Source: an uncultured Erysipelotrichaceae bacterium
Lineage (GTDB): Bacteria; Bacillota_I; Bacilli_A; RFN20; CAG-826
Direction of reading: 5' to 3'
Assembly (NCBI GenBank): GCA_902800905.1
Contig: CADCGC010000001.1
Coordinates: 62,001-126,000 of the forward strand
Length of the DNA stretch: 64,000 nucleotides
The notes below the pieces were generated by a model. The model did no database searches. It saw only the letters and a list, made by a program, of their open reading frames with translations, and was not told where the DNA came from. Shown piece after piece: positions 1 through 64,000 of this stretch (position 1 is the first letter of the stretch; each line of letters opens with the position of its first letter). A program made the position numbers and the translations under genes.

Positions 1-88
1 AAATAGTTGCAAGTTCGTTCTCATTAATTTTGAGTCTCTTGTAATTTTCAATTAACAAAAATCTAAAATCAATCGCTTCGGTAATCAT
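1..88 (-). CDS. dnaD: DnaD-like replication protein, N-terminus only (partial)
   Basis: An open frame starts with ATG at 86-88 and runs leftward off the window, giving 29 codons. The peptide has the pattern FLLIENYKRL followed by a short turn and NENELATI. This resembles the start of the Bacillus DnaD N-terminal winged-helix domain (LL..HYKQLGLNETEL in B. subtilis). DnaD helps load the replicative helicase during primosome assembly. The gene follows the CCA nucleotidyltransferase by 21 nt and is probably co-transcribed with it. Only the first helix is visible, so the family call rests on a short match; a related DnaB/DnaD-domain protein is possible. Confidence 0.55.
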   Translation of the reverse strand, partial: MITEAIDFRFLLIENYKRLKINENELATI

Positions 89-109
89 GTATATCTACTT
101 TATCACTTT

Positions 110-781
110 TTAGTGTTTTAAATCTATCATTATTCCTTGAGATTTTAATATTTCTATTAATTCTTCTTGATGATGTGATTTTTTAATCTCAGAAATTATC
201 TTGTCTTTGTTTAACAAATTCAATAAAGAAACGTTTTCTTTCAGTGTTTTTTCTAGTTCTTGATCTATGTCAAATCCAATCTCAAGTTGGAATCTATAGA
301 TTCTTAATATTCTTAACGGATCTTCCTTAATTCTAGTTAGTGGATTACCTATCATTCTAATAATGTGCTTTTTAATATCTTTCTTGCCACCCACTAAATC
401 AATAAGATTTAAGTCTTTATCCATATATAAAGCATTAATCGTGATATCTCTTCTAAAGACATCTTCTTTAATCGATTTAGTAAAGCAAATTTTATTTGGA
501 TGACGATAATCACTATATCCTTCTTCTTTTCTTAGGGTTGTAATATCAAACTTAGCGTCATCAATTTTTACTTTCACACTTCCATACTTTTCAAAAGTGT
601 AATCAGCGGATTCTAAAAAGACCTTCATTTCACTTGGTGTCGCATCAGTTACTAAGTCCATATCAGTTAATGGTAGACCAAGGAGATAATCCCTAACTGT
701 TCCACCAACCATATATAAAATAAAGCCATGGTCATGGAATGTATCTGCTAAAGATTGATATATAAATATTTTATTATCCAT
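110..781 (-). CDS. cca: CCA-adding enzyme / poly(A) polymerase family nucleotidyltransferase, short form
   Basis: This 223-residue class II tRNA nucleotidyltransferase-type protein has the head-domain motif GGTVRD near residue 26 and the metal-binding pair DMD near residue 40. It also has RRDITINALY (residues 110-119) and the neck signature EDPLRILR (near 154). Such enzymes add or repair the 3' CCA of tRNA, or add poly(A). Full-length family members have about 400 residues; this one stops at a TAA right after the neck and lacks most of the body/tail that holds the tRNA elbow. The ATG has no Shine-Dalgarno site; a TATAAT box lies 6 nt upstream. CCA addition is the likeliest role, but PcnB-like activity cannot be excluded. 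Confidence 0.8.
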   Translation of the reverse strand: MDNKIFIYQSLADTFHDHGFILYMVGGTVRDYLLGLPLTDMDLVTDATPSEMKVFLESADYTFEKYGSVKVKIDDAKFDITTLRKEEGYSDYRHPNKICFTKSIKEDVFRRDITINALYMDKDLNLIDLVGGKKDIKKHIIRMIGNPLTRIKEDPLRILRIYRFQLEIGFDIDQELEKTLKENVSLLNLLNKDKIISEIKKSHHQEELIEILKSQGIMIDLKH

Positions 782-787
782 AAAGAA

Positions 788-816
788 ATTATATTTCTTC
801 TAAGTAAAAAGGTAAA
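788..816 (-). promoter_or_regulatory. Promoter of the CCA nucleotidyltransferase gene, likely leaderless
   Basis: A perfect TATAAT (788-793) ends 6 nt before the ATG at 779-781. A weak -35, TTTACC (811-816), lies 17 nt further up. No Shine-Dalgarno sequence precedes the ATG, so transcription should start at or next to the start codon. Confidence 0.55.
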
Positions 817-840
817 TAAAAAGACCTGTTTGGAGGTCTT
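813..840 (-). terminator. Intrinsic terminator of the HU gene
   Basis: AAGACCT and AGGTCTT (821-827 and 834-840) pair around a 6-nt loop and are followed on the minus strand by a T-rich tract. The site lies just after the HU stop codon and directly upstream of the cca promoter. Confidence 0.8.
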
Positions 841-851
841 GTCGCTAATAG

Positions 852-1139
852 TTAGTCTTCGTTTAACTTGTTTTTGAATTCTTTTGCTAAATGAATGACA
901 ACCGTGTTTTTTTGCTTGATTTGAATTTCTGTGTGTTTCTTTGGATGTGTACCTTTTCTTCCTGATTTTGTTTTTGGCTCGAAAACACAGAAGTTTTTAA
1001 TGTTGACACTTTGACCATCGAGCAAGGTATCCGTGATTAATTCGAATGTTGCGTCAATTACTTTTTTAGCGTCGGATTTTGTGACATGAACAGCATCGGC
1101 AACAATATCGATAATCTCGTTCTTATTCAATTTTTCCAT
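852..1139 (-). CDS. hup: HU-family DNA-binding protein
   Basis: This 95-residue protein has the HU/IHF fold signature. An N-terminal helical dimerisation half (LNKNEIIDIVADAV...VIDATFELITDTL) precedes the beta-arm region NIKNFCVFEPKTKSGRKG and a C-terminal LAKEFKN helix. HU proteins bend and compact DNA as homodimers in the nucleoid. The arm tip normally carries an RNP turn; here it reads GTHPKKH, so the usual proline is kept but the Arg-Asn before it is replaced. A good GAGGAG ribosome site precedes the ATG. It is a single-gene unit with its own terminator. Confidence 0.9.
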   Translation of the reverse strand: MEKLNKNEIIDIVADAVHVTKSDAKKVIDATFELITDTLLDGQSVNIKNFCVFEPKTKSGRKGTHPKKHTEIQIKQKNTVVIHLAKEFKNKLNED

Positions 1140-1180
1140 GATGTAAATTTTCTCCTCTTTATAATTAAATATATCACTAA

Positions 1181-2497
1181 CTAATCTTTCTTGTTATGTT
1201 TTTTTAACGAGAACTTAATTGGTGTTCCATCGAAATTAAATGTTTCACGAAGTCTATTTTCTAAATATCTTTGATAAGAGAAATGCATAAACTCTGGATC
1301 GTTAACCACTAAAGTGATGGTTGGAGGCGCACTTAATACTTGAGTTGCGTAATAAATTTTTAATCTTCCTCCATTAAAGTCAGGAGCCTGATTCATCACT
1401 TGTGCTTCTTGAATCACATCATTTAACAATGATGTCTTAATTCTTGTATGATACGCTTCATGCACTAAGTTAAGTGCTTCAAATAAAGTATTAATTCTTT
1501 TTCTTTGTAACGCACTCACGTATACAATAGGTGCGTAATCAAGGAATTTGTATTCCTTCTTAACTTCTTTTGTAAAGGAAGACATTGTGTTTGTGTCTTT
1601 GTCAACGAGATCCCATTTGTTAATGACAATGATAATTGCCTTATGCAAATCAGTAGCGTATTGGATAACGTGTTTGTCTTGTTCAAGGATTCCTTTATCT
1701 CCATCGATAACCAAAAGGACGATTTCACTTCTTTCGATTGCCTTTAAAGCACGGATAGCAGAGTACTTATCAATTGCTTCGTAGATTTTGCCTTTTTTCT
1801 TTAAGCCCGCTGTATCAATAACAATAAAATTCTTACCATCTTTAGTAAATGGGGTATCAATTGAATCTCTAGTTGTTCCAGAGATATCACTAACAATAAC
1901 TCTTTCTTCACTTAAAATTGCGTTTGTTAAAGATGACTTTCCAACATTTGGTCTCCCAATCATGCAGAAAGTAACAACATCTTCTTGTGTTTCTTCTTTA
2001 TCTTCTTTGACATAGTCAGAGATTCGATTAAGGATATCGCCAATACCAACGCCGTGCGCTCCACTAACAGGAATTGGTTCACCTAAACCTAGTGAATAGA
2101 ACTCCGCAGCGTTAGATGCTTGAAGGCCGTTATCAATCTTGTTAACTGCCAAAATAATGGGTTTCTTGACCTTTCTGAGCATTCTTGCCACCATTTGATC
2201 ATCAGCAGTAACACCTACTTGACCATCAGTAACAAAGATAATAATGTCAGCTTCATCAATCGCGATATTGGCTTGCATTCTGATTTGTTCTTGGAATGGT
2301 CTATTGGCCATTTCAATACCACCAGTATCGATTAAAGTGAAGGTTTTCTTTAACCAAGTGGCGGTCGCATATAAACGGTCTCTAGTAATTCCTGCTTCGT
2401 CATCAACAATTGCTCTTCGATCTCCAACGATACGATTAAAAATCGTTGATTTGCCAACGTTAGGACTACCGACAATTGCAACAACTGTATTAGGCAT
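1181..2497 (-). CDS. der: Ribosome biogenesis GTPase Der (EngA)
   Basis: This 438-residue protein contains two tandem G domains and a C-terminal KH-like domain, the Der architecture at usual length. The first G domain has GSPNVGKST (residues 10-18), DEAGITRD, DTGG and NKID. The second has GRPNVGKSS (near 181), GTTRDS, DTAG and NKWD. Der binds the 50S subunit and is needed for its late maturation. Its ATG overlaps the stop of cmk by one base (TAATG), so the two are translationally coupled. The order cmk-der is common in Bacilli. Confidence 0.97.
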   Translation of the reverse strand: MPNTVVAIVGSPNVGKSTIFNRIVGDRRAIVDDEAGITRDRLYATATWLKKTFTLIDTGGIEMANRPFQEQIRMQANIAIDEADIIIFVTDGQVGVTADDQMVARMLRKVKKPIILAVNKIDNGLQASNAAEFYSLGLGEPIPVSGAHGVGIGDILNRISDYVKEDKEETQEDVVTFCMIGRPNVGKSSLTNAILSEERVIVSDISGTTRDSIDTPFTKDGKNFIVIDTAGLKKKGKIYEAIDKYSAIRALKAIERSEIVLLVIDGDKGILEQDKHVIQYATDLHKAIIIVINKWDLVDKDTNTMSSFTKEVKKEYKFLDYAPIVYVSALQRKRINTLFEALNLVHEAYHTRIKTSLLNDVIQEAQVMNQAPDFNGGRLKIYYATQVLSAPPTITLVVNDPEFMHFSYQRYLENRLRETFNFDGTPIKFSLKKHNKKD

Positions 2498-3171
2498 TAT
2501 TTACCTTCCATTTCCGCTAATTTTTTATCAATTATTTCAATAATTGCATTCACTACTTCATCAACTGTCATATCAGAAGTGTCTAAAGTAATTGCATCTT
2601 CAGCGCATCTAAGTGGGGCGAAGTCTCTGTGAGAGTCAATATAGTCTCTCTTTTTAACATCTTCTTCGATTTCCTCATATGTGCATGGAATGCCTTTTTC
2701 AACATTCTCATCATATCTTCTAATTGCTCTAGTTCTAACAGAAGCAATTTGGAAAATTTTAACTTCTGCATTAGGAAGAACATATGTTCCAATATCTCTA
2801 CCATCCATAATGACAGAGTGTTTAGCCGCCATCTTTCTTTGTTGTTCAACTAAGAACAAACGGATGTCTTTATATGAAGCAATATAGCTAACATTTCCAG
2901 AGACTCTTGGTTCTCTAATTTCTCTTGTAATATCAATGTCATTACATAGCACTTGACCACTTGGTCTTAACTTAATAGTTACTTCAGGAATCAAAGCACA
3001 ACACGCAGCTTCATTTTGGCAATCAACTCCCTTTTCCATGCAATACCAAGTAAAGGCGCGATACATTGCTCCTGTATCGATATAAGTATAGCCTTTGATT
3101 TGAGCAATTTTCTTTGCAACAGTACTCTTTCCAGCAGCGGCTGGTCCATCGATTGCAATACTGATTTTCAT
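2497..3171 (-). CDS. cmk: Cytidylate kinase
   Basis: This 224-residue P-loop kinase phosphorylates CMP and dCMP using ATP in pyrimidine nucleotide recycling. The P-loop GPAAAGKST lies at residues 8-16, followed by the CMP-binding YIDTGAMYRA segment. Family features MDGRDIGTYVLPNAEVKIF and a basic RR.YDE lid region follow. Length is typical of the bacterial family. It sits 12 nt after a small membrane protein gene and overlaps der. A run of five G bases upstream acts as ribosome site. Confidence 0.96.
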   Translation of the reverse strand: MKISIAIDGPAAAGKSTVAKKIAQIKGYTYIDTGAMYRAFTWYCMEKGVDCQNEAACCALIPEVTIKLRPSGQVLCNDIDITREIREPRVSGNVSYIASYKDIRLFLVEQQRKMAAKHSVIMDGRDIGTYVLPNAEVKIFQIASVRTRAIRRYDENVEKGIPCTYEEIEEDVKKRDYIDSHRDFAPLRCAEDAITLDTSDMTVDEVVNAIIEIIDKKLAEMEGK

Positions 3172-3183
3172 ATAAGAAACCCC

Positions 3184-3405
3184 CTAAAATAGTCTTAGTC
3201 CGACAATTACTAATGTCAAAACAATCACGGCGCACACCGAAATAATGACCGCATTTTCAATAGTTCTTTTCTTTTTTAATTTAAGAAAAAGTCCCATTTC
3301 GATAGAGACTTCTTCTGTTTTTGAGGGGGCAAAAAAACCTTTGCTACCCTTCTTAGAGATAGATTTACGATATTGTTGATATTTGCTTACTCTTGTTTCC
3401 TTCAT
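3184..3405 (-). CDS. Small single-pass membrane protein, unknown function
   Basis: This 73-residue protein has a Lys/Arg-rich N-terminal half and one hydrophobic segment near the C-terminus (about residues 51-71, AVIISVCAVIVLTLVIVGL). The basic half should lie in the cytoplasm. The upstream sequence AGAAAGG gives a plausible ribosome site. It lies between lysS and cmk with gaps of 19 and 12 nt, so it is probably part of that operon. No family is recognised; the clean frame, ribosome site and operon position support a real gene. Confidence 0.65.
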   Translation of the reverse strand: MKETRVSKYQQYRKSISKKGSKGFFAPSKTEEVSIEMGLFLKLKKKRTIENAVIISVCAVIVLTLVIVGLRLF

Positions 3406-3424
3406 ATCGTAACCTTTCTTTTAA

Positions 3425-4912
3425 TTAACGATCTTTCATCATTGGGAAGAGAATAACTTCTCTAATGTTTTCTTGATCGGTTAGTAACATGCATAATCTG
3501 TCGATGCCCATTCCAATTCCACCTGCTGGAGGCATGCCATATTCAAGTGCTTCGATGAAATCGACATCCATTTCATTTGCTTCTTCATCACCAAGTTCTT
3601 TAGCTTTGAGTTGAGCAATGAATCTTTCTTTTTGGTCAATCGGATCATTGAGCTCTGTGTATGCGTTAGCGAGTTCTCTTCCGTTAACAAAGAGTTCAAA
3701 TCTTTCTGTGTATCTTGGATCTTTGCCTTTCTTAGTTAATGGAGAAACTTCGATTGGATAGGAATAAACGAATGTTGGTTGAATTAAATCTGCTTCACAG
3801 AATTCTTCAAAGAATTCATTCATTACGTGACCAACTGTGTTCTTATGTTTTTCAAGTTTGATACCACGAGCGTCTGCAAGCGCTTTAGCTTCTTCGAAAT
3901 CATAGATTTTTCTAAAATCAACACCTGTCTTTTCTAAAATGAGGTCCGCCATAGAGACCCATCTAAATGGTTTATGGAAATCAATGACCGTTCCTTGATA
4001 GGTGACTATGTCACTACCAGTAACATCTTTAGCGGCTTTTCTAATCATTCCTTCCGCTAATTTTCTCATTCCTTGTAAATCGGAATAAGCTTGATAAGCT
4101 TCGATTGTAGTAAATTCTGGATTATGTGAAGCATCCATACCTTCGTTTCTAAATAAACGTCCAATTTCATAGACTCTTTCCATTCCACCAACTAACAATC
4201 TTTTAAGATTGAGTTCGGTAGCGATTCTTAAATAGAAATCTTTATCCAATGCATTCATATGTGCGACGAATGGTCTAGCATTAGCACCACCTAAAATTGG
4301 TGAAAGGACTGCTGTTTCAACTTCAACGAATCCTTGAGCGTCTAAGTATCCTTGGATACTTCTGATTAATTTTGGACGAGCAAAAGCTACTGTACGACTT
4401 TCTTCATTAACAATTAAATCTAAGTATCTTCTTCTACTTCTTTCTTCAACGTCAGTTAAGCCATGGAATTTTTCTGGAAGTGGATGTAAGCACTTTGTTA
4501 AATGAGTGTATTTTTCAGCGCGGATTGTGAGTTCGCCAGTACGCGTTTTCATAATACGCCCTGTAACACCAACGATATCGCCGATATCAGCAAGCTTAAA
4601 TAGTTCATATGTTTTCTTACCGACAACATCGATGCCCATATAAACCTGGATGTTTCCGGATTTATCTTGAATATTCATGAATGATGCTTTGCCCATTCTT
4701 CTAATATTCTTAATTCTTCCAGCAACCGTGACGATTGGTTTTATTCTTTCTAAAGCAACAGGACTTTTCTTAGTGTATAAGTCTCTAATTTGTTTAACTG
4801 AGTGACTAACTTTAAATGCTTTACCAAATGGGTCAACATGAAAAGCAGCGTATTTTTCTAATTTCTCTCTTCTAGCAATTTCCTGATCATTCAAATTTTG
4901 ATTATTATCCAT
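3425..4912 (-). CDS. lysS: Lysyl-tRNA synthetase, class II
   Basis: This 495-residue enzyme charges tRNA-Lys. An N-terminal OB-fold anticodon domain (about residues 60-150, including VAGRIKNIRRMGKASFMNIQ) precedes the class II catalytic core. Motif 2 is RNEGMDASHNPEF (near 256-268) and motif 3 is GGIGMGIDRL (near 470). Length matches bacterial LysRS. An AGGAGG site lies 8 nt before the ATG. Upstream (4940-4975), a TTTGACT/AGTCAAA hairpin lies near a possible TATACT -10 box. The hairpin has no T-tract, so it is not a clear terminator. Confidence 0.97.
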   Translation of the reverse strand: MDNNQNLNDQEIARREKLEKYAAFHVDPFGKAFKVSHSVKQIRDLYTKKSPVALERIKPIVTVAGRIKNIRRMGKASFMNIQDKSGNIQVYMGIDVVGKKTYELFKLADIGDIVGVTGRIMKTRTGELTIRAEKYTHLTKCLHPLPEKFHGLTDVEERSRRRYLDLIVNEESRTVAFARPKLIRSIQGYLDAQGFVEVETAVLSPILGGANARPFVAHMNALDKDFYLRIATELNLKRLLVGGMERVYEIGRLFRNEGMDASHNPEFTTIEAYQAYSDLQGMRKLAEGMIRKAAKDVTGSDIVTYQGTVIDFHKPFRWVSMADLILEKTGVDFRKIYDFEEAKALADARGIKLEKHKNTVGHVMNEFFEEFCEADLIQPTFVYSYPIEVSPLTKKGKDPRYTERFELFVNGRELANAYTELNDPIDQKERFIAQLKAKELGDEEANEMDVDFIEALEYGMPPAGGIGMGIDRLCMLLTDQENIREVILFPMMKDR

Positions 4913-4979
4913 AGATAAGTCCTCCTAAACTGTTAATAGTATATAAGAATCTTTGACTTCTTAGTAGTCAAAAATGATT

Positions 4980-5912
4980 TTAATTTAAATTTTCTTCGAT
5001 ATAGTCGTTTATGATGCTATTTAAATCATCATAAGTGCTTAGTTCTCCTGAGAGTCTAGCAATGCCTCTAAATACCCTCATTGCAATCGCCTCACCTTTT
5101 TCATCGATGAGGTTTCTTGCTAGTTCTTTACATAAATTAGCTTGTTCAACGAGAGATGTTAATTCAACATCTTTTCCTTCAAAATAGTTGTTTATATTCT
5201 TAATAAGATATGGTTTCCCAACAGCACCACGAGCCGCCATAACAGCATCTGCTCCTGTAATCTTAAGAGCGTTAACTGCATCTTCGACTGTGTTAATATT
5301 CCCACTAACAACTAAGGGGATGCTCATTTTGTTTCTTAAATCTTTAACTAAGTCCCAGTGTGGCTGTCCACCATACATTTCTTTAGTTGTTCTTGGATGA
5401 ATAGCGACCAAACTCGCTCCAGCTTTTGTAACTTCATTAATTACTTCCATAAATGTTAGATGGTTCATATCAAAACCTAATCTAATCTTTACTGTGATTG
5501 GTTTATTTGTTACTTCTTTCATTGCTCTAACAATATCGCCACATAATTTTGGATTCTTCATCAAAGCCGAACCAGCGCCAGTCTTGATAACCTTATTTAC
5601 TGGGCAACCCATATTGACATCAAAAAAGTCGATATTCGGATTAAGAGATTCTGAAATTTGAACTGCCTTTTTCATGTTCTCAGGACTACTTCCAAATAGT
5701 TGAACACATGTAGGAAGTCTACTCTTTTCAAATTTTATGTATGAGAGCGTTTCTTTGTTTCCATATATCAGCCCCATATCAGAAATCATCTCGGTAACTA
5801 CATATCCAGGACCGAATTGAGACATGAATTTTCTATATCCAAAAGAAGTAATTCCTGCCATTGGAGCAAGGACTACTTTATTGTTAATAACAATGTCACC
5901 AATCTTAAACAT
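4980..5912 (-). CDS. dusB: tRNA-dihydrouridine synthase, DusB type
   Basis: This 310-residue FMN-dependent TIM-barrel enzyme reduces uridine to dihydrouridine in tRNA. The N-terminal LAPMAGITSFGYRK segment is diagnostic. The catalytic cysteine is C103 in DVNMGCPVNKVIKTGAGSALM. Later VKIRLGFD and AARGAVGKP complete the FMN-binding barrel. It follows ftsH by 15 nt. The stretch before the ATG is pyrimidine-rich and has no Shine-Dalgarno site, so its translation may depend on ribosomes arriving from ftsH. Confidence 0.95.
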   Translation of the reverse strand: MFKIGDIVINNKVVLAPMAGITSFGYRKFMSQFGPGYVVTEMISDMGLIYGNKETLSYIKFEKSRLPTCVQLFGSSPENMKKAVQISESLNPNIDFFDVNMGCPVNKVIKTGAGSALMKNPKLCGDIVRAMKEVTNKPITVKIRLGFDMNHLTFMEVINEVTKAGASLVAIHPRTTKEMYGGQPHWDLVKDLRNKMSIPLVVSGNINTVEDAVNALKITGADAVMAARGAVGKPYLIKNINNYFEGKDVELTSLVEQANLCKELARNLIDEKGEAIAMRVFRGIARLSGELSTYDDLNSIINDYIEENLN

Positions 5913-5927
5913 ATAAGAAAAAAGGGG

Positions 5928-7997
5928 TTATTTGTCTCCCTTTTCTCCTTCACCATCTTCTGCTGGTTTAGTTTCTTCGGTCACTGATTCTTGAGCGACT
6001 TCATCTTTTTTGAGATGACGATGTTCTAATAAGTAATCGATTTCTTCAGCAGTAATTTGCTCGTGCTCAAGAAGTGTTTGAGCAATAAGCTCAACATCAT
6101 CTTTATACTGTCTAATGATAGATAAAGCTTTTTCATGAGCTTCGTTAATAATCTTTTGAACTTCAGAGTCAATCTTTTCAGCGGTTGCTAAAGAGAAGTT
6201 CTTTTGAGTTGAAGTATAGTCTCTTCCTAAGAAGACACTGCCTGTATCTCTTTCATATTGGATTGGTCCTAAAGATGACATACCAAGTTCAGTGACCATT
6301 AATCTAGCAATTCTTGTTGCCATTTCAATATCGTTTTGAGCACCACTAGAAACATCATCAAAGAAGATTTCTTCTGATGAACGTCCACCTAAATATCCAA
6401 TGATTCTTGCCTCTAATTCTTTCTTAGTAAGTAAGAATCTATCTTCTTCAGGAGTCATACGAACATGTCCGCCTGTATTTCCACGTGGAATAATTGTAAT
6501 TTTTTGGACCTTATCAGAGTGTTCTAACTTGATACCAATAATTGCGTGTCCTGCTTCATGGTGAGCAACAACATCTCTTTCATGTTTATTCAATGAACGT
6601 GAAGATTTTGCAGGTCCTGCAATTCTTCTATCGATAGCTTCGTCTATTTCAGCCATAGAGATAGCGTTCTTTTTTCTTCTAACTGCTAAAATAGCAGCTT
6701 CATTCATAATATTTTCGATATCAGCACCTGAGAAGCCAACAGTTCTCTTAGCAATTTGACTGAAGTCAACATTTGGTTCAAGCTTTTTATTTCTTGAATG
6801 TACTTTGAAGATTGCTTCTCTGCCTTCTTTATCTGGAAGAGAAACAGTAATCTTTCTATCAAAACGACCAGCACGTAATAAAGCTGGATCAAGAACATCG
6901 TCTCTATTGGTTGCGGCCATGACAATAATGCCTGAGTTATCAGAGAATCCATCCATTTCAACTAAAAGTTGGTTAAGGGTTTGTTCTCTTTCATCATTGC
7001 CACCACCTAAACCAGCACCTCTTTGTCTACCTACAGCATCGATTTCATCGATGAATACGAGACATGGAGCGTTTTGTTTAGCGGTTTTGAACATATCTCT
7101 AACTCTGCCAGCACCGACACCAACAAACATTTCGACGAAGTCAGAACCAGAAATAGAGAAGAACGGAACACCAGCTTCTCCAGCAACGGCTTTAGCAAGT
7201 AATGTTTTACCAGTACCTGGAGAGCCAACTAATAGAATACCTTTTGGTAACTTCGCACCAAACTTGGTGTATTTTTGTGGATCCTTGAGATATTCAACAA
7301 TTTCTTCCATCTCAGCTTTTTCTTCATCACATCCAGCAACATCTTTAAATCTAACTTTAGAATCCTGGATTCTTCTAGCACGTGATTTATTGAAATCCAT
7401 AGCTTGTCTATTGGAACTATTAACAGAACCAGCAAGTCTAGAGAACAAGAAGATGACGATGATGCCTGAACCAAGAATCATAATGATTGTTGGTCCCCAT
7501 TGATCCCACCAAGTTGTTTGATAAATATCGCTGATAGATAAAGCATCAGCACTTGTGCTTGTTAATCTTTCGTTAACTAATGTATTAATACTAAAACCGG
7601 TGAAATTGATTGTGTCACCTTTGACATATTCGGCGCCATCAAAATAAATGGTTTTATCAACATCAACAGTAATTGAATAATTAAAACTTGTGTTGTTATA
7701 AGTATAGCTATCGGTATTAAAGGTATAAGAAAATGTTTTTCCGTTCTTATCTTTAAATGAACCGGTGATTGTTGTAAGTTCGCTTCCATAATGGTGTGTC
7801 ACATTAGCGGTTTCAACACGATCATTAACTAATGCTGTGACATAGTCGGTTCTATTTAAGTGAGTGGATCTGTCAATACCACCAAAAATTCTATAAATTA
7901 AAATACCAATTAAACCAGCAGTTAAAAGGATAATAACAATAAATCCAATCGATATACGACGACGAGGAAGATTTGTATTAGAATCATTTTCAGGCAT
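5928..7997 (-). CDS. ftsH: ATP-dependent zinc metalloprotease FtsH
   Basis: This 689-residue membrane AAA+ protease degrades misfolded and regulatory membrane proteins. Two membrane segments (about residues 17-37 and 167-187) flank an extracellular domain. The AAA module has Walker A GSPGTGKT (near 258), Walker B LVFIDEID and the arginine-finger region LLRAGRFDR. The zinc site HEAGH lies near residue 476. The acidic, low-complexity C-terminus is not conserved. The gene has its own promoter and an AGGAGG ribosome site. A small hairpin (8016-8030) sits 18 nt before the ATG. In Bacillus ftsH also lies close to tilS. Confidence 0.97.
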   Translation of the reverse strand: MPENDSNTNLPRRRISIGFIVIILLTAGLIGILIYRIFGGIDRSTHLNRTDYVTALVNDRVETANVTHHYGSELTTITGSFKDKNGKTFSYTFNTDSYTYNNTSFNYSITVDVDKTIYFDGAEYVKGDTINFTGFSINTLVNERLTSTSADALSISDIYQTTWWDQWGPTIIMILGSGIIVIFLFSRLAGSVNSSNRQAMDFNKSRARRIQDSKVRFKDVAGCDEEKAEMEEIVEYLKDPQKYTKFGAKLPKGILLVGSPGTGKTLLAKAVAGEAGVPFFSISGSDFVEMFVGVGAGRVRDMFKTAKQNAPCLVFIDEIDAVGRQRGAGLGGGNDEREQTLNQLLVEMDGFSDNSGIIVMAATNRDDVLDPALLRAGRFDRKITVSLPDKEGREAIFKVHSRNKKLEPNVDFSQIAKRTVGFSGADIENIMNEAAILAVRRKKNAISMAEIDEAIDRRIAGPAKSSRSLNKHERDVVAHHEAGHAIIGIKLEHSDKVQKITIIPRGNTGGHVRMTPEEDRFLLTKKELEARIIGYLGGRSSEEIFFDDVSSGAQNDIEMATRIARLMVTELGMSSLGPIQYERDTGSVFLGRDYTSTQKNFSLATAEKIDSEVQKIINEAHEKALSIIRQYKDDVELIAQTLLEHEQITAEEIDYLLEHRHLKKDEVAQESVTEETKPAEDGEGEKGDK

Positions 7998-8015
7998 ATT
8001 CTTTTACCTCCTAAA

Positions 8016-8030
8016 TATCTCAATAAGATA
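8016..8030 (-). promoter_or_regulatory. Hairpin in the ftsH 5' untranslated region
   Basis: TATCT and AGATA pair around a 5-nt loop. The structure ends 18 nt before the ATG, immediately in front of the AGGAGG site. Another AT-only inverted repeat (ATCAAA/TTTGAT, 8036-8051) lies just upstream. A role in mRNA stability or ribosome access is inferred. Confidence 0.4.
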
Positions 8031-8056
8031 AGGTATCAAAAAAATTTGATAAATAG

Positions 8057-8085
8057 ATTATATTAGGTTTTCACTCTATTGAAAA
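8057..8085 (-). promoter_or_regulatory. Promoter of ftsH
   Basis: A perfect TATAAT (8057-8062) is separated by 17 nt from a TTTTCA -35 (8080-8085). The -35 overlaps the end of the tilS terminator, so ftsH starts its own transcript. Confidence 0.6.
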
Positions 8086-8109
8086 GCAAAACACATATAA
8101 ATGTGCTTT
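8081..8109 (-). terminator. Intrinsic terminator after tilS
   Basis: AAAGCACAT (8101-8109) pairs with ATGTGTTTT (8088-8096) around a 4-nt loop, with one G-U pair. A T-rich tail (TTTTGCTTTT) follows. It begins 4 nt after the tilS stop codon. Confidence 0.65.
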
Positions 8110-8113
8110 GTAG

Positions 8114-9238
8114 TTATTTCACATAAAAGTTAGTTTCTTTAGTAGGAACAAAGCTTTTTTGATAGCGAGGAACATATAAAGAATCGCCATTTGCATTAAG
8201 AATAATTGGCCACCTTCTTCTTAATCTTAAAGGCATTTTCCAATCAATAAACAGTCTTCTGACAAGGACTTTGTAGCCATTAATCAAAACATAGTCATCA
8301 ATTTTTGTATTCCTAATTTGAATAGGATAATCAAAAGATTGGACATTACGATTACTACTATCCTTTGTAAAATCTAAATAGAAATAAGGAGTATCTAAAA
8401 GTCCTGGTTTATCAAGAATAAAAGAATATTCAATGAGTGGAAGCTCTTCAGGTACAATATCAACAAAACCATATTCTTTAACAAAAAACAAAAAATGTTT
8501 AATCTTAAAGAAAATGTTTGGTTTTGAACTTTTTAAAGCCTTTAATATCTCACCTACATTTTCTTTCGATAAATATTGATTTTCTCTAACTTCTCTCACT
8601 AAATGATTTAAAGCATATTTGAGTGACAGATCATCTAAAGAAAGAAGATATTTAACAGAGTGAATTTGTCCATAATCAATTGATTTTAAAACGCATTGAA
8701 GTTCAGCATTTTTCTCATCAATTTCTTTAAGGAGATTGTCGCGTTCCTTCTCAGTCAGTTTTGCAATTTGTTCATGTCTAATTTTGTTTCTTAAAATTGA
8801 GGTATCGAAATTAGTTTTATCGACCGCAAATGGGACATTGTTTTTAAGACAGATTCCTTCTAATTCTTTCTTGCTGTAGCTAAGAAGTGGGCGAATAACA
8901 TTCATGCCTTTAATCATCGTTTTTTCTTGAATTCCAAAATAAATCGGGCAGTTTTGCCTTTGTTTTTGAATAATATAAATTTCGCGACATTTTGCTTCGG
9001 TTTTTCCTACCGGATTTTTATCGCATTCTTTAACAAATACTTTCACATTATTTTTGGCTGCGTATTCTAGTAGTCCGTTGACCTCGTTAGTTGACTCAGG
9101 TCTAATATGATAATTAACGATTGCAGCGTCGAATTGATATCCTTGTTTTTTAAGCATGTTAAAAAGAGCCATGGAATCTGGTCCAAACGAACACGCTAAT
9201 AGATATTTCTTGTTTTTATCAAGGTTCAATTCTTTCAT
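8114..9238 (-). CDS. tilS: tRNA(Ile)-lysidine synthetase TilS-like protein lacking a conserved active-site segment
   Basis: TilS adds lysidine to C34 of tRNA-Ile(CAU) so that it reads AUA. The 374-residue protein has the TilS layout: PP-loop near residue 17, VNYHIRPES, EAKCRE (81-86), IRPLLSYSKKELEG (115-128), DKTNFDTSILRNKIRH and a C-terminal domain. Two features are abnormal. The SGGxDS loop reads SFGPDS (17-22). Between CREI (84-87) and YIIQKQRQN, the stretch of about 30 residues that normally carries RYxFF and the AHHxDDxxET motif is absent in frame. AUA codons occur in this window (cca codons 5 and 7), so a working enzyme or an alternative tRNA would be expected. The start lies inside the rqcP coding end (20-nt overlap). 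Confidence 0.82.
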   Translation of the reverse strand: MKELNLDKNKKYLLACSFGPDSMALFNMLKKQGYQFDAAIVNYHIRPESTNEVNGLLEYAAKNNVKVFVKECDKNPVGKTEAKCREIYIIQKQRQNCPIYFGIQEKTMIKGMNVIRPLLSYSKKELEGICLKNNVPFAVDKTNFDTSILRNKIRHEQIAKLTEKERDNLLKEIDEKNAELQCVLKSIDYGQIHSVKYLLSLDDLSLKYALNHLVREVRENQYLSKENVGEILKALKSSKPNIFFKIKHFLFFVKEYGFVDIVPEELPLIEYSFILDKPGLLDTPYFYLDFTKDSSNRNVQSFDYPIQIRNTKIDDYVLINGYKVLVRRLFIDWKMPLRLRRRWPIILNANGDSLYVPRYQKSFVPTKETNFYVK

Positions 9239-9455
9239 AAGATGCTTTTTCTTTTTTACCTACAACTTCTATAACAACTCTAATATCGAATTTCTTTTCT
9301 CCAAAAGTTATATTTATGATATCTCCATCTTTTACATCACTACTTGGTTTAGCTTCTTTTCCATTAATTAAAACCAATCCTCTAAGGCAATATTCCTTAG
9401 CGATAGTTCTTCTTTTGATGATTCTTGCTTCTTTTAAAAACAAATCAATTCTCAT
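9219..9455 (-). CDS. rqcP: S4-domain RNA-binding protein, RqcP (YabO) family
   Basis: This 78-residue protein is almost entirely one S4 RNA-binding fold: MRIDLFLKEARIIKRRTIAKE at the start, then GLVLINGKEAKPSSDVKDGD. Bacillus RqcP binds the 50S subunit with RqcH and supports poly-alanine tailing in ribosome-associated quality control. The neighbourhood supports the call: in Bacillus yabO lies in the same mfd-to-tilS region. The ATG overlaps the mfd TGA stop (ATGA), and the gene ends with TGA followed directly by TAA. Confidence 0.85.
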   Translation of the reverse strand: MRIDLFLKEARIIKRRTIAKEYCLRGLVLINGKEAKPSSDVKDGDIINITFGEKKFDIRVVIEVVGKKEKASYERIEP

Positions 9456-12400
9456 TCTGTTTTCACCACCTTATTGGTTCTAATAACGTTTACCAATGCT
9501 CTTAAAATATTTTCAAAGTCTTGTAACCACGTTTGTTTTTTTGTCATAACTATTTTAAAACGATGATTAACATAACTTATCTTTATTATATTTAAATATG
9601 GAATAAGTGCCTCAAATAAAATGTTGCCAATTCCTCTAATGTTAATAAAATTGTCGCCTAAATTGATTTCCAAGTTATATTTTGTTTCCTTAACTTCTCG
9701 TATATCACATTCTTGAACCATTAAATCGATATTTCTCTTTGTGAATAATTGCTCTACTTCAATTGGTAGTTTTCCATAAATATCTCTAGTTTTAGCTTTG
9801 ATTGCCATTAATGATTCATTTGTGGAAGCTGACATTATTTCTTGATAAAGTTCAATCTTGTCGCTTTGATTTGCGTATTCTTGAGGGATATAGGCATCAA
9901 AGTTAACATCTAGATTAAGATTGTATTGAGGAATCTCTTTATCAACTTCGCCAGATTGTTCTATTACTGCTTCGTTCAACAATTTGATATACATATCTAA
10001 ACCAATGGAGTCAATAAAACCTGCTTGTTCAGGTCCTAAAATATCTCCAGCACCTCTAATCATTAAATCTCTTTGTGCGATACGATATCCACTACCTAAA
10101 GCAGTAAATTCTTGTAGGGTCTTGAGTCTTTTTTGTGCATCTTCCTTTAAAACTTTGTTCCCGTTATACATTAAATAAGCGTACGCAATACGGTTTCCTC
10201 GCCCAACACGTCCTTTGATTTGATATAACTGAGCGAGTCCATAATGATCACTATCATCAACAATAATCATGTTAGCGTTAGGAACATCAATGCCGTTTTC
10301 AATAATCGAAGTACACACTAAAACTTGGACTTCGCCACCATAGAACTTAATCATCACATCTTCGATATCGTTTTTGGTCATTTTGCCATGCGCAACAGCG
10401 ATATTAGCTTCAGGTAATTGCCTCTTAAGTCTATTTGCAATCTCATAAATAGTTTCAATGTTGTTATGAAGATAGAAAACTTGCCCTTCTCTTCCTAATT
10501 CTCTTTGTATTAATTCTTTAACAATATCCGCTCTAAAAGGAGTGACATATGTTTGAATTGGCATTCTTTCTCCAGGAGGAGTGTTGATTTGTGATAAACT
10601 CCTAACTCCTAAAAGAGATATTTGAAGTGTTCTAGGAATAGGTGTCGCGCTTAAAGTTAAAACATCAATGTTATTCTTTAATTCTTTAATCTTTTCTTTC
10701 TGTTCGACTCCGAACCTTTGTTCTTCATCCACCACTAGTAAGCCTAAATCGTTGTAGATGATATCTTTTGATAACAATCTATGAGTTCCAATAATAAGGT
10801 GAATTTTTCCTTCTTGAACGCCTTTAATGTACTCTTTTTGTTTCTTTTCAGTTATGAGTCTAGAAAAAATAGCAATCTTAATATCAAAACCTGCAAATCT
10901 TGCGGTTGCAGTTTCAAAGTGCTGTCTGGCTAATAATGTTGTTGGACATAATAAAGCAACTTGTTTACCAGAATTAATTGCTTTAAATATCGCTCTAAAA
11001 GCAACTTCGGTTTTCCCAAATCCAACATCACCACATAATAAGCGGTCCATTGGATGAGTGCTTTCCATATCTCTTTTTATCTCATCAAGAGATCTTTCTT
11101 GGTCTTTAGTTAGTTCAAATTCACAACTCTCTTCAAACGCTTTTTGGAACTCGTCATCTTTTGAAAATGCGAAACCTTCAATCTTGCTTCTTTCGACATA
11201 TAAATTGAAAAGTCTTTGAGCAAGGTCATGAATTCTCTTTTTAATCTTTTCTTTTTGTTTTTCCCAATCTTTAGTGTGGAGATGAGATAAGCGGGGTCTT
11301 GCGCCTTCTTTACCAATATATTTTCTAATTAACGCTAATTGGTTAAGAGGAACATAAAGAATTTCTCCACCGAAATAAGCAATCTTTAAATAGTCTTGAT
11401 GTTTTCCTTGAACCTCTAAAGTTTGGAGCTCAATAAATTCACCAATGCCTTGATATTCATGAACGACATAATCGCCTGGATTAAGTTCGTCTCCACTTCT
11501 TAATATGGTGGCTTCTTTAAATCTATTATCAAACCTTGTGATTCTAACTTTGTGATTAAATAGTTCCTTACTTGATAAGAAAACGATTTTTTCTTCTTCT
11601 AAAACAAATCCAATAGGTAATGAAGATATTGCTAGACCAATTTGTCTTTTTTCAGGAAGAGAAAATTCACTAACCATTTCAAAAGGAAGATTTTCACTAT
11701 TTAAGAGATCAACAATGTTTTCAAGTTGATCTTTGCTACTTAAAGAAATATTCACTTTGTAGTTTTGATTGGTGTAAGACCTAATAATGTTTATAACATC
11801 AAGTTCCTTACTTACTTCAAAAGGAACATTCTTACAGTTAAACGTAATATCATCTTCGCTTGTTTGAAGTAATGATGTTCTAATTAAGCTACTTCTATTA
11901 AATGGAATTCTTGAATAATTTTGGAATAAAGATAAATGGCTAAGAGCGTGCCCTTGCTCGAATAATTCGGATAAGAATGTAGCGGATTCCTCCATTATCA
12001 TCTGGGCATTTTCTCTAATTCCGTTTTCATCCACTAAGACAACATCATAATCACGGCAATAATCAATCAGAGAACAAGTATGATCACTTAACATAGAAAA
12101 ATATCTATATAAGTTAGGTGAATAGTTATATTCCAAAATATCGGAAATATTAGTTTCGGTGATGTTTCTTAAATTATCAAATTCAAGAGGCGGTAAGTAT
12201 TTTTGATCCTTTTCTAATTGAGACATTAACTTCTCGGTCGCTGACCTACATTCTTCGTCAGTAAATAAGAAGTCGTTAGCAGGAAGAATATCAACTTTTT
12301 TAATTTGCTCTTTGCTGGTTTGAGTGGCTAAATCAAAATATCTAATCGAGTCAATTTCATCTCCAAAAAGTTCAATACGAATCGCATCATCATAGTTGAC

Positions 12401-12934
12401 GGAATAGATGTCTAAGATATCACCTCTAGAGGCGAATTGAAGAGATTGATCAATTTTATTAACTTGATAATACCCTGCTCTAACAAGTGACTTTTTGACC
12501 TCGGTTAAATTGATTTCATCGCCAACGTTAAAAGACAAAGTACAGCCACCAAACACTTCTTTATTTGGCAAATATCGTAAAATTGAAGCGAGATTTGCAA
12601 CAATAATTTCGTTTTTCCCGTTTTTTATCTCATTTAATGTGTAAATTCGATTGGCCGCCATTTCTTTACTCAAAGAAAGATTTTCAGCGCGAATCAACTC
12701 GTCACTCATAAACATTGAGATCTTGACTTTTGGTAGCAAAGTTTTTAAAAACGAGAATACTTTTTGAGCTTTGTATAAGTTTGATGTAATTAACAAGTAT
12801 TTATGTTTATCTTCTAAATAAGCAGAGGCTGTTAATAGAGAAATTCCTGCTAAATCATCCACGACAAAATGCCCACTTCTTGACAAGAAGGGGGGTATCG
12901 CTCTATTAGATTTTAAGTAGTCAAATAGTTTCGT
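9452..12934 (-). CDS. mfd: Transcription-repair coupling factor Mfd, apparent ACG start
   Basis: Mfd displaces RNA polymerase stalled at DNA damage and recruits UvrA. Visible parts, in order, are the UvrB-like N-terminal domains, the RNA polymerase-interacting and CarD-like segment (GDYVVHEYQGIGEF), the helicase P-loop GDVGFGKTEVAFRA, Walker B VVDEEQRFG, SATPIPRTL, the second RecA-like domain (TSIIENGIDVPNAN, GRVGRG) and the C-terminal domain. A TTG at 12884-12886 would give 1144 residues but has no ribosome site and cuts into the conserved N-terminus. The frame stays open 16 codons further up as KLFDYLKSNRAIPPFL, beginning at ACG (12932-12934), 7 nt after a perfect AGGAGG (12942-12947). I therefore place the start at ACG. 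The gene overlaps the rqcP start by 4 nt. Confidence 0.93.
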   Translation of the reverse strand, partial: TKLFDYLKSNRAIPPFLSRSGHFVVDDLAGISLLTASAYLEDKHKYLLITSNLYKAQKVFSFLKTLLPKVKISMFMSDELIRAENLSLSKEMAANRIYTLNEIKNGKNEIIVANLASILRYLPNKEVFGGCTLSFNVGDEINLTEVKKSLVRAGYYQVNKIDQSLQFASRGDILDIYSVNYDDAIRIELFGDEIDSIRYFDLATQTSKEQIKKVDILPANDFLFTDEECRSATEKLMSQLEKDQKYLPPLEFDNLRNITETNISDILEYNYSPNLYRYFSMLSDHTCSLIDYCRDYDVVLVDENGIRENAQMIMEESATFLSELFEQGHALSHLSLFQNYSRIPFNRSSLIRTSLLQTSEDDITFNCKNVPFEVSKELDVINIIRSYTNQNYKVNISLSSKDQLENIVDLLNSENLPFEMVSEFSLPEKRQIGLAISSLPIGFVLEEEKIVFLSSKELFNHKVRITRFDNRFKEATILRSGDELNPGDYVVHEYQGIGEFIELQTLEVQGKHQDYLKIAYFGGEILYVPLNQLALIRKYIGKEGARPRLSHLHTKDWEKQKEKIKKRIHDLAQRLFNLYVERSKIEGFAFSKDDEFQKAFEESCEFELTKDQERSLDEIKRDMESTHPMDRLLCGDVGFGKTEVAFRAIFKAINSGKQVALLCPTTLLARQHFETATARFAGFDIKIAIFSRLITEKKQKEYIKGVQEGKIHLIIGTHRLLSKDIIYNDLGLLVVDEEQRFGVEQKEKIKELKNNIDVLTLSATPIPRTLQISLLGVRSLSQINTPPGERMPIQTYVTPFRADIVKELIQRELGREGQVFYLHNNIETIYEIANRLKRQLPEANIAVAHGKMTKNDIEDVMIKFYGGEVQVLVCTSIIENGIDVPNANMIIVDDSDHYGLAQLYQIKGRVGRGNRIAYAYLMYNGNKVLKEDAQKRLKTLQEFTALGSGYRIAQRDLMIRGAGDILGPEQAGFIDSIGLDMYIKLLNEAVIEQSGEVDKEIPQYNLNLDVNFDAYIPQEYANQSDKIELYQEIMSASTNESLMAIKAKTRDIYGKLPIEVEQLFTKRNIDLMVQECDIREVKETKYNLEINLGDNFINIRGIGNILFEALIPYLNIIKISYVNHRFKIVMTKKQTWLQDFENILRALVNVIRTNKVVKTE

Positions 12935-12945
12935 TTATTAACCTC

Positions 12946-13497
12946 CTAATTATATTTCGACATCGCGATATCAAAGTTATGTTTAAGGATATCTTTAATT
13001 GCATTAGCAGCGTCGACAATCGCTTCATTGATTAGTTCTCTTTCTTCCTTTGAAGGTTTTGATAAGACATAATCAATCGTATCATATTGAGGTTCGCCAA
13101 TACCCACTCTAATTCGCTTGATATCTTGCGTTCCTAAGTTATCAATAATATTTTGCATTCCCTTATGACCGCCACTAGAACCACTTAATCTTAATCTAAT
13201 TTTTCCTGGTTCTAAGGCCATATCGTCAAACACAACAATAATATCTTCAACACTAATTTTAAAATAATTAACAATCTCTCTAACTGATTCTCCAGAAAGA
13301 TTCATATATGTTTGTGGTTTTAATAGGAAAATATCTTCGTCAAACACTTTCCCTCTTCCAACGAGTCCTTTAAATGATTCTTTATCGATATCAATTTGTG
13401 CTAGTTCACCAAAAAGGTCCACAACGTCAAATCCCATGTTGTGGCGGGTGTGTTCATATTTTTTTCCTGGATTTCCTAATCCGACAATCAGTTTCAT
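12946..13497 (-). CDS. pth: Peptidyl-tRNA hydrolase
   Basis: This 183-residue enzyme releases tRNA from peptidyl-tRNAs that drop off ribosomes. The family start GLGNPGKKYEHTRHNMGFDVVD contains the catalytic histidine H19 and N9. The segment VVFDDMALEPGKIRLR holds the catalytic aspartate, and SGSSGGHKGMQNI is diagnostic. Its TAG stop overlaps the AGGAGG that serves mfd, as in the pth-mfd pair of Bacillus. The ATG has no Shine-Dalgarno site but has TATTAT 8 nt upstream, suggesting a leaderless transcript. Confidence 0.96.
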   Translation of the reverse strand: MKLIVGLGNPGKKYEHTRHNMGFDVVDLFGELAQIDIDKESFKGLVGRGKVFDEDIFLLKPQTYMNLSGESVREIVNYFKISVEDIIVVFDDMALEPGKIRLRLSGSSGGHKGMQNIIDNLGTQDIKRIRVGIGEPQYDTIDYVLSKPSKEERELINEAIVDAANAIKDILKHNFDIAMSKYN

Positions 13498-13505
13498 ATG
13501 TTGTA

Positions 13506-13511
13506 ATAATA
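13506..13511 (-). promoter_or_regulatory. -10 box of pth, likely leaderless start
   Basis: TATTAT lies 8 nt before the pth ATG with no ribosome site between them. The -35 is weak (TTAATT at 13529-13534, 17 nt away), so this call rests mainly on the -10 box. Confidence 0.4.
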
Positions 13512-13538
13512 CACTAGCTGTTAATTAAAATTAACGAA

Positions 13539-13748
13539 TTATTTATTTTTATATTTCTTAATAATGAAATCTACTATTTCTTGTTTAACATTTTCTTTTC
13601 TTATTAGAACACCGGCAATTGTTTTTTCTTTACCAGCAATGACACCTTTAACATAAATAAACTTCTTTGTATTCATGAACCTTGTTTTATCATAGTTAAA
13701 CACATAACTGAATTCGCTTCCATCCACTAGTAGAGACGCCTCTTCAAT
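13539..13748 (-). pseudogene. Downstream part of the membrane protein gene, cut off by an in-frame TGA
   Basis: After the TGA at 13749-13751 the same reading frame stays open for 69 codons to a TAA at 13539. The peptide begins IEEASLLVDGSEFSYVFNYD and ends DFIIKKYKNK. It is charged and looks like an ordinary soluble tail domain. There is no ATG near its start and no ribosome site; the first possible start is a GTG at 13725-13727. The simplest reading is that it is the original C-terminus of the upstream gene, no longer translated or reached only by readthrough. Confidence 0.65.
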
Positions 13749-14420
13749 TCAATCGTTAAAGACTCTAAGAGATGTAGGGAGTCTATTATTTACTATCCTT
13801 TTATATAGTTTAGATGGAACGAAATAGAAATAAACATACGCTACAATAAGTGTTACTAAAGAGACAAATCCAAGAGCAACATAGAATGTAATCAAATCAA
13901 GCGGTAAAACCACAAAGAATATAACTAAATATAAAATAGCCAAGATACCTATAGTAATTAATAACTGTGGCCAAATTAAAAACATTGCGAAGTTAAATAT
14001 CTCACCCTTAGTAAACTCATGTTTTTCATTAACGTGGATATATAAAGGCACTTCAGCGTGCATATCTCCATAAATTGGATCGCTTCCAAACCTATCGTAA
14101 ATGTTTTGTATTTGTTCACTATCGCCTTTAACTCTAACCACGACTGATGGTTGGTAACCTTTATTTCTATTTTTATAATAATAAATAAAAACAGTAATTA
14201 AGTAGATAACAAGATAAGGAACGAACGCAATAACAAGTGTTGCAAAGAAATATAAGAATTGATAATTCGGAGTATATTCGCTTGCTCCACTACGAGCCTG
14301 AGCCGCAGCATCAGAAATTAAGATAATGGAGCAAACGATAATAGCAAACAAAAAGAGCATGCATATTACAAACATGATTAAATTTTTTGTGTTTGAAAAA
14401 TAGCCGCTCTTTTGTTTCAT
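13749..14420 (-). CDS. Multi-pass membrane protein of unknown function, truncated by TGA
   Basis: This 223-residue product has about four hydrophobic segments (near residues 15-35, 54-77, 145-167 and 171-196). A soluble stretch with SVVVRVKGDSEQIQNIYDRFGSDPIYGD lies between the second and third. It ends SLRVFND at a TGA. The frame continues for 69 codons beyond it, and Trp (TGG, one base away) would fit the junction. It lies between the 14451 lipoprotein gene and pth. No clear ribosome site precedes the ATG. No family is recognised. Confidence 0.6.
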   Translation of the reverse strand: MKQKSGYFSNTKNLIMFVICMLFLFAIIVCSIILISDAAAQARSGASEYTPNYQFLYFFATLVIAFVPYLVIYLITVFIYYYKNRNKGYQPSVVVRVKGDSEQIQNIYDRFGSDPIYGDMHAEVPLYIHVNEKHEFTKGEIFNFAMFLIWPQLLITIGILAILYLVIFFVVLPLDLITFYVALGFVSLVTLIVAYVYFYFVPSKLYKRIVNNRLPTSLRVFND

Positions 14421-14450
14421 TTAATTAAGGATTAATAAATATTAATCAAA

Positions 14451-15758
14451 TTATCCTTGTACTGGCATTAATTGAGAAGCAATCAATAAAGCATCAACAT
14501 CATATGCTGCAATACCTGCTGCATCTAATGGTGCATAACTAACTTGATCGTTATATTTGAAATCAAGTCTAACTCCGCCTTGGATTGTTGCGGATTCTTT
14601 AATTGCGACATCAGCTTTTACTTCCGCATATTCTAATGCCATGCCGTTCTTGGAACCTGTTGTGCTTCCAACAACGATAGCAGCACCTGCTCTACATCTG
14701 TCAAACATTTCGGTTGGGTTAGTTTCTTCTGAAACTTCTCCGGTTGATGGTACAGCCATTCTTCTAGCGTCATCTGCTACTGGTTGAGACATATCATTGA
14801 TCATCTTAACAACATCAAGCTCAACGGATAATCCCATACGGTTAACTTCTCCATCAGAGCCTTTCCATTGTTTGAAGAATGGTAAGTTATTACCAAGGAA
14901 GCTTAAAATTGCACTGCCAAATGCTGGAGCATATCCTTTAGCAGTTGAGAATCCAGTGCTAACAAAGTAACCGAGGACATCGACTGGTAAATTCTTGAGT
15001 TCTTCAGGAGCGCTTTCTGATGAAGCGACTAACGCAAGAACTTGTGTAAGATTCAAATAAAGTTTTCCACTTCCAATTAATTCATCAAATGTTGGAATTG
15101 CTGGTGCACCTGTAGGATCTTCATCAGGATCTCTGAGTGTAAGAGTAGATACTTGACTCATTGATCCGATAAATTGATCATAAACTTCTTTTAAAACGCC
15201 TTTGATGCTTGCATCACTAACGTCTAAGTAGAGATAAGCAACATCACCGGTTCTTCTTCCGTCTCCTGTTTCAGGAACAACTTGGTAAATGGCAGAGAAT
15301 TTCAAACCAGAATAATTATAATTTGAATAAACTGGTTTGCCTTCTTCATCATATGATGTTGGAACGTTGTTAACAGAAATTGTTAAATTCTTAACATCAA
15401 TCTTTGCAGCAGAGTATTTTCTTTCTCCGACTGGCAAAAGAAGTGAAACGCCAACGTTTGCGTTAAGATTAGCAGAAGCCTTAACTTTTCCTTCTGAATC
15501 GACAGGAATATCTTTTGCGGAAAGATTTACATTTAAGTCAATTTGATAAGCATCTTGATTAAATGTGTTAGCAAGGGCTTGTGAAAACGCATCGAGGCCA
15601 GCTTCATAATCAGAACGTTCGCCTTCTGGGGCTTCTTCAGCCTTAATTTCTTCTCCTCCACTTGGTAAATCTGCTCTAACGTTGTATTGAGCAGGTTGTT
15701 GATTACATGCTGCTAAAGCAAGAATCATTGGGAGGACTAGTAATTTAGATTTTTTCAT
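14451..15758 (-). CDS. Secreted lipoprotein, unknown function
   Basis: This 435-residue protein begins MKKSKLLVLPMILALAACNQQ, a signal peptide with lipobox LAAC (Cys18). The mature part starts with a low-complexity linker and then has long beta-rich stretches with alternating hydrophobic residues (for example YQIDLNVNLSAKD and NLNANVGVSLLLPV). This suggests a large beta-sheet fold for binding lipid or another ligand. No catalytic motif is visible. An AGAGG ribosome site precedes the ATG. It is divergent from the DUF368 gene and upstream of the TGA-split membrane gene. Confidence 0.75.
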   Translation of the reverse strand: MKKSKLLVLPMILALAACNQQPAQYNVRADLPSGGEEIKAEEAPEGERSDYEAGLDAFSQALANTFNQDAYQIDLNVNLSAKDIPVDSEGKVKASANLNANVGVSLLLPVGERKYSAAKIDVKNLTISVNNVPTSYDEEGKPVYSNYNYSGLKFSAIYQVVPETGDGRRTGDVAYLYLDVSDASIKGVLKEVYDQFIGSMSQVSTLTLRDPDEDPTGAPAIPTFDELIGSGKLYLNLTQVLALVASSESAPEELKNLPVDVLGYFVSTGFSTAKGYAPAFGSAILSFLGNNLPFFKQWKGSDGEVNRMGLSVELDVVKMINDMSQPVADDARRMAVPSTGEVSEETNPTEMFDRCRAGAAIVVGSTTGSKNGMALEYAEVKADVAIKESATIQGGVRLDFKYNDQVSYAPLDAAGIAAYDVDALLIASQLMPVQG

Positions 15759-15807
15759 TTTTTTCTAAACCTCTTTTCTATTAAATATTATATCTCTAAT
15801 AAATTAT

Positions 15808-15839
15808 TTGTTAAAAACAAAAAGAAAAAAGTATACAAT
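15808..15839 (+). promoter_or_regulatory. Promoter of the DUF368 gene, likely leaderless
   Basis: TATACAAT (15832-15839) lies 8 nt before the ATG. TTGTTA (15808-15813) is a plausible -35, 18 nt before TATACA. No Shine-Dalgarno site precedes the ATG. Confidence 0.5.
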
Positions 15840-15847
15840 CTTATTAC

Positions 15848-16807
15848 ATGAAAGTTAAAGAATGGTTCAAAGCATTGCTAGCCGGTATGGCAATTGGTGT
15901 AAGTAGCGCTATCCCAGGAGTAAGTGGCGGCACAATTGCGGTTATATTAAAGGTTTATGAAAAAATAATCTGGTCAATCAGTAATGTTTTCAAGCAATTT
16001 AAAAAGGCTATTATATATTTATTACCAGTCCTTTTAGGTGTAGTTATCGCACTTATTCCAACTATGATATTGATGGATAAAGCTCTTGAAGGACTTTTAT
16101 TCGGTGTAGTTTGTTTATTTGCAGGTTTCATTGTTGGAAGTATTCCAGGTATTATTGACGAAGTCAAAGGTGAACCAATTAATAGAGCTAATATTGCGGC
16201 AGTAATTGTTGCTCTAGTCATTGCTTTAGGATTAGGAATTGCCAGTGTCTTAGTTAAAGCTGATGTATCAGCGTTATTAGTCGCTCCTGAATGGTGGGTT
16301 TATTTAGTTCTTATTCCAGTAGGAGTTGTTGCTTCTATCGCTTTAGTAGTTCCAGGAATTTCTGGAAGCATGCTCTTATTACTATTAGGTTTTTATAAGC
16401 CTTTAATTAACACCACTATTGATACTGCTAAAGAGTGTTTAGCAGGTAATTGGACAAACTTTGGGCAAGTAATTCTTATCCTCTTATGTTTTGCAGCAGG
16501 AGTCGTTGTTGGATTCTTCTTGATTTCAAAATTAATGAATTATTTATTAACCAAATTTAGACAAATGACATTCTACGCAATCATCGGTTTTGTTATTGGT
16601 AGTACAATTGCATTGTTTGTTAATTATGAGATATATGAATACTATAAGATTTGGGCAAACGGAGCGTATGTATATGTTCCTATGTATGTTGAAATCATAA
16701 TCGGTGTTGTCTTATTAATAATCGGTTTTATTGCCTCATATTTATTAGTAAGATACAAAAGAAAAATCGATAGTCAAAACATTCAGGATAATCAAAATAA
16801 CGCGTAA
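15848..16807 (+). CDS. popT: DUF368 membrane protein, PopT-type polyprenyl-phosphate transporter family
   Basis: This 319-residue protein has about eight membrane segments. The two DUF368 signature repeats are SAIPGVSGGTIAVIL (residues 21-35) and VVPGISGSMLLLLLGFYKPL (near 168-187). DUF368 proteins (PopT) have been shown to recycle undecaprenyl phosphate across the membrane for cell-wall synthesis. Function here is inferred from the family. It is the only plus-strand gene in a long minus-strand region. Its stop codon lies in the loop of its terminator. Confidence 0.85.
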   Translation: MKVKEWFKALLAGMAIGVSSAIPGVSGGTIAVILKVYEKIIWSISNVFKQFKKAIIYLLPVLLGVVIALIPTMILMDKALEGLLFGVVCLFAGFIVGSIPGIIDEVKGEPINRANIAAVIVALVIALGLGIASVLVKADVSALLVAPEWWVYLVLIPVGVVASIALVVPGISGSMLLLLLGFYKPLINTTIDTAKECLAGNWTNFGQVILILLCFAAGVVVGFFLISKLMNYLLTKFRQMTFYAIIGFVIGSTIALFVNYEIYEYYKIWANGAYVYVPMYVEIIIGVVLLIIGFIASYLLVRYKRKIDSQNIQDNQNNA

Positions 16808-16824
16808 GATTCGCGTTATTTTTG
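16796..16824 (+). terminator. Terminator between the convergent DUF368 and M6 protease genes
   Basis: AATAACGCG (16796-16804) pairs perfectly with CGCGTTATT (16812-16820) around a 7-nt loop, followed by T residues. The popT TAA falls within the loop. On the minus strand the T-tract is poorer but the hairpin may also serve the M6 gene. Confidence 0.8.
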
Positions 16825-16840
16825 TATTTTGATTTCTTAA

Positions 16841-18970
16841 TTATATCTTCTCAACTCTAATAATTGCGGAGTTGTTTTCTATTGATTCAACAATAAATGA
16901 CCAGCCCAAATCAAGTCCACTATCAAGGGTGTAATCACTTCCGCCAAAATATTCTTTTCTAGGGAATTGTTTGCCAAATGTTTGTAAGTCGAACGAGTCA
17001 TCAGATTTAAATAATGATTCTGAATTAAATAAATTACTTTGACTTCTTTCAAAAATTGAAGTGGCGGTTTTATCATTTCTAATTAACGAAAGAAGATTGA
17101 AATATGAATAATTTACATTCTTTTTAGCAAGATATGAGACGTGTGCCTCAAGAGCACTATTATCTATATATGTATTTGAAAAAATCGTAGTTAGATTTTT
17201 GTATCCACATTTTGCGTTAGTGGTAAGTTCTTCAGAGAAATTGAAATAATTATCAATTGTATATGATAGTCTTGCATCTACATGCCAAAGTCTAATTCCG
17301 ATATCATTAACCCCTTTTGGATACGCTGACTTAGAAACAACATATTGGTGGCTTGTATCAAATTTGTTAAGACCAGTAGGTGTGTATAATTCCAACAATA
17401 AATATTCATCAAATGGGGAATTATATTCATTCCAGTTTGGTGTTAATAAAATTAGTTCACCTGTTTCTTGGAAAGAATTCAATTTAATTCTACAAGAATT
17501 AGTTGGGATAATTGGATCAACCCAGCCAAACGCCATCATGGAGAAAGGATCATGACCACCAACATTATAATCTTGCATAGAAAAACCACCAGATGGAAGA
17601 TAACCATGTTTACTATAGTCGTAGTAATCTTGTAATCCAAAAACGTGTCCCATCTCGTGAATATATGTATGAGAATCAAGGTTGCAATATGAAGTGTTTC
17701 CTTTATGGAAACTAGAGCCGGTTCTTTCGTTTGCTTTTAATTCTCCATACATAAAATCATAACTAGCCCAGAAGAATGATTTTGCAGTTGGAGACTCAAT
17801 ATTAGGAGAGTTTTTTTCGATATAAAAGCAATAAGCCCATAAGTTTTTATTCTTTGAATATTCTTCGCTTACTCCGTAAGAATTCCAGTTAGGAGCTGCG
17901 TAAATCACCATTACGCCATCTAAATAACCATCCCCATCACTGTCGTAGTTACTTCTACTATCTTCTAAATGAGTTGAAAAATACCAATTAGTCGCATTAT
18001 TTACTAGCGTTTGGGTTTGTGGAGCACGATCGCTGCTATCACTTCCTATATCAGCGGTCGAAATGTCTGGTTCATACCATTCGCTAACTTTCCCACTTAA
18101 ATTGAGTTTTTCTTTACTCTCTGCTTTATAGAAAGAGGAAACACTATGCCATCCAGTTTGAGATTCGCTTCCAAAATAGGTGGTTTCAATATCCTTTCTA
18201 ATGTTTTCTTTAGCAGAATTCTTTTTAAAATATGTAGCAGAATCATTAAACCAAAGAGGAATAACTAGCAAGTTAACATCACCAGAAGATGGACAATTTT
18301 TCTTGTCTAAATCTTTATAGGTTTGCAATATTTCAACTTCTTCAGCGGCTTTTGTAACATTGAAATTCATTGAACTTTCTACATATTCTGTCGCATTTTT
18401 TAACGCTTTGATTGTGAGAGTAAAAGCCTTCTCTTCTTCTTCGTAAAAATAGAAACAATCTTTATCAATTTTCTTAATAATTGTAGTATCCGAACTTGAT
18501 TCAATAACTAAAGGTACTGTGAATTCACTAGGATTAACATTAACATTAATTAGCATCTCTTCCATTGTCTTAATATCGTTTTTATCACAAGTAAGATTAA
18601 TGCTTGATGCGTATTGAACAGAATCAAAAACATCAAATGTAATCAAATTAGATTTAACAGAGCCATATATTACGTAAAGGCTATATTCACCAGCTTCAGA
18701 GAATGATTCCTTTTCAGAATAATGTTTGTCTTCTTTTTCAATAATAACTCTAACGCTTGAATAACTAAATTCTTTAAACACATCGTCTTTATATTTGGCC
18801 TGTATTATTAATTCGTTTGTATTACGATAAATATCTCCAACGACATAACCATTATGATTGTCTTGAATAGTTAACTCTTCAGGAATTGAAAAAAAGTCTT
18901 CGAAACTAATAGAACATCCACTAAGAGCAAGAGACATCAATATAGGAAAAACGAGGCTAACTTTTTTCAT
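16841..18970 (-). CDS. M6-type zinc metalloprotease lipoprotein
   Basis: The likely start is the ATG at 18968-18970, giving about 709 residues. It begins MKKVSLVFPILMSLALSGC with lipobox ALSGC. An upstream ATG at 19006 would put a non-signal stretch in front. After two Ig-like segments, the peptidase part contains SNYDSDGDGYLDGVMVIY and the zinc motif HEMGHVFGLQDYYDY (near residue 437), both typical of M6 (immune-inhibitor-A-like) proteases. The C-terminal third is beta-rich. It is predicted to be surface-anchored and to degrade host or dietary protein. It has no ribosome site; TACAAT lies 7 nt upstream. Confidence 0.85.
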   Translation of the reverse strand: MKKVSLVFPILMSLALSGCSISFEDFFSIPEELTIQDNHNGYVVGDIYRNTNELIIQAKYKDDVFKEFSYSSVRVIIEKEDKHYSEKESFSEAGEYSLYVIYGSVKSNLITFDVFDSVQYASSINLTCDKNDIKTMEEMLINVNVNPSEFTVPLVIESSSDTTIIKKIDKDCFYFYEEEEKAFTLTIKALKNATEYVESSMNFNVTKAAEEVEILQTYKDLDKKNCPSSGDVNLLVIPLWFNDSATYFKKNSAKENIRKDIETTYFGSESQTGWHSVSSFYKAESKEKLNLSGKVSEWYEPDISTADIGSDSSDRAPQTQTLVNNATNWYFSTHLEDSRSNYDSDGDGYLDGVMVIYAAPNWNSYGVSEEYSKNKNLWAYCFYIEKNSPNIESPTAKSFFWASYDFMYGELKANERTGSSFHKGNTSYCNLDSHTYIHEMGHVFGLQDYYDYSKHGYLPSGGFSMQDYNVGGHDPFSMMAFGWVDPIIPTNSCRIKLNSFQETGELILLTPNWNEYNSPFDEYLLLELYTPTGLNKFDTSHQYVVSKSAYPKGVNDIGIRLWHVDARLSYTIDNYFNFSEELTTNAKCGYKNLTTIFSNTYIDNSALEAHVSYLAKKNVNYSYFNLLSLIRNDKTATSIFERSQSNLFNSESLFKSDDSFDLQTFGKQFPRKEYFGGSDYTLDSGLDLGWSFIVESIENNSAIIRVEKI

Positions 18971-18977
18971 GTGATAT

Positions 18978-18983
18978 ATTGTA
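18978..18983 (-). promoter_or_regulatory. -10 box of the M6 protease gene, likely leaderless
   Basis: TACAAT lies 7 nt before the preferred ATG and no Shine-Dalgarno sequence intervenes. It supports starting at 18970 rather than 19006, because the box lies within the alternative longer frame. No good -35 is seen. Confidence 0.45.
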
Positions 18984-19010
18984 ATACAATAAGAAAAATA
19001 TTTCATCTAT

Positions 19011-19036
19011 AAAGAAAAGACCTCAAGGAGGTCCTT
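19011..19036 (-). terminator. Terminator after the C11 protease lipoprotein gene
   Basis: GACCTC and GAGGTC (19019-19024, 19028-19033) pair around a 3-nt loop, extended by further pairs and followed on the minus strand by TTTTCTTT. Confidence 0.75.
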
Positions 19037-19054
19037 CCATTTATATAACGAATA

Positions 19055-20977
19055 TTAGTATCCGTATGAGTTATTAAATGAAACCCAATTTGTTAAGTCT
19101 GTTTGAGACTTTGTGTAATAAGAGCTTTTGCTACATCCATTTCCAGCAGAATAGAACATAGTCATTCCGTATGATTCTCCAGCTCCTTTACCAGTTGCGT
19201 TGTATTTAACTAATTTGTTAAATGAATCGTCAACAGCGTTTAGTTCATTTAATAATGAGGAGAAACCGCTATTTTTCTTTGCTTTATTTATAAAGTCTTT
19301 AGCATCAAATGTTCCATAGTTATAAGCTCCATAATATGAATGATATTTTCCATCACTTTGAAGTGTTAAACCATATTGGCTGATGATGTATTGAGTTGAA
19401 CAGTTGTAATAATCAGCATATTCTTGAATGTCTGATTGCGTGAAAATCTCATCTGCATAGGATTTAACATTTTGAACCATGAAATCTCTAAAGGATGATT
19501 TTCCGCCTAAAGAAGTAACAGCGTTTTTCATTTTTGTCGCTAACGCTTCCCAATTTGTCTTATATTCATCAGCATAACTCAAATCGTAATATGCTAAGGT
19601 TTGATCACTATCTCCCCATTTGTTTTGCTTATACATTGCATCAGTATCAGCGATGAATCCATCACAAATAGCTTGTAAGATTGTTTCGGTTGATTTCTTA
19701 GCGTATAAATCATCAACCCATGTATCGTAATCCCATCCTTCACCTGCTTCGCTTTCTTCAGAAGCAACCATGTAGTTGAAATATTTGCTATTTGTAATTG
19801 CGATATCTTGAACGCCCATTAAGCAGGCATCATATCCGATGAATTCAAGCTTTTCACCTTCGCTTAAAGTGTTTGATAACGCACTTTGAATTTCAGAATT
19901 AAGTAATGGGTTGCTGTTTTTCTTTTCGTCATAGCAAACACCTTTCATTGCTCCACCATGGTTCCAAAGAATAACACCAGTCTTTTCAGCAGGATAGGAT
20001 TCTAATCCCCACTTTAAGAACGATTGGAATGTAGAGGTTTCACCCATTCCAGCGTAAGAAAGTTCAGCGTCTTTAACAAGTCTCTTGTTAGAAACGTGCC
20101 ATCTTCCTAATTTAGAAGTACTAATTCCATACTTGGAATTCCATGCTGCTGCTCCACCAGTTTCAACGATGATGTTTACATCATTTGGTTGTCCAGCAAC
20201 ACTGAGAATTTCAGTAATATCAGCAGTCGCTAAGCTTGCATCATTAATATGAGTTTTACCATTTTCATCCGTGCCACTTTCAAGATCAGCGCCACATAAA
20301 TAAATCATAACTGTCCATGCTGCTTTAGTAACGACTTGTTTTTCAGAAATGGTAACAGTGCAGGAAGCAGTTTTGTTTCCATCAATGGTTTTAACAGTAA
20401 TCTTAGCGCTACCAGCACTAACAGCTTCAATTGAACCATTATTAACAGTAGCAACTGAAGTGTCGCTACTGGACCAAGTAACATTTTTGTTTGTTGCGTT
20501 AGATGGTTTAATGCTTTCTGTTAACGTTAATTTATCTCCGACATATAAAGATGCTGAAGTTTTATTTAATGAAACGGATGTAACTGAAATTGATGAGTTT
20601 TTAACTGTAACAGTACAAGAGGCAGTGATATTAGATTTGCTATTGCTTTTAGCAGTAATCTTAGTGGTTCCATCTCTAAGTGCTTCAATTTTTCCATCTT
20701 GAGTAACAGAAGCAACTGCACTATTTGAAGATGACCAAGTTAAACTTTTATCAGTTGCGTTAGATGGTTTAACTGTAGCGTTTAATTGTAATGTATTTCC
20801 AATAGTTAACTCTTTGCTGGTAACATCTAAAACAATAGCTGTGACAGCAACATCATGAACCACGATTTGTGGATCGTCATCAACTGGATTGTTGTTTCCA
20901 TTTTGATTTGTTGCGTTTGATACACATCCAGAAAGAGTGAGTAATGCAATAATTGTGAATAGCAATCCTTTTTTCAT
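19055..20977 (-). CDS. C11 (clostripain-family) cysteine protease lipoprotein with two Ig-like domains
   Basis: The start is the ATG at 20975-20977 (640 residues), 8 nt after a GAGG site; the GTG at 20986 is not needed. MKKGLLFTIIALLTLSGC gives a lipobox (LSGC). Two bacterial Ig-like (BIG2) domains follow (about residues 45-210), each with a PSNAT.K..TWSSS..AV core. From residue 220 comes a C11 peptidase: WTVMIYLCGADLESG, the histidine region ILWNHGGAMKGVCYDE, and the catalytic cysteine in IGYDACLMGVQDIA. VASEESEAGEGWDYD follows. C11 proteases usually cut after basic residues. It is paralogous to the C-terminus of the giant protein at 25077-29864. Confidence 0.9.
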   Translation of the reverse strand: MKKGLLFTIIALLTLSGCVSNATNQNGNNNPVDDDPQIVVHDVAVTAIVLDVTSKELTIGNTLQLNATVKPSNATDKSLTWSSSNSAVASVTQDGKIEALRDGTTKITAKSNSKSNITASCTVTVKNSSISVTSVSLNKTSASLYVGDKLTLTESIKPSNATNKNVTWSSSDTSVATVNNGSIEAVSAGSAKITVKTIDGNKTASCTVTISEKQVVTKAAWTVMIYLCGADLESGTDENGKTHINDASLATADITEILSVAGQPNDVNIIVETGGAAAWNSKYGISTSKLGRWHVSNKRLVKDAELSYAGMGETSTFQSFLKWGLESYPAEKTGVILWNHGGAMKGVCYDEKKNSNPLLNSEIQSALSNTLSEGEKLEFIGYDACLMGVQDIAITNSKYFNYMVASEESEAGEGWDYDTWVDDLYAKKSTETILQAICDGFIADTDAMYKQNKWGDSDQTLAYYDLSYADEYKTNWEALATKMKNAVTSLGGKSSFRDFMVQNVKSYADEIFTQSDIQEYADYYNCSTQYIISQYGLTLQSDGKYHSYYGAYNYGTFDAKDFINKAKKNSGFSSLLNELNAVDDSFNKLVKYNATGKGAGESYGMTMFYSAGNGCSKSSYYTKSQTDLTNWVSFNNSYGY

Positions 20978-20993
20978 ATCATTCACCTCTTTT

Positions 20994-21012
20994 ACTCTCT
21001 TTTATAGAGAGT
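20994..21012 (-). promoter_or_regulatory. Hairpin upstream of the C11 lipoprotein gene
   Basis: A perfect 7-bp stem, ACTCTCT/AGAGAGT, with a 5-nt loop ends 16 nt before the ATG, directly in front of the ribosome site. It is not followed by a T-tract, so it is not a terminator. Confidence 0.5.
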
Positions 21013-21059
21013 GATATTCTATTATCCTCCTTTTATTAATATTTTTCTAATGTTTTTTT

Positions 21060-21093
21060 AAAAAATAAAAAGAACCATATTTTTTCTGGTTCT
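21060..21093 (-). terminator. Terminator closing the opp-protease-repeat operon
   Basis: AGAACCA and TGGTTCT (21071-21077, 21087-21093) pair around a 9-nt loop and are followed on the minus strand by TTTTATTTTTT. It is the first clear terminator downstream of oppB on this strand. Confidence 0.8.
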
Positions 21094-21114
21094 CTTTTGA
21101 CAAAATGTTTGGAA

Positions 21115-21456
21115 CTATGCAAATAAAATCGCAATAAGCGCCATTAACTGCTCGTGTGAGAGAAAACCATCAATTTCATATAAATATGGTCCACAATATT
21201 GTTTAATTCTATTTCCATCAATCTCAGCAATATATGAACCACAGTATCTTTTAATACGTTTCCCATCAAATTCTAAAAGATATGGCCCACAATATTCTTT
21301 GATTCTATCACCACAGATTTCATATTTAAAAGAACCACAGTATCTTTTTACTCTTCCACCACTAATTTCGTAAATGTAAGGACCACAATATTCTTTGATT
21401 CTATCTCCATCAAATTCTAATAGATAAGATCCACAATATCTTTTAATTCTCGCCAT
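21115..21456 (-). CDS. Cysteine-rich 16-residue tandem-repeat protein
   Basis: This 113-residue protein consists of six 16-residue units with consensus RIKxYCGxYxxEIDGx, followed by a hydrophobic tail (LSHEQLMALIAILFA). Units alternate: odd ones read RYCGS, even ones E/QYCGP, so the true period is 32 residues (96 bp). Seven cysteines are present, six at the same position in each unit. No signal peptide is visible. The repeats look like short beta hairpins stacking into a solenoid or flower-like fold. AAGGGG precedes the ATG and the gene follows the S8 protease by 10 nt. I do not recognise a named family with confidence. Confidence 0.8.
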   Translation of the reverse strand: MARIKRYCGSYLLEFDGDRIKEYCGPYIYEISGGRVKRYCGSFKYEICGDRIKEYCGPYLLEFDGKRIKRYCGSYIAEIDGNRIKQYCGPYLYEIDGFLSHEQLMALIAILFA

Positions 21457-21466
21457 AAGAAACCCC

Positions 21467-24400
21467 TTATTTTTGTTTTTTACGATATATACTGTAGGCG
21501 CTAATTAGCGCTAAAGATGTACACGCAAGCAAAACTATAATGAGAGTTATATTGTTCTCACTAGCATAATTAATAGAGAAGGCAGAATTATTTTCAATTC
21601 TTGTTAATACATTGTTTGAATTAAGGGATTCACCATTAAATGATGCCCATGTACTTAATCTGCTCCATTCATTTGAATAAGCACTGTTAGTAGTAAAGAG
21701 TCTTCTTTGATTTGTATTAAGAGCATTGAATGCTCCTTTAGCAGTTGAATAGTAATGATGGTCATTATCCTTACAATATCCAAGGCTTGTCGTGTAATCC
21801 ATATGCATATACGTATTGATAAATGTTTCTAGACCAACACAGTCATCGCTTTGTCCAACATCTTGAGAAGATTTTGTATAAACAGTAATAGTTTGGATGT
21901 GGGCACGTTTTTTACTCGTAGTTGTTGCAATGGCAACAGAATTGGTTGCTGTCACATATTCTTTGGAATAGTCGGCGTATGAAGATGTTAAAGTGTTATT
22001 CGTTCCACCGATAGTTAGTGTAACGCCTGTGTCACTTCCATATGTTTTAGCACTAACAACAATCTTATAGATATTTGAAGTAGTTGAAGTAACTGTAACT
22101 GTTCCTGTATTGCTTCCTGATCCTAATCTTATAGAATTGCTTTCAGTAGTTGTATATCCAGAGGTACTGACTGAAAGTGTACTAACACTAATTGTTTGAG
22201 TATTGCTTGGATATGTGATAGTCCCGACAACGCTATATACGCTATCCATAACAGTTCTATATGCGTTGACAGAAATTTGATATGTTGTATCTTTTGTAAC
22301 TCCATTATAGGAATATGAAACAGTGACTGTTTTTACTCCACCACTAGACATATCTGGAGATGAAACACTTGTAGGTGTCACGTTCTTTTGATATCCATTG
22401 GCAAATGTTGCAGTACAAACACCATCAAAAGAGAAAGCGGAATTTTTGACATATGTAGTTGTTTGTCCACTAACAGAAATCGAGCTTAGTGTACCTTGGC
22501 TAACATTAATACCATATGATGATGATTTAGTTGTGCCTTTATATGTATAGCTAACAGTAACAGTGTGTTCACCAACGACAGTCATATCATATCCTGTAAA
22601 TGTTGAAGAAGAGGTTACATTATTTGAACTACTATCACTAAAGTGAGCGGTTACTGTTCCACCAAAAACAAATGCATCACCTTCGACAAAAGATGTTGCC
22701 TGACCACTAATAGAAATAGAAGATAAGGAAACAGGGTCAGATACTGTGATTGATTGTGAAGCAGATTTTCCACCATAAGTAATTGTCACACTTGTGTTCA
22801 ATTTACTTAGTGAGGTTGATGTTGAAGGGTTAAATGTAAAGGAAGTTGGGTTTGATAAATATGAAACATCTTGAGATGTTGAATCGCTGTAATTGACAGT
22901 AACTACTAATCCGGTTGGGTCAAATGTTTCACCAACTTCATAACTTGTTTTTGTAGGGGCAGTTTTAATATATATGCTACTAACCGATTTTGGTATATAG
23001 GTAACCTTGATTTCAGCTAAAAGTGATGCACTAGAATCATTTTCTTGCAAACAGAAATAACTATATCCAGAGCTAAATGTGCCTAAAGACGTTAAACTTG
23101 TAGCAATTGTCACACCACTTCCAACAGTGGTTTTGTTACTTCCAAAAACTAAAGTTGAACCACTAAGTGAACATGCAGTAGAAGTAACATATGCACTCCA
23201 AGATCTATTTGTTCCAGAATCAGTTCTAGCTTCTATTTTTGAAATAGTTCCAGGTATTGCAACCGTATTAAAAATAGCGGCATGGCTAGATCCTTTACTC
23301 TTATTGAACTGCATAGATGTGGTAGTTGTGGTATATAATTCGCCTTTACCGGAAATTGAAATACCTGAACTTGTATTTTGACTCCAGTCATACCAAGCAT
23401 AACCGCCACTAGTTGCAAAAGAACTTCTAGTAATTGTTAATGTTTCTTTAGGAGAGTCGTTTACTGTCACTAGACATGTTGCAGTTTTTCCACCATCTTC
23501 GGTAGTAACAGTAATGGTTGCTGAACCTTCTTTTTTTGCAGTTACAACACCACTAGAAGATACAGTAGCAACAGTTGAATCACTGCTTGACCAGCTGACA
23601 TTTTTATTTGTTGCATTTGCTGGAGCAACTGTCACAGTTAGAGTTTCAGTTGCGTCTATAGCAATTGTAGTTGAAGATTTGTTTAAAGTAACTCCAGTCA
23701 CATGAACTGTGCTATCAGAAACGGTGACAGAGCATGTTCCAGATTTAGTGACATCAAGAGTTGAAGTTGCAGTAATTGTGGCACTTCCTACAGATTTAGC
23801 GGTAACAACACCACTAGAAGATACTGTTGCAACACTTGTGTTACTACTAGTCCACGTGACCAATTGAGAAGGATTGTTATTTCCACTAACAGTGGCTGAT
23901 AAGTTACCAGTTTTAGTTCCATTTAAATCTAAAGACAAAGTATTAGGAGAAACAATAACGGAAGAAACAGTTGGAACGTTTCCACTTTCAATTCCTAAAA
24001 ACCTATCAATATTTAGTCTTCCATTACCTGCCCAACTTGGATTACCATCAATCGCATCGCAAGATGCATATAAGGCACTTTCAATTTGAGAAGGAGTTGC
24101 ACTTGGATTCTTTTGCTTATATAAAGCAATCGCAGCGGTTACTATTGGAGAACTAAAAGATGTTCCTTGCGTTTCTTTGTAGGCGTTATTTGAACCTTTG
24201 TCAGCAACATAAACAGAACCTGGAGCAACAATATCAATACCATAGGTATTAGAATAGCCAGCTTTCGAAGTTGTACTTCCTTTAGCTAAAGAACCAACAG
24301 AGATAACATGATTATTACTCGCTGGATATGATGGTTCACTAGTGTTATAGTTTCCTGCTGCTGCCACTAAAGTAATTCCTGCATTATAACAACTATTAAT

Positions 24401-25075
24401 CATTGTTGTTAAAACAGATGAGCAACCAGTAGACGCTCCCATTGTTGAATTATTATATGTTACAGCGTGTTCATATGCCTGGAATGACATATTGATTACA
24501 TCAATATCATTATCAATGCAATATTGAAGAGCGCTATTAATTGCGGTCCATTCATAACCATTGTTACTATTTGTGACTTTATAAATATATAAATCGACAT
24601 TAGGCGCAATACCAGCGCAACCAATTTCATTAATCGCACTTGCAATAACACTAGCAACATTCGTGCCATGTCCTAATGTATCGTTTAAATGTGGAGCATT
24701 ATTCGAGTATTCGTAATAATACCATCCTGAATTATATTCAACAGAACGTGAACTTCCATTAATCGTACCGAAATCTTCGTGTGGATAGTTAATGCCACTA
24801 TCAATGACCGCAACTTTAACGCTATCGCCACGATAATAATTAGAAGCGTTAACATAATTCATTTTCGAAAATGTTAAATCATTTTGAGTTGAATAATATG
24901 GTTCATCGGAATAACTGCTTGAATAAGAGGCTGGGTAAAATATTGGTCCTCTTTCGTGTTTTTCGTTGCTAATTAAAACACCTCCATCATTATTTGAGTT
25001 GCTTTTTAAAACCGATGGGAGTGTTATTATTCCCAAAGCAACAGAAGCAATAATAAGAGGTGTAATTTTTTTCAT
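21467..25075 (-). CDS. Cell-surface subtilisin-like (S8) serine protease with Ig-like domains
   Basis: The start is the ATG at 25073-25075 (1202 residues), behind GGTGG and 1 nt after the previous gene's stop. A signal peptide is followed by the S8 domain with catalytic D92 (VAVIDSGINYPHEDF), H136 (GHGTNVASVIA) and Ser near 308 (GTSFSSPIVTAA). Two BIG2 domains follow (about 370-540). Then come a beta-rich module and three further Ig-like repeats (YEVGETFDPTGL and FVEGDAFVFGG type). A C-terminal membrane helix (IIVLLACTSLALISAYSIY) and basic KKQK tail anchor it. It probably cleaves protein near the cell surface, upstream of Opp uptake. Confidence 0.9.
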   Translation of the reverse strand: MKKITPLIIASVALGIITLPSVLKSNSNNDGGVLISNEKHERGPIFYPASYSSSYSDEPYYSTQNDLTFSKMNYVNASNYYRGDSVKVAVIDSGINYPHEDFGTINGSSRSVEYNSGWYYYEYSNNAPHLNDTLGHGTNVASVIASAINEIGCAGIAPNVDLYIYKVTNSNNGYEWTAINSALQYCIDNDIDVINMSFQAYEHAVTYNNSTMGASTGCSSVLTTMINSCYNAGITLVAAAGNYNTSEPSYPASNNHVISVGSLAKGSTTSKAGYSNTYGIDIVAPGSVYVADKGSNNAYKETQGTSFSSPIVTAAIALYKQKNPSATPSQIESALYASCDAIDGNPSWAGNGRLNIDRFLGIESGNVPTVSSVIVSPNTLSLDLNGTKTGNLSATVSGNNNPSQLVTWTSSNTSVATVSSSGVVTAKSVGSATITATSTLDVTKSGTCSVTVSDSTVHVTGVTLNKSSTTIAIDATETLTVTVAPANATNKNVSWSSSDSTVATVSSSGVVTAKKEGSATITVTTEDGGKTATCLVTVNDSPKETLTITRSSFATSGGYAWYDWSQNTSSGISISGKGELYTTTTTSMQFNKSKGSSHAAIFNTVAIPGTISKIEARTDSGTNRSWSAYVTSTACSLSGSTLVFGSNKTTVGSGVTIATSLTSLGTFSSGYSYFCLQENDSSASLLAEIKVTYIPKSVSSIYIKTAPTKTSYEVGETFDPTGLVVTVNYSDSTSQDVSYLSNPTSFTFNPSTSTSLSKLNTSVTITYGGKSASQSITVSDPVSLSSISISGQATSFVEGDAFVFGGTVTAHFSDSSSNNVTSSSTFTGYDMTVVGEHTVTVSYTYKGTTKSSSYGINVSQGTLSSISVSGQTTTYVKNSAFSFDGVCTATFANGYQKNVTPTSVSSPDMSSGGVKTVTVSYSYNGVTKDTTYQISVNAYRTVMDSVYSVVGTITYPSNTQTISVSTLSVSTSGYTTTESNSIRLGSGSNTGTVTVTSTTSNIYKIVVSAKTYGSDTGVTLTIGGTNNTLTSSYADYSKEYVTATNSVAIATTTSKKRAHIQTITVYTKSSQDVGQSDDCVGLETFINTYMHMDYTTSLGYCKDNDHHYYSTAKGAFNALNTNQRRLFTTNSAYSNEWSRLSTWASFNGESLNSNNVLTRIENNSAFSINYASENNITLIIVLLACTSLALISAYSIYRKKQK

Positions 25076-25076
25076 T

Positions 25077-28000
25077 TTATCCACCGTAAGAATTGACAAT
25101 ACTTCTCCAGTTTGTGAAGTTTGTCATACTAGTTGAATAATATGTGCTCTTTTGACAGGTATAGCTAGTGCCATTATTAAGTGGGAAGAAGCAACATAAT
25201 CCGTTAGAATTACCGGCTCCAGAACCTTTTTGACTATATTTGACTAAATCGCCAAACGCGGATATTGCAGCGTTAATTTGACTACTAGCACTACTAAAGG
25301 CTGAAGTATTCTTGATTTTATTTAAGAAATCTTTTGCGTCAAATATTCCATAGTAATAATAACCATAGTCGTAATAATCACTACCGACTTGTTCCAAAGC
25401 TAAAGATTGGATAACATCGTTAACTGTACAATCGTTGTCACTTGCAATACTTTGTAAATCACTATAACCATAAACTGTATCGCCATAACTCTTAACCGTT
25501 TTCATTAATGTTTGGAAATTGCTCTTTCCATACGAACTAATTAATGAATTAATTGTAGAGGACATGGTCTCCCAAGCACTCTTATAAGCACTCATATAAG
25601 ATAAGTCACACCATGATAATGTTTGATCGCTTGCTCCCCAGTTATTTTGTGAATACAAAGTATTAGTTGCACTAATAAATCCATTAACAATCGCAGTTAA
25701 AATATTTTCGGTCGAATCTTTTGCGTAGGCGTTATCAATCCAGGTGTCATAATCCCATCCTGAACCAGCTTCGCTTTCTTCAGAAGCAACCATATATTTG
25801 AAATATTGACTATTAAATTCCGCTATATCTTGAACAGACATTAAGCAGGCATCATATCCAATCCATTCTAGTTTGTCTGAAGCACTTCTTCCTAATGTAT
25901 TGAATGAATTGCCAATTGCGGTCTTCACTCTATCATTGGTTAAAGCACCAATGCCACTATGTTCGTAATTTTCATCGTAACAAACACCACGCATCGCGCC
26001 ACCATGATTCCAAAGAATCAAGCTCACTCTATCAGCAGGATAATTTTGTAATCCCCAAGTAACGAAACTTTGGAGAGTAGCTGATAAGGCCATATCCGCT
26101 TTAGTTTCTTGAGAGTCTTGAACAAGAGATTTATTAGAAACATGATATCTAGTTAAATAATTAGCACTAATGCCATATGTGCTCTTCCAACACTTTGCAC
26201 CACCAGTTTCAATAACAACATTGACTTTTCCGGTTCCTGTTGGTTGACCAGCAACACTTAAAATCTCCGATATATCAGATGTAGCGTATCCACTGGCTTT
26301 ACTTGATTTTTCTTGTCCATCACTTTCTAAATCTGAACCACACATATAGATGAGAATTGTTTGGTCATCATTTTGTTGTTCAACAACAGTAACAACGCAA
26401 GTTGCACTAATAGAAGAAAGATTAGTTAATGTTGCAGTAATTGTTGCGGTTGCACCAATAGTAGCAGTAGATTTGACAGTAACTCTACCATTTGTGTCAA
26501 CGGTTGCAACACTGGTGTTATTGCTTGACCAAGCAACCTCTTTATTTTGGTTAGCACCACTTGGAGTATAAGTAACTGTTAAATCCTTAGTTCCACTACG
26601 AGCAAGGCTCACAGTAGATGGATTAACAGCAATGGATGTTGGATCTGTTGGAGTTGATGATCCAGCCATATATACAAAGAACGGAGTATAACTTCCAATG
26701 CCACTATAGAATCTATAATATGTTCCATTTGCGCATAAATAACGATTATTACACATTAAGTGACCACTTTCGTCAACGGAGCAAGTTCCACCATTAGAAC
26801 TGTAAGCAAACGTATTAGATGTAGGTGTGGCAATATATTGTTCAGCATCTGCATCATACAACTTAAATCCGCTAGAGGTTGCATCTACTACAACATATGC
26901 TTTCCAATTTGCTTCAGTGGTTGAAACGGCAGCGTTACCACTACCTAATCCAGTTACGCCAGTACCTGTAGTGGTCTTAATAAAGACTGTATCTCCATCA
27001 CTTAGAGAACTATTGCTTGTAATTAATTCGCCAACAGCGATAGAAGAACCTGCTGTAACTGTGACATCACATGTAGCAGCTTTATTTCCATCAACTGTTC
27101 TAACTGTGATGGTTGCGCTACCAGCTTTCTTTGCAGTAACTGTTCCATTAGAAACTGTTGCAACCGTGCTATCGCTTGTTGACCAAGTGACGTTTTTATT
27201 TGTTGCATTAGCAGGAATAATGGTTGGCACTAATGTTTCAGTGTCATTAACTTGTAAACTAATAGATGTTTTATTCAATGAAACGCCTGTGACAGCAATT
27301 GAAGTGACCGAAACATTGAATGTTGCAGTGACATCAGTACTATTTTCACCTTCTGCAGTAGCAGTAATTGTGGCATTACCTGCCGCAACACCAGTAATTA
27401 AACCATCTTCACTAACAGTGGCAATATTTGTCGCACTTGAGACAAAAGAAACATTTTTAACATTAGTGTTATTTGGAGAATAATTGACTGTAAGTTGTAA
27501 TGTTCCTCCGATTCCAATAGACGAACTGTTTGCAGTTAATGTAATTGTTTCAGGATAAACAGGAGCTTCAATAGAGTGTTTAGCTTGTGCTCCCCAAACA
27601 ACAAATCTAGCACTACCAGAAAGAGTAATGGTTGTTTGTGAGGTGACATTTGATAATGTTAATTCGAATAAATAATCAGATTCTTCACCATTTAATGTGA
27701 ATGTAGAACCACTTCCAGCAATACCACTATCAGCAGTTAAACTTAAACTTGTATTAGAAATTGTAATGGATGGACTACTTGTTAAAGTAACTGTACAAGA
27801 TGTACCATTCCATCCAGCAGCATAGAATTTCAATTTAGTTGCCTTTTCAGGAACAGTAATAGTCATACTACCAGTGGCTTTTGAAGTTCCCATTTTATAA
27901 CCATCATTTCCGTTGATAGTAGCAGCAAAGGAGTTTGTTCCACCCGCCATAGTAACGTCTTCGTAATTAGAAACGCTACTTGCTATAACGGTTAAATCAA

Positions 28001-29864
28001 TATAGCCATAGATTTGTGATCCATCTTTTGCAGTAGCAGTAATACGAACTTCACCAACGGCAACAGCGGTTACTAATCCAGTAGATGTAACGGTAGCGAT
28101 ATTTTGATGGTTTGTTGACCATGTAATTTCTTTATTTGTAGCAGTTGCAGGAAGAACATTAACTGTTAATTGTAATTGCCCACCAACTTCTAATGTTGAT
28201 GAAGAACCAGTAACAGTAATTGTTTCAACAAGAACTGCGTTAACTGTGATATTTAATAATCCATAAACTGATGAATCATTATTTGATTCAACTTTGATTT
28301 TCCAAGTTCCTGTAGTTCCAAATAATGATGTAATGTCAGTAACAACATCGCTTGGATTTAATAAAGACATTGTTAAACCTTTAGAAGCAAAGTCGCTATA
28401 AGCAACACCATTTTCGTTTTCGCTTGGTCTATTATAAACTAAGTCAACTGTAATTCCGTTTGTGAAGTCGCTTAGTTTTTGAGCGGTGTTAAAAGTTAAA
28501 GTCGTGCTATTAACTGTGATTTCAGTAATTGCAAGTCTAAATCCAACTGTCAATTGAATTTCAACAGGGATAAAGTCTTTATAACTGACGATTAATGTAT
28601 ATGTTCCATCTTCTCCAAAGGCTTTTGAAGTATCGATAGAGACATTGCTACTATTTTTAATAACGTAAGAATAACCATCTTCTCCACCTTTAGATAATTG
28701 AACGTTTGTTCCACCGGTCTTATTTGCATAAACAGATAATCCGTTTGCAGTATCATAAATCTCATCTTGATAATAACTTGTTGCTTTACTATCAGTAGCA
28801 GTGAATCCGATGATTGATTCTTCTGGAGCTTCAATAGTCGCACCACTTTCACCATATAAATAAATACGATAAATAGCGATTGTTGAAGAGCTTGCACAAG
28901 TAAATGTTAAAGATGATGGAGCACTTTCAAATGTCCATTCTAATGTATCGGTGTAAGTGCTATTTAATTCAGTAATACCCGTACAATTCTTTGTAACACT
29001 CTTTGAAGAACTATTTAAGGAAAGAGATTTGCTTGGGTTTCTTGTTCCAGCAATAACTGTAACGCTATATGGTTCTATTTCATTAGCAAGTGTCAAAGTA
29101 AATGAAGCGGCGTTTTTACTTGAGCTTAATCCGATACCACCATATCTATTTTGATATGTGCAATTTGCAGTAACAGAACTAACGAGAGTTTTGGCTTCAC
29201 GTGTGCTTGTATCATCTGTGTCAAAAGAACGATCGGTTACATATTCTGCGTTAACATTAGTGTTGTTACTTGTATTGTCTTTGTTAGCAACTTTCCAAAA
29301 ATCAATAACACCAAGTAACCCAGCGCCTAATTCTTCACCTTCGTGAGCGTTAGGATTAACCACACAACTAAATTCAATTTGTAAGCTTGTGATAGTTACT
29401 GATTTTGATGCTTGAAAATAAACATGATATGGATCAGAGCCTAAATTATATTTATATCCAGAAACCATTGAGGTGGATCCACCCCAAGTCGCATTGTCAA
29501 AGGAAGTTTTAAATGTCAAAGAATTTTCAGCATCAAATGTCGCGGTGATGCTTTTAATTCCTCTAATGTGGTCTTTGTTGTTTATTGTTCCATTACTATT
29601 TAATGTAACGTGGCCACTAGTTGATCCAGAAACATTTGAGTATGTAAAAGTAACATTGTTATTAAGACCTGTTTTCATAACATGGTCACCATTAGAAGTT
29701 ACTTTGTTACCACTATTAAGATTAATGGAATATGGTTGAGTGTTATCACCGAATAATTTTGTTGTAGTTTGTCCGTGGATAATTCCAACAGCGAGAAGTA
29801 ATGAAAAAGCAATTGACACAATTGAATATCCAACTAATTTTCTTTTTTGGTTAGTAAGCGACAT
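25077..29864 (-). CDS. Giant secreted C11 (clostripain-family) protease with multiple Ig-like domains
   Basis: This 1595-residue protein has an N-terminal signal segment (about residues 11-31) without a lipobox. A long beta-rich region includes two carbohydrate-binding-like or discoidin-like stretches. At least four BIG2 domains follow, each with a T(N)KEVTWSS..IATV type core. From about residue 1165 comes a C11 peptidase: ILIYMCGSDLES, the histidine region LILWNHGGAMRGVCYDE, and the cysteine in IGYDACLMSVQDIA. VASEESEAGSGWDYD follows. It lacks an obvious C-terminal anchor. An AAGGAA site precedes the ATG, 50 nt after the oppF stop with no terminator, so co-transcription with opp is likely. 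Confidence 0.88.
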   Translation of the reverse strand: MSLTNQKRKLVGYSIVSIAFSLLLAVGIIHGQTTTKLFGDNTQPYSINLNSGNKVTSNGDHVMKTGLNNNVTFTYSNVSGSTSGHVTLNSNGTINNKDHIRGIKSITATFDAENSLTFKTSFDNATWGGSTSMVSGYKYNLGSDPYHVYFQASKSVTITSLQIEFSCVVNPNAHEGEELGAGLLGVIDFWKVANKDNTSNNTNVNAEYVTDRSFDTDDTSTREAKTLVSSVTANCTYQNRYGGIGLSSSKNAASFTLTLANEIEPYSVTVIAGTRNPSKSLSLNSSSKSVTKNCTGITELNSTYTDTLEWTFESAPSSLTFTCASSSTIAIYRIYLYGESGATIEAPEESIIGFTATDSKATSYYQDEIYDTANGLSVYANKTGGTNVQLSKGGEDGYSYVIKNSSNVSIDTSKAFGEDGTYTLIVSYKDFIPVEIQLTVGFRLAITEITVNSTTLTFNTAQKLSDFTNGITVDLVYNRPSENENGVAYSDFASKGLTMSLLNPSDVVTDITSLFGTTGTWKIKVESNNDSSVYGLLNITVNAVLVETITVTGSSSTLEVGGQLQLTVNVLPATATNKEITWSTNHQNIATVTSTGLVTAVAVGEVRITATAKDGSQIYGYIDLTVIASSVSNYEDVTMAGGTNSFAATINGNDGYKMGTSKATGSMTITVPEKATKLKFYAAGWNGTSCTVTLTSSPSITISNTSLSLTADSGIAGSGSTFTLNGEESDYLFELTLSNVTSQTTITLSGSARFVVWGAQAKHSIEAPVYPETITLTANSSSIGIGGTLQLTVNYSPNNTNVKNVSFVSSATNIATVSEDGLITGVAAGNATITATAEGENSTDVTATFNVSVTSIAVTGVSLNKTSISLQVNDTETLVPTIIPANATNKNVTWSTSDSTVATVSNGTVTAKKAGSATITVRTVDGNKAATCDVTVTAGSSIAVGELITSNSSLSDGDTVFIKTTTGTGVTGLGSGNAAVSTTEANWKAYVVVDATSSGFKLYDADAEQYIATPTSNTFAYSSNGGTCSVDESGHLMCNNRYLCANGTYYRFYSGIGSYTPFFVYMAGSSTPTDPTSIAVNPSTVSLARSGTKDLTVTYTPSGANQNKEVAWSSNNTSVATVDTNGRVTVKSTATIGATATITATLTNLSSISATCVVTVVEQQNDDQTILIYMCGSDLESDGQEKSSKASGYATSDISEILSVAGQPTGTGKVNVVIETGGAKCWKSTYGISANYLTRYHVSNKSLVQDSQETKADMALSATLQSFVTWGLQNYPADRVSLILWNHGGAMRGVCYDENYEHSGIGALTNDRVKTAIGNSFNTLGRSASDKLEWIGYDACLMSVQDIAEFNSQYFKYMVASEESEAGSGWDYDTWIDNAYAKDSTENILTAIVNGFISATNTLYSQNNWGASDQTLSWCDLSYMSAYKSAWETMSSTINSLISSYGKSNFQTLMKTVKSYGDTVYGYSDLQSIASDNDCTVNDVIQSLALEQVGSDYYDYGYYYYGIFDAKDFLNKIKNTSAFSSASSQINAAISAFGDLVKYSQKGSGAGNSNGLCCFFPLNNGTSYTCQKSTYYSTSMTNFTNWRSIVNSYGG

Positions 29865-29877
29865 ATTAACGATTCCT

Positions 29878-29893
29878 TTTATTTATAAATAAA
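29878..29893 (-). repeat. 16-bp perfect palindrome before the giant C11 gene
   Basis: TTTATTTATAAATAAA is a perfect palindrome that ends 13 nt before the ATG, just upstream of the ribosome site. It has no following T-run, so it is not a terminator. It could be an RNA hairpin in the oppF-C11 junction or a DNA-binding site. Confidence 0.4.
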
Positions 29894-29914
29894 TTACGCA
29901 CGATAATCATATTA

Positions 29915-31423
29915 TTAATTTTCTTTGTATTTCTCAAGTTCTTCTGAATTCGCTAAAACCCAGTGACCAGGAGTGATTTCAACAAGTTTTGGTGCTTCTT
30001 TGGAATAATCGTGTTCCTTAGAAGGAATATACAAATACCTTGTTCTTGTCTTTTCACTAAGAGGATCTGGTTTTGGAATCGCAGATAATAATGCATGAGT
30101 GTATGGGTGGAGTGGATGAGCAAAGAGTTCATCACTACTTGCAAGTTCAACAATCTCACCATAATACATAACTGCAATTCTATCACAGAAGTACTTAACG
30201 ACTGATAAGTCGTGAGCAATAAAGAGAATTGTCAATCCCATCTCTTCTTTCAAATCGTTAAGAAGATTAATGATTTGGGCTCTAATAGAGACGTCTAACG
30301 CAGAGATAGGTTCGTCACAAATCAGGAATTGTGGGTTCATGATAAGAGCACGAGCGATACCAATACGTTGTCTTTGACCACCAGAGAATTCATGAGGATA
30401 TCTTGAAGCATATTCTGGAAGTAAGCCAACTTTAATAAGAACATCTTTAACTTTTTGTGAGTTCTTGTATCTATTGTATTGTCCTTGAATATGAAGACCT
30501 TCTTGAATGATATCTTCAACAGTCATACGAGGATCGAGAGAATCGACAGGGTCTTGGAAGATCATTTGCATCTTGCTCATGACCTTCTTATTTACATGGC
30601 GATTATCATATTTGATTTGGGCAATTGCCTCGATTTGTTCCTTCTCAACTTGATCAATATGTTCTTGAATTGAGGCGCGTTCTTGCGCATATTTCGCTCT
30701 AATTTCATCGATTTTGGCTTGAGTGGCTTCATCTGGTTTTTGTTTTTTCGAAGCTTTGAATTCTTTTTGAAGTTCTTTGACTTTGTTGTTCAATTCTTCA
30801 AGTTTAACTCTTCTAACTTCAGCCTCGCTTGAATACTCACGATTGATTTCTTCAATCTTGTTAGTCTTCTCGTTTTCATCTTCGATGTTTTCTTCGTATT
30901 GTCTGATACGGTCCTTGTATTCAGTTTTAAGGTCCACCATTTCCTGCTCAATACGAGCGAGTTCGGCGTTGATAGCTTCAATTTGACTCATAAGACCAGT
31001 TGTGTCCATGAGCTTATTTACTTCATCAGTTTCTTCTCTTCTAAGATCACGAATCTTTTTACGACCTCTGATTTTAGTCCATTTGATTTCTTTTTCATTC
31101 CATCTGCTTCCAGCAGAAACGCGATGTCCTTCAAAATAAACTGAGCCAGACGTGATGTTATAAAGTCTAATTAAACTTCTACCAGTTGTCGTTTTACCAC
31201 ATCCAGATTCTCCAACAAGACCAAAACATTCACCTTTTTTGATATCAAATGAAACATCGTGAACCGCTTTGGTTTTAAAAGCGCTTCTACCATGTCCAAA
31301 TTTAAAGAATTGCTTTAAATGGCGAACAGAGAGTTCAATGTTTTGATCAACGAGTTCTTGACGGAAAGTTGGAGTTCTTTTCTTAAGTCGTGATTCAACA
31401 CGATAAACAATACTCTTAAGCAT
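29915..31423 (-). CDS. oppF: Oligopeptide ABC transporter ATPase OppF with coiled-coil insertion
   Basis: One of the two ATPases that power peptide import. Walker A GESGCGKTT is at 71-79, Q-loop Q290, signature SGGQRQR at 347-353, Walker B FLICDEP at 366-372 and H-loop H404. The C-terminal HPYTHALLSAIP segment is typical of Opp/Dpp ATPases. Normal OppF has about 310-330 residues; this one has 502. The excess is a charged, heptad-like stretch of about 165 residues (roughly 110-275) between Walker A and the Q-loop, predicted coiled coil. Its ATG overlaps the oppD stop behind AAAGGAGGAG (29915 is the stop side). Confidence 0.95.
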   Translation of the reverse strand: MLKSIVYRVESRLKKRTPTFRQELVDQNIELSVRHLKQFFKFGHGRSAFKTKAVHDVSFDIKKGECFGLVGESGCGKTTTGRSLIRLYNITSGSVYFEGHRVSAGSRWNEKEIKWTKIRGRKKIRDLRREETDEVNKLMDTTGLMSQIEAINAELARIEQEMVDLKTEYKDRIRQYEENIEDENEKTNKIEEINREYSSEAEVRRVKLEELNNKVKELQKEFKASKKQKPDEATQAKIDEIRAKYAQERASIQEHIDQVEKEQIEAIAQIKYDNRHVNKKVMSKMQMIFQDPVDSLDPRMTVEDIIQEGLHIQGQYNRYKNSQKVKDVLIKVGLLPEYASRYPHEFSGGQRQRIGIARALIMNPQFLICDEPISALDVSIRAQIINLLNDLKEEMGLTILFIAHDLSVVKYFCDRIAVMYYGEIVELASSDELFAHPLHPYTHALLSAIPKPDPLSEKTRTRYLYIPSKEHDYSKEAPKLVEITPGHWVLANSEELEKYKEN

Positions 31424-33204
31424 TATTTAGCTCCTCCTTTCGCTGCTTTTAAGGAATTCTCAATACGAGTCTTAACAATCTTTGGCATTTCCACTTTTGG
31501 AGCACGTGGATCAAGTAACCATGTTGCTGCATAGTGAGTGTCACTAATCTTAAATAGAGGTGGCTCTTTCTTAAAGTCAATTGCCATCGCATATTTACTA
31601 CGTAACGCGAATGCATCACCAACAGGTGGATAAATCATGTTTGGTGGAGTACCTGGAATGGCTTCAAGTTTTTCTTTACTGTTGATATCTGGAATAGAAG
31701 ATAATAAGGCCCAGGTGTATGGATGTCTTGGGTCATAGAAGATATCATCTTCAGTACCATATTCAACAATTTTACCTGCATACATAACTGCGACACGGTC
31801 CGCCATATTGGCGACAACACCTAAGTCGTGAGTAATGAAGATACAGGAAATATTTCTTTCTCTCTTTAATCTATTGATTAATTCAAGAATTTGAGCTTGG
31901 ATTGTAACGTCTAACGCGGTGGTTGGTTCGTCACAAATAAGAATGTCTGGGTCTGCAGTTAAAGCAATCGCAATAACAATACGTTGACGCATACCACCAG
32001 AGAATTCGAATGGATATTGATTGTATCTCTTTTCAGGATTAGAGATACCAACTTCTTCCATAATTTTAAGTGCTCTAGCCTTCGCCTCCGCTTTTGTAAT
32101 TTTAATTGAAGAAACATACTTGCTTTTTTCTTCTTTGAGAAGTTTATTACATTCTTCCGGATTATTAGCGTGTTCCGCTTTAATCTTTTCGCATTTAGCA
32201 AGATATTCTTCTTTTAGCTGCTTAGCGTATTCTTTAACTTCCGCTTTCGCTTCCTTACTACGAGCGGTAAATGCTGCTTGCTTTTCTTTAATAATTGGCT
32301 GATATTTCTTTCTTAAGGCGTGAGCAGATTCAGTTACACTATTATTTACTTCTTCAATTAAAGCGTCGTATTTCTTGATAACTTCTTCTTTCTTTTCGCC
32401 CATATGTTTTCTGATATCCTTTATTTCTAAAGCGATAGCAGCTCTATCTTGAATGTTCTTCTCTTTGAGTTCGGCTAATCTAACATTAAGTTTTTCGGTT
32501 AGTTCGGCTTTTTTAGAATTCAATTCAGCAACTTTTGGATCTTCAGGAGCTAATGTTTTAATCTCATTATCAATGACTTTAATTTGGTCTTTATAGGAGT
32601 CTTTAGCTTCTAAAACTAATCCGTTATATTCCAAAGATAAAGTATAAAGTTTTCCGCTTCTAACCATTGCTGGTTCATCTTTAACTTTTTGGATTTCTTT
32701 CTTTTTTTCAGACTTCAAAAATCTAATTCTTTCTTTTCTCATTGCCACTGCAGTTTTATATTCAGTGACTGTATTCTTGTAGGCAACGAGCTCTTTTGCC
32801 ACTAAATCATCATATTTCTTCTTTAATCTCGAAGAATTGATGAGCATAGCTTCAGTGATTTGTTTACCAATTCTAACAATTGGGTTTAAAGAGGAAAGAG
32901 GATCTTGGAAAATCATTCCAATCTTGTGACCTCTAATACGGTGGAATTCATCTTCAGATACTTTGGTGAGGTCTTCACCTTCGTACATAATTGATCCACC
33001 CATAATACGTCCGTTAGCGGCTAAAATGCCCATAATGGTTTTGCTAGTAACAGACTTACCACTACCAGATTCACCAACGATACAGAGTGTTTCACCTTTA
33101 TACAAATCGAATGAAACACCTCTAACAGCTTGAACATAACCGTGGTCTGTGGAGAAGTTAATCTTCAAATCTTTAACGGATAAAACAATTTCTTTTTCTT
33201 CCAT
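31423..33204 (-). CDS. oppD: Oligopeptide ABC transporter ATPase OppD with coiled-coil insertion
   Basis: The partner ATPase of OppF. Walker A GESGSGKS is at 44-51, Q-loop MIFQDPLSSLNP with Q100, signature SGGMRQR at 402-408, Walker B ILICDEP at 421-427, and HDLGVVANMAD. A HPYTWALLSSIP segment lies near the C-terminus. At 593 residues it is about 250 longer than usual OppD. The extra Lys/Glu-rich helical stretch (about 125-370) lies between the Q-loop and the signature, a different place from the OppF insertion. One-base overlap (TAATG) with oppF indicates coupling. Confidence 0.95.
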   Translation of the reverse strand: MEEKEIVLSVKDLKINFSTDHGYVQAVRGVSFDLYKGETLCIVGESGSGKSVTSKTIMGILAANGRIMGGSIMYEGEDLTKVSEDEFHRIRGHKIGMIFQDPLSSLNPIVRIGKQITEAMLINSSRLKKKYDDLVAKELVAYKNTVTEYKTAVAMRKERIRFLKSEKKKEIQKVKDEPAMVRSGKLYTLSLEYNGLVLEAKDSYKDQIKVIDNEIKTLAPEDPKVAELNSKKAELTEKLNVRLAELKEKNIQDRAAIALEIKDIRKHMGEKKEEVIKKYDALIEEVNNSVTESAHALRKKYQPIIKEKQAAFTARSKEAKAEVKEYAKQLKEEYLAKCEKIKAEHANNPEECNKLLKEEKSKYVSSIKITKAEAKARALKIMEEVGISNPEKRYNQYPFEFSGGMRQRIVIAIALTADPDILICDEPTTALDVTIQAQILELINRLKRERNISCIFITHDLGVVANMADRVAVMYAGKIVEYGTEDDIFYDPRHPYTWALLSSIPDINSKEKLEAIPGTPPNMIYPPVGDAFALRSKYAMAIDFKKEPPLFKISDTHYAATWLLDPRAPKVEMPKIVKTRIENSLKAAKGGAK

Positions 33205-35387
33205 TATTCTTCTTCTCCTTTCAAACTTGGGTTAATCGCGTCACGTAATCCATTACCAAATAAGTTAAATGAAATCATGACTAAAGCAATAACTGCCGAT
33301 GGGAATAATAATTGATATGGGTGGTTAGTTAATTGACTTTGGTTACTTGATAAAATAACACCCAAAGAGCTCAAACTCTTGAAGCCTAATCCTAAATAAG
33401 AAATGGTAGCTTCAGAGAAGATAACACTTGGAATCATTAAAACCGCACCAGTAATAATCGTTCCCATTGCGTTAGGTAAAATGTGTTTTGTAATAAGTCG
33501 AGCGTCGCTCGCTCCTAATGTTCTAGAAGCTAAGACATATTCACGACCTCTAAATCTATAGAACTGAGTTCTAGTTGTACTTGCAGTTCCAATCCATCCA
33601 GTAAGACATAACGCAAGAGCGAATGTACCAAAATCACTCTTACCCGTCTTTAAGATAACGAGGGTCATAACGACAATCCATGGAACACCACTAAGAATAT
33701 CGGTAAGACGTTCCATGACTAAGTCAACTGCGCCACCGAAGTAGCCAGAAATAGAACCCCATAATAAGCCGAATAAGAAACAGACAACAAAGGTAAAAAC
33801 ACCTAATAATAATGAGTTTCTTAAGCCTTCAAAGACATATTTGAACATATCTTTGCCAGCGGAATCAGTACCAAATAAGTATTTAGGCATTGATGTCGCG
33901 TATGGATCAAGATAACGGTAATACATAACAGTGCCTTTAACAGAGAAGATGTCATGTCCGCCAACGTTACCTTCATATTTAACTTTTGCTGGATCAAGGA
34001 CATCATCAATGATTGGGCACATACTTTCGCCTAATTGAGTCTTTTCAAATTCAAAGATGACCGCATGTCCATCTTCATCAAATTCGTAATCAAGATTAAT
34101 CCAACGTTTACGGCTATAGTACTCAAGGTCACTACTAGAAATATCAATTTCACGTGGACCTAATGTAGCTAAATAAGAGTCATATGTAAATGAAGCATAT
34201 TCTGCTTTTGCTAAATAAATCTTCTTTGGATTAACGATTGCACTATCGATTTGCCAGAAGCCCATATTAATGACATTTTTTGCGCCTAAACCGACAGAGT
34301 CAGTTCTAACAATCATTTCCATCGCATCATTAAACGAGATGCCATTAATCTCTGTTCCATATTCAGTAACAACTTTATCCGCTGAGAAATAAGACTTAGC
34401 AATTTCATCATCTGTAGTAATGTTAAAGTTTAGATTTTTAATCAAAGAACAAACGTGTTGCTCTGGAGTAGTTCCATCAGCACCTTTAACGACAATACGG
34501 AAATAGAAGGAATTAAACGATGTCTTTTCGACTCCTGCATCCTTAATTCTTTGGTTAACGTTAATAGCGGCTTCTCCACCATCACTACCAATATCGTGTG
34601 TAGTGGCCAAATCAACCAAAGGAACAGAATATTCTTTTTCAATTGGTCGATCATCTTCATCAAGTTCAGAAGCAATATAAACAAAATCAATACCTGCAAG
34701 TCCTAATGTGAAGTTTTGAGGAATTGTTTGGTCTTCACCTTCAGCAGCTTTTAATTGTTCTTCACTAACCACAGTAAATTTATCGATTGATAAGTCCATT
34801 GTTGCAAGATCATATTCAAAACGATATTCATTTGGATATGATTTACTTGCTGGGTTACGGCTATTTAAATAAGCAAGTTCAGCGCCATAACCACCGTAAT
34901 AACCAAATTGGACATAACCACCAACACCAAATTCGGTTGCTTCGTTGGTGTAGAATTCACCTTCAGGAACTAAATCTTTAATTCCACCAGGTAAATATAA
35001 GTCTGGGTCAGGCATATTTCCGTTATTCTTATCAACTGGAATATGTGTGACTTTAATAGTGCCATCCCAGAAACCACCATTATCAAATAATTTTGGCTCT
35101 AAGTTTTTAAGGGCACTATTAGCAGCAGTGCTGACATCATTTGGGTCAAAAATTGGCACAAAGACAGCTAAAAGCACTAAGAAACCTAATATGTAGGCCG
35201 CAACAACACTACTCTTGTTCTTGGAGAAACGTTTCAAAGAGTCTTTCCAGAATGTGGTAGGTTTGGTTTGGAATCTTTGCTCATGAATTGTACTATCCGC
35301 TTGTTGAAGAACAAAGTCTTCCTTTTTAATCTCTGGGTCGTTAGCCACTTCAGGGAGATCAACTAATTCAAAATCGTCCTTAGCCAT
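33204..35387 (-). CDS. oppC: Oligopeptide ABC transporter permease OppC with large extracellular insertion
   Basis: The preferred start is the ATG at 35385-35387 (727 residues, MAKDDFELVDLPEV), behind GGGAG and overlapping the oppB stop; 35465 lies deep within oppB. TM1 (about 60-82) is followed by roughly 410 residues before the normal OppC core resumes at FGTDSAGKDMF (near 502). The core includes the permease loop LGASDARLITKHILPNAMG and the final DAINPSL. The insertion should face outside. It has Tyr/Asp-rich beta-like sequence and no recognised domain. Usual OppC has about 300 residues. Confidence 0.93.
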   Translation of the reverse strand: MAKDDFELVDLPEVANDPEIKKEDFVLQQADSTIHEQRFQTKPTTFWKDSLKRFSKNKSSVVAAYILGFLVLLAVFVPIFDPNDVSTAANSALKNLEPKLFDNGGFWDGTIKVTHIPVDKNNGNMPDPDLYLPGGIKDLVPEGEFYTNEATEFGVGGYVQFGYYGGYGAELAYLNSRNPASKSYPNEYRFEYDLATMDLSIDKFTVVSEEQLKAAEGEDQTIPQNFTLGLAGIDFVYIASELDEDDRPIEKEYSVPLVDLATTHDIGSDGGEAAINVNQRIKDAGVEKTSFNSFYFRIVVKGADGTTPEQHVCSLIKNLNFNITTDDEIAKSYFSADKVVTEYGTEINGISFNDAMEMIVRTDSVGLGAKNVINMGFWQIDSAIVNPKKIYLAKAEYASFTYDSYLATLGPREIDISSSDLEYYSRKRWINLDYEFDEDGHAVIFEFEKTQLGESMCPIIDDVLDPAKVKYEGNVGGHDIFSVKGTVMYYRYLDPYATSMPKYLFGTDSAGKDMFKYVFEGLRNSLLLGVFTFVVCFLFGLLWGSISGYFGGAVDLVMERLTDILSGVPWIVVMTLVILKTGKSDFGTFALALCLTGWIGTASTTRTQFYRFRGREYVLASRTLGASDARLITKHILPNAMGTIITGAVLMIPSVIFSEATISYLGLGFKSLSSLGVILSSNQSQLTNHPYQLLFPSAVIALVMISFNLFGNGLRDAINPSLKGEEE

Positions 35388-36423
35388 TGTTCTTTTCTCC
35401 CATTCTGATACGTGGATCGATAAAACCATAAGACAAGTCGAGGATAACACCTGCAAGTAATCCAACGGTTGTAAAGATTGCCATATCGACCATTAAAACA
35501 CTGTAGTCCTTCTCGTTGATTGCGCGGATATACAAATCACCGATACCAGGAATACCATATAACTTTTCAAGAATCATAGAACCACCAAAGATTCCAATGA
35601 ATTCCGCTAAAATACTAGGCAAAATTGGAACGAACGCATTCTTTAAAGCGTGTCGTGTAATTGCTTGGTTTTTGGTTAAGCCTTTGGTTCTAGCTAATAA
35701 AAGATATTCACTAGACATAACTTCGCAAAGTTCTGCTCTAACAAATCTTGTATAGCCACAAACGCTACCAAATGACAAGGAAATGACAGGAATAATAAAT
35801 GCTAAAACTTTTGTCTGAAGTGAATCAGAAGGCATCGGCCACATAGATGGTAGCAGATGGTTGTGATAGCAAAGGAGATACATTAGGAAAGAAATAACAA
35901 CGAATGATGGAATAGAAATGAAAATCATAACGATGGTAGAAATAAAATGGTCAATCCATGTATTTTTCTTTAAACCAGCTAAGATACCAAGACCAATTCC
36001 AAGAGGAACGCTGACAATAACAGAGATGATATTGAGGATCATAGATGTTGGTAATCTACGTATAATAATTTCGGTTGCAAGTGAACCTGGTTCGATTGAG
36101 GTTGATTCACCCCAGTCCCATTTTGTAAAAATATTACCTAGCCAATTGAAGTATTGTTCAAGAATTGGACGAGCGTAATAATATTCGTTCACCCCATCGA
36201 TTGAAAATTTCTCCAATAGTTCTCCATATCCTTCTTGAGGAGTATCAAAAACAACGACATATCCTAACTCTAGTTGAGTGAGATAGTAACCATGTCGAAT
36301 ATTCTCTTTTCCTCCGAATGATCCAGAGATTCCTAATGATTTGACTAAGATAAATGTTAAAGACAAAATGATAAATGCAGTAATTAGTGCAAGAATAATT
36401 CTTTTGATTGAATACTTTAACAT
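35380..36423 (-). CDS. oppB: Oligopeptide ABC transporter permease OppB
   Basis: This 347-residue permease has about six membrane segments. TM1 (about residues 8-28) is followed by a moderately enlarged extracellular loop (about 35-110). The typical core includes WDWGESTSIEPG, ARTKGLTKNQAITRHALKNA (the ATPase-contact loop) and LEKLYGIPGIGDLYIRAI. With OppC it forms the peptide channel. A good promoter and a ribosome site (GGAAAGGAAG) lie upstream. It is the first gene of the transporter unit. Confidence 0.95.
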   Translation of the reverse strand: MLKYSIKRIILALITAFIILSLTFILVKSLGISGSFGGKENIRHGYYLTQLELGYVVVFDTPQEGYGELLEKFSIDGVNEYYYARPILEQYFNWLGNIFTKWDWGESTSIEPGSLATEIIIRRLPTSMILNIISVIVSVPLGIGLGILAGLKKNTWIDHFISTIVMIFISIPSFVVISFLMYLLCYHNHLLPSMWPMPSDSLQTKVLAFIIPVISLSFGSVCGYTRFVRAELCEVMSSEYLLLARTKGLTKNQAITRHALKNAFVPILPSILAEFIGIFGGSMILEKLYGIPGIGDLYIRAINEKDYSVLMVDMAIFTTVGLLAGVILDLSYGFIDPRIRMGEKNNG

Positions 36424-36440
36424 TAATCTTCTTCCTTTCC

Positions 36441-36457
36441 TTGCTTATATAAAGCAA
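36441..36457 (-). promoter_or_regulatory. Hairpin in the oppB 5' untranslated region
   Basis: TTGCTT and AAGCAA pair around a 5-nt loop; the hairpin ends 17 nt before the oppB ATG, just in front of the ribosome site. It lacks a T-tract. Confidence 0.45.
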
Positions 36458-36468
36458 ATTGTTTGTTT

Positions 36469-36497
36469 ATTATATTACAGTGTATTAATATAAGCAA
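36469..36497 (-). promoter_or_regulatory. Promoter of the oppBCDF unit
   Basis: A -10 TATAAT (36469-36474) and a -35 TTGCTT (36492-36497) are spaced by exactly 17 nt. It lies between the terminator of the oppA unit and oppB. Confidence 0.7.
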
Positions 36498-36563
36498 GAT
36501 TTCAATTATTTGATAATTGATTTCCCCTTATTTTATCGTGATGATTAAATGGTGTTTGTAGTA

Positions 36564-36591
36564 TAAAAAAGACACATCCGAAGATGTGCCT
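36564..36591 (-). terminator. Terminator of the S8 protease - oppA - lipoprotein unit
   Basis: GGCACATC and GATGTGTC pair around a TTCG tetraloop and are followed by TTTTTT on the minus strand: a textbook intrinsic terminator, 20 nt after the lipoprotein stop. Confidence 0.9.
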
Positions 36592-36611
36592 AATTTAGTT
36601 GATTTTCAACT

Positions 36612-37808
36612 TTATAGATCGAAGATGTCATCGACTTTTTTGAATTCGTTTTTGTTTGGATATACAACCTCGAATTCATCATCTCTTTCAAATGTGTATC
36701 TTCTATCAATATCAATCATATAATGTTTATCATTATAATCATAAATTAGTTGGAAGTGAGCACGATAATACTTAACTTCACCTCTATGCCAATACACTCT
36801 AAATTCATCATTTTCAGTGTATGGGATGTAGCAAGGAACATCTAAGTTTTGTTCCATTGTTGGTGTAGAAAGATTTGGATCATCTTCATCTGGTGCGATT
36901 GATTGAGCAAAATCATATGTTAAGCCTTCTGTTGGATCTTCAGTGGATCCTCCAGCTTTACCAAGGGCAAGAATGTAGATTCCAAACCAATCAGATCCCA
37001 TCTCATCATCGAAGGTGTCTAAGGCAATGTCTCTACCAATTTTGAATAGGGAGTCAAGGATTTTATACACAACTTCACTACGAGAAACGTCAGTTCCTAG
37101 ATAGAATTGGGTTGCCAATTCGCATCTATTTTTAGCGTTATCGGTATGATGATAGATGTGACTATCATAGTCTTCGTTGGTGAAAATATAGTAACCAAAT
37201 GTGCTTCTGTTTTCAGCGCCATCTTTTACTCTTGTAGAAACATCTCTTCCACCAACATAGAAGAATCCTTTTTCTTCATCCATTGTGATTTCTTCATAGC
37301 TGTTAGAATAGTGTTCAACTTCACCATCAACGTACCAAGTTCTTTTTTCAACTTCATAAGTGCGAACACGTTTCGCTCTTTTAACGTTTTTTGTTTGGTA
37401 ATTACCCATTGCGTTAGCGGCAGATGGTGCTTTTGTCTTTGAAAGTTTGTTAGTAACATAAACTTTCATTGTTTGGAAGACAGACTCGTCATCAGCATAA
37501 CTAACTTTAATCTCGCAATCACCAGCAGCAACTGCAGTGACAACTCCATCGCTAGAAACGGTTGCAATACTCTCATCATCACTTGTATACACTAAATCAG
37601 CAGCGTATGCACTTAATGGAGTAAGAACTGTTGAAATTTGGAAACTATCACCAGCGTATAAAGAAATTGAACGAGAATTTAAGTCGATTTCAGTAACATC
37701 GAATTTAATCTTGTTTTCATCTGCTGCACGAGCGGCTGATGCTTGAGCGCATCCACCTAATGCAAGAATGGCGGAAAGAGTTAAAACTGCAAATAATTGT
37801 TTTTTCAT
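36612..37808 (-). CDS. Ig-like domain lipoprotein associated with the peptide transporter
   Basis: This 398-residue protein begins MKKQLFAVLTLSAILALGGC, a signal peptide with lipobox LGGC. A single BIG2 domain follows (about residues 38-118; SLYAGDSFQISTVL, SIATVSSDGVVTAVAAG). The remaining 270 residues have no recognised family; they are rich in Tyr, Asp and Glu and contain two basic KxKRAKR-like stretches. The gene follows oppA by 13 nt with an AGGAGG site. Position suggests an accessory of the peptide-binding protein or protease, but nothing in the sequence shows a catalytic site. Confidence 0.8.
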   Translation of the reverse strand: MKKQLFAVLTLSAILALGGCAQASAARAADENKIKFDVTEIDLNSRSISLYAGDSFQISTVLTPLSAYAADLVYTSDDESIATVSSDGVVTAVAAGDCEIKVSYADDESVFQTMKVYVTNKLSKTKAPSAANAMGNYQTKNVKRAKRVRTYEVEKRTWYVDGEVEHYSNSYEEITMDEEKGFFYVGGRDVSTRVKDGAENRSTFGYYIFTNEDYDSHIYHHTDNAKNRCELATQFYLGTDVSRSEVVYKILDSLFKIGRDIALDTFDDEMGSDWFGIYILALGKAGGSTEDPTEGLTYDFAQSIAPDEDDPNLSTPTMEQNLDVPCYIPYTENDEFRVYWHRGEVKYYRAHFQLIYDYNDKHYMIDIDRRYTFERDDEFEVVYPNKNEFKKVDDIFDL

Positions 37809-37821
37809 AGCTCATATCCTC

Positions 37822-40800
37822 CTATTTAGCTAATCCATAACGTGATGATGGAGTAACTTCTGAAGAGTTCTTCGCTGCAAAGAAGGCATTTTCTGTTGGA
37901 ACAGAATTAGAAATCTTGATGTTGTAATAAATTGCAATACTCCAAACACCACCATTTTCAACGTCATAGTTAGAATATGTGAATGGATGTTGTAATTCAT
38001 AAACTTTTTGATCATAATCAGGATCTTTCTTATCAAGATTATCAATGACCTTTTGTAACTTGAGAGCCTCAAATAATGAAGCATTAACTCTTGCAGCAAA
38101 TTCGGCTGAAATTGTAATCTTTAAAGCTTTAATGGTCTTACCATCTTCTTTATAAATCTTTTCAATATCAGATTCAGCAATTGGCTCTGCAACTGTGGCA
38201 AGTAAGTATAATTCGATTCTGGTGATATCAAAATCAACACCGGCTTCGACTTCAACGAATTCGAATGGGATTTCAATAATTGCGCCTTCTTCAAATCCAT
38301 CAGTTGGTTGACCATCTGAAATCTTCTTTGGAGCGGTTAAATAACCATGATCAACAGAATCAACAGCTTCGCCTTCTTTAACAACGGCGCCGTGGTCTGC
38401 AGCAGCCCATAAGGCATCAAATGACCATTCCTTTTTAACTTTTTCGCCGTTTTCTTCAACTTCGTAGACTATTGGATCAGTCTTACTTAATTTAGATGTA
38501 TCGGCACCCCAGTTAAGAGTAAATCCAGAGGAGTTATCACTCTTTAAAACTTCAAGGAAGTTAAGTGGATTTAAGGAGTTACCACTAATAGCACCGAAAC
38601 CTAAGTCATAAGTACCAACCATTAAGTGGTCGTTATAGACTTGTTCCCATTGTGCATCAGCAGCGTGGTTAACTTTAAGAATGACTCTGCCTTGGCTAAC
38701 TGCATCATCGTTAAAGGCGTCCATGAAATAGTTTGCAATATCTTCACCATAAGTGTCTTGATCACTTTCGTACATCCATTGAATGTCGATTGTAACAACG
38801 AATGGGTTAGATTTTGTTTGATATTTAATAGCGTTTTGTTTAACGAGTTCAGCAACAGCTAATTTGAAGTATTCAACAGCTTTTGCTTTTGAATAACCAA
38901 AGTTACTTGTTCTTAATGTTGGATCGAAACCATCCTCAGCAATTGTTTTGTGTTCGTCAGTGGAGTTATAGGAAACACCATTAATTGGGTCACTCATATA
39001 TGAGTCAGCAAAATATGTATAGGATGGGTTAACACCACGATCTTTTGCATATTCTTGTCTATTGATAGACCAGAATAAACCATTTAAGAAGTTTCTATTA
39101 CTCATCCATGGTTTAACTGTGTATCTTTGTTTTGGTTTCTTGACATCTTTATATTTGTTAGACAAGAAGAGTTCATCCCATCTCTCTTGTGTACAAGAGT
39201 TGACATTTAATTTAAATGTGGAATCGCCCTTTGTTGGTTTGTCAGTATCAAGTTTTTCATCCATTCTGGAAACTGGGATACCAGTTGAATCAAGTTTGCC
39301 TAAGTTGAATTCATCATAGATAGCGTCATCTCTTTGTGTAGCGGCGCTAATAACGACCATATGGACACCTGGAATACGGTATCTTGGACGTGATGTGCCT
39401 TGAGATTCAACATATTCAAACCAAGAATCATTTCTTTCAAAAACGATTTCTTTATCGTTGTTCCATCTCTTTAAGAAGAATGGACCAGTACAGATGACGT
39501 TATTAACAATGTTACTACCATTAACTGTACCAAATTTTTGTGCACCTTCAATCCAGTTGCCACCACCAATAGAAGAAACGAATTCTTGTGGAATTGGGGT
39601 GTATAAACTACTGGATAATGTGTATTTAGCGGTGAATTGATCGATTGGGTTGATAAATTCGAAATCGATATAATCTCCATTATCATCATGGCCTGGAACG
39701 ATACCAAGTTTGCTGTTATCAAGTGTAGCTTTACCTTCACTTGGGAATAAACCTGCCCAAGTAGAATCAGCAACACTTGGATCTTTGGTCTTGGTACTTC
39801 TGAAATAAGAATATGCACCTTTGAAACCATAAGATGTATCGGTTGCAAGTTCAGCACCACGAGTTAAAGCGGTGCCTTGAGTTAATAACATCTTGAAAGT
39901 GAACATATAGTCATCAAGGCTAACAGCTTTCTTATCGTCATATGTATCTTTGAAACCAGAAGCATTTGTACGATATTTAATTTCGCTTGTCTTGACATAG
40001 ACTCTATATTGTTTGTGAATTGTAACTGATGGGTCATCAGCATTATCAAGTGGGATTGGATCTAGGCAGTTGTCTTTTGCTAAGACTGAATACCATTCAT
40101 ATCCATCGGCTTTTTCGTTTAATTTGGTTCCCCAGAATGAGGAAGAAATATAACCAAATAAGTCGCCAACTTGGCTACCAGTAGCGTGCCAGCCATTAAT
40201 TGTGGTTGGGTCACTACTTGTTGCGCTTCTTAAGTAAGATTGTTCGTCGCCAGAAACGCTTGGTGTCCAAGAAGTATCAAGCCATCCTTCGCTTAATAAG
40301 CCAAAGCCATAGCCTGTGACATAAGAAGAAGGTAAGACATGAACACGAGGAGAGTAACGGACAAAGCCACCGTTTTCAAATAAGGTGATACCTGTCAAAT
40401 AATTTCTCATCGCAAATTTTTCAAGTTCAGCAAGAATCTTGGTCTTTTCTTCAGTTTGGTTAGAGAAGTTGTAACCAGTATTAGCAGGAGCATAACGTTC
40501 ACCAACGGTGAAATATAATGTTCCTTTTAATCCACTAGCAGCTTCGCTAACACGAATACCAATTTTCTTGGTTGTTGGTTTTTTAGGAGTGACAGTTGCG
40601 CTCTTTCCATCAGCGTTCTTTGTGACATCAATGAATTCTTTCGCTCCAGAAGTTGGAGTGAATGTATAGGTTCTTGCAGTTTCGTCAGCGTTTGATTCTA
40701 AAACTGAAAGAGTTTCATTGGTGCCCATGTAGATTTGTGTGGTTGCACCACTATCAAACATTAAGCTAAAGCTAAAATCGCCAGGAACGTCTCCACTAGC

Positions 40801-40884
40801 ACCACCACCTGATTGACAGGAAGTGATTGCGAATGAAGCCGCCATGACTAGAGATGATAAGAATACATAACTAAGTTTTTTCAT
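37822..40884 (-). CDS. oppA: Oversized oligopeptide-binding lipoprotein (OppA-like, family 5)
   Basis: This 1020-residue lipoprotein has signal peptide and lipobox ITSC (Cys23), a Gly-rich linker and an Ig-like N-terminal segment. The family 5 solute-binding protein body follows. Recognisable parts include SLDDYMFTFKMLLTQG, CTGPFFLKRWNNDKEIVFERN and NGLFWSINRQEYAKDRGVNPSY, as well as a late DLGFGAISGNSLNPLNFLE. Normal OppA has about 540 residues; extra length lies in the N-terminal part, internal loops and a C-terminal extension. It should deliver peptides to OppBC. Its ATG overlaps the stop of the upstream S8 protease, coupling hydrolysis and capture. Confidence 0.9.
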   Translation of the reverse strand: MKKLSYVFLSSLVMAASFAITSCQSGGGASGDVPGDFSFSLMFDSGATTQIYMGTNETLSVLESNADETARTYTFTPTSGAKEFIDVTKNADGKSATVTPKKPTTKKIGIRVSEAASGLKGTLYFTVGERYAPANTGYNFSNQTEEKTKILAELEKFAMRNYLTGITLFENGGFVRYSPRVHVLPSSYVTGYGFGLLSEGWLDTSWTPSVSGDEQSYLRSATSSDPTTINGWHATGSQVGDLFGYISSSFWGTKLNEKADGYEWYSVLAKDNCLDPIPLDNADDPSVTIHKQYRVYVKTSEIKYRTNASGFKDTYDDKKAVSLDDYMFTFKMLLTQGTALTRGAELATDTSYGFKGAYSYFRSTKTKDPSVADSTWAGLFPSEGKATLDNSKLGIVPGHDDNGDYIDFEFINPIDQFTAKYTLSSSLYTPIPQEFVSSIGGGNWIEGAQKFGTVNGSNIVNNVICTGPFFLKRWNNDKEIVFERNDSWFEYVESQGTSRPRYRIPGVHMVVISAATQRDDAIYDEFNLGKLDSTGIPVSRMDEKLDTDKPTKGDSTFKLNVNSCTQERWDELFLSNKYKDVKKPKQRYTVKPWMSNRNFLNGLFWSINRQEYAKDRGVNPSYTYFADSYMSDPINGVSYNSTDEHKTIAEDGFDPTLRTSNFGYSKAKAVEYFKLAVAELVKQNAIKYQTKSNPFVVTIDIQWMYESDQDTYGEDIANYFMDAFNDDAVSQGRVILKVNHAADAQWEQVYNDHLMVGTYDLGFGAISGNSLNPLNFLEVLKSDNSSGFTLNWGADTSKLSKTDPIVYEVEENGEKVKKEWSFDALWAAADHGAVVKEGEAVDSVDHGYLTAPKKISDGQPTDGFEEGAIIEIPFEFVEVEAGVDFDITRIELYLLATVAEPIAESDIEKIYKEDGKTIKALKITISAEFAARVNASLFEALKLQKVIDNLDKKDPDYDQKVYELQHPFTYSNYDVENGGVWSIAIYYNIKISNSVPTENAFFAAKNSSEVTPSSRYGLAK

Positions 40885-43800
40885 TATTCTTTTCCTCCTT
40901 CTGCTTTTCTTTTTCTAGTAATAACAATCAAGACTGCTAATACTCCAGCAAGTGAAGCAAGTAAGACACTGGTTGTAGCGATGTTACCACCACAGCCACC
41001 AGCTGAAGGTACTGGGCCACCACTACGTTTGATTCTAACGTAACCATCAACGCTAATTTCGCTAACGGTGTATTCAGAAGAATCGTATGTAACGAACACT
41101 ACTCTCTTACCAAGATCTTGGAAGTCGTTGACTAATGTGAATGAATAATGTTCAGCGATTGTGTATCTAGAGAAATCAACAGTTGGAAAACCTTCTGCAT
41201 CGGTTCCAACTTCTTTGAATCTAATAATCGCGCCTGTACGTCCGTACGCCTTATCTAATAATTCAATATATAGACGGCCGCTACCATAATATTCATTGAA
41301 GTTGTTATAGTTCATTTCTTCATAGATTTCATCTTTTGTTAGTTCGATATAATTGCCTTTTTCATCTGATAAAACATCATAGATGTTACTTCCAACATAG
41401 GCAGAGACTAAATTCTCTTCATTAACATCGATTCTAACTTTGTCACCATTGACAGTGATATTTCCGAGTGATGGATCATCACTATCAATATGGAATGAAT
41501 AAGAATTACTAACCCATGTTTGTGTACCAGCAAGCAAGTAATTGAATGTGATTTCATATTCGCCACTTGCAAAGCTGACACCAGTTCTTGAATCGTATAG
41601 AGGAATGACTGCAAACGCTCTATGAGCGATATAACCACTGCCTAAATAGTTTTCATCAACATGGGATTTGTATAATGGATATCTTCCATATCTTTCACCA
41701 AAGAGCATATCTTCCATTGCGTCTTTTAAGACGATTTCTCCAGTTGCTTTGTTCTTAATGGTGAAATAGTTATCATCAACAGAACGCATTACGAATTGTT
41801 GAATAATCATTGTATTGGAACTATGAGCGTTGCCAACATAAATGTTGTCTTTTGGATTATCATAATAATTTCCATCAGGGTCTGTTCCAACTAAATGATA
41901 ACTATTATTGATTTTGGCTAAGTGAGATAAGCTCTCATCATTTGATTGAATTGAGGATTCATCGAATGATTTGCCTGGTTCAACATATGTTGTTGCCCAA
42001 GTACTACCATAATCAATGTTTGATTTACCAACTAAGCTAAATCCAATATCGTTAACCAAATCACTTGGATAAATGGTTGAACTATTCTTGTCAAAGGCAA
42101 ATGGTTCGACAACTGGAGCAGATTCATAAGATTGTCCTTCACCAGCGTAGAATCCCATCCAAGGCATTGATAAGTCGACGTGACCATCTTGGCTCTTAAG
42201 TTGGATGAAACCTTCTAAATAGCAACCATATTCGAAGTTTTTAGAAATAAATTCTTTAACTTCATTGGTTAATGAATAAGTATCTAATGTGACACTGTGA
42301 TCACCTGGTTCAACAACAATATTTGTGTTGATTTTAACAGTAGTAATTAAAGCATCTTGTGTTGATAAATATGGGCTCTTTTCGAGTTCTTCGAATGTAC
42401 CATATTTCCAAGTTTCTTGTCCGTGTTTAACTTCTTCAACTGCTGTACATTTATATCTTCCGACAGCAATCTTCTCGATTTGACCTGCTTCACAAGCTTC
42501 ATAAGTTGGATAGAATTCAATTTCTTTTGTAACTTTGAAGACATCGCCAACTTTGATATCACCAGTGGTGTGTCTTTCAACGATTGAAGTATGTCCAGAA
42601 GTATCAACTTGTTCGACATAGTATGAAAGTCCAGAGAATGAGTTTAAAGTGTCGATTTCACCACGATAATTGTAGTCTTTTGTAACGACATCATTAGACA
42701 TCTTGATTGCTGGTCTTTGAACTGTAAAACTAGCTTTATAAGTTCTATTTTCATTACTTTCATTATGTGCAAGGAAGCTTAGTTTAACATCGCCTTTATT
42801 AATATCACTATTATTTCTTAAAGCGACTTTAGATTTTCCAATTGGATTGCCTTGTAAATCATAGCCTTCTAAATAGACATCTGTTGCGTATGCGGCACCA
42901 ATGTTTGCCATACCAGCACCTTGGAGTCTTGGAGAAGAGTAAACTCTTTCTTCACTATCTTGGTCTGGATTTTCTGGGCAGACATTGTAATCATACATTT
43001 GTCTAGCAGTTGACATGAGTCTCATATCAACGGTCTTACGATATGCAAGGAGATTTGCTAAATCTTCTTCACTTGGATTTTCATTAGCGTAAACTGCCGC
43101 AGCTTTCTTAGATAAGACGACTGATTGTGCACCTGCGTAGTTAGGAGCAGACATTGAGGTACCTGATAAGAATTCATATGTTTTATACATTCTTTCTTCG
43201 GTCTTGTCTTCCTTCTTTTGTGGTGGGACAGCACCTCTAATGCTTTCACCTGGTGCTGTAATCTCTGGTTTTAAGTCTAAGTCAAATTTAGCACCATCAG
43301 ATGAGAATGTTGACATTGTGTATTGTTTTGGGTTGACGTCAACTTCATCTTTCATAACAGTGAAGACACCAGTTCCACCGATACCTGCTTTTTCAAAGAT
43401 TTGTTTGTCTTTGAATAAAACGAAGGCAACAGGGATTGTTGGTTTGTCATCACCAAAGCTTGCTCTGAAGTTGAAATCACTAGCGGTTGGGTCGTTATTA
43501 ATAATAATTAATCCGGCAGCACCTTTAGATTTGGCAACCATGTATTTATCAGCGAATGATGTACTACCACGATTGACAACGGCAAGTTTGTCGGAGACAT
43601 CTTTGCCAACGTAATCTGTGGATGTACCAAATCCACCAACATAAACCCAATTGAGTTGTTTGGAAACTGAACCTTCAACTAAGTCTGAAATTCTACGTTC
43701 TTCATCTTCATCATATTCACTTGAGCCCCAAGAATTAACGACTTGGTCAGAATAAGCGATATTTTGTCCTTCGTATTTGAACGCTGAAGCGAAGAATGTT

Positions 43801-45077
43801 TTTTCTGGTTGGCCAGAAGCAATTGTCATAGTTTTATCGTTGTTTGCGTAACCGGATAAAATACCAGTTTCAATCATATCTCTTGTCCAATTGCCATAAG
43901 CGCCAGCAAATTCATAAGAGGATTTACCAGAGTTACCAGCAGAGATGGCTGATAAAATACCTGCTTCACTTAATTTTCTAAGTGTTTTCATTGTAATTGT
44001 GTCATTATCGAAGTCATCGAGGTTGCTACCTAATGACATGTTGATGCCATCAACTCCTAATGTAATGCAGTCTTCTAATGCGTGTAAGATTGGGATATCA
44101 TACGCTCCACTAGAATTTGAGAAACCAAGCGCTTGGTCAACTTTGCTTGCTTTGAAGTTTGTGAAAACTTTCATACAAACAAGTTGTGCTTTTGGAGCAA
44201 TTCCCTTGTAATTAGCGGCGTTACCAGCAGCGATACTAGCAACGTGGCTTCCGTGATAAGAAATAGTACTAGAAACGTCGAAATCTTCGTTATAATCGCC
44301 TCCGTAATATTCTCTTTCTCCACCGTAGTCAAAATAGAATGGAACTTTACTGTTTAGATATAAAGAACCTTCCTTTCCGAGTTCGGTAGAATCGATTGTG
44401 CCTCTCCATGAATAAGGATTTGAAGATTTGTCATCAACGTGAACGTTATATACGTGTGTTTCAGAAATATCTGGACGTGATTTGAAACGGACATTGACTG
44501 GATCATCAAATGTGTCTTCAAATGCAGTGAATGTTTCATGCATCCATGTATCTTCGTCATCATGAGCTGCACGGAAGTAGAACTCGTTATCGAGAATAGC
44601 GATAACTGTTCCTTCGCCTTCGTTAGTGTCATCACCTTTGTTCATAGTGATTGCAGAAGCGTTTTCACTTCCTCCGTATTCCTCAGATTGTTCACCTGTT
44701 CTACCGCTATCGGTATAAGTTGCTTGAGGAGCTAAGAAACGAATTTGATCAACTGTGACACTTTTAACGCCTGGCAAAGCTTTAACTGCATCAACATATT
44801 CACTATTGATTGAGATAGCAAACGCATTATTCAACACATTGAATGAGCTGATTAATCTAATATTAGATGTAATATTGCTCTTAATGTTATTGAAGACAAT
44901 GTTTTGAACATTTTTGATTCCTTCTTTAGTCAATGACTCAAGAGAACGATCAACTTCAACAATAATGCGAGTATCTCTTTCGGAATGAATATCCTTTTGA
45001 GGATGAGCATTGTTTGCAACTGTAGCACCCATTGCGAGACCTGCTAATAAGGTTGCTAACATTGTAACTTTAATCAT
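40884..45077 (-). CDS. Large cell-surface S8 serine protease (lactocepin/C5a-peptidase-like)
   Basis: The start is the ATG at 45075-45077 behind AAGGAAGG (about 1397 residues); the frame is open to 45221 but that part lacks a signal. A signal peptide and inhibitor-like propeptide precede the S8 domain. The triad is Asp near 159 (VIAILDNEF), His near 276 (YHGSHVASIAAG) and Ser near 639 (FLSGTSMSAPN). A protease-associated insert contains KSKGAAGLIIINNDP. Fibronectin-like modules follow. The C-terminus has GGCGGNIATTSV, a membrane helix and RKRK, indicating surface anchoring. It overlaps oppA, so it likely feeds the transporter. Confidence 0.92.
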   Translation of the reverse strand: MIKVTMLATLLAGLAMGATVANNAHPQKDIHSERDTRIIVEVDRSLESLTKEGIKNVQNIVFNNIKSNITSNIRLISSFNVLNNAFAISINSEYVDAVKALPGVKSVTVDQIRFLAPQATYTDSGRTGEQSEEYGGSENASAITMNKGDDTNEGEGTVIAILDNEFYFRAAHDDEDTWMHETFTAFEDTFDDPVNVRFKSRPDISETHVYNVHVDDKSSNPYSWRGTIDSTELGKEGSLYLNSKVPFYFDYGGEREYYGGDYNEDFDVSSTISYHGSHVASIAAGNAANYKGIAPKAQLVCMKVFTNFKASKVDQALGFSNSSGAYDIPILHALEDCITLGVDGINMSLGSNLDDFDNDTITMKTLRKLSEAGILSAISAGNSGKSSYEFAGAYGNWTRDMIETGILSGYANNDKTMTIASGQPEKTFFASAFKYEGQNIAYSDQVVNSWGSSEYDEDEERRISDLVEGSVSKQLNWVYVGGFGTSTDYVGKDVSDKLAVVNRGSTSFADKYMVAKSKGAAGLIIINNDPTASDFNFRASFGDDKPTIPVAFVLFKDKQIFEKAGIGGTGVFTVMKDEVDVNPKQYTMSTFSSDGAKFDLDLKPEITAPGESIRGAVPPQKKEDKTEERMYKTYEFLSGTSMSAPNYAGAQSVVLSKKAAAVYANENPSEEDLANLLAYRKTVDMRLMSTARQMYDYNVCPENPDQDSEERVYSSPRLQGAGMANIGAAYATDVYLEGYDLQGNPIGKSKVALRNNSDINKGDVKLSFLAHNESNENRTYKASFTVQRPAIKMSNDVVTKDYNYRGEIDTLNSFSGLSYYVEQVDTSGHTSIVERHTTGDIKVGDVFKVTKEIEFYPTYEACEAGQIEKIAVGRYKCTAVEEVKHGQETWKYGTFEELEKSPYLSTQDALITTVKINTNIVVEPGDHSVTLDTYSLTNEVKEFISKNFEYGCYLEGFIQLKSQDGHVDLSMPWMGFYAGEGQSYESAPVVEPFAFDKNSSTIYPSDLVNDIGFSLVGKSNIDYGSTWATTYVEPGKSFDESSIQSNDESLSHLAKINNSYHLVGTDPDGNYYDNPKDNIYVGNAHSSNTMIIQQFVMRSVDDNYFTIKNKATGEIVLKDAMEDMLFGERYGRYPLYKSHVDENYLGSGYIAHRAFAVIPLYDSRTGVSFASGEYEITFNYLLAGTQTWVSNSYSFHIDSDDPSLGNITVNGDKVRIDVNEENLVSAYVGSNIYDVLSDEKGNYIELTKDEIYEEMNYNNFNEYYGSGRLYIELLDKAYGRTGAIIRFKEVGTDAEGFPTVDFSRYTIAEHYSFTLVNDFQDLGKRVVFVTYDSSEYTVSEISVDGYVRIKRSGGPVPSAGGCGGNIATTSVLLASLAGVLAVLIVITRKRKAEGGKE

Positions 45078-45095
45078 ACTTTCGCCTTCCTTTCT

Positions 45096-45114
45096 CGTGC
45101 CTGTGTGAGGCACG
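45096..45114 (-). promoter_or_regulatory. GC-rich hairpin before the S8 protease gene
   Basis: A perfect 7-bp stem, CGTGCCT/AGGCACG, with a 5-nt loop ends 18 nt before the ATG. It is the strongest of the small pre-Shine-Dalgarno hairpins in the window and has no T-tract. Confidence 0.55.
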
Positions 45115-45134
45115 CAAATATATGTTTGTGTAAT

Positions 45135-45164
45135 AATATATATTAATACGCGTGCTGATTGCAA
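45135..45164 (-). promoter_or_regulatory. Promoter of the S8 protease - oppA unit
   Basis: A TTGCAA -35 (45159-45164) and a TATATT -10 (45135-45140) are separated by 18 nt. It gives a leader containing the GC-rich hairpin. Confidence 0.5.
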
Positions 45165-45179
45165 ACCCTTTTTAACAAA

Positions 45180-45214
45180 AATTATAAAAATAATGTGCAA
45201 CTGAACCGCACATT
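45180..45214 (-). terminator. Terminator after the DUF3899-like gene
   Basis: AATGTGC and GCACATT (45192-45198, 45208-45214) pair around a 9-nt loop and are followed on the minus strand by ATTTTTATAATTTTT. Confidence 0.7.
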
Positions 45215-45241
45215 TTTGCATAAATAATAAAATTTATTTTA

Positions 45242-45664
45242 TTAAACACCAAAAATTGTCGACTTGACTATTTCTAATGTAATAAATGCAATTAAAAACA
45301 AAATTGAGGCAGCAAAAAAAGAAAAATAAAGATTTGGCGAATTCCTTCTCTTAGTATTTTTTTCATCTTTATATGCTACCATATCATTGTACTTATTTGC
45401 TTGTTTAGAAAACATACTCGTGTACGCTTGAGTAAACCCATAAGTGAGTGTGTCAAACGCTCCAGCACGTCCTAACCACGAAAAAGCGCCAACTCCAAAT
45501 AAAGCAGCAAACGCCACTCCTGTTCCATTAATTGAACCAACCATTGTTTGATTTTGAACAAAATAAAAAGTTAAAAATATGGCAACACCTACAAGTAAAG
45601 CAATAAAAAAAGCTATTGTGTAATCTTTGAAGTATTTTTTAAAATTGTCTACTGCTTTTCCCAT
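45242..45664 (-). CDS. Three-helix membrane protein, DUF3899-like
   Basis: This 140-residue protein has three hydrophobic segments (about residues 17-34, 45-62 and 114-135). A soluble cytoplasmic loop contains FDTLTYGFTQAYTSMFSK. That segment after the second helix resembles Firmicutes DUF3899 proteins, whose function is unknown. It lies 9 nt after ispD and probably shares its transcript. The ribosome site is weak. Confidence 0.6.
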   Translation of the reverse strand: MGKAVDNFKKYFKDYTIAFFIALLVGVAIFLTFYFVQNQTMVGSINGTGVAFAALFGVGAFSWLGRAGAFDTLTYGFTQAYTSMFSKQANKYNDMVAYKDEKNTKRRNSPNLYFSFFAASILFLIAFITLEIVKSTIFGV

Positions 45665-45673
45665 AATATGTCT

Positions 45674-46336
45674 TTATATAATATTCTTAAAAACTTCTAA
45701 GTCAATATCAGTTGTAACTTTGAAGTTTGTTTTATCGCCTTTAACATATGCAATCATTTTTAACTCTTTTTGAGCGATTCCGATGTCATCAGAGAACTCT
45801 TCATCACGATATTCAACATGTAGTCTTTTAATTAATCCATATTTAAATGACTGGGGGGTTTGAATATCAACATCTTCTCCTGCCATAAAAGTTTTTCTTC
45901 CAGAATTAGAAACACTATCTAAGGCGTCTTTATGATAAATGAAAGTACACACTGCCTTAAATTCATTCAAAGCGTCAACATTTCTTTTAATGATATCTTC
46001 ACTAACAAGGGGTCTATCTCCATCATGGATTAAGATATTGTCATCCTCACTATAATTAGTGAACACTAGTCCTTTTTCCACTGACTTTTGTCTTGTCGAA
46101 CTACCAACAATGATGCGTTTAACTTTGTTATATGAATACTTTTCAACCATTTCTTTAACATATTGTTCATAGTCTTTATGGGTCACTAAAACAATCTCAT
46201 CAATCAAATTCGAGCGATTAAAAGTATCAATTGTATATGACACTAATTCTTTATCTTTTATTTTTATAAATTGCTTAGGAATTGGAGAATTGATACGACT
46301 TCCAACACCTGCAAAAACGATTAACGCGATATTCAT
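45674..46336 (-). CDS. ispD: IspD/TarI-family cytidylyltransferase
   Basis: This 220-residue protein has the nucleotide-binding start ALIVFAGVGSR.....PKQF, the segment HDGDRPLVSEDII and the pair QTPQSF and DDIGIAQ. TTDIDLEVF lies near the end. IspD makes CDP-methylerythritol in the MEP isoprenoid route; the close relative TarI makes CDP-ribitol for wall teichoic acid. No tarJ or other MEP gene lies here, so the two cannot be separated on context. The first glycine loop lacks the usual AGG. A complete -35/-10 promoter lies 8 nt before the ATG, with no ribosome site. Confidence 0.82.
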   Translation of the reverse strand: MNIALIVFAGVGSRINSPIPKQFIKIKDKELVSYTIDTFNRSNLIDEIVLVTHKDYEQYVKEMVEKYSYNKVKRIIVGSSTRQKSVEKGLVFTNYSEDDNILIHDGDRPLVSEDIIKRNVDALNEFKAVCTFIYHKDALDSVSNSGRKTFMAGEDVDIQTPQSFKYGLIKRLHVEYRDEEFSDDIGIAQKELKMIAYVKGDKTNFKVTTDIDLEVFKNII

Positions 46337-46344
46337 ACGATATT

Positions 46345-46373
46345 ATTGTATTTAATTTAATAATGTTTAGCAA
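46345..46373 (-). promoter_or_regulatory. Promoter of ispD, leaderless
   Basis: -35 TTGCTA (46368-46373), a 17-nt spacer and -10 TACAAT (46345-46350). Only 8 nt separate the -10 box from the ATG and there is no Shine-Dalgarno site. This is the best-formed case of a probable leaderless start in the window. Confidence 0.65.
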
Positions 46374-46390
46374 AATAAGAGTTATCAGTA

Positions 46391-46396
46391 TATAAT
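46391..46396 (+). promoter_or_regulatory. -10 box of the ferredoxin gene
   Basis: A perfect TATAAT lies 29 nt before the ferredoxin ATG. TTAGCA at 46367-46372 (18-nt spacing) may be the -35 and would overlap the ispD -35 on the other strand. Confidence 0.55.
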
Positions 46397-46425
46397 GATT
46401 CTACAAACCTAGGAGGTAAATATCG

Positions 46426-46605
46426 ATGGCTAAAAAGAGAGTCAAAGTCGATCAAAGCTTATGCATTGGTTGCGGATGTTGTGCAGGAACATACCCAGAT
46501 GATTTCGCGATTGGCGATAGCGGATTAGCAGAAGTCGTTACTGGAGAAGGCGAAGAAGAAGCCGTTAGTGTCTGCCCAGTTGGTGCAATCTCTGCTGAAG
46601 AGTAA
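46426..46605 (+). CDS. fer: Small 4Fe-4S ferredoxin
   Basis: This 59-residue protein begins MAKKRVKVDQSLCIGCGCC. It has one cluster motif: C13, C16 and C19 plus C50 in SVCPVGAI. C18 is an extra cysteine next to the third ligand. The acidic centre (VVTGEGEEEAV) is typical of electron-transfer ferredoxins. An AGGAGG site lies 6 nt before the ATG. It stands alone on the plus strand between promoter and terminator, divergent from ispD and convergent with ribU. The redox partner is not evident from the neighbours. Confidence 0.92.
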   Translation: MAKKRVKVDQSLCIGCGCCAGTYPDDFAIGDSGLAEVVTGEGEEEAVSVCPVGAISAEE

Positions 46606-46615
46606 AAATATAAGA

Positions 46616-46646
46616 AAACCAGATTCGTATTAATCTGGTTTTTTTT
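46616..46646 (+). terminator. Terminator between ferredoxin and ribU
   Basis: AAACCAGATT and AATCTGGTTT (46616-46625, 46632-46641) pair around a 6-nt loop and run into a T-tract. On the minus strand it is followed by TTTTCTTATATTTTT, so it likely serves both convergent genes. Confidence 0.9.
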
Positions 46647-46654
46647 ACACTAAT

Positions 46655-47407
46655 CTAATGATTAGAAGAATCAGTGTCTTCGGTTGGTTCTTCTTTTTTC
46701 TTGGTGAAGATATTACCAACAAAGTATTTTTGGAAGAACTCTGATTTCCTCATAAAGACAAAGATTAATCTATTGAATAGTAGTTCATAAACTATGAGAC
46801 ACGCTCCAGCTTTCATTAAGTTGAATGGAACATAGATTGAACAGATAACCCCAATATACATCCAACCATCTGCGACAATATCATGGTTTCCAGTTAAATA
46901 CTCTGTTGTGTCTTGTATAACTCCCGGATCAAAACATGTTGAGAAATGAGGATTTGGACCAAAAACAGATAAATATGAAGGAGTAATAACTACTGCGTTT
47001 AAAGTAGTAAGCACAAATGTCACAATTAAAGCAATTACGATATAAGAAAACACTCGGAATGGTAATCCTTTCTTAAACCATTTGAAGACATGGCTAGTTA
47101 AGAAAAGACCTAAAATGAACATACATGAAGTAATAAACGCAGTTAAATCTCCAATCCCTAAACCAACTGGTCCATGCACCGCTAAATTGAGTAATGTTTT
47201 AATTAAGGCAACAGCGATACCACCAGGTAAGCCATACAAAGCATAGGCAATGATTGTAACAATCTCACTAACTTCGATTTTAAGCCAAGGAGCAAAAGGA
47301 TATGGGAATTGGGCAAACGCCATTAAAACAAATCCTAATGCCGATAACATGGCAACTGTTGTAATTCTTGTGATGGTTTCGCTAACCGATCTTCTCTCTT
47401 TTTTCAT
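46655..47407 (-). CDS. ribU: ECF riboflavin transporter S component RibU
   Basis: This 250-residue integral membrane protein has about six hydrophobic segments. The family start ITTVAMLSALGFVLM precedes FPYPFAPWLKIEVSEIV, the typical S-component loop-1 region. It also has the ALYGLPGGIAVALIKTLLNL and GDLTAFITSCMFI segments seen in RibU. It binds riboflavin and works with the EcfAA'T energising module, which is not in the window. The FMN riboswitch directly upstream makes the substrate call strong. A short charged tail (KKKEEPTEDTDSS) follows the last helix. Confidence 0.93.
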   Translation of the reverse strand: MKKERRSVSETITRITTVAMLSALGFVLMAFAQFPYPFAPWLKIEVSEIVTIIAYALYGLPGGIAVALIKTLLNLAVHGPVGLGIGDLTAFITSCMFILGLFLTSHVFKWFKKGLPFRVFSYIVIALIVTFVLTTLNAVVITPSYLSVFGPNPHFSTCFDPGVIQDTTEYLTGNHDIVADGWMYIGVICSIYVPFNLMKAGACLIVYELLFNRLIFVFMRKSEFFQKYFVGNIFTKKKEEPTEDTDSSNH

Positions 47408-47435
47408 AAAAAATAGCCCTCTACTTCAGGGGCTA
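47408..47435 (-). terminator. Riboswitch-controlled terminator at the ribU start
   Basis: TAGCCC and GGGCTA (47430-47435 and 47414-47419) pair and are followed by six T residues (47408-47413) that touch the ATG. The loop contains CCTGAAGTA, which can pair with the first strand of the riboswitch P1 helix instead. The only ribosome-site-like bases (GAGGG) lie in the 3' arm. Confidence 0.85.
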
Positions 47436-47458
47436 CATCCATAAGAATAAAATTCTTA

Positions 47459-47564
47459 TACTTCTCTCATCCAGACTTTACTGTCGCCACTTGAATTTCA
47501 CAAGTTCATGCATTCCTGCTTGCGGGGTTTACCGCCGGTCGCGTTAATTCGCTGCCCTGAAGTA
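47459..47564 (-). promoter_or_regulatory. FMN riboswitch (RFN element)
   Basis: The minus strand carries the conserved RFN blocks in order: TTCAGGGC at the 5' side, GACCGGCGGT, CCCGCAAGC, GCAGGAAT, a GTGAAATTC-like arm, GGCGACAGT and AAAGTCTGGATGAGAGAAGT at the 3' end. P1 is formed by ACTTC (47560-47564) and GAAGT (47460-47464). The aptamer senses FMN and should reduce ribU expression when FMN is plentiful. A separate 8-bp hairpin (47441-47459) links it to the terminator. Confidence 0.97.
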
Positions 47565-47569
47565 CTTAT

Positions 47570-47597
47570 ATTATATATCTTATAAAGGTTTACACAA
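47570..47597 (-). promoter_or_regulatory. Promoter of the FMN riboswitch and ribU
   Basis: TATAAT (47570-47575) and TTGTGT (47592-47597) with a 16-nt spacer. The -35 lies inside the end of rsmG. The expected start near 47563 begins exactly at the first P1 strand. Confidence 0.65.
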
Positions 47598-48272
47598 TAT
47601 TTGTTTATATTCTCTTGGATATTTCTTGTTAGAAGGCTTAACTTTTTTAATTAAGATATTCATTCTATCTTCATTAGATTCAGGAAGAGTTATCGCGTCG
47701 ATGATTTCAACTTCTCCACCCATCTCTTTTAACGCTCTTTTTGATTCTTCAATTTCTTCTTTTCCTTTAAGACCTTTCATAGCGATAAAATATCCACCAA
47801 CTTTGACCATTGGCATGATTAATTCAAGAAGAATATTTAAAGGTGCAACCGCTCTAGCGATGGCAATATCATAGGTTTCTTGCGTGTTTTTCGCGTATTC
47901 TTCCGCTCTAGTAACTATTCCTTTAACATTAGAAATATTGTGAGCTTTAACATATTCGTTTATATGGTCAATCTTCTTTTTTGTTGAATCTAATAACGTA
48001 AAATCACCATAAGTGATTAACGCTAAAACAAGACCAGGATATCCAGCACCAGTTCCAACATCAATTACCTTTTTATCATCAAAATCAATTAACTTGATTG
48101 GGAGAACACTATCATAGATCATTAGTTCTCTAAATTTTTCTGGTTCTTTAATTGCGGTTAAGTTGAATTTCTTGTTTGTTTCTAAAGTGTCGTTTAAAAG
48201 AGTTTCTAAATCTTCAATTTTAAAAGAAACATTTAGTTTTAATAGTTGCTTTTTTAATTCTTCTTTAGTCAT
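47580..48272 (-). CDS. rsmG: 16S rRNA (guanine527-N7)-methyltransferase RsmG
   Basis: This 230-residue SAM-dependent enzyme methylates G527 in the 530 loop of 16S rRNA. SAM-binding motif I is VIDVGTGAGYPGLVLAL (near 67-83). LLDSTKKKIDHINE and the later ARAVAPL segment are diagnostic. It overlaps the end of mnmG by 8 nt, the classical mnmG-rsmG (gidA-gidB) pair. No terminator is seen after it; the ribU promoter and riboswitch begin at its last codons. Confidence 0.95.
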   Translation of the reverse strand: MTKEELKKQLLKLNVSFKIEDLETLLNDTLETNKKFNLTAIKEPEKFRELMIYDSVLPIKLIDFDDKKVIDVGTGAGYPGLVLALITYGDFTLLDSTKKKIDHINEYVKAHNISNVKGIVTRAEEYAKNTQETYDIAIARAVAPLNILLELIMPMVKVGGYFIAMKGLKGKEEIEESKRALKEMGGEVEIIDAITLPESNEDRMNILIKKVKPSNKKYPREYKQILCKPL

Positions 48273-50142
48273 GTTTGTTTAATATCTTCTTTATATTTAA
48301 TATAAGCATGCTAATATCGCTAGGGTTAACTCCACTAACACGTGATGCTTGTCCAACTGTTAAAGGTCTAACTTTGTTAAGCTTTTCTCTGGCCTCAAGT
48401 CTAATTCCGTTCATATTTAAATAATCAATATCTTCAGGAATCTTTAATTCTTCAAGCTTAATAGAATTTACCATATCTCTTTTTTGTTTAACAATATAGC
48501 CTTCATATTTCTCAATGATTTCAATTTCATCAATTGTTTGTTCATCTAAATCATAGTTGTCTAATTCAGGAATGAACTTAGCGATTTCGGTGTATCTAAC
48601 ACCTTGTCTTTTAAGAAGTTCAGAGGCTAAAACACCGCCTTTAAGCTCGTTAAAGCCTAAAGAAACCACGTATTTTTCAATTTCAGGACGTTTTCCTAAA
48701 TAAGTAGATTCAAGTATTTTAGTTACTTCTTCAATATTCTTTTTCTTGTTTTGGAAGTATTCATATCTCTCATCACTAATCAAGCCAATTTGTCTTCCAA
48801 TATCAGTTAATCTAAGGTCAGCATTATCATGTCTTAATAGCAAACGGAATTCCGCTCTCGAAGAGAGAAGTCGATACGGCTCTTCAGTACCTTTAGTCAC
48901 TAAGTCATCAATCATAACTCCAATATAAGATTGATCTCTTCTTAAAATCAGAGGTTCTTTTCCTTGAATTTTTAAGGAGGCATTAATACCCGCCATTAGG
49001 CCTAAGCCTGCTGCTTCTTCATAACCAGAAGTACCACAAATTTGGCCAGCGATATATAATCCAGGCCATTTCTTTAGCTCTAATGTTGGTCCATACTCTT
49101 CTGTTTTAATTGCGTCATATTCAATCGCATAAGCATATTTTAAGAAAACAGCGTTCTCAAAACCTGGTAATGATCTAACCATTAATTCTTGAACTTCTTC
49201 GCTCATTGAAGTGGAGAATCCTTGTAAATAAATCGAATCGGTGTATCTACTTTCTGGTTCTAAGAATAATTGATGTCTTTCTTTGTCTTTAAAAGTCATT
49301 ATTTTCGATTCAATAGATGGGCAATATCTTGGTCCAACACCTACGATGTTTCCAGAATATAACGCTGTTTCATCTAAATGTTCTCTAATAATGTCGTGTG
49401 TAGTTTTATTTGTATAAATCAAATAGCAAAGTTCTTGTTCTTCTAAAGGAATGAATTCCTTTGTCATAAATGAGAACGCTAATTTGCCTGGGGTGCCTGG
49501 TTCAATTTGTGCTTTAGAAAAATCAATTGAATCTCTTTTAATTCTTGGTGGAGTTCCGGTTTTTAATCGATATGTTTCAACCCCCATCTCTCTTAAGCAC
49601 TTAGATAAGCCAATAGATGGTTTTTGTCCATCAGGTCCTTCAGATTTCTTGTTATGTCCTCTAAAGATATAACTTTCCATATATGTCCCAGTAGAAAGAA
49701 TAACAGCGTCACTAGTAAATTCTTCTCCACTCTCTAAAATAACACCTGTAACTTTATTATCATCGTGTAATAAACCAGTAACATGTCCTTCTTTAACTGT
49801 TAAATTCTTTGTTTCAAAAGCAAGCTTTTGCAAATATTCAGGATATTCAAGTTTGTCTTGCTGCGCTCTTAGGCATTGAACGCCAGGTCCTTTACCAGTA
49901 TTAAGCATCTTCATTTGTAAATAATGATGGTCAGCAGCAATGCCCATCATTCCGCCTAGAGCATCGATTTCTCTAACAACAATACCTTTAGCAGAACCAC
50001 CAATAGAAGGATTACACGGCATATTGCCCATCATCTTTATATTTAATGATATTAGTAAAGTATTCATGCCCATATGAGCACTACTAAAAGCAGCTTCTAA
50101 ACCAGCATGACCTCCACCAACAACAATAACTTGATAATCCAT
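48265..50142 (-). CDS. mnmG: tRNA uridine-34 5-carboxymethylaminomethyl modification enzyme MnmG
   Basis: This 625-residue FAD enzyme works with MnmE to modify the wobble uridine of several tRNAs. The FAD-binding start is VIVVGGGHAGLEAAF (residues 5-19). MPCNPSIGGSAKGIVVREIDALGG, LKTGTPPRIKRDSIDFS and GQICGTSGYEEAAGLGLMAG are family signatures. The C-terminal helical domain ends with ASRVSGVNPSDISMLI. It begins 3 nt after the sufB stop with an AGGA site, so it is read in the suf transcript. Confidence 0.97.
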   Translation of the reverse strand: MDYQVIVVGGGHAGLEAAFSSAHMGMNTLLISLNIKMMGNMPCNPSIGGSAKGIVVREIDALGGMMGIAADHHYLQMKMLNTGKGPGVQCLRAQQDKLEYPEYLQKLAFETKNLTVKEGHVTGLLHDDNKVTGVILESGEEFTSDAVILSTGTYMESYIFRGHNKKSEGPDGQKPSIGLSKCLREMGVETYRLKTGTPPRIKRDSIDFSKAQIEPGTPGKLAFSFMTKEFIPLEEQELCYLIYTNKTTHDIIREHLDETALYSGNIVGVGPRYCPSIESKIMTFKDKERHQLFLEPESRYTDSIYLQGFSTSMSEEVQELMVRSLPGFENAVFLKYAYAIEYDAIKTEEYGPTLELKKWPGLYIAGQICGTSGYEEAAGLGLMAGINASLKIQGKEPLILRRDQSYIGVMIDDLVTKGTEEPYRLLSSRAEFRLLLRHDNADLRLTDIGRQIGLISDERYEYFQNKKKNIEEVTKILESTYLGKRPEIEKYVVSLGFNELKGGVLASELLKRQGVRYTEIAKFIPELDNYDLDEQTIDEIEIIEKYEGYIVKQKRDMVNSIKLEELKIPEDIDYLNMNGIRLEAREKLNKVRPLTVGQASRVSGVNPSDISMLILNIKKILNKHD

Positions 50143-50145
50143 ATT

Positions 50146-51546
50146 CTATCCTACACTACCATCCATATCCATTTTGATTAATTGGTTCAATTCAACTGCA
50201 TATTCCATAGGTAGTTCTCTACTGAATGGTTCAATAAATCCCATAATAATCATTTGAGTAGCGTCTTTTTCTGAGATTCCTCTACTCATTAAATAGAAGA
50301 GTTGATCTTCGTTAATTTTGCTAACAGTGGCTTCATGTTCAATATAAGAAGTATTGTTTCTAACATCATTATTTGGAATGGTGTCACTCTTAGATAAATG
50401 ATCCAAAATTAAAGTGTCACATTCAACGTGTGAACGACAATTTTTTGCACCCTCTTTATGTCTAACAGTGCCACGATAATTTGCGACTCCACCATTCTTA
50501 ACAATTGACTTGGAAATGATGGTACTTGTTGTGTCATCTGCTTCATGAATCATACGAGCTCCAGCGTCTTGGAATTGCCCCTTACCAGCGACCGCAATTG
50601 AGATACAAGTTCCCTTTGCTCCACGGCCTTTTAAGATGCACGCTGGATACTTCATATTTACTTGGCTTCCGATGTTGCCATCAATCCATTCCATTTGTGC
50701 ATTTTCAAAACAAACTGCCCGTTTTGTCACTAAATTTACAATATTAGTCGACCAATTTTGAACTGTTGAGTATCGACATTTACCACCCGCAAGAACAATG
50801 ATTTCGACTACTGCAGCGTGCAACGATTCCTTAGAGTAAGTAGGGGCTGTGCAGCCTTCAACATAATGGACATCTGCGCCTTCATCAACAATAATCAAAG
50901 TACGTTCAAATTGACCACTTTTTTCATTGTTAATTCTGAAATAACTTTGTAGTGGTTTATCAAGATGAACACCTTTAGGAACATAGATGAATGAGCCGCC
51001 ACTCCACACTGCTCCATTTAGTGCTGAGAACTTATTATCAGCGACTGGTATAACAGTAGAGAAATATTTCCTAAATAAGTCAGGATATAACTTGAGAGCC
51101 ATATCGGTTGAAAGGAAAATAACACCCTTGTCTTCAATCTCTTTGAGCATGTTATGATAGACAACTTCACTCTCATATTGAGTTGATACACCACTAAGAT
51201 ATTTTTGTTCGGCTTCAGGAATTCCTAAACGATTAAAAGTATTTTTGATTGTTTCAGGTACTTCATCCCAATTCTTAACCTCTTTTTCAGAAGGTCTGAT
51301 GAAATATGTGAAAGAATCAAAGTCTAATCCGCTTAAATCTGGTCCGTAATTAGGTAGTGGCATAGCTTTAAACGCTCTTAAAGCCTTTAAACGGAATTCA
51401 AGCATCCATTCTGGCTCTTGTTTGTACGCTGAAATCTGACGAACAATCTCTTCATTAAGGCCTTTATCGGTTCTTAAGATAGAAACATCTTCGTCTTTAA
51501 AGCCATATTTATAATCTTCTTGGAACTTAATATCTTTTTCTACCAT
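50146..51546 (-). CDS. sufB: Fe-S cluster assembly scaffold SufB
   Basis: This 466-residue beta-helix protein is the SufBCD scaffold on which clusters form. Signatures include [17 protein letters not shown]-like region ([10 protein letters not shown]), [38 protein letters not shown] and a C-terminal core with [15 protein letters not shown] and [16 protein letters not shown]. The conserved cysteine lies in this last segment. It ends a set of five genes in the order CDSUB, as in Bacillus. Confidence 0.97.
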
Positions 51547-51547
51547 C

Positions 51548-51979
51548 TTATTTGTCCTTTAAGATTGAATTAGCAGCGTTCCAACCAATTGTCGCGCATC
51601 TAATTCTTGCTGCTTGTTTGCTTGTATTAATAAATACGATTGCCTCATCAAGAACTTCATCATCAAATGGTTCTTCATGCATCATATGTTGATATTGTTC
51701 AATCATATAGAGGCTTTCTTGTATGGTTTTTCCTTTCATTAAGTCACACATAATATCTGTAGAGCTTAAAGAAATTGTGCATGCGATGCCTTCAAAACAA
51801 GCATCCACCACTCTATCATTTTCAATTTTTAAATAGATATCTAAATCATCAATGCAGTTATCAGAATGCATATGTACTTTTTGATATCCTTCTCCTGAAG
51901 GAGTGTGTTTATTAGTTGGATTTGATGAGTGATCCATAATAATCGCTCTCATCATTTCATTAGTTAAAGAAATAGGCAT
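51548..51979 (-). CDS. sufU: Sulfur-transfer protein SufU
   Basis: This 143-residue zinc protein accepts sulfur from SufS by ligand swapping. Zinc ligands expected in the family are visible as C42 and D44 (DNCIDD), C67 (GIACTIS) and C128 (RIRCATIGW). It retains the region between them that distinguishes SufU from IscU. An AGGAGG site sits in the end of sufS, which it overlaps by 20 nt. Confidence 0.95.
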
Positions 51980-53195
51980 CTAAAATATCTCCTCCATTAA
52001 TCAAATTATCAATAAATATATCAATTTCTTCTTTAGAAGTATATAGATATGTTGACATTCTTACAGTCGCAGGTTCTCCAATAACTGGATCAATCATTTT
52101 TGCACAGTGTTGACCACTTCTAACAGCGATTCCTTTTGAATTAAGTAATGTCGCTTCATCTTGAGCAAAAACACCTTTGATATTAAAAGCAATGATTCCA
52201 CTATTAGAGTCTTTATTATAAATAATAATGTTGTCATATCCTTCTAATTTAGAAATTGCGTATTCAAATAACTCTTGGTCATGTTTATGAATATTTTCCA
52301 TTCCTAAATTGGTTAAATATTCAATTGCAGCTTTAAATCCAATAATTGCTGAAAGGTTTAAAGTACCAGCTTCAAACTTCGCTGGAGCGTCTAAAGGAAT
52401 GACTTCCTGCTTGTTATTGAACTTAACATTCATTCCTCCACCAGTGTGGAATGTTGCCATTTTTTGTAATAAAACATATTTACCAACTAAGCAACCAATT
52501 CCAGTAGGACCACACATCTTGTGGGCAGAGAAAGTTAAGAAATCAACATCTAAATCTTTAAAGTCCACTGCCATATGTGGGACTGATTGAGCGCCATCTA
52601 ATAGAAAAAGAGCACCATTCTTATGACAAATTGAGGCAATTTCTTTCGCATTAATTTCATATCCAAGGACATTCCCTACATGTGCGAGTGCAACTAATTT
52701 AATACTTTTATTATCTTTAAAGGCGTTTCTAACACCTTCAACAGTTATTCTTTTATCATCTAATTTAACAAAGCACACTTTTGCACCTGTTAAATCGCAA
52801 ATACGATACCAAGGTAAAACATTTGAAGCATGTTCTGTTTCACTAATTAGTATTTGGTCGCCTTTCTTAAGATATTCAAGAGCGTATCCATAAGCCACTA
52901 AGTTAATTGCTTCTGTGTCTCCAGAAGTAAAAACTACTTCATTCACATCAGAATTAATGAATTTAGCGATTGTTTCTCTTGCTTTAGCTACTTCAACATC
53001 CATGTTATAACAAAGATCATAATCACCACGATGTGAATTGGAATTCATTTCTAAATAATACTTATCCATTGCTTCAATTACTTGTCTTGGCTTAAATGTT
53101 GTCGAAGCATTATCTAAAAACACAAGTGGTTTGCCTTGCATAGTTTTGTTTTGTAACATTGGGAAATCTAAACGAACTTTTTTAATATCGTACAT
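51960..53195 (-). CDS. sufS: Cysteine desulfurase SufS
   Basis: This 411-residue PLP enzyme removes sulfur from cysteine and passes it to SufU. The PLP lysine is K226 in TFSAHKMCGPTGIG. The catalytic cysteine is C364 in AVRSGQHCAKM. FLDNASTTFKP near the start and NSNSHRGDY are typical of group II desulfurases. Length is usual. It follows sufD by 1 nt and has an AAGGGAG site. Confidence 0.97.
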   Translation of the reverse strand: MYDIKKVRLDFPMLQNKTMQGKPLVFLDNASTTFKPRQVIEAMDKYYLEMNSNSHRGDYDLCYNMDVEVAKARETIAKFINSDVNEVVFTSGDTEAINLVAYGYALEYLKKGDQILISETEHASNVLPWYRICDLTGAKVCFVKLDDKRITVEGVRNAFKDNKSIKLVALAHVGNVLGYEINAKEIASICHKNGALFLLDGAQSVPHMAVDFKDLDVDFLTFSAHKMCGPTGIGCLVGKYVLLQKMATFHTGGGMNVKFNNKQEVIPLDAPAKFEAGTLNLSAIIGFKAAIEYLTNLGMENIHKHDQELFEYAISKLEGYDNIIIYNKDSNSGIIAFNIKGVFAQDEATLLNSKGIAVRSGQHCAKMIDPVIGEPATVRMSTYLYTSKEEIDIFIDNLINGGDILDAYFFN

Positions 53196-53196
53196 C

Positions 53197-53964
53197 TTAT
53201 AATCTCCCTTCTATTAAGGAATTAATTTGCTCACGAACTTGCTCATTAAATCCTTTTAAAATTGGTTTTAAATAACCGAGTGTAATGAGTAATTTTGCAT
53301 CTTCTACAGATAAGCCTCTGGAGGTTAAATAGAAAATGTGTTCATCATTAACTTTTCCAACCACTGCAGCGTGACTAGCTTCGATGTCATTTTCATCAAT
53401 TTTTAAGATTGGTCTAGCGATAGCTTTACAGTCATCATCAAAAACAACGATCTTTGCGTTTTGGTGAGATGTGCTTTGATGGCATCCTTTAATGATATGA
53501 GAAATGCCTGCAAAGATAAGTTTGCTATTTTCTTTACAGACTCCATAATTATCAATTCTTCCATGAGTATTTGGAGAATTATGATAGATGTTAACAGCGA
53601 TTTCTTTGTCGTCTTTTTGAGTTGATAAACTTGCTAAATGCCACTCCGCTCGCGCGTTATCCTTATTTAAATTAATAGAGGCATCTAGATGGTTTCTTTC
53701 AACAGTGAAATCAGCAAAATAGACAATTATTTTGGAATTTTCTCCAATATTTGCGGTTATTTTTACGTTTTTCAAGAATTTTTGAGCAAATATCGCAAGG
53801 TGTAAAGTAGCATTATCGCTCACCTCAAAATTAAGGAGTTCCATCTCTTCAATATCACTCAAAAGTAAAGAAACATCTGAGTTAGAAGCAACATTAAAAG
53901 TAAGCTCTTTCTCAGAGGATGAACATCTATACTCTAAATCTTGATTAAGAACAATTTCTTTCAT
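53197..53964 (-). CDS. sufD: Fe-S cluster assembly protein SufD (short form)
   Basis: The start is the ATG at 53962-53964 (255 residues), just after the sufC stop; a GTG at 53994 lies inside sufC. The SufB/SufD beta-helix core is clear: RIDNYGVCKENSKLIFAGISHI, AIARPILKIDENDIEASHAAVVGKVNDEHIFYL and SRGLSVEDAKLLI. Usual SufD has about 430 residues; the N-terminal helical part is missing here, as in other reduced genomes. It pairs with SufB in the SufBC2D complex. Confidence 0.92.
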   Translation of the reverse strand: MKEIVLNQDLEYRCSSSEKELTFNVASNSDVSLLLSDIEEMELLNFEVSDNATLHLAIFAQKFLKNVKITANIGENSKIIVYFADFTVERNHLDASINLNKDNARAEWHLASLSTQKDDKEIAVNIYHNSPNTHGRIDNYGVCKENSKLIFAGISHIIKGCHQSTSHQNAKIVVFDDDCKAIARPILKIDENDIEASHAAVVGKVNDEHIFYLTSRGLSVEDAKLLITLGYLKPILKGFNEQVREQINSLIEGRL

Positions 53965-53965
53965 A

Positions 53966-54787
53966 TTACTTCTTGATGGTCTCTTTAACTGCACAGGTTC
54001 CGATAGACACTGTGTTCATATTTGCGTTTTCTTTTTCGATTTCAATACCAAGTTCGGTCTTGATAAATTCATATCCAGTTTGATCAATACGTTTAATGAG
54101 GCTTGTATCGCCATCTAAAACGATTCTTCCATTAATCATAACAATCGCTCTTGTAGGTTTAATTAAATCGAATAGTCTTGCGTAGTGAGAAATGACTAAA
54201 AAGCCCATTCCTTTTTCTTCTTCTTTTTTGATGACATCAGCGACAATTTGAATCGCATCAACATCTAAACCAGAATCGATTTCGTCAAGCATTGCGATTT
54301 TTGGTTCAAGTAATAAAAGTTGGAGGATTTCATTTCTCTTTTTCTCTCCTCCAGAAAATCCTTCATTGAGGCTACGAGTGGCTAAATCAAATGGCATTTT
54401 TAATTCTTTAGTTGCAGAATCTAACATTTTATAGAACTTATATGTTGATACTTTCTCTTCTCTTGTCGCATTAACTGCGGCTCTTAAGAAGTCAGAGTTA
54501 ATGACACCTGGAACTTCCGCTGGATTTTGTAACGCTAAAAATAAACCGGCCTTCGCTCTTTCATCTGTTGTCATATTAGTGATATCAACATCATCTAATA
54601 ATAATGTACCTTGTGTAATCTTATATCTTGGGTGTCCCATGATAACATTCAACAAAGTTGACTTACCGTGTCCATTAGGTCCTAATAGAGCGACAGTCTC
54701 ACCTTCACTGATTTGAGTAGTCACACCGTTAAGGATTTCTTTTCCTTCTACTTCAACATGGAGATCACTAATTTTTAATGTAGCCAT
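53966..54787 (-). CDS. sufC: Fe-S cluster assembly ATPase SufC
   Basis: This 273-residue ABC-type ATPase drives conformational change in SufBD. Walker A GPNGHGKST (residues 36-44), signature SGGEKKRNEIL (near 146-156), Walker B IAMLDEIDSGLDVDA and the H-loop VISHYARL are all present. The first gene of the suf-mnmG-rsmG unit, it has a GAGG site before the ATG. The C-terminus (MNTVSIGTCAVKETIKK) extends about 20 residues beyond typical SufC. Confidence 0.97.
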   Translation of the reverse strand: MATLKISDLHVEVEGKEILNGVTTQISEGETVALLGPNGHGKSTLLNVIMGHPRYKITQGTLLLDDVDITNMTTDERAKAGLFLALQNPAEVPGVINSDFLRAAVNATREEKVSTYKFYKMLDSATKELKMPFDLATRSLNEGFSGGEKKRNEILQLLLLEPKIAMLDEIDSGLDVDAIQIVADVIKKEEEKGMGFLVISHYARLFDLIKPTRAIVMINGRIVLDGDTSLIKRIDQTGYEFIKTELGIEIEKENANMNTVSIGTCAVKETIKK

Positions 54788-54809
54788 ATTTCTACCTCAT
54801 CGCCGTATT

Positions 54810-54839
54810 ATTTTAATGCCAAAAAATAATGTATATCAA
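54810..54839 (-). promoter_or_regulatory. Promoter of the suf operon
   Basis: -10 TAAAAT (54810-54815) and -35 TTGATA (54834-54839) are separated by 18 nt. The leader is short and carries a GAGG ribosome site. Confidence 0.55.
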
Positions 54840-54904
54840 ACAATATGATAATGAATTTTGTTCATGTATATATGTGTTATACGTGAAAATAAATTAATTT
54901 ATTA

Positions 54905-54933
54905 TTGCACGTGCAATTCTATGTGAGTAAAAT
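54905..54933 (+). promoter_or_regulatory. Promoter of the foldase lipoprotein pair, with a palindrome on the -35
   Basis: -35 TTGCAC (54905-54910), a 17-nt spacer and -10 TAAAAT (54928-54933). The -35 is the left half of a perfect 12-bp palindrome, TTGCACGTGCAA (54905-54916), which may be an operator. Confidence 0.65.
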
Positions 54934-54968
54934 ATTCTCGCTATGTATTTTAAAAAGGAGACCAAAAG

Positions 54969-56990
54969 ATGAAAAAAAGTAAACTATCTATCGGATTAGT
55001 TACTAGCTTCATCGGTGCACTCGCACTTACTGCCTGTGACTCTACTCCAGCAGTCACAAGTAGCAAAGAATCCATTGTCGATTTCGTCGGTTATAATAGC
55101 GAAGACGAAAAAATTACAGTCGACATTGATAAATTCTATAGCGAGTACGGCGATAGCGAAGAAGGTACAACTTTATTCTACAATGCAGTCTTAGAAGCCT
55201 TAATCAGATACGAATACAAAGGATTAAGCACCGAAGACCAATCCTTAAAATCTTACGAAGCGATTGAAAAGGAAGCAAAAGAAAAAGTTACTACCCAAAA
55301 GAGAGTTGCGGAAGTTAACGCTAACTCAAACGGTACAAGTTATGAGGATGAATGGGACTCCATTCTTGAATCTCACGACTGTGAAACCGAAGAAGATTTA
55401 AAAGAATACTTCATGTATGAGCTCGAAAAAGAGGCAATCAACGAGTGGTACTACAAGAAGAACCAAGACAACGTTGAAGCGGGACAATTATCCTTAATGG
55501 ATCAATATCTTGGTATCGACAAGGATTGGAAAACTGTTGCAAGACCATTAGATACTCAAAATAACGATACCCATGAATATGAATCAGTATTCCCATATCA
55601 TATTCTTCACGTTTTAGTGAAATTAGGTGCAGATGCGACAGATTATTCTAGAGCAACCATCACCAGTGCTGAAGCTGAGAAATTATGGAATGTTGTTCGT
55701 AAATTAATGGATAGCAGTTATACATTTGAAGAAGTTGCCTTTAAAGAAAGTGAAGACTCCTCCAACACCGCTTATGGTGATGTCGGCATGATGTCCACAC
55801 AAACAAGCTTCTACAATGAGTTTAAATTAGGTATCTATGCTTATGATGCTTTATTAAGTGGTGTCAATGTCGAAAACAACGACAGCAAAGCAATTTACTC
55901 AGCGTTCGGTATTGATAGCGATGACACAGTTGTCACCAAAGTCAAATTAAACGCTGATGGAACAGCAGAAGAAACTAAAGAAACAGTTAAAACTTTAGCA
56001 GTTAAAGAAATGACCACTGATGTCCAAAACGCTGTTACAGGTTATGGCGAAAACGAAGGCTATGCTGCTCTTCCAACCATTCCTTACGATGTCTTTAAAC
56101 GCATTGGCGAATTAAAAGACGAAGATAAGATTGGAACATTTGAACCAGAAGCAGGTGCGGTTGCATACCCACGTAATATCTTATTCAACCAATTCTTGAA
56201 CTTCCGTTCACCATTTGTCATTACAAATCAAGATATCACAATTGCTGATAATGCTGACAAAGTTACAGTTGCTGCTCACGACTTTGAAGACAACACAGCA
56301 GGTAACTTCTACTTACCAGAAAACAACTTTGTTGAAGATGCAGTTCCAGCATTAGCGGGTAAATCAGTTTTAACTGATGGTAATGGCAATGTCATTATCG
56401 GCGTCAGAAGTACCGCTGGTATTCACTTCATGGTTATGAGAAAATCAGTTTTCTATAACACCAATAAAGCGGTCGTTAGAGGAACAGGAACAAAGGCTGA
56501 TGTCACATTACAAGACTATTACACAACCGCCAATCCAAGCGATGCTAACTATCCAGCAGAAACATATGTCAACATGACAAAATCCGATGATTCTTCCTAC
56601 TATACAAATAGAATTAATACTATTAAGAATAAACTCAAAGGACAAGATTCAAGCGATGTCTTTGATGCAGCATATGATTACCGTATCTATCAAATGCTCT
56701 ACACACGCTTAGAAAATGAAATCAAATTCTTTGATGAAACAGATACAACAGCCAGTGTTGTTGAAGCCAATATTGATCAAAAGATTAAGCTTCTTAGAGA
56801 AGCTAAATATCTCAGCAATGTTGATTCCATCAATGATGCTTGGGCTGAATACTTAGCTCAATTAAGACACCAAAATAAGATTCGTTCTTATAAAGGTATG
56901 TTATCAACCGGATGTGTCTTTAAATGGAGCCGTGGAAACGACAACGATAGAAAAGAATTTGAGAAGGGTGGTGCTTGCTATGTCAAATAA
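54969..56990 (+). CDS. PrsA-like foldase lipoprotein
   Basis: This 673-residue lipoprotein has signal MKKSKLSIGLVTSFIGALALTAC with lipobox LTAC. An N-terminal SurA-like helical region is followed by a parvulin-like stretch at about 205-300: FPYHILHVLVKLGA, then FEEVAFKESED and GDVGMM. This resembles the ILHIL..S.D and GDLG motifs of PpiC-type prolyl isomerases. A second, divergent half follows. It probably assists folding of exported proteins such as the surface proteases. AAAGGAG precedes the ATG. C-ending codons are frequent, suggesting strong expression. Isomerase activity is not proven by the sequence. Confidence 0.78.
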   Translation: MKKSKLSIGLVTSFIGALALTACDSTPAVTSSKESIVDFVGYNSEDEKITVDIDKFYSEYGDSEEGTTLFYNAVLEALIRYEYKGLSTEDQSLKSYEAIEKEAKEKVTTQKRVAEVNANSNGTSYEDEWDSILESHDCETEEDLKEYFMYELEKEAINEWYYKKNQDNVEAGQLSLMDQYLGIDKDWKTVARPLDTQNNDTHEYESVFPYHILHVLVKLGADATDYSRATITSAEAEKLWNVVRKLMDSSYTFEEVAFKESEDSSNTAYGDVGMMSTQTSFYNEFKLGIYAYDALLSGVNVENNDSKAIYSAFGIDSDDTVVTKVKLNADGTAEETKETVKTLAVKEMTTDVQNAVTGYGENEGYAALPTIPYDVFKRIGELKDEDKIGTFEPEAGAVAYPRNILFNQFLNFRSPFVITNQDITIADNADKVTVAAHDFEDNTAGNFYLPENNFVEDAVPALAGKSVLTDGNGNVIIGVRSTAGIHFMVMRKSVFYNTNKAVVRGTGTKADVTLQDYYTTANPSDANYPAETYVNMTKSDDSSYYTNRINTIKNKLKGQDSSDVFDAAYDYRIYQMLYTRLENEIKFFDETDTTASVVEANIDQKIKLLREAKYLSNVDSINDAWAEYLAQLRHQNKIRSYKGMLSTGCVFKWSRGNDNDRKEFEKGGACYVK

Positions 56991-58923
56991 GAAATTTCCT
57001 AAATTAGCGGTTTTATCACTCCTTGGAATTCTTGCCTTAACAGGCTGTAGTTCATCCGATGATGAAATCTACGCAAAACCAAGTACATATGATGATTCAA
57101 TCATCACAATTACTGAAGATGGCAAAGAACACGGCAAAGATGATATTCATAACGATGTTCTCAACATCATCTATGATTCCATGCATGACGGTTCCACACC
57201 ATCCAAGGTCTTAAGCAAAGTCTTATTCAAATACGCTGAAAGTGTCTTTGGTTCATATAACCGCGTCACCGCTAAGGATGATACAGTTATCACCATCGAA
57301 GATGCTTGTAATGATGACGCCAAAATGGTCGAATTCATCAAGAACCACAAAGTTTACTGGTTATATGATGAAGAAGGTAAACACGTCAAAGAAAACGGTG
57401 AAGAAGTCGATGAAGCAAACTTTGTCCCATGCGATACAGAAAAAGAAAACGTTAGATCTTCCTTAGCGGAAATCGAATTACACATTGCTGAATCTATGTA
57501 CGCAAAAGCTACAGGCGGTAGCTACACAAAGAAACACTTCTTCAGTGAATTTGACTTTATTGAAGCTTTATATAAAGAAGGTAAAAAGGTCAACTACGCT
57601 GCTGCTAAAGCTGCAAACTTAAAATCAGTTCTTATCGATTATCAATTCGAAAAGAAAGATGTCTTTGATGCCACAAAAGGTATTCTCCATAGAGCATACT
57701 ATCAAGATGGCGCTAACTTCACATACATCGAAGATGAAGTCATCAACGACGTCTACAACGATTTGTTAGTGGAACAATACTTATTAGATGAAGACATCGC
57801 TGCTGTTAGAAACAGTAGAGCAAGAAGAATCAACGTTATCAAGATTGAAAAATATTCTTCATTCACAAATAACGCTGACGCATTAATTAAAGATTTAGTT
57901 AACGCTATCTACTCTTACAAACCAGTAGACAACGCTCACCTTAATTACAGAACAAGTGAAATCGAAGCCTACTACAAAGACTTATTCGATACATACGCTA
58001 TCGTTAATAAAGGTTTATATAACGAAATCAGCACAAACGCTGTAGCAAGTGCAATCGTTGCTAGACTTCAAGCCAAAGCATCAGATATCTATGAAGTTAA
58101 AACATATGATAGAGGAACAGCGGCAACTGATGATGATATCGTCTATTACAACAACACAAAATATGGCGATTTAATCAAAGACTTCGAAAAATTCGAAAAA
58201 GCTGCAACATTTGAAGAACTCGATATGTCCTTATATAACAAGTTCACATCAAGTGGAACAGTCACTCCAGAGGAAGGTTTAGATCAAGCCACAATCGACA
58301 TCGACCAAACCAAGACAATCTATAAAGATTGGTACATTCAATCTTCACAACCAAGCTTAGACAGCAATGGTAAGATCAACGAAAGATTATTTACAATCTC
58401 CGTTGCTAATAGCAAGATTGAACTTCCAGAAGATGGTGAAGGCGATGAAGAAGCAAAAGCCGCTAACTTGAAAAAGTTAGAAGAAAATCTCGACAGATTT
58501 GAAAAGATTCCAGGTAATGGAAACGATTGGACATGGGAATTAAGAGACGCTCCAAGCGCTGAAGAAAATAAATTCCTCTGCTCCATCAACGGTGCTTACT
58601 TCTTAAAATTCGAAGGTCAATATTCTCAAGACAACTACCTCAACGACATCGTTTACGATGATGGCAGTGCCTATTACATCGTCAACGTCTTAGAAGCTGT
58701 CAAAGATAACAAGCTTAAAGCAAGCGGTAACAATAGTTACGGCAAACTCAGAGGTGTTCAATTCCTCAACAGTGTTATCGATGAAATTTCTAAGAAAGTC
58801 GCTGAAACTGGTAGCTATGCTTCCTTAAGCAAGGAATACTGGCTCAAGAAGATGGACATCAAATATCACGATCAAAAAGTCTACGATTACTTCAAAGACA
58901 ATTATCCAGATTTATTTGATTAA
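56980..58923 (+). CDS. Second foldase-like lipoprotein
   Basis: The start is the ATG at 56980-56982 (647 residues), behind AAGGGTGG and 11 nt inside the upstream gene; an earlier ATG at 56914 would lack a signal peptide. MSNKKFPKLAVLSLLGILALTGC gives lipobox LTGC. The body is helix-rich and has a SurA/PrsA-like spread (IELHIAESMYAKATGG, IINDVYNDLLVEQYLLDEDIAAV-like) but no intact parvulin motif. A C-terminal ISKKVAETGSYASLSKEYWL region resembles its neighbour. It is probably a degenerate paralogue, perhaps a chaperone without isomerase activity. It ends at a strong terminator. Confidence 0.72.
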   Translation: MSNKKFPKLAVLSLLGILALTGCSSSDDEIYAKPSTYDDSIITITEDGKEHGKDDIHNDVLNIIYDSMHDGSTPSKVLSKVLFKYAESVFGSYNRVTAKDDTVITIEDACNDDAKMVEFIKNHKVYWLYDEEGKHVKENGEEVDEANFVPCDTEKENVRSSLAEIELHIAESMYAKATGGSYTKKHFFSEFDFIEALYKEGKKVNYAAAKAANLKSVLIDYQFEKKDVFDATKGILHRAYYQDGANFTYIEDEVINDVYNDLLVEQYLLDEDIAAVRNSRARRINVIKIEKYSSFTNNADALIKDLVNAIYSYKPVDNAHLNYRTSEIEAYYKDLFDTYAIVNKGLYNEISTNAVASAIVARLQAKASDIYEVKTYDRGTAATDDDIVYYNNTKYGDLIKDFEKFEKAATFEELDMSLYNKFTSSGTVTPEEGLDQATIDIDQTKTIYKDWYIQSSQPSLDSNGKINERLFTISVANSKIELPEDGEGDEEAKAANLKKLEENLDRFEKIPGNGNDWTWELRDAPSAEENKFLCSINGAYFLKFEGQYSQDNYLNDIVYDDGSAYYIVNVLEAVKDNKLKASGNNSYGKLRGVQFLNSVIDEISKKVAETGSYASLSKEYWLKKMDIKYHDQKVYDYFKDNYPDLFD

Positions 58924-58935
58924 TCTTAAGCAAAT

Positions 58936-58964
58936 AACCAGGTAGAGAAATCTATCTGGTTTTT
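58936..58964 (+). terminator. Terminator after the two foldase lipoproteins
   Basis: An 11-bp stem (58936-58946 with 58951-58961, one G-U pair) around a GAAA loop is followed by TTTTTCTTT. Confidence 0.9.
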
Positions 58965-58975
58965 CTTTGCCTTTA

Positions 58976-59004
58976 TTGAATATTCAATAAGATATTTCTA
59001 TAAT
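58976..59004 (+). promoter_or_regulatory. Promoter of the HIT gene, with a palindrome on the -35
   Basis: -35 TTGAAT (58976-58981), a 17-nt spacer and a perfect TATAAT (58999-59004). The -35 is the left half of a perfect 12-bp palindrome TTGAATATTCAA (58976-58987). Confidence 0.7.
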
Positions 59005-59032
59005 TATATTAATTAAGGAGATATATCAAATT

Positions 59033-59446
59033 ATGGAAAAAGATATTTTCTGCAGAATTATTGATGGGGAAATCCCATGTCATAAATTATATGAAGATGA
59101 TGATGTTTTAGCGTTCCTAGACATCTCTCAAGTCACCAAAGGACACGCTTTAGTGGTTTCTAAAAAACATTACGATAACTTCTTAAGCATTCCTCAAGAA
59201 GAGATGCATAAAGTCATGGACGTCGCTCAAAAGATTGGACAAGTTGATATCAAATTCTTAGGCGCTAGAGGAGTCAATATTCTCACTAACTGTTATGAAG
59301 CAGCTGGTCAAACCGTCATGCATTTCCATGTCCATGTCATCCCTAGATACGAAGGAAAAGAAGGCTTCATCTTAGAGATGAAAGGTAACGAAGAAAAACT
59401 CAATCTTCCTGCAATTGCAGAAAAAGTTAAAATCAATCTTAAATAA
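59033..59446 (+). CDS. hit: HIT-family nucleotide-binding hydrolase
   Basis: This 137-residue protein has the histidine triad H97-F-H99-V-H101 (MHFHVHVIPRY). It begins with the conserved IFCRIIDGEIPCHKLYEDDDVLAFLDI, typical of bacterial HinT-like enzymes that hydrolyse purine nucleotide phosphoramidates or AMP conjugates. C7 and C16 sit where some family members bind zinc. AAGGAG precedes the ATG. Its TAA overlaps the ATG of the next gene (TAATG). Confidence 0.94.
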   Translation: MEKDIFCRIIDGEIPCHKLYEDDDVLAFLDISQVTKGHALVVSKKHYDNFLSIPQEEMHKVMDVAQKIGQVDIKFLGARGVNILTNCYEAAGQTVMHFHVHVIPRYEGKEGFILEMKGNEEKLNLPAIAEKVKINLK

Positions 59447-60567
59447 TGGGTGTACTAAATAAAATATTTAAAAAAGAAAATATAGATAAAGTTGAACAAA
59501 CCACCATCAAAGCCGATGAAGTTGTTTCTTTTGTCGAGAAAAAAATCGCTCCTGAATTAAAAGAATTAGAAGAAATTACTGATAGTAACATCATTAAGGG
59601 AATTAATGAATTCATTCCAAAAGCTTCAAGTTTTGTTAAAAAGGCAAGTGTCGCTACTAAAAACGGTACTCAAATAATAGAGATGATTATCTCCTCATCA
59701 AAAATCAATGACACTCTTACAAAAAACGGAGGAGAAATAATTCCTATAACCGCTAACGAATTAGCCTCAGGAGGACTTTCTAAAGCAACATTAGGTTCCT
59801 CTATTGGAATCGCAGGAGTGTCAGTGCTTGTTTTAGTAATCAACATATATCAAACAAGACAAGTTTCAAAAAAGATGAATTCAGTTTCTCTTCAACTTGA
59901 AGAAGTAAAAGAATTCCAATCTATCGAATATCATAATCGAATCAAATCTCTAATTATTGATGTTCTTAATATATTAGAAAACAAAGATGTTCTTTTTAAA
60001 AAGAAAGATATCAGAAAAAGAGAATTAGATAATCTTGATGCTTATGAGCATGAATGTGAAAGGTTATTAGGCCAAGCAAATGACATGATTGTTTCCTTAA
60101 CGAAAAAGAATCATAAGACGTTTGAGAAGTATCAAACTAGTTATAATTCGATTAAAGAATGGCTCATTTATCAACAAATCCTATCAATAACATTAACTCA
60201 AATTGCGGAATTAAAGTACGCACTTAATTTAGGTGCAGTCAGTAAAGAATACTGCACAAGCAAATTAAACAAGTATCTTAATGAATCTAAAGAAAGTATC
60301 GATTCACTAAGAGAGTGGCATGAACATAACATCAAAGCGTTTGAAATCGATTTTGAAAATAAAAAATATCTTAAGACTACTCCAATATTTAGTTTTCTAA
60401 AGAAACTTCCAAATATTGATGATACAAAGATAATCTATGCTCCACTAAAAGATGAAGATGCTATAACAATCAAAAATCAATTAGAGTACAAAACTAACCC
60501 AATTGATAATAACGAAGAAGATATCTCCATCATCATTAAAGACGGTAAGTATTATTTTAAAAAATAA
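59446..60567 (+). CDS. Helical single-pass membrane protein, unknown function
   Basis: This 373-residue protein is mostly charged helix. One hydrophobic segment (about residues 124-142, GSSIGIAGVSVLVLVINIY) separates an N-terminal helical part of about 120 residues from a long coiled-coil-like C-terminal part. The latter includes KKMNSVSLQLEEVKEFQ and repeated Lys/Glu heptads. A hydrophobic glycine-rich stretch lies just before the helix. No enzyme motif or signal peptide is seen. It is translationally coupled to hit and ends at a terminator. No family is recognised. Confidence 0.7.
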   Translation: MGVLNKIFKKENIDKVEQTTIKADEVVSFVEKKIAPELKELEEITDSNIIKGINEFIPKASSFVKKASVATKNGTQIIEMIISSSKINDTLTKNGGEIIPITANELASGGLSKATLGSSIGIAGVSVLVLVINIYQTRQVSKKMNSVSLQLEEVKEFQSIEYHNRIKSLIIDVLNILENKDVLFKKKDIRKRELDNLDAYEHECERLLGQANDMIVSLTKKNHKTFEKYQTSYNSIKEWLIYQQILSITLTQIAELKYALNLGAVSKEYCTSKLNKYLNESKESIDSLREWHEHNIKAFEIDFENKKYLKTTPIFSFLKKLPNIDDTKIIYAPLKDEDAITIKNQLEYKTNPIDNNEEDISIIIKDGKYYFKK

Positions 60568-60593
60568 CGGATCTCATTTGAGACCCGTTTTCT
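60567..60593 (+). terminator. Bidirectional terminator between the helical membrane protein and yhaM
   Basis: ACGG-TCTC pairs with GAGA-CCGT around a 4-nt loop with one internal mismatch (60567-60588). T-rich sequence follows on both strands. Confidence 0.7.
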
Positions 60594-61526
60594 TTACTTT
60601 TTAGCTTTATAGAACATTCTATTATCAAGCGAGAATATCTTTTGAGTGAATTCTCCTGGAGCGACATCTTCGTATGCTTTCTCAAGTAACACCATTCTGC
60701 TATCAAGGTTATCAATCATTGAGATTAATAAAGCTTCTTTAGTTAGAGGAAGAACTGGAGAACCAAATTCATGTTGTCCGTGATGTGATAAGACAATATG
60801 TTCTAATAGAAGAGGAACTTCACTTGTGATATTAAGTTCTTTAGCCGCTATTCTAAGTTCACCACACATAATTGAAATGTGTCCTAAGAGTTTTCCTTCT
60901 GTGGAGTAATGATAAATCGCAGGCCCTTCTAACTCAATCATCTTACCAAAGTCATGGATTAAAGCGCCTGTAACCGCTAAATCGCGATTGATATCATTGT
61001 ATACTTTACTAAAATAATCTACATGTTCTGCTAGATACACACTATGCATAAGCAATCCACTTGCAAATTCGTGATGGACACTGACCGCTGCGGGAGATAG
61101 ATATATTTGATCACCAAACTTCTTAATGAAATAATCTAAGATTTTCTTGCAGTCGACATCTTGAATAGAATCAACAAGTTTATTGAAACGTTCAATGAGG
61201 ATATCTTTATCGATTGGAGAAGCTTTGATGAATCTCGTAACATCGACTTCATCAGAAGATAAACGGTTCGCTCTTAAGATTTTTCCTTGGAGGCTGTCAT
61301 TATATTTAATGACTTCCACCATTGTCTCAATGACATTACCAGAAACAAAGATATCTTTATCTTCGTCTTCTACTTCCCATTTCTTGCTACTTAAAACCCC
61401 GCTAGAATCCCTTAATTCGACATTGAGGTATAAAGAGCCACTTTTATTCGTTCCTTGCGTTACAGAGCCAACTAGAGCCTGAATAATGTAACGATCACCT
61501 TCACATAGTTCTTTGATTAATTTCAT
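60594..61526 (-). CDS. yhaM: 3'-5' exoribonuclease, YhaM family
   Basis: This 310-residue protein has an N-terminal OB-fold (about 10-90; LYLNVELRDSSGVLSSKKW) followed by an HD phosphohydrolase domain. HD residues are H191 and D192 (ALIHDFGKM), with further metal-site histidines in GHISIMCGEL and LEHIVLSHHGQHEFGSP. YhaM degrades single-stranded RNA or DNA from the 3' end with Mn2+ and is found in Firmicutes. Length matches. Its ATG overlaps the recX TGA (ATGA). Confidence 0.93.
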   Translation of the reverse strand: MKLIKELCEGDRYIIQALVGSVTQGTNKSGSLYLNVELRDSSGVLSSKKWEVEDEDKDIFVSGNVIETMVEVIKYNDSLQGKILRANRLSSDEVDVTRFIKASPIDKDILIERFNKLVDSIQDVDCKKILDYFIKKFGDQIYLSPAAVSVHHEFASGLLMHSVYLAEHVDYFSKVYNDINRDLAVTGALIHDFGKMIELEGPAIYHYSTEGKLLGHISIMCGELRIAAKELNITSEVPLLLEHIVLSHHGQHEFGSPVLPLTKEALLISMIDNLDSRMVLLEKAYEDVAPGEFTQKIFSLDNRMFYKAKK

Positions 61527-62296
61527 AAGTTGTCCTTTTCTATTATTTTAATAATATCATTCATTCTGTATCCTTTTTGTAACAAAGATTGAATGACTTT
61601 TTGTTTTAATTCTTTTTTTGCATATTTTTTGCTTAATCTCATCTTAGTTTTAAGATAAGCGTCTTTGAGTTTCTTTAACTCTTCTTTTTCGTCTTTCTCT
61701 TCTAACATCGAGTCAACGACGAACTTAGCGATATCGCTATCAAAGCCGCTCGAGATATAAGCGTTATAGATATGTTGTTTCTTTTGAGCAAAGTTATATT
61801 TGGAATATTTCTTTTCAAGTCTTTTAAAAATAGCCTTCGCTTTCTTCTTTTCAGTTGAGACAGGGAATGAGATTTTATTTAGTCTCTCTTCAAAGATTCC
61901 TTTAGAAGATAATTTAGAAATAATCTTATTCTTTCCATAATTCAAAGAATTATAGTATTCGATATGTTCTAAGATAAAAGCGTTATCATCAATCAAATCA
62001 TATTCCTTCATCCTTTTGATGATTGTGTCCACAGCCTTCTTATCTCCACCTTTGTTATAGAGTTTTTCTCTCATTTTGTATTCGGAGTAGATAGCTTTAG
62101 AACGTAACGCTAAAGCGTATTTCATTAAAGAAGCAATTTGATTGTATTCTTTGATACTTTGATATTCCTTTTTAGTTAACTCTTTTCCTTCGTATAGATA
62201 AAAGTTTGGATAGACATCTTTGTCTAATTCCAACTTTTCATCATCAATATAAATATTGACTTTATTCTTGAGGATTTTGATTTTCGTGATTTTCAT
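61523..62296 (-). CDS. recX: RecX-family regulatory protein
   Basis: This 257-residue protein consists of RecX three-helix repeats: ALRSKAIYSEYKMREKLYNKG, IIKRMKEYDLIDDNAFILEHIEYY and KNKIISKLSSKGI. The C-terminal repeats are repeated less clearly. RecX binds RecA filaments and limits recombination. The N-terminal 60 residues form a beta-rich domain. It overlaps the upstream flippase-like gene by 35 nt and ends in TGA, two codons before an in-frame TAA. Confidence 0.9.
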   Translation of the reverse strand: MKITKIKILKNKVNIYIDDEKLELDKDVYPNFYLYEGKELTKKEYQSIKEYNQIASLMKYALALRSKAIYSEYKMREKLYNKGGDKKAVDTIIKRMKEYDLIDDNAFILEHIEYYNSLNYGKNKIISKLSSKGIFEERLNKISFPVSTEKKKAKAIFKRLEKKYSKYNFAQKKQHIYNAYISSGFDSDIAKFVVDSMLEEKDEKEELKKLKDAYLKTKMRLSKKYAKKELKQKVIQSLLQKGYRMNDIIKIIEKDNL

Positions 62297-63392
62297 GTTG
62301 TTTTCTTGGTCGATAAATAAGGGCTACTAAGCAAGCAATAATAAGTGGGAAGATGAACATCAAACTTCTCCAAAGTAGAAGCGCCGCTCTAGCAATTTGC
62401 TCAGTGTCATAAAATTGTGGTCCAGTTGTTGGATAGAATAAACGTAAGAAGAATAATTCAGAAACAACTGAACTACCTGGAATAGGGATAATACAAGTCA
62501 CCATTTGATGGAAATTGGATAATAAAACTGAATCCCAGAAGTTCGCATTAGCGGATGTATTTCCTAAAGAAAGTCCACAGAAATATGGAACTGAATATGA
62601 GATAGTAATATATGCAAAAAAGGCGACAAAACATATCAAGAAAGTCGGTATATGCTTAAAGATAGTCTTTAAATTGCCTCTAAAATTAATTACCGCTGCG
62701 TCTAATTTCAATTGGCTTTGTTCTAAGCCTTTTAAGATTCTGATTTTCACTAACAACTTAATAATTGGGCCCCTAATAAAACGGAAGAAACCATTCCAAT
62801 AAGAGATAAGAAGAATAAATCCAATTGATAAGGTGTTAAACGCAAAACCAATCGCCACTAGTAACCATAATGGTACTTGAGCAGCGTTATCGTTATTAAA
62901 CGAAATAGAAATATAGCCAATCTCATTAATGAGATCATGTTTCACAATAATAGTGATAACACCGTAAGCGATTAAGACAATTTGATAAATGATGGAATAC
63001 ATCGCTAAAACGCTTAAAGCGTTAGAGATACTAACTCTTTGTTTGTTATAGGTATATGTCTCCATGATGTGACTACCGATACCCGCTGGAGTGACCATAC
63101 GATATAATGAGCCAATCTGGTCAATCATAATAGCGCGATGGAAATAATAATCTTTTTCAAATAAACGAGTTAATGTGAAGATAGAAATCGATCTTAAAAC
63201 AATGCAAACGATAACGATAGCTAATATGGCAAATATAAACCATATATTAGCGGTACTCAAAACATCAAAAATATCATTAATCTTATTCCCAATAGTGAGA
63301 TAGAACGCTAAAGCGGTCAAACCTAAAACGATAATGAGATAGATAACATATCTAATAACTTGTTTAATAATTTCGTTATTCTTTATAGACAT
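62262..63392 (-). CDS. Lysylphosphatidylglycerol synthase-type membrane protein (flippase-like domain)
   Basis: This 376-residue protein has about eight to nine membrane segments. The family signature regions are MIDQIGSLYRMVTPAGIGSHIMETY (near 88-112) and the later IIPIPGSSVVSELFFLRLFY. These match the flippase-like/LPG synthase TM family (UPF0104). Members without the catalytic LPG domain are inferred to move lipid or lipid-linked sugars; no substrate can be named. TATAAT lies 8 nt before the ATG with no ribosome site, suggesting a leaderless transcript. It heads the unit with recX and yhaM. Confidence 0.85.
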   Translation of the reverse strand: MSIKNNEIIKQVIRYVIYLIIVLGLTALAFYLTIGNKINDIFDVLSTANIWFIFAILAIVIVCIVLRSISIFTLTRLFEKDYYFHRAIMIDQIGSLYRMVTPAGIGSHIMETYTYNKQRVSISNALSVLAMYSIIYQIVLIAYGVITIIVKHDLINEIGYISISFNNDNAAQVPLWLLVAIGFAFNTLSIGFILLISYWNGFFRFIRGPIIKLLVKIRILKGLEQSQLKLDAAVINFRGNLKTIFKHIPTFLICFVAFFAYITISYSVPYFCGLSLGNTSANANFWDSVLLSNFHQMVTCIIPIPGSSVVSELFFLRLFYPTTGPQFYDTEQIARAALLLWRSLMFIFPLIIACLVALIYRPRKQHENHENQNPQE

Positions 63393-63400
63393 CGCAAGAC

Positions 63401-63406
63401 ATTATA
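63401..63406 (-). promoter_or_regulatory. -10 box of the flippase-recX-yhaM unit
   Basis: A perfect TATAAT lies 8 nt before the ATG at 63390-63392. No Shine-Dalgarno site and no convincing -35 are seen. Confidence 0.5.
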
Positions 63407-63463
63407 ACATAGTCAAAGATTTTTTTATGAGATTTTCCATAAAAAAAATCAAAAATGGGTTTC

Positions 63464-63492
63464 TTGCTTAAATATGTAAAACATTATTTAAT
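63464..63492 (+). promoter_or_regulatory. Promoter of the plus-strand end gene, likely leaderless
   Basis: -35 TTGCTT (63464-63469), a 17-nt spacer and -10 TTTAAT (63487-63492), 6 nt before the ATG. No Shine-Dalgarno site. Confidence 0.5.
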
Positions 63493-63498
63493 TATTAT

Positions 63499-64000
63499 AT
63501 GGGTAAAGATGACTTTGAGTTCATTAAACTAAGCGACGCTAATCTTGATGAAGTAATAAAATACAATGGACGCTTCTTTTATCGAGCAGAAGGAAACATT
63601 TACTGTGAAGATTACATTCTAAGAATAACTTTGATGTACGACAAAAACATTGATGAATGGCTCGAATGTACTAAAGAGATCCCTTGGGAAATTAAAGAAG
63701 AATATGATTTCAAAAAGGCTGTAAGAGATTTTGAAGATAATCCACCATGGCCGCATTTTGATGAAGTTCTTGCTCATAGAGCAAAAGAAAATGAAAAAGT
63801 CATGAAAGAAGAAATCAAAAAAACTCCAAAAAGAGTTATTGGGTGGGTCGATGACTCCGCTATATTCAACTTGCACGCTGATGAATCAGATGAAGGTTTT
63901 TACGCTGTTGTAAACGATATCATCAGGCATGGATATGAATGTACAGGCATGGAATTTGATAACCAATGGATTTATGCCCTATTAAATACCCATGAATATG
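63499..64000 (+). CDS. Acidic protein of unknown function (partial)
   Basis: An open frame begins with ATG at 63499 and runs off the window (167 codons visible). The sequence begins MGKDDFEFIKLSDANLDEVI and is rich in Asp, Glu, Lys and Trp. All six tryptophans are TGG. Features include PPWPHFDEVLAHRAKENEKVM and GWVDDSAIFNLHADESDEGF. It has no signal peptide or membrane segment. No family is recognised. It is divergent from the flippase-like gene. Confidence 0.7.
   Translation, partial: MGKDDFEFIKLSDANLDEVIKYNGRFFYRAEGNIYCEDYILRITLMYDKNIDEWLECTKEIPWEIKEEYDFKKAVRDFEDNPPWPHFDEVLAHRAKENEKVMKEEIKKTPKRVIGWVDDSAIFNLHADESDEGFYAVVNDIIRHGYECTGMEFDNQWIYALLNTHEY

Follow-up and report, generated by a model that had tools for sequence, protein, structure and literature searches.

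Can a bacterium that uses AUA codons do without the AHHxDDxxET part of its lysidine synthetase, or has that part dropped out of one draft assembly? The question is raised by the tilS gene at 8114..9238 on the minus strand of the window, by which we mean the whole 64,000-nucleotide stretch analysed here (contig C1:62001-126000 of the genome that we call G000). G000 is a draft assembly of 1.85 Mb in 64 contigs, with a completeness of 94.32% and a contamination of 4.23%.

The tilS gene and its gap

The gene was assigned as tilS, for tRNA-Ile2 lysidine synthetase, from Pfam, NCBIfam and its relatives. It starts with ATG and encodes 374 amino acids in 374 codons with no internal stop. Pfam ATP_bind_3 matches the protein at 94.5 bits, split over two stretches, and the N-domain model TIGR02432 gives it 92.4 bits compared with a cut-off of 93.6; in the genome search, where the frame included neighbours of TilS, the same model reached 96 bits. 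The C-terminal TilS domain is also present, with TIGR02433 at 28.2 bits against a cut-off of 20.2 and Pfam TilS_C at 16.4, below its cut-off of 22.

Aligned with its nearest relative, that of genome G002 (locus L002, 65% identity), the window protein passes straight from ...AKCREI, which ends at residue 87, to YIIQKQR. Protein and DNA alignments place the gap at 8977..8978 (minus strand), between I87 and Y88, where the DNA of G002 holds 87 bp, encoding 29 residues, that are absent from G000. An earlier note on this DNA had described an in-frame loss of about 30 residues between these two motifs with the flanking motifs intact, and both observations hold: the loss is exactly 29 residues, and outside it the window protein retains 35/35 of the columns that are invariant among 28 relatives. 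The absent residues carry the RYxFF and AHHxDDxxET motifs of the catalytic domain and include 7 columns that are invariant in 28/28 complete relatives.

We also considered the PP-loop (residues 17-22, 9173..9190, minus strand), which the earlier note had read as altered. The sequence SFGPDS is literally there but is nothing unusual for these proteins, as the form S[FY]GPDS occurs in 27/28 relatives (SFGPDS in 17, SYGPDS in 10 and SGGPDS in 1). A second set of relatives, biased in this respect since CS[FY]GPDSM was among its two search patterns, has S[FYH]GPDS in 78/79 and SYGTDS in 1/79. Because 27 of the 28 relatives combine S[FY]GPDS with a full segment, the PP-loop change is unrelated to the gap, and as a family-wide form we rejected it as a clue. 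In its own right, the family form S[FYH]GPDS is a marked departure from the usual SGGxDS.

The segment itself is kept throughout the relatives that could be parsed. The first set comprised the 30 best loci of a protein search, with L027 omitted as it ends at a contig edge; all 28 complete relatives keep the segment, 27 with 29 residues and one with 28. The second set, the best 80 of 193 relatives, includes metagenome-assembled genomes (MAGs) such as RUG14536 (uncultured Erysipelotrichaceae bacterium) and RGIG9216 (Bacilli bacterium, Water_deer_Rumen). Apart from L156, which the filter did not parse, all 79 loci again keep the segment, with 29 residues in 78 and 28 in one; this set contained no second strain of the species and may omit genomes very near G000. 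The two sets are not independent, since they have much in common; the contig of L114, for example, is G002:C1. A survey of the 19 genomes of the genus found the gap only in G000 and a complete segment in 17 of the 18 others, the gene of G012 being cut by a contig end. Homologues sharing the gap, which the earlier note had envisaged, were therefore found in none of the parsed relatives. As a separate observation, two family members, G020 (96% complete; L351) and G025 (84%; L350), gave no TilS match in the protein search, and the alignment search found in them just a PP-loop protein that to the eye resembles TtcA and is fused to an acetyltransferase-like part; tRNA-Ile2(CAU) is still present in G020.

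Relative-rate counts were made for the rest of the gene with four outgroups, the outgroup status of each being assumed. These gave 23-29 changes unique to G000 TilS compared with 33-42 unique to G002, so that no faster decay of tilS was seen in G000. Because the counts are not raised in G000, normal constraint acted on the gene until very recently, or still does.

AlphaFold2 models of the window protein and of an intact relative had mean pLDDT values of 89.4 and 92.6, respectively. Confidence in the window model falls below 50 at residues 79-85, adjoining the junction, and over the blocks 71-80, 81-90 and 91-100 it averages 63, 53 and 72, compared with 73, 89 and 98 in the relative. The helix at 80-99 of the relative is reduced to 80-83 in the window model, the strand at 103-106 is lost, and just part of the helix at 110-123 remains, as 88-94. 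A structure search with the window model still ranks TilS first (3a2k, TMq 0.60). The model, which is no measure of activity, fits a broken catalytic domain.

Gaps and frame breaks elsewhere in the assembly

A second in-frame gap lies 3.9 kb from the first. The dusB-like tRNA-dihydrouridine synthase gene at 4980..5912 (minus strand; assigned by alignment and NCBIfam, from which we take the names DusB and TtcA) lacks 45 bp, or 15 residues, near its C-terminus, with the boundary at ~5057/5058. The 15-residue block is kept in 19/19 other parsed relatives, the motif filter having dropped 10/30 loci. As with tilS, faster decay of dusB in G000 was not seen (11-15 unique changes vs 14-24 for G002), with one of the four outgroups giving 15 for G000 and 14 for G002. 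The neighbouring genes on the same strand show no large gap. The gene between dusB and tilS at 5928..7997, which we take to be ftsH, has no large gap (86% identity to G002, 3 gap positions), and no gap was found in the gene upstream of tilS at 9219..9455, presumably encoding a small S4-like RNA-binding protein (88% to G002), or in that at 9452..12886, presumably mfd (84% to G002).

A third loss lies on another contig and breaks the reading frame. The gene at G000:C10:2348-4976 (L348, L349), which we take to be ppdK, for pyruvate phosphate dikinase, has lost 29 bp out of frame, the difference between aligned stretches of 75 and 104 bases, with flanks ~95% identical to G002. This is the only copy in the G000 assembly. 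Among the other 18 genomes in the genus, 14 have the gene full length in one frame, contig ends cut it in G013 and G004, and G008 (70% complete) and G018 (69% complete) gave no match. Because the ppdK loss breaks the frame, at least one of the losses is not function-preserving.

We then asked how general such losses are. A comparison that took in 992 kb of G000 and 1.08 Mb of G002 gave 402 reciprocal-best protein pairs, 325 of them at an identity of at least 55%. Among these 325 pairs, gaps of at least 5 residues with flanks of at least 45% identity numbered 7 in G000 (29, 15, 12, 7, 6, 5 and 5 residues) and 7 in G002 (32, 12, 10, 7, 6, 5 and 5 residues). Losses of blocks that relatives keep, on the other hand, numbered 3 in G000 (tilS, dusB and ppdK) and 0 in G002, with only some of the gaps polarised. 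At the 12-residue gap of G002, the protein length of G002 is the one usual for these genomes: judged only by the length of the open reading frame, 387-396 residues occur in 15 of the 16 genomes other than G000, which include G002, while the protein has 404 residues in G001, as in G000. The 32-residue gap of G002 is unpolarised and falls in a variable stretch of a protein that is 61% identical.

Scans for frame breaks gave ppdK as the one clear case in G000. They found none when 117 G002 proteins with matches of at least 60% were followed along the contig of the window, and none of the ppdK kind in the 1.08 Mb of G002 compared. Not counted in these scans were, in G000, open reading frames of 90, 101 and 132 codons (BC4_79030, BC3_13480 and BC3_12154), a second partial copy beside BC4_117952 and partial matches at the ends of stretches; in G002, four partial rows and an 84-codon frame over tRNA genes. 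Microhomology at the tilS, dusB and ppdK junctions amounts to a few bases at most and is resolvable only with the undeleted parent. The 3-versus-0 excess is a small number that proves nothing alone, and a broad proneness of the G000 assembly to deletions is only partly supported.

Lysidine demand and tRNA-Ile2

The earlier note had suggested that a second TilS or an alternative tRNA-Ile with a UAU anticodon might cover for the shortened enzyme. Neither was found in the 94%-complete assembly. Three kinds of query, namely the protein, TIGR02432 and an 18-row alignment (the last at E values up to 10), gave no second tilS; the sole other PP-loop match was a protein at C3:21706-22206 that scores best as TtcA (187 bits, below that NCBIfam model's cut-off of 272). 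An alignment search for the absent 29-residue piece found no copy of it elsewhere in the assembly. Similarly, no tRNA-Ile(UAU) was present among 50 RF00005 matches. ARAGORN called 48 distinct tRNAs at these loci, namely 47 of the 50 and one more, and the remaining 3 were read by eye as an Arg-like TCT, a weak Leu-like TAG and tRNA-Ile2(CAU). The tRNA set also holds two distinct initiator-like tRNA-Met genes, at C46:7976-8048 and C7:37710-37783, one of which may come from contamination.

The substrate of TilS is intact. The tRNA-Ile2(CAU) gene lies at G000:C20:16265-16336 (minus strand; L079), and its 72 nucleotides are identical in all 16 genomes of the genus with a match to the search pattern, G000 included. 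Since these genomes include ones with full-length TilS, we rejected the idea that the tRNA has adapted to the short enzyme. AUA codons are in use, as the earlier note had observed: in 31 conserved genes of the window they account for 95 of the 1055 Ile codons, and in 180 conserved genes of G000 for 519 of 5060, compared with 574 of 5117 in G002. AUA sites of G000 stand opposite Ile in G002 in 347/486 cases, and those of G002 opposite Ile in G000 in 382/544. Because tRNA-Ile2 is unchanged and AUA use is like that of the sister genome and aligned with Ile, the need for lysidine persists.

The same tRNA has an unusual T-arm. Its T-loop in G000 is GTCGGGA, without T54 and without A58; a T-T pair stands at 53-61, and the D-loop is short. 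ARAGORN missed it, and Rfam gave it 45.7 bits. All 48 G000 tRNAs called by ARAGORN have T54, with a T-loop that starts with TTC in 47 and TCC in one. Across the order (279 genomes in 56 genera), the pattern with loop GTCRGGA matches 27 genomes that belong to 4 genera. This genus accounts for 16 of them, out of its 19 genomes, and the three other genera for 1, 9 and 1. Ten relatives fetched from outside the four genera have the standard TTCRANT loop. The unusual T-loop is conserved and independent of the tilS gap, and this lineage-specific tRNA-Ile2 with its non-canonical T-loop may merit a study of its own.

Explanations for the gap

We consider it very probable that the gap is either an error of assembly or consensus, or a deletion that arose very recently in one strain and is unfixed, and that the species in nature keeps a complete TilS. 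The locus would then be an ordinary tilS, the only one of an uncultured Bacilli species that presumably lives in the gut or rumen, and 87 bp of it dropped out in a draft, metagenome-type assembly. Besides the rest of the CREI helix, the loss removes the strand that comes next in the PP-loop domain and the beginning of the helix after it, which carries AHHxDDxxET, and as written the 374-residue product most likely cannot make lysidine. According to an excerpt of PMC12514573, neither E. coli nor B. subtilis survives deletion of tilS, TilS is considered essential, and tRNA-Ile2 without lysidine can be charged by MetRS; from this lethality and this mischarging we infer an inactive product and, in the species, a full gene. 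The same excerpt allows that tilS is perhaps dispensable in some species. The earlier note had listed a deletion variant in the population among its explanations. This remains the best reading once it is widened to include assembly error, because two other genes of the draft have clean losses as well, and one of these breaks the frame.

Several observations count against an error or a variant. The frame has no stop, the window's contig showed no frame break, the raw gap counts are equal in the two genomes (7 vs 7), and the lost piece was not found elsewhere in the assembly. Furthermore, the gaps in tilS and dusB are close together, and each is in frame and affects a tRNA-modifying enzyme. Random error would make this slightly surprising, and it is the only observation that leaves room for a real biological cause. 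Taken together, all the readings with a real biological cause are unlikely.

The first of these is a real, fixed deletion, in which TilS function was lost and AUA is decoded otherwise, for instance by a tRNA-Ile(UAU) or a second tilS that was not assembled. At 94.32% completeness a gene could be absent from the assembly, and the coincidence of the two window gaps in tRNA-modifying enzymes would suit a fixed loss. However, none of the 50 tRNA matches has a UAU anticodon, the AUA use of G000 is like that of G002, and the rest of tilS decays no faster than in the sister; tRNA-Ile2(CAU) is unchanged and, to go by the excerpt of PMC12514573, open to charging by MetRS without lysidine. We regard a fixed deletion as improbable.

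A second possibility is an adaptive loss in tRNA modification, which would have struck tilS and dusB together in one strain and could be compared with tilS substitutions in B. cenocepacia. Excerpts of PMC10128029 and PMC12514573 report from evolution experiments with that species that reduced TilS function can raise fitness, and again both window gaps strike tRNA-modifying enzymes. In the excerpt of PMC12514573, however, the four B. cenocepacia mutations discussed map outside the catalytic domain and lower TilS function, whereas here a core segment is gone, and ppdK, which is unrelated to tRNA, was also struck. This makes an adaptive loss quite improbable.

We also think it very improbable that the species lives with a TilS lacking AHHxDD, either through a rebuilt site acting on the odd-T-loop tRNA-Ile2 or because its reading of AUA is changing while dusB shrinks. 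If true, a working TilS without AHHxDD, or an AUA-using bacterium without TilS, would be a true exception to the view of TilS as essential. The redesigned active site that the earlier note had put forward, in a shortened yet working enzyme, finds no support and is a most improbable reading of the sequence: the open frame, the retention of all other invariant residues and the first-ranked TilS match of the model would suit it, but the gap holds the 7 invariant columns, a PP-loop-domain strand and the AHHxDD motif, and occurs in no parsed relative, the alignment columns inspected show no insertion that would compensate for it, and model confidence drops exactly at the junction. The evidence favours a hole in one draft genome instead, a useful warning against reading biology from a single assembly.

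The preferred reading, an error or a recent deletion in one strain, can be set beside known cases. An excerpt of PMC11017572 describes genes that are possible sequencing or assembly artefacts, with which the window tilS shares a sharp, single-site loss in one assembly while relatives are whole; the artefacts in that excerpt are frameshifts and internal stops, whereas 2 of the 3 losses in G000 are in frame. Compared with known TilS (TIGR02432/TIGR02433; structures 3a2k, 1wy5/2e21/2e89 and 1ni5), the window gene has the same N-terminal PP-loop and C-terminal TilS domains, and differs in lacking the 29 residues with RYxFF and AHHxDDxxET and in falling just below the TIGR02432 cut-off. The TilS proteins of the surrounding Bacilli, from MAGs titled Erysipelotrichaceae, Bacilli or Bacillales, have the S[FY]GPDS PP-loop in common with it and, unlike it, a full segment in all parsed members, and the neighbours of the window tilS are those found in G002.

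What the first reader, a model, noticed from the sequence alone, without database searches (positions are those of the whole stretch)
13539..14420. Membrane protein gene split by a single in-frame TGA where Trp would fit
The 223-residue product ends FND-TGA, and the same frame continues for 69 codons (IEEASLLVDG...) to a TAA with no ATG or ribosome site of its own. One base change (TGG) would restore one protein of about 293 residues. It could be a nonsense mutation, UGA readthrough, or local recoding.
Basis: partly seen in the sequence, partly recalled or inferred. Interest (0 to 1): 0.62.

Follow-up and report, generated by a model that had tools for sequence, protein, structure and literature searches.

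The report
Membrane protein gene with nonsense mutation
A bacterial membrane-protein gene of unknown function carries one stop codon that all its intact relatives lack; the organism treats that codon as a normal stop, so this is most likely an ordinary broken (or polymorphic) gene rather than recoding.

Summary
The tail is homologous to the C-terminal domain of relatives. A syntenic homologue in the same genus (291 aa, 32% identity) runs straight through, as do 11 other strong homologues; none ends there. The gene is therefore interrupted. The Trp/recoding reading fails. The site holds K, R, Y, H, T and other residues in 21 homologous ORFs, never Trp. TGA terminates 27 of 240 long ORFs in 464 kb, Mfd and TopA among them. 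RF2 is present (split over two contig ends) and keeps its TGA-dependent programmed frameshift motif. The only tRNA-Trp has a CCA anticodon on a five-pair stem. None of the 50 tRNAs carries a UCA anticodon, no tRNA-Sec was found, and SelB's C-terminal domain was not detected. The TGA context is not leaky (TGAA) and no unusual RNA structure follows it. No other such interruption was found in the 464 kb examined. Best explanation: a recent nonsense substitution, or a strain variant or consensus error in a draft assembly. The expected product is a 223-aa truncated four-helix membrane protein, with at most a few per cent basal readthrough. Ordinary.

The parts
13749..14420 (-). 5' part of the interrupted gene: 223 codons, predicted membrane part with four long helices (11-43, 53-87, 138-171, 176-211) plus the first strand of the C-terminal domain
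   Evidence: ORF list and translation; homologue L004 32% identical over the full length; hydropathy and AlphaFold model, pLDDT 73.5
13746..13748 (-). in-frame TGA (context GAT TGA ATT)
   Evidence: sequence; homologues have sense codons here
13539..13745 (-). 3' part: 69 codons plus TAA, C-terminal strand-rich domain with a last helix
   Evidence: homology of the tail alone to L004, E 6e-9; family alignment; model strands 224-274 and helix 280-291
13539..13727 (-). 62-codon ORF with a GTG start inside the tail (possible but weak re-initiation site)
   Evidence: GAGG 11 nt upstream
14451..15758 (-). upstream neighbour, predicted lipoprotein; same order in the homologous locus L004
12946..13497 (-). 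downstream neighbour, peptidyl-tRNA hydrolase by sequence (GLGNPGKKYEHTRHN); same order in L004
   Evidence: gene name from own knowledge of the motif

Best explanation
The gene encodes a fast-evolving membrane protein of about 290 residues (four predicted transmembrane helices and a small strand-rich C-terminal domain). In this genome a single substitution made a sense codon, ancestrally one for a variable and mostly polar residue, into TGA. RF2 terminates there, giving a 223-residue product that keeps the membrane helices but loses nearly all of the C-terminal domain. The tail still looks intact because the mutation is recent, or because it is only a strain variant captured in the consensus of a draft assembly. 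Shown: the interruption, the full-length homologues, and standard use of TGA in this genome. Inferred: that termination is efficient here, that the mutation is recent, and that function is lost or reduced.
For: Syntenic same-genus homologue without a stop. Strong homologues across the family are all uninterrupted in the aligned region. Residues at the site in 21 homologous ORFs are Y, R, K, H, T, C and G, never W, with codons such as CGA, AGA and AAA. TGA ends 27 of 240 ORFs of 250 aa or more, with short extensions behind it. RF1 and RF2 are present, and prfB keeps CTTTGAC at its programmed frameshift (motif as in PMC12421855). Only a CCA tRNA-Trp among 50 tRNAs. The window TGA was the only credible in-frame interruption in 464 kb. 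In-frame stops in bacterial genes are widespread and mostly short-lived, near the scale of population polymorphism (PMC7918605).
Against: No close strain was available to show an intact allele, so recency and loss of function are not demonstrated. The tail keeps a coding-like codon score (0.127, against 0.042 for the head), which continued translation would also produce. tRNA-Trp has a G.U wobble as the top pair of its anticodon stem, which might raise UGA misreading slightly.
Confidence: 0.78

Rival explanations
1. The TGA is an assembly or consensus error, or a minority strain allele, and the population gene is intact.
For: Draft assembly of 64 contigs with 4.23% contamination; it is a single substitution with otherwise perfect frame conservation; nothing comparable elsewhere in 464 kb.
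Against: No reads to test; single-base errors in deep consensus are uncommon (own knowledge).
Confidence: 0.11
2. Functional readthrough: near-cognate tRNA-Trp (or another tRNA) decodes the UGA often enough to make a useful amount of the 293-aa protein as well as the truncated form.
For: The tail stays open and homologous; UGA is leaky in B. subtilis (6% readthrough in a prfB+ strain, cited in PMC7918605); the tRNA-Trp anticodon stem has a terminal G.U pair.
Against: TGAA rather than the weak TGAC context (TGAC as weak in PMC12421855); no structure beyond shuffles downstream (z = +0.5 to +0.7); the stop is not conserved in any relative; the anticodon stem still counts as five pairs, not the four-pair form of PMC13092985.
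Confidence: 0.06
3. The truncated 223-aa protein, or two separate products through re-initiation at GTG 13727, is the functional state in this lineage.
For: The membrane part is complete in the truncated product; there is a GTG start with a weak GAGG.
Against: The stop cuts the C-terminal domain after its first strand; every homologue found keeps the domain fused; the ribosome site is weak and off optimal spacing.
Confidence: 0.05
4. Genome-wide or local reassignment of UGA to an amino acid (Trp, or Sec).
For: Only that the frame continues after the TGA.
Against: RF2 present with its TGA frameshift; TGA terminates conserved genes; 839 TGG codons in 240 long ORFs with one credible in-frame TGA in 464 kb; no UCA tRNA; tRNA-Sec model hits are ordinary tRNAs, the best being tRNA-Ser; SelB C-terminal domain not detected (a weak test); no W at the site.
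Confidence: 0.005

Closest known systems
In-frame nonsense substitutions / young pseudogenes in bacterial genes (Belinky et al. 2021, PMC7918605)
   Same: Single stop in an otherwise intact, homologous frame in one genome; standard code; relatives have sense codons at the site.
   Different: Only one genome was available, so persistence and dN/dS could not be measured.
UGA to Trp reassignment (Mycoplasmatales and others; genetic code table 4)
   Same: Low-GC bacterium with a TGA inside a reading frame.
   Different: RF2 kept, no UCA tRNA-Trp, TGA used as terminator, no Trp conservation at the site.
[quoted passage not shown]
   Same: Only a CCA tRNA-Trp is present; its top stem pair is a G.U wobble.
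   Different: The stem still has five pairs and the genome shows no systematic in-frame TGA.
prfB programmed frameshift
   Same: TGA inside a frame that continues; this motif is present elsewhere in the same genome.
   Different: The finding has no CTTTGAC slippery motif and continues in the same frame, not +1.

Membership tests
Pseudogene / nonsense allele | Homologues extend uninterrupted through the site | tested here: met
Pseudogene / nonsense allele | The stop codon is a genuine terminator in this genome | tested here: met
   27 of 240 long ORFs end in TGA, Mfd and TopA among them; RF2 with TGA frameshift motif
Pseudogene / nonsense allele | Relaxed selection or an intact allele in other strains | not testable with these tools
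   one genome per species held; nearest homologue is only 32% identical
UGA to Trp code (table 4) | tRNA-Trp with UCA anticodon | tested here: not met
   50 tRNAs, only CCA for Trp; genome 94% complete
UGA to Trp code (table 4) | Loss of RF2 or of its UGA reading | tested here: not met
   RF2 C-terminal part at the start of contig C6 and N-terminal part at the end of C10 with CTTTGAC
UGA to Trp code (table 4) | In-frame TGA at conserved Trp positions in many genes | tested here: not met
   one credible in-frame TGA in 464 kb, and not at a Trp position
Selenoprotein UGA | SelB, tRNA-Sec, Sec/Cys at the site | tested here: not met
   no SelB wing 3 (this model found only E. coli among 14 controls, so a weak test); tRNA-Sec model hits are ordinary tRNAs; only one distant homologue of 21 has Cys at the site
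Programmed stop readthrough | Leaky stop context or stimulatory RNA structure | tested here: not met
   TGAA context; folding z-scores +0.5 to +0.7
Programmed stop readthrough | Stop conserved in relatives | tested here: not met
4-bp anticodon-stem tRNA-Trp(CCA) | Anticodon stem of four pairs | tested here: not met
   GCGGU/ACCGU, five pairs including a G.U at the top

The most novel reading that the evidence does not exclude
The UGA is read through at a useful rate by tRNA-Trp(CCA), helped by its weak top anticodon-stem pair, so that one gene makes a 223-aa membrane form and a 293-aa form with the C-terminal domain.
Probability: 0.04. Interest if true: 0.4.

Novelty: already known. Interest (0 to 1): 0.06.

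Why it matters
It matters little beyond annotation: it shows that this genome uses the standard code and that the gene should be annotated as interrupted. If readthrough were real it would be a case of dual products from one bacterial gene, but nothing here points that way.

Tried and rejected
Code change: rejected on RF2, the prfB frameshift, tRNAs and TGA terminators. Selenocysteine: rejected; the tRNA-Sec model's only hit over its cut-off is a tRNA-Ser. A second candidate interruption, L075:6350-7010 (TGA), turned out to be a separate small lipoprotein gene with its own ATG. A GTDB contig scan for close relatives found none. Pfam and NCBIfam gave no convincing family (the window protein reaches no cut-off). 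Foldseek against PDB gave nothing with E below 0.001; several weak matches are to PH or PTB folds, so a PH-like C-terminal domain is only a lead.

Full report
Observation. The reported feature is on the minus strand. An ATG at 14420 opens a 223-codon ORF ending RVFND-TGA (TGA at 13748-13746), and the same frame continues for 69 codons to a TAA at 13541-13539. In a first-order random model of the window 69 codons stay open in 1.15% of trials. The tail alone matches a homologue's C-terminus with E = 6e-9, so it is coding-derived.

Homologues. In the same genus G005 carries the gene in the same order (lipoprotein, this gene, peptidyl-tRNA hydrolase), 291 aa, 32% identical and uninterrupted. Profile searches of the family and order found more relatives in other genera. 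The strong ones run through the site without a stop; the TAG counted for G099 lies at the end of its ORF. In the alignment of 21 homologous ORFs, the residue at the TGA is Tyr, Arg, Lys, His, Thr, Cys or Gly, never Trp, and the codons include CGA, AGA and AAA. The position is variable. The gene is missing or undetectable in the other 17 same-genus genomes with the sequence queries, with one marginal partial match in G010. It is therefore dispensable or very fast-evolving.

Genetic code. RF1 is at C10. RF2 is split between the end of contig C10 and the start of C6; its C-terminal part has the SPF and GGQ motifs. Its N-terminal part holds the classical in-frame TGA after 25 codons in CTTTGAC, with the frame continuing at +1, as described for prfB (PMC12421855). 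That TGA works only where RF2 reads UGA as stop. In 464 kb, TGA ends 27 of 240 ORFs of 250 aa or more, with short extensions after it; Mfd in the window and TopA are among them. Trp is written TGG 839 times in those ORFs. Of the 50 tRNA genes found, the Trp tRNA has anticodon CCA. The two that ARAGORN did not resolve read as UCU (Arg) and UAG (Leu) from the covariance alignment. tRNA-Sec model hits are ordinary tRNAs, and the SelB C-terminal domain was not found, though that model found only one of 14 controls. The tRNA-Trp anticodon stem is GCGGU/ACCGU, five pairs with a G.U at the top, unlike the four-pair form that promotes UGA decoding (PMC13092985).

Readthrough signals. The stop context is GAT TGA ATT, not the weak TGAC. 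RNA downstream of the TGA folds no better than shuffles (z = +0.5 to +0.7). In 464 kb the only other candidate interruption with a coding-like tail was a false one. Basal UGA leakiness of a few per cent is plausible: 6% in a prfB+ B. subtilis strain is cited in PMC7918605.

Protein. No family model is convincing; the window protein reaches no curated cut-off. The model (mean pLDDT 73.5) shows four long helices and a C-terminal domain of several strands with a final helix; the TGA falls at the start of the domain's second strand. Weak structural matches to PH and PTB folds are only a lead. Termination at the TGA would therefore leave the membrane part and remove nearly all of the domain.

Conclusion. 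A nonsense substitution in an accessory membrane-protein gene under the standard code, real or in the consensus of a draft assembly. Such in-frame stops are common and mostly short-lived in bacteria (PMC7918605). Not tested: reads, conspecific strains, translation.

Noticed in passing
L117:1410-1488 (end of contig C10) and L002:1-705 (start of contig C6): prfB is broken by a contig boundary; its programmed frameshift site CTTTGAC is present, but the SD-like GGG lies 6 nt upstream of it, farther than the usual 3.
   Followed up: partly
L031:91-164: tRNA-Trp(CCA) has a G.U wobble as the top pair of its anticodon stem.
   Followed up: partly
window 16841-19006 and 19055-20986: Two large predicted secreted or lipoprotein genes side by side that look like an M6-type metalloprotease and a clostripain-like protein with Ig-like repeats (by sequence reading only).
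   Followed up: no
window 14421-14460: No clear Shine-Dalgarno sequence before the ATG of the interrupted gene (upstream ...ATTAATCCTTAATTAA-ATG).
   Followed up: no
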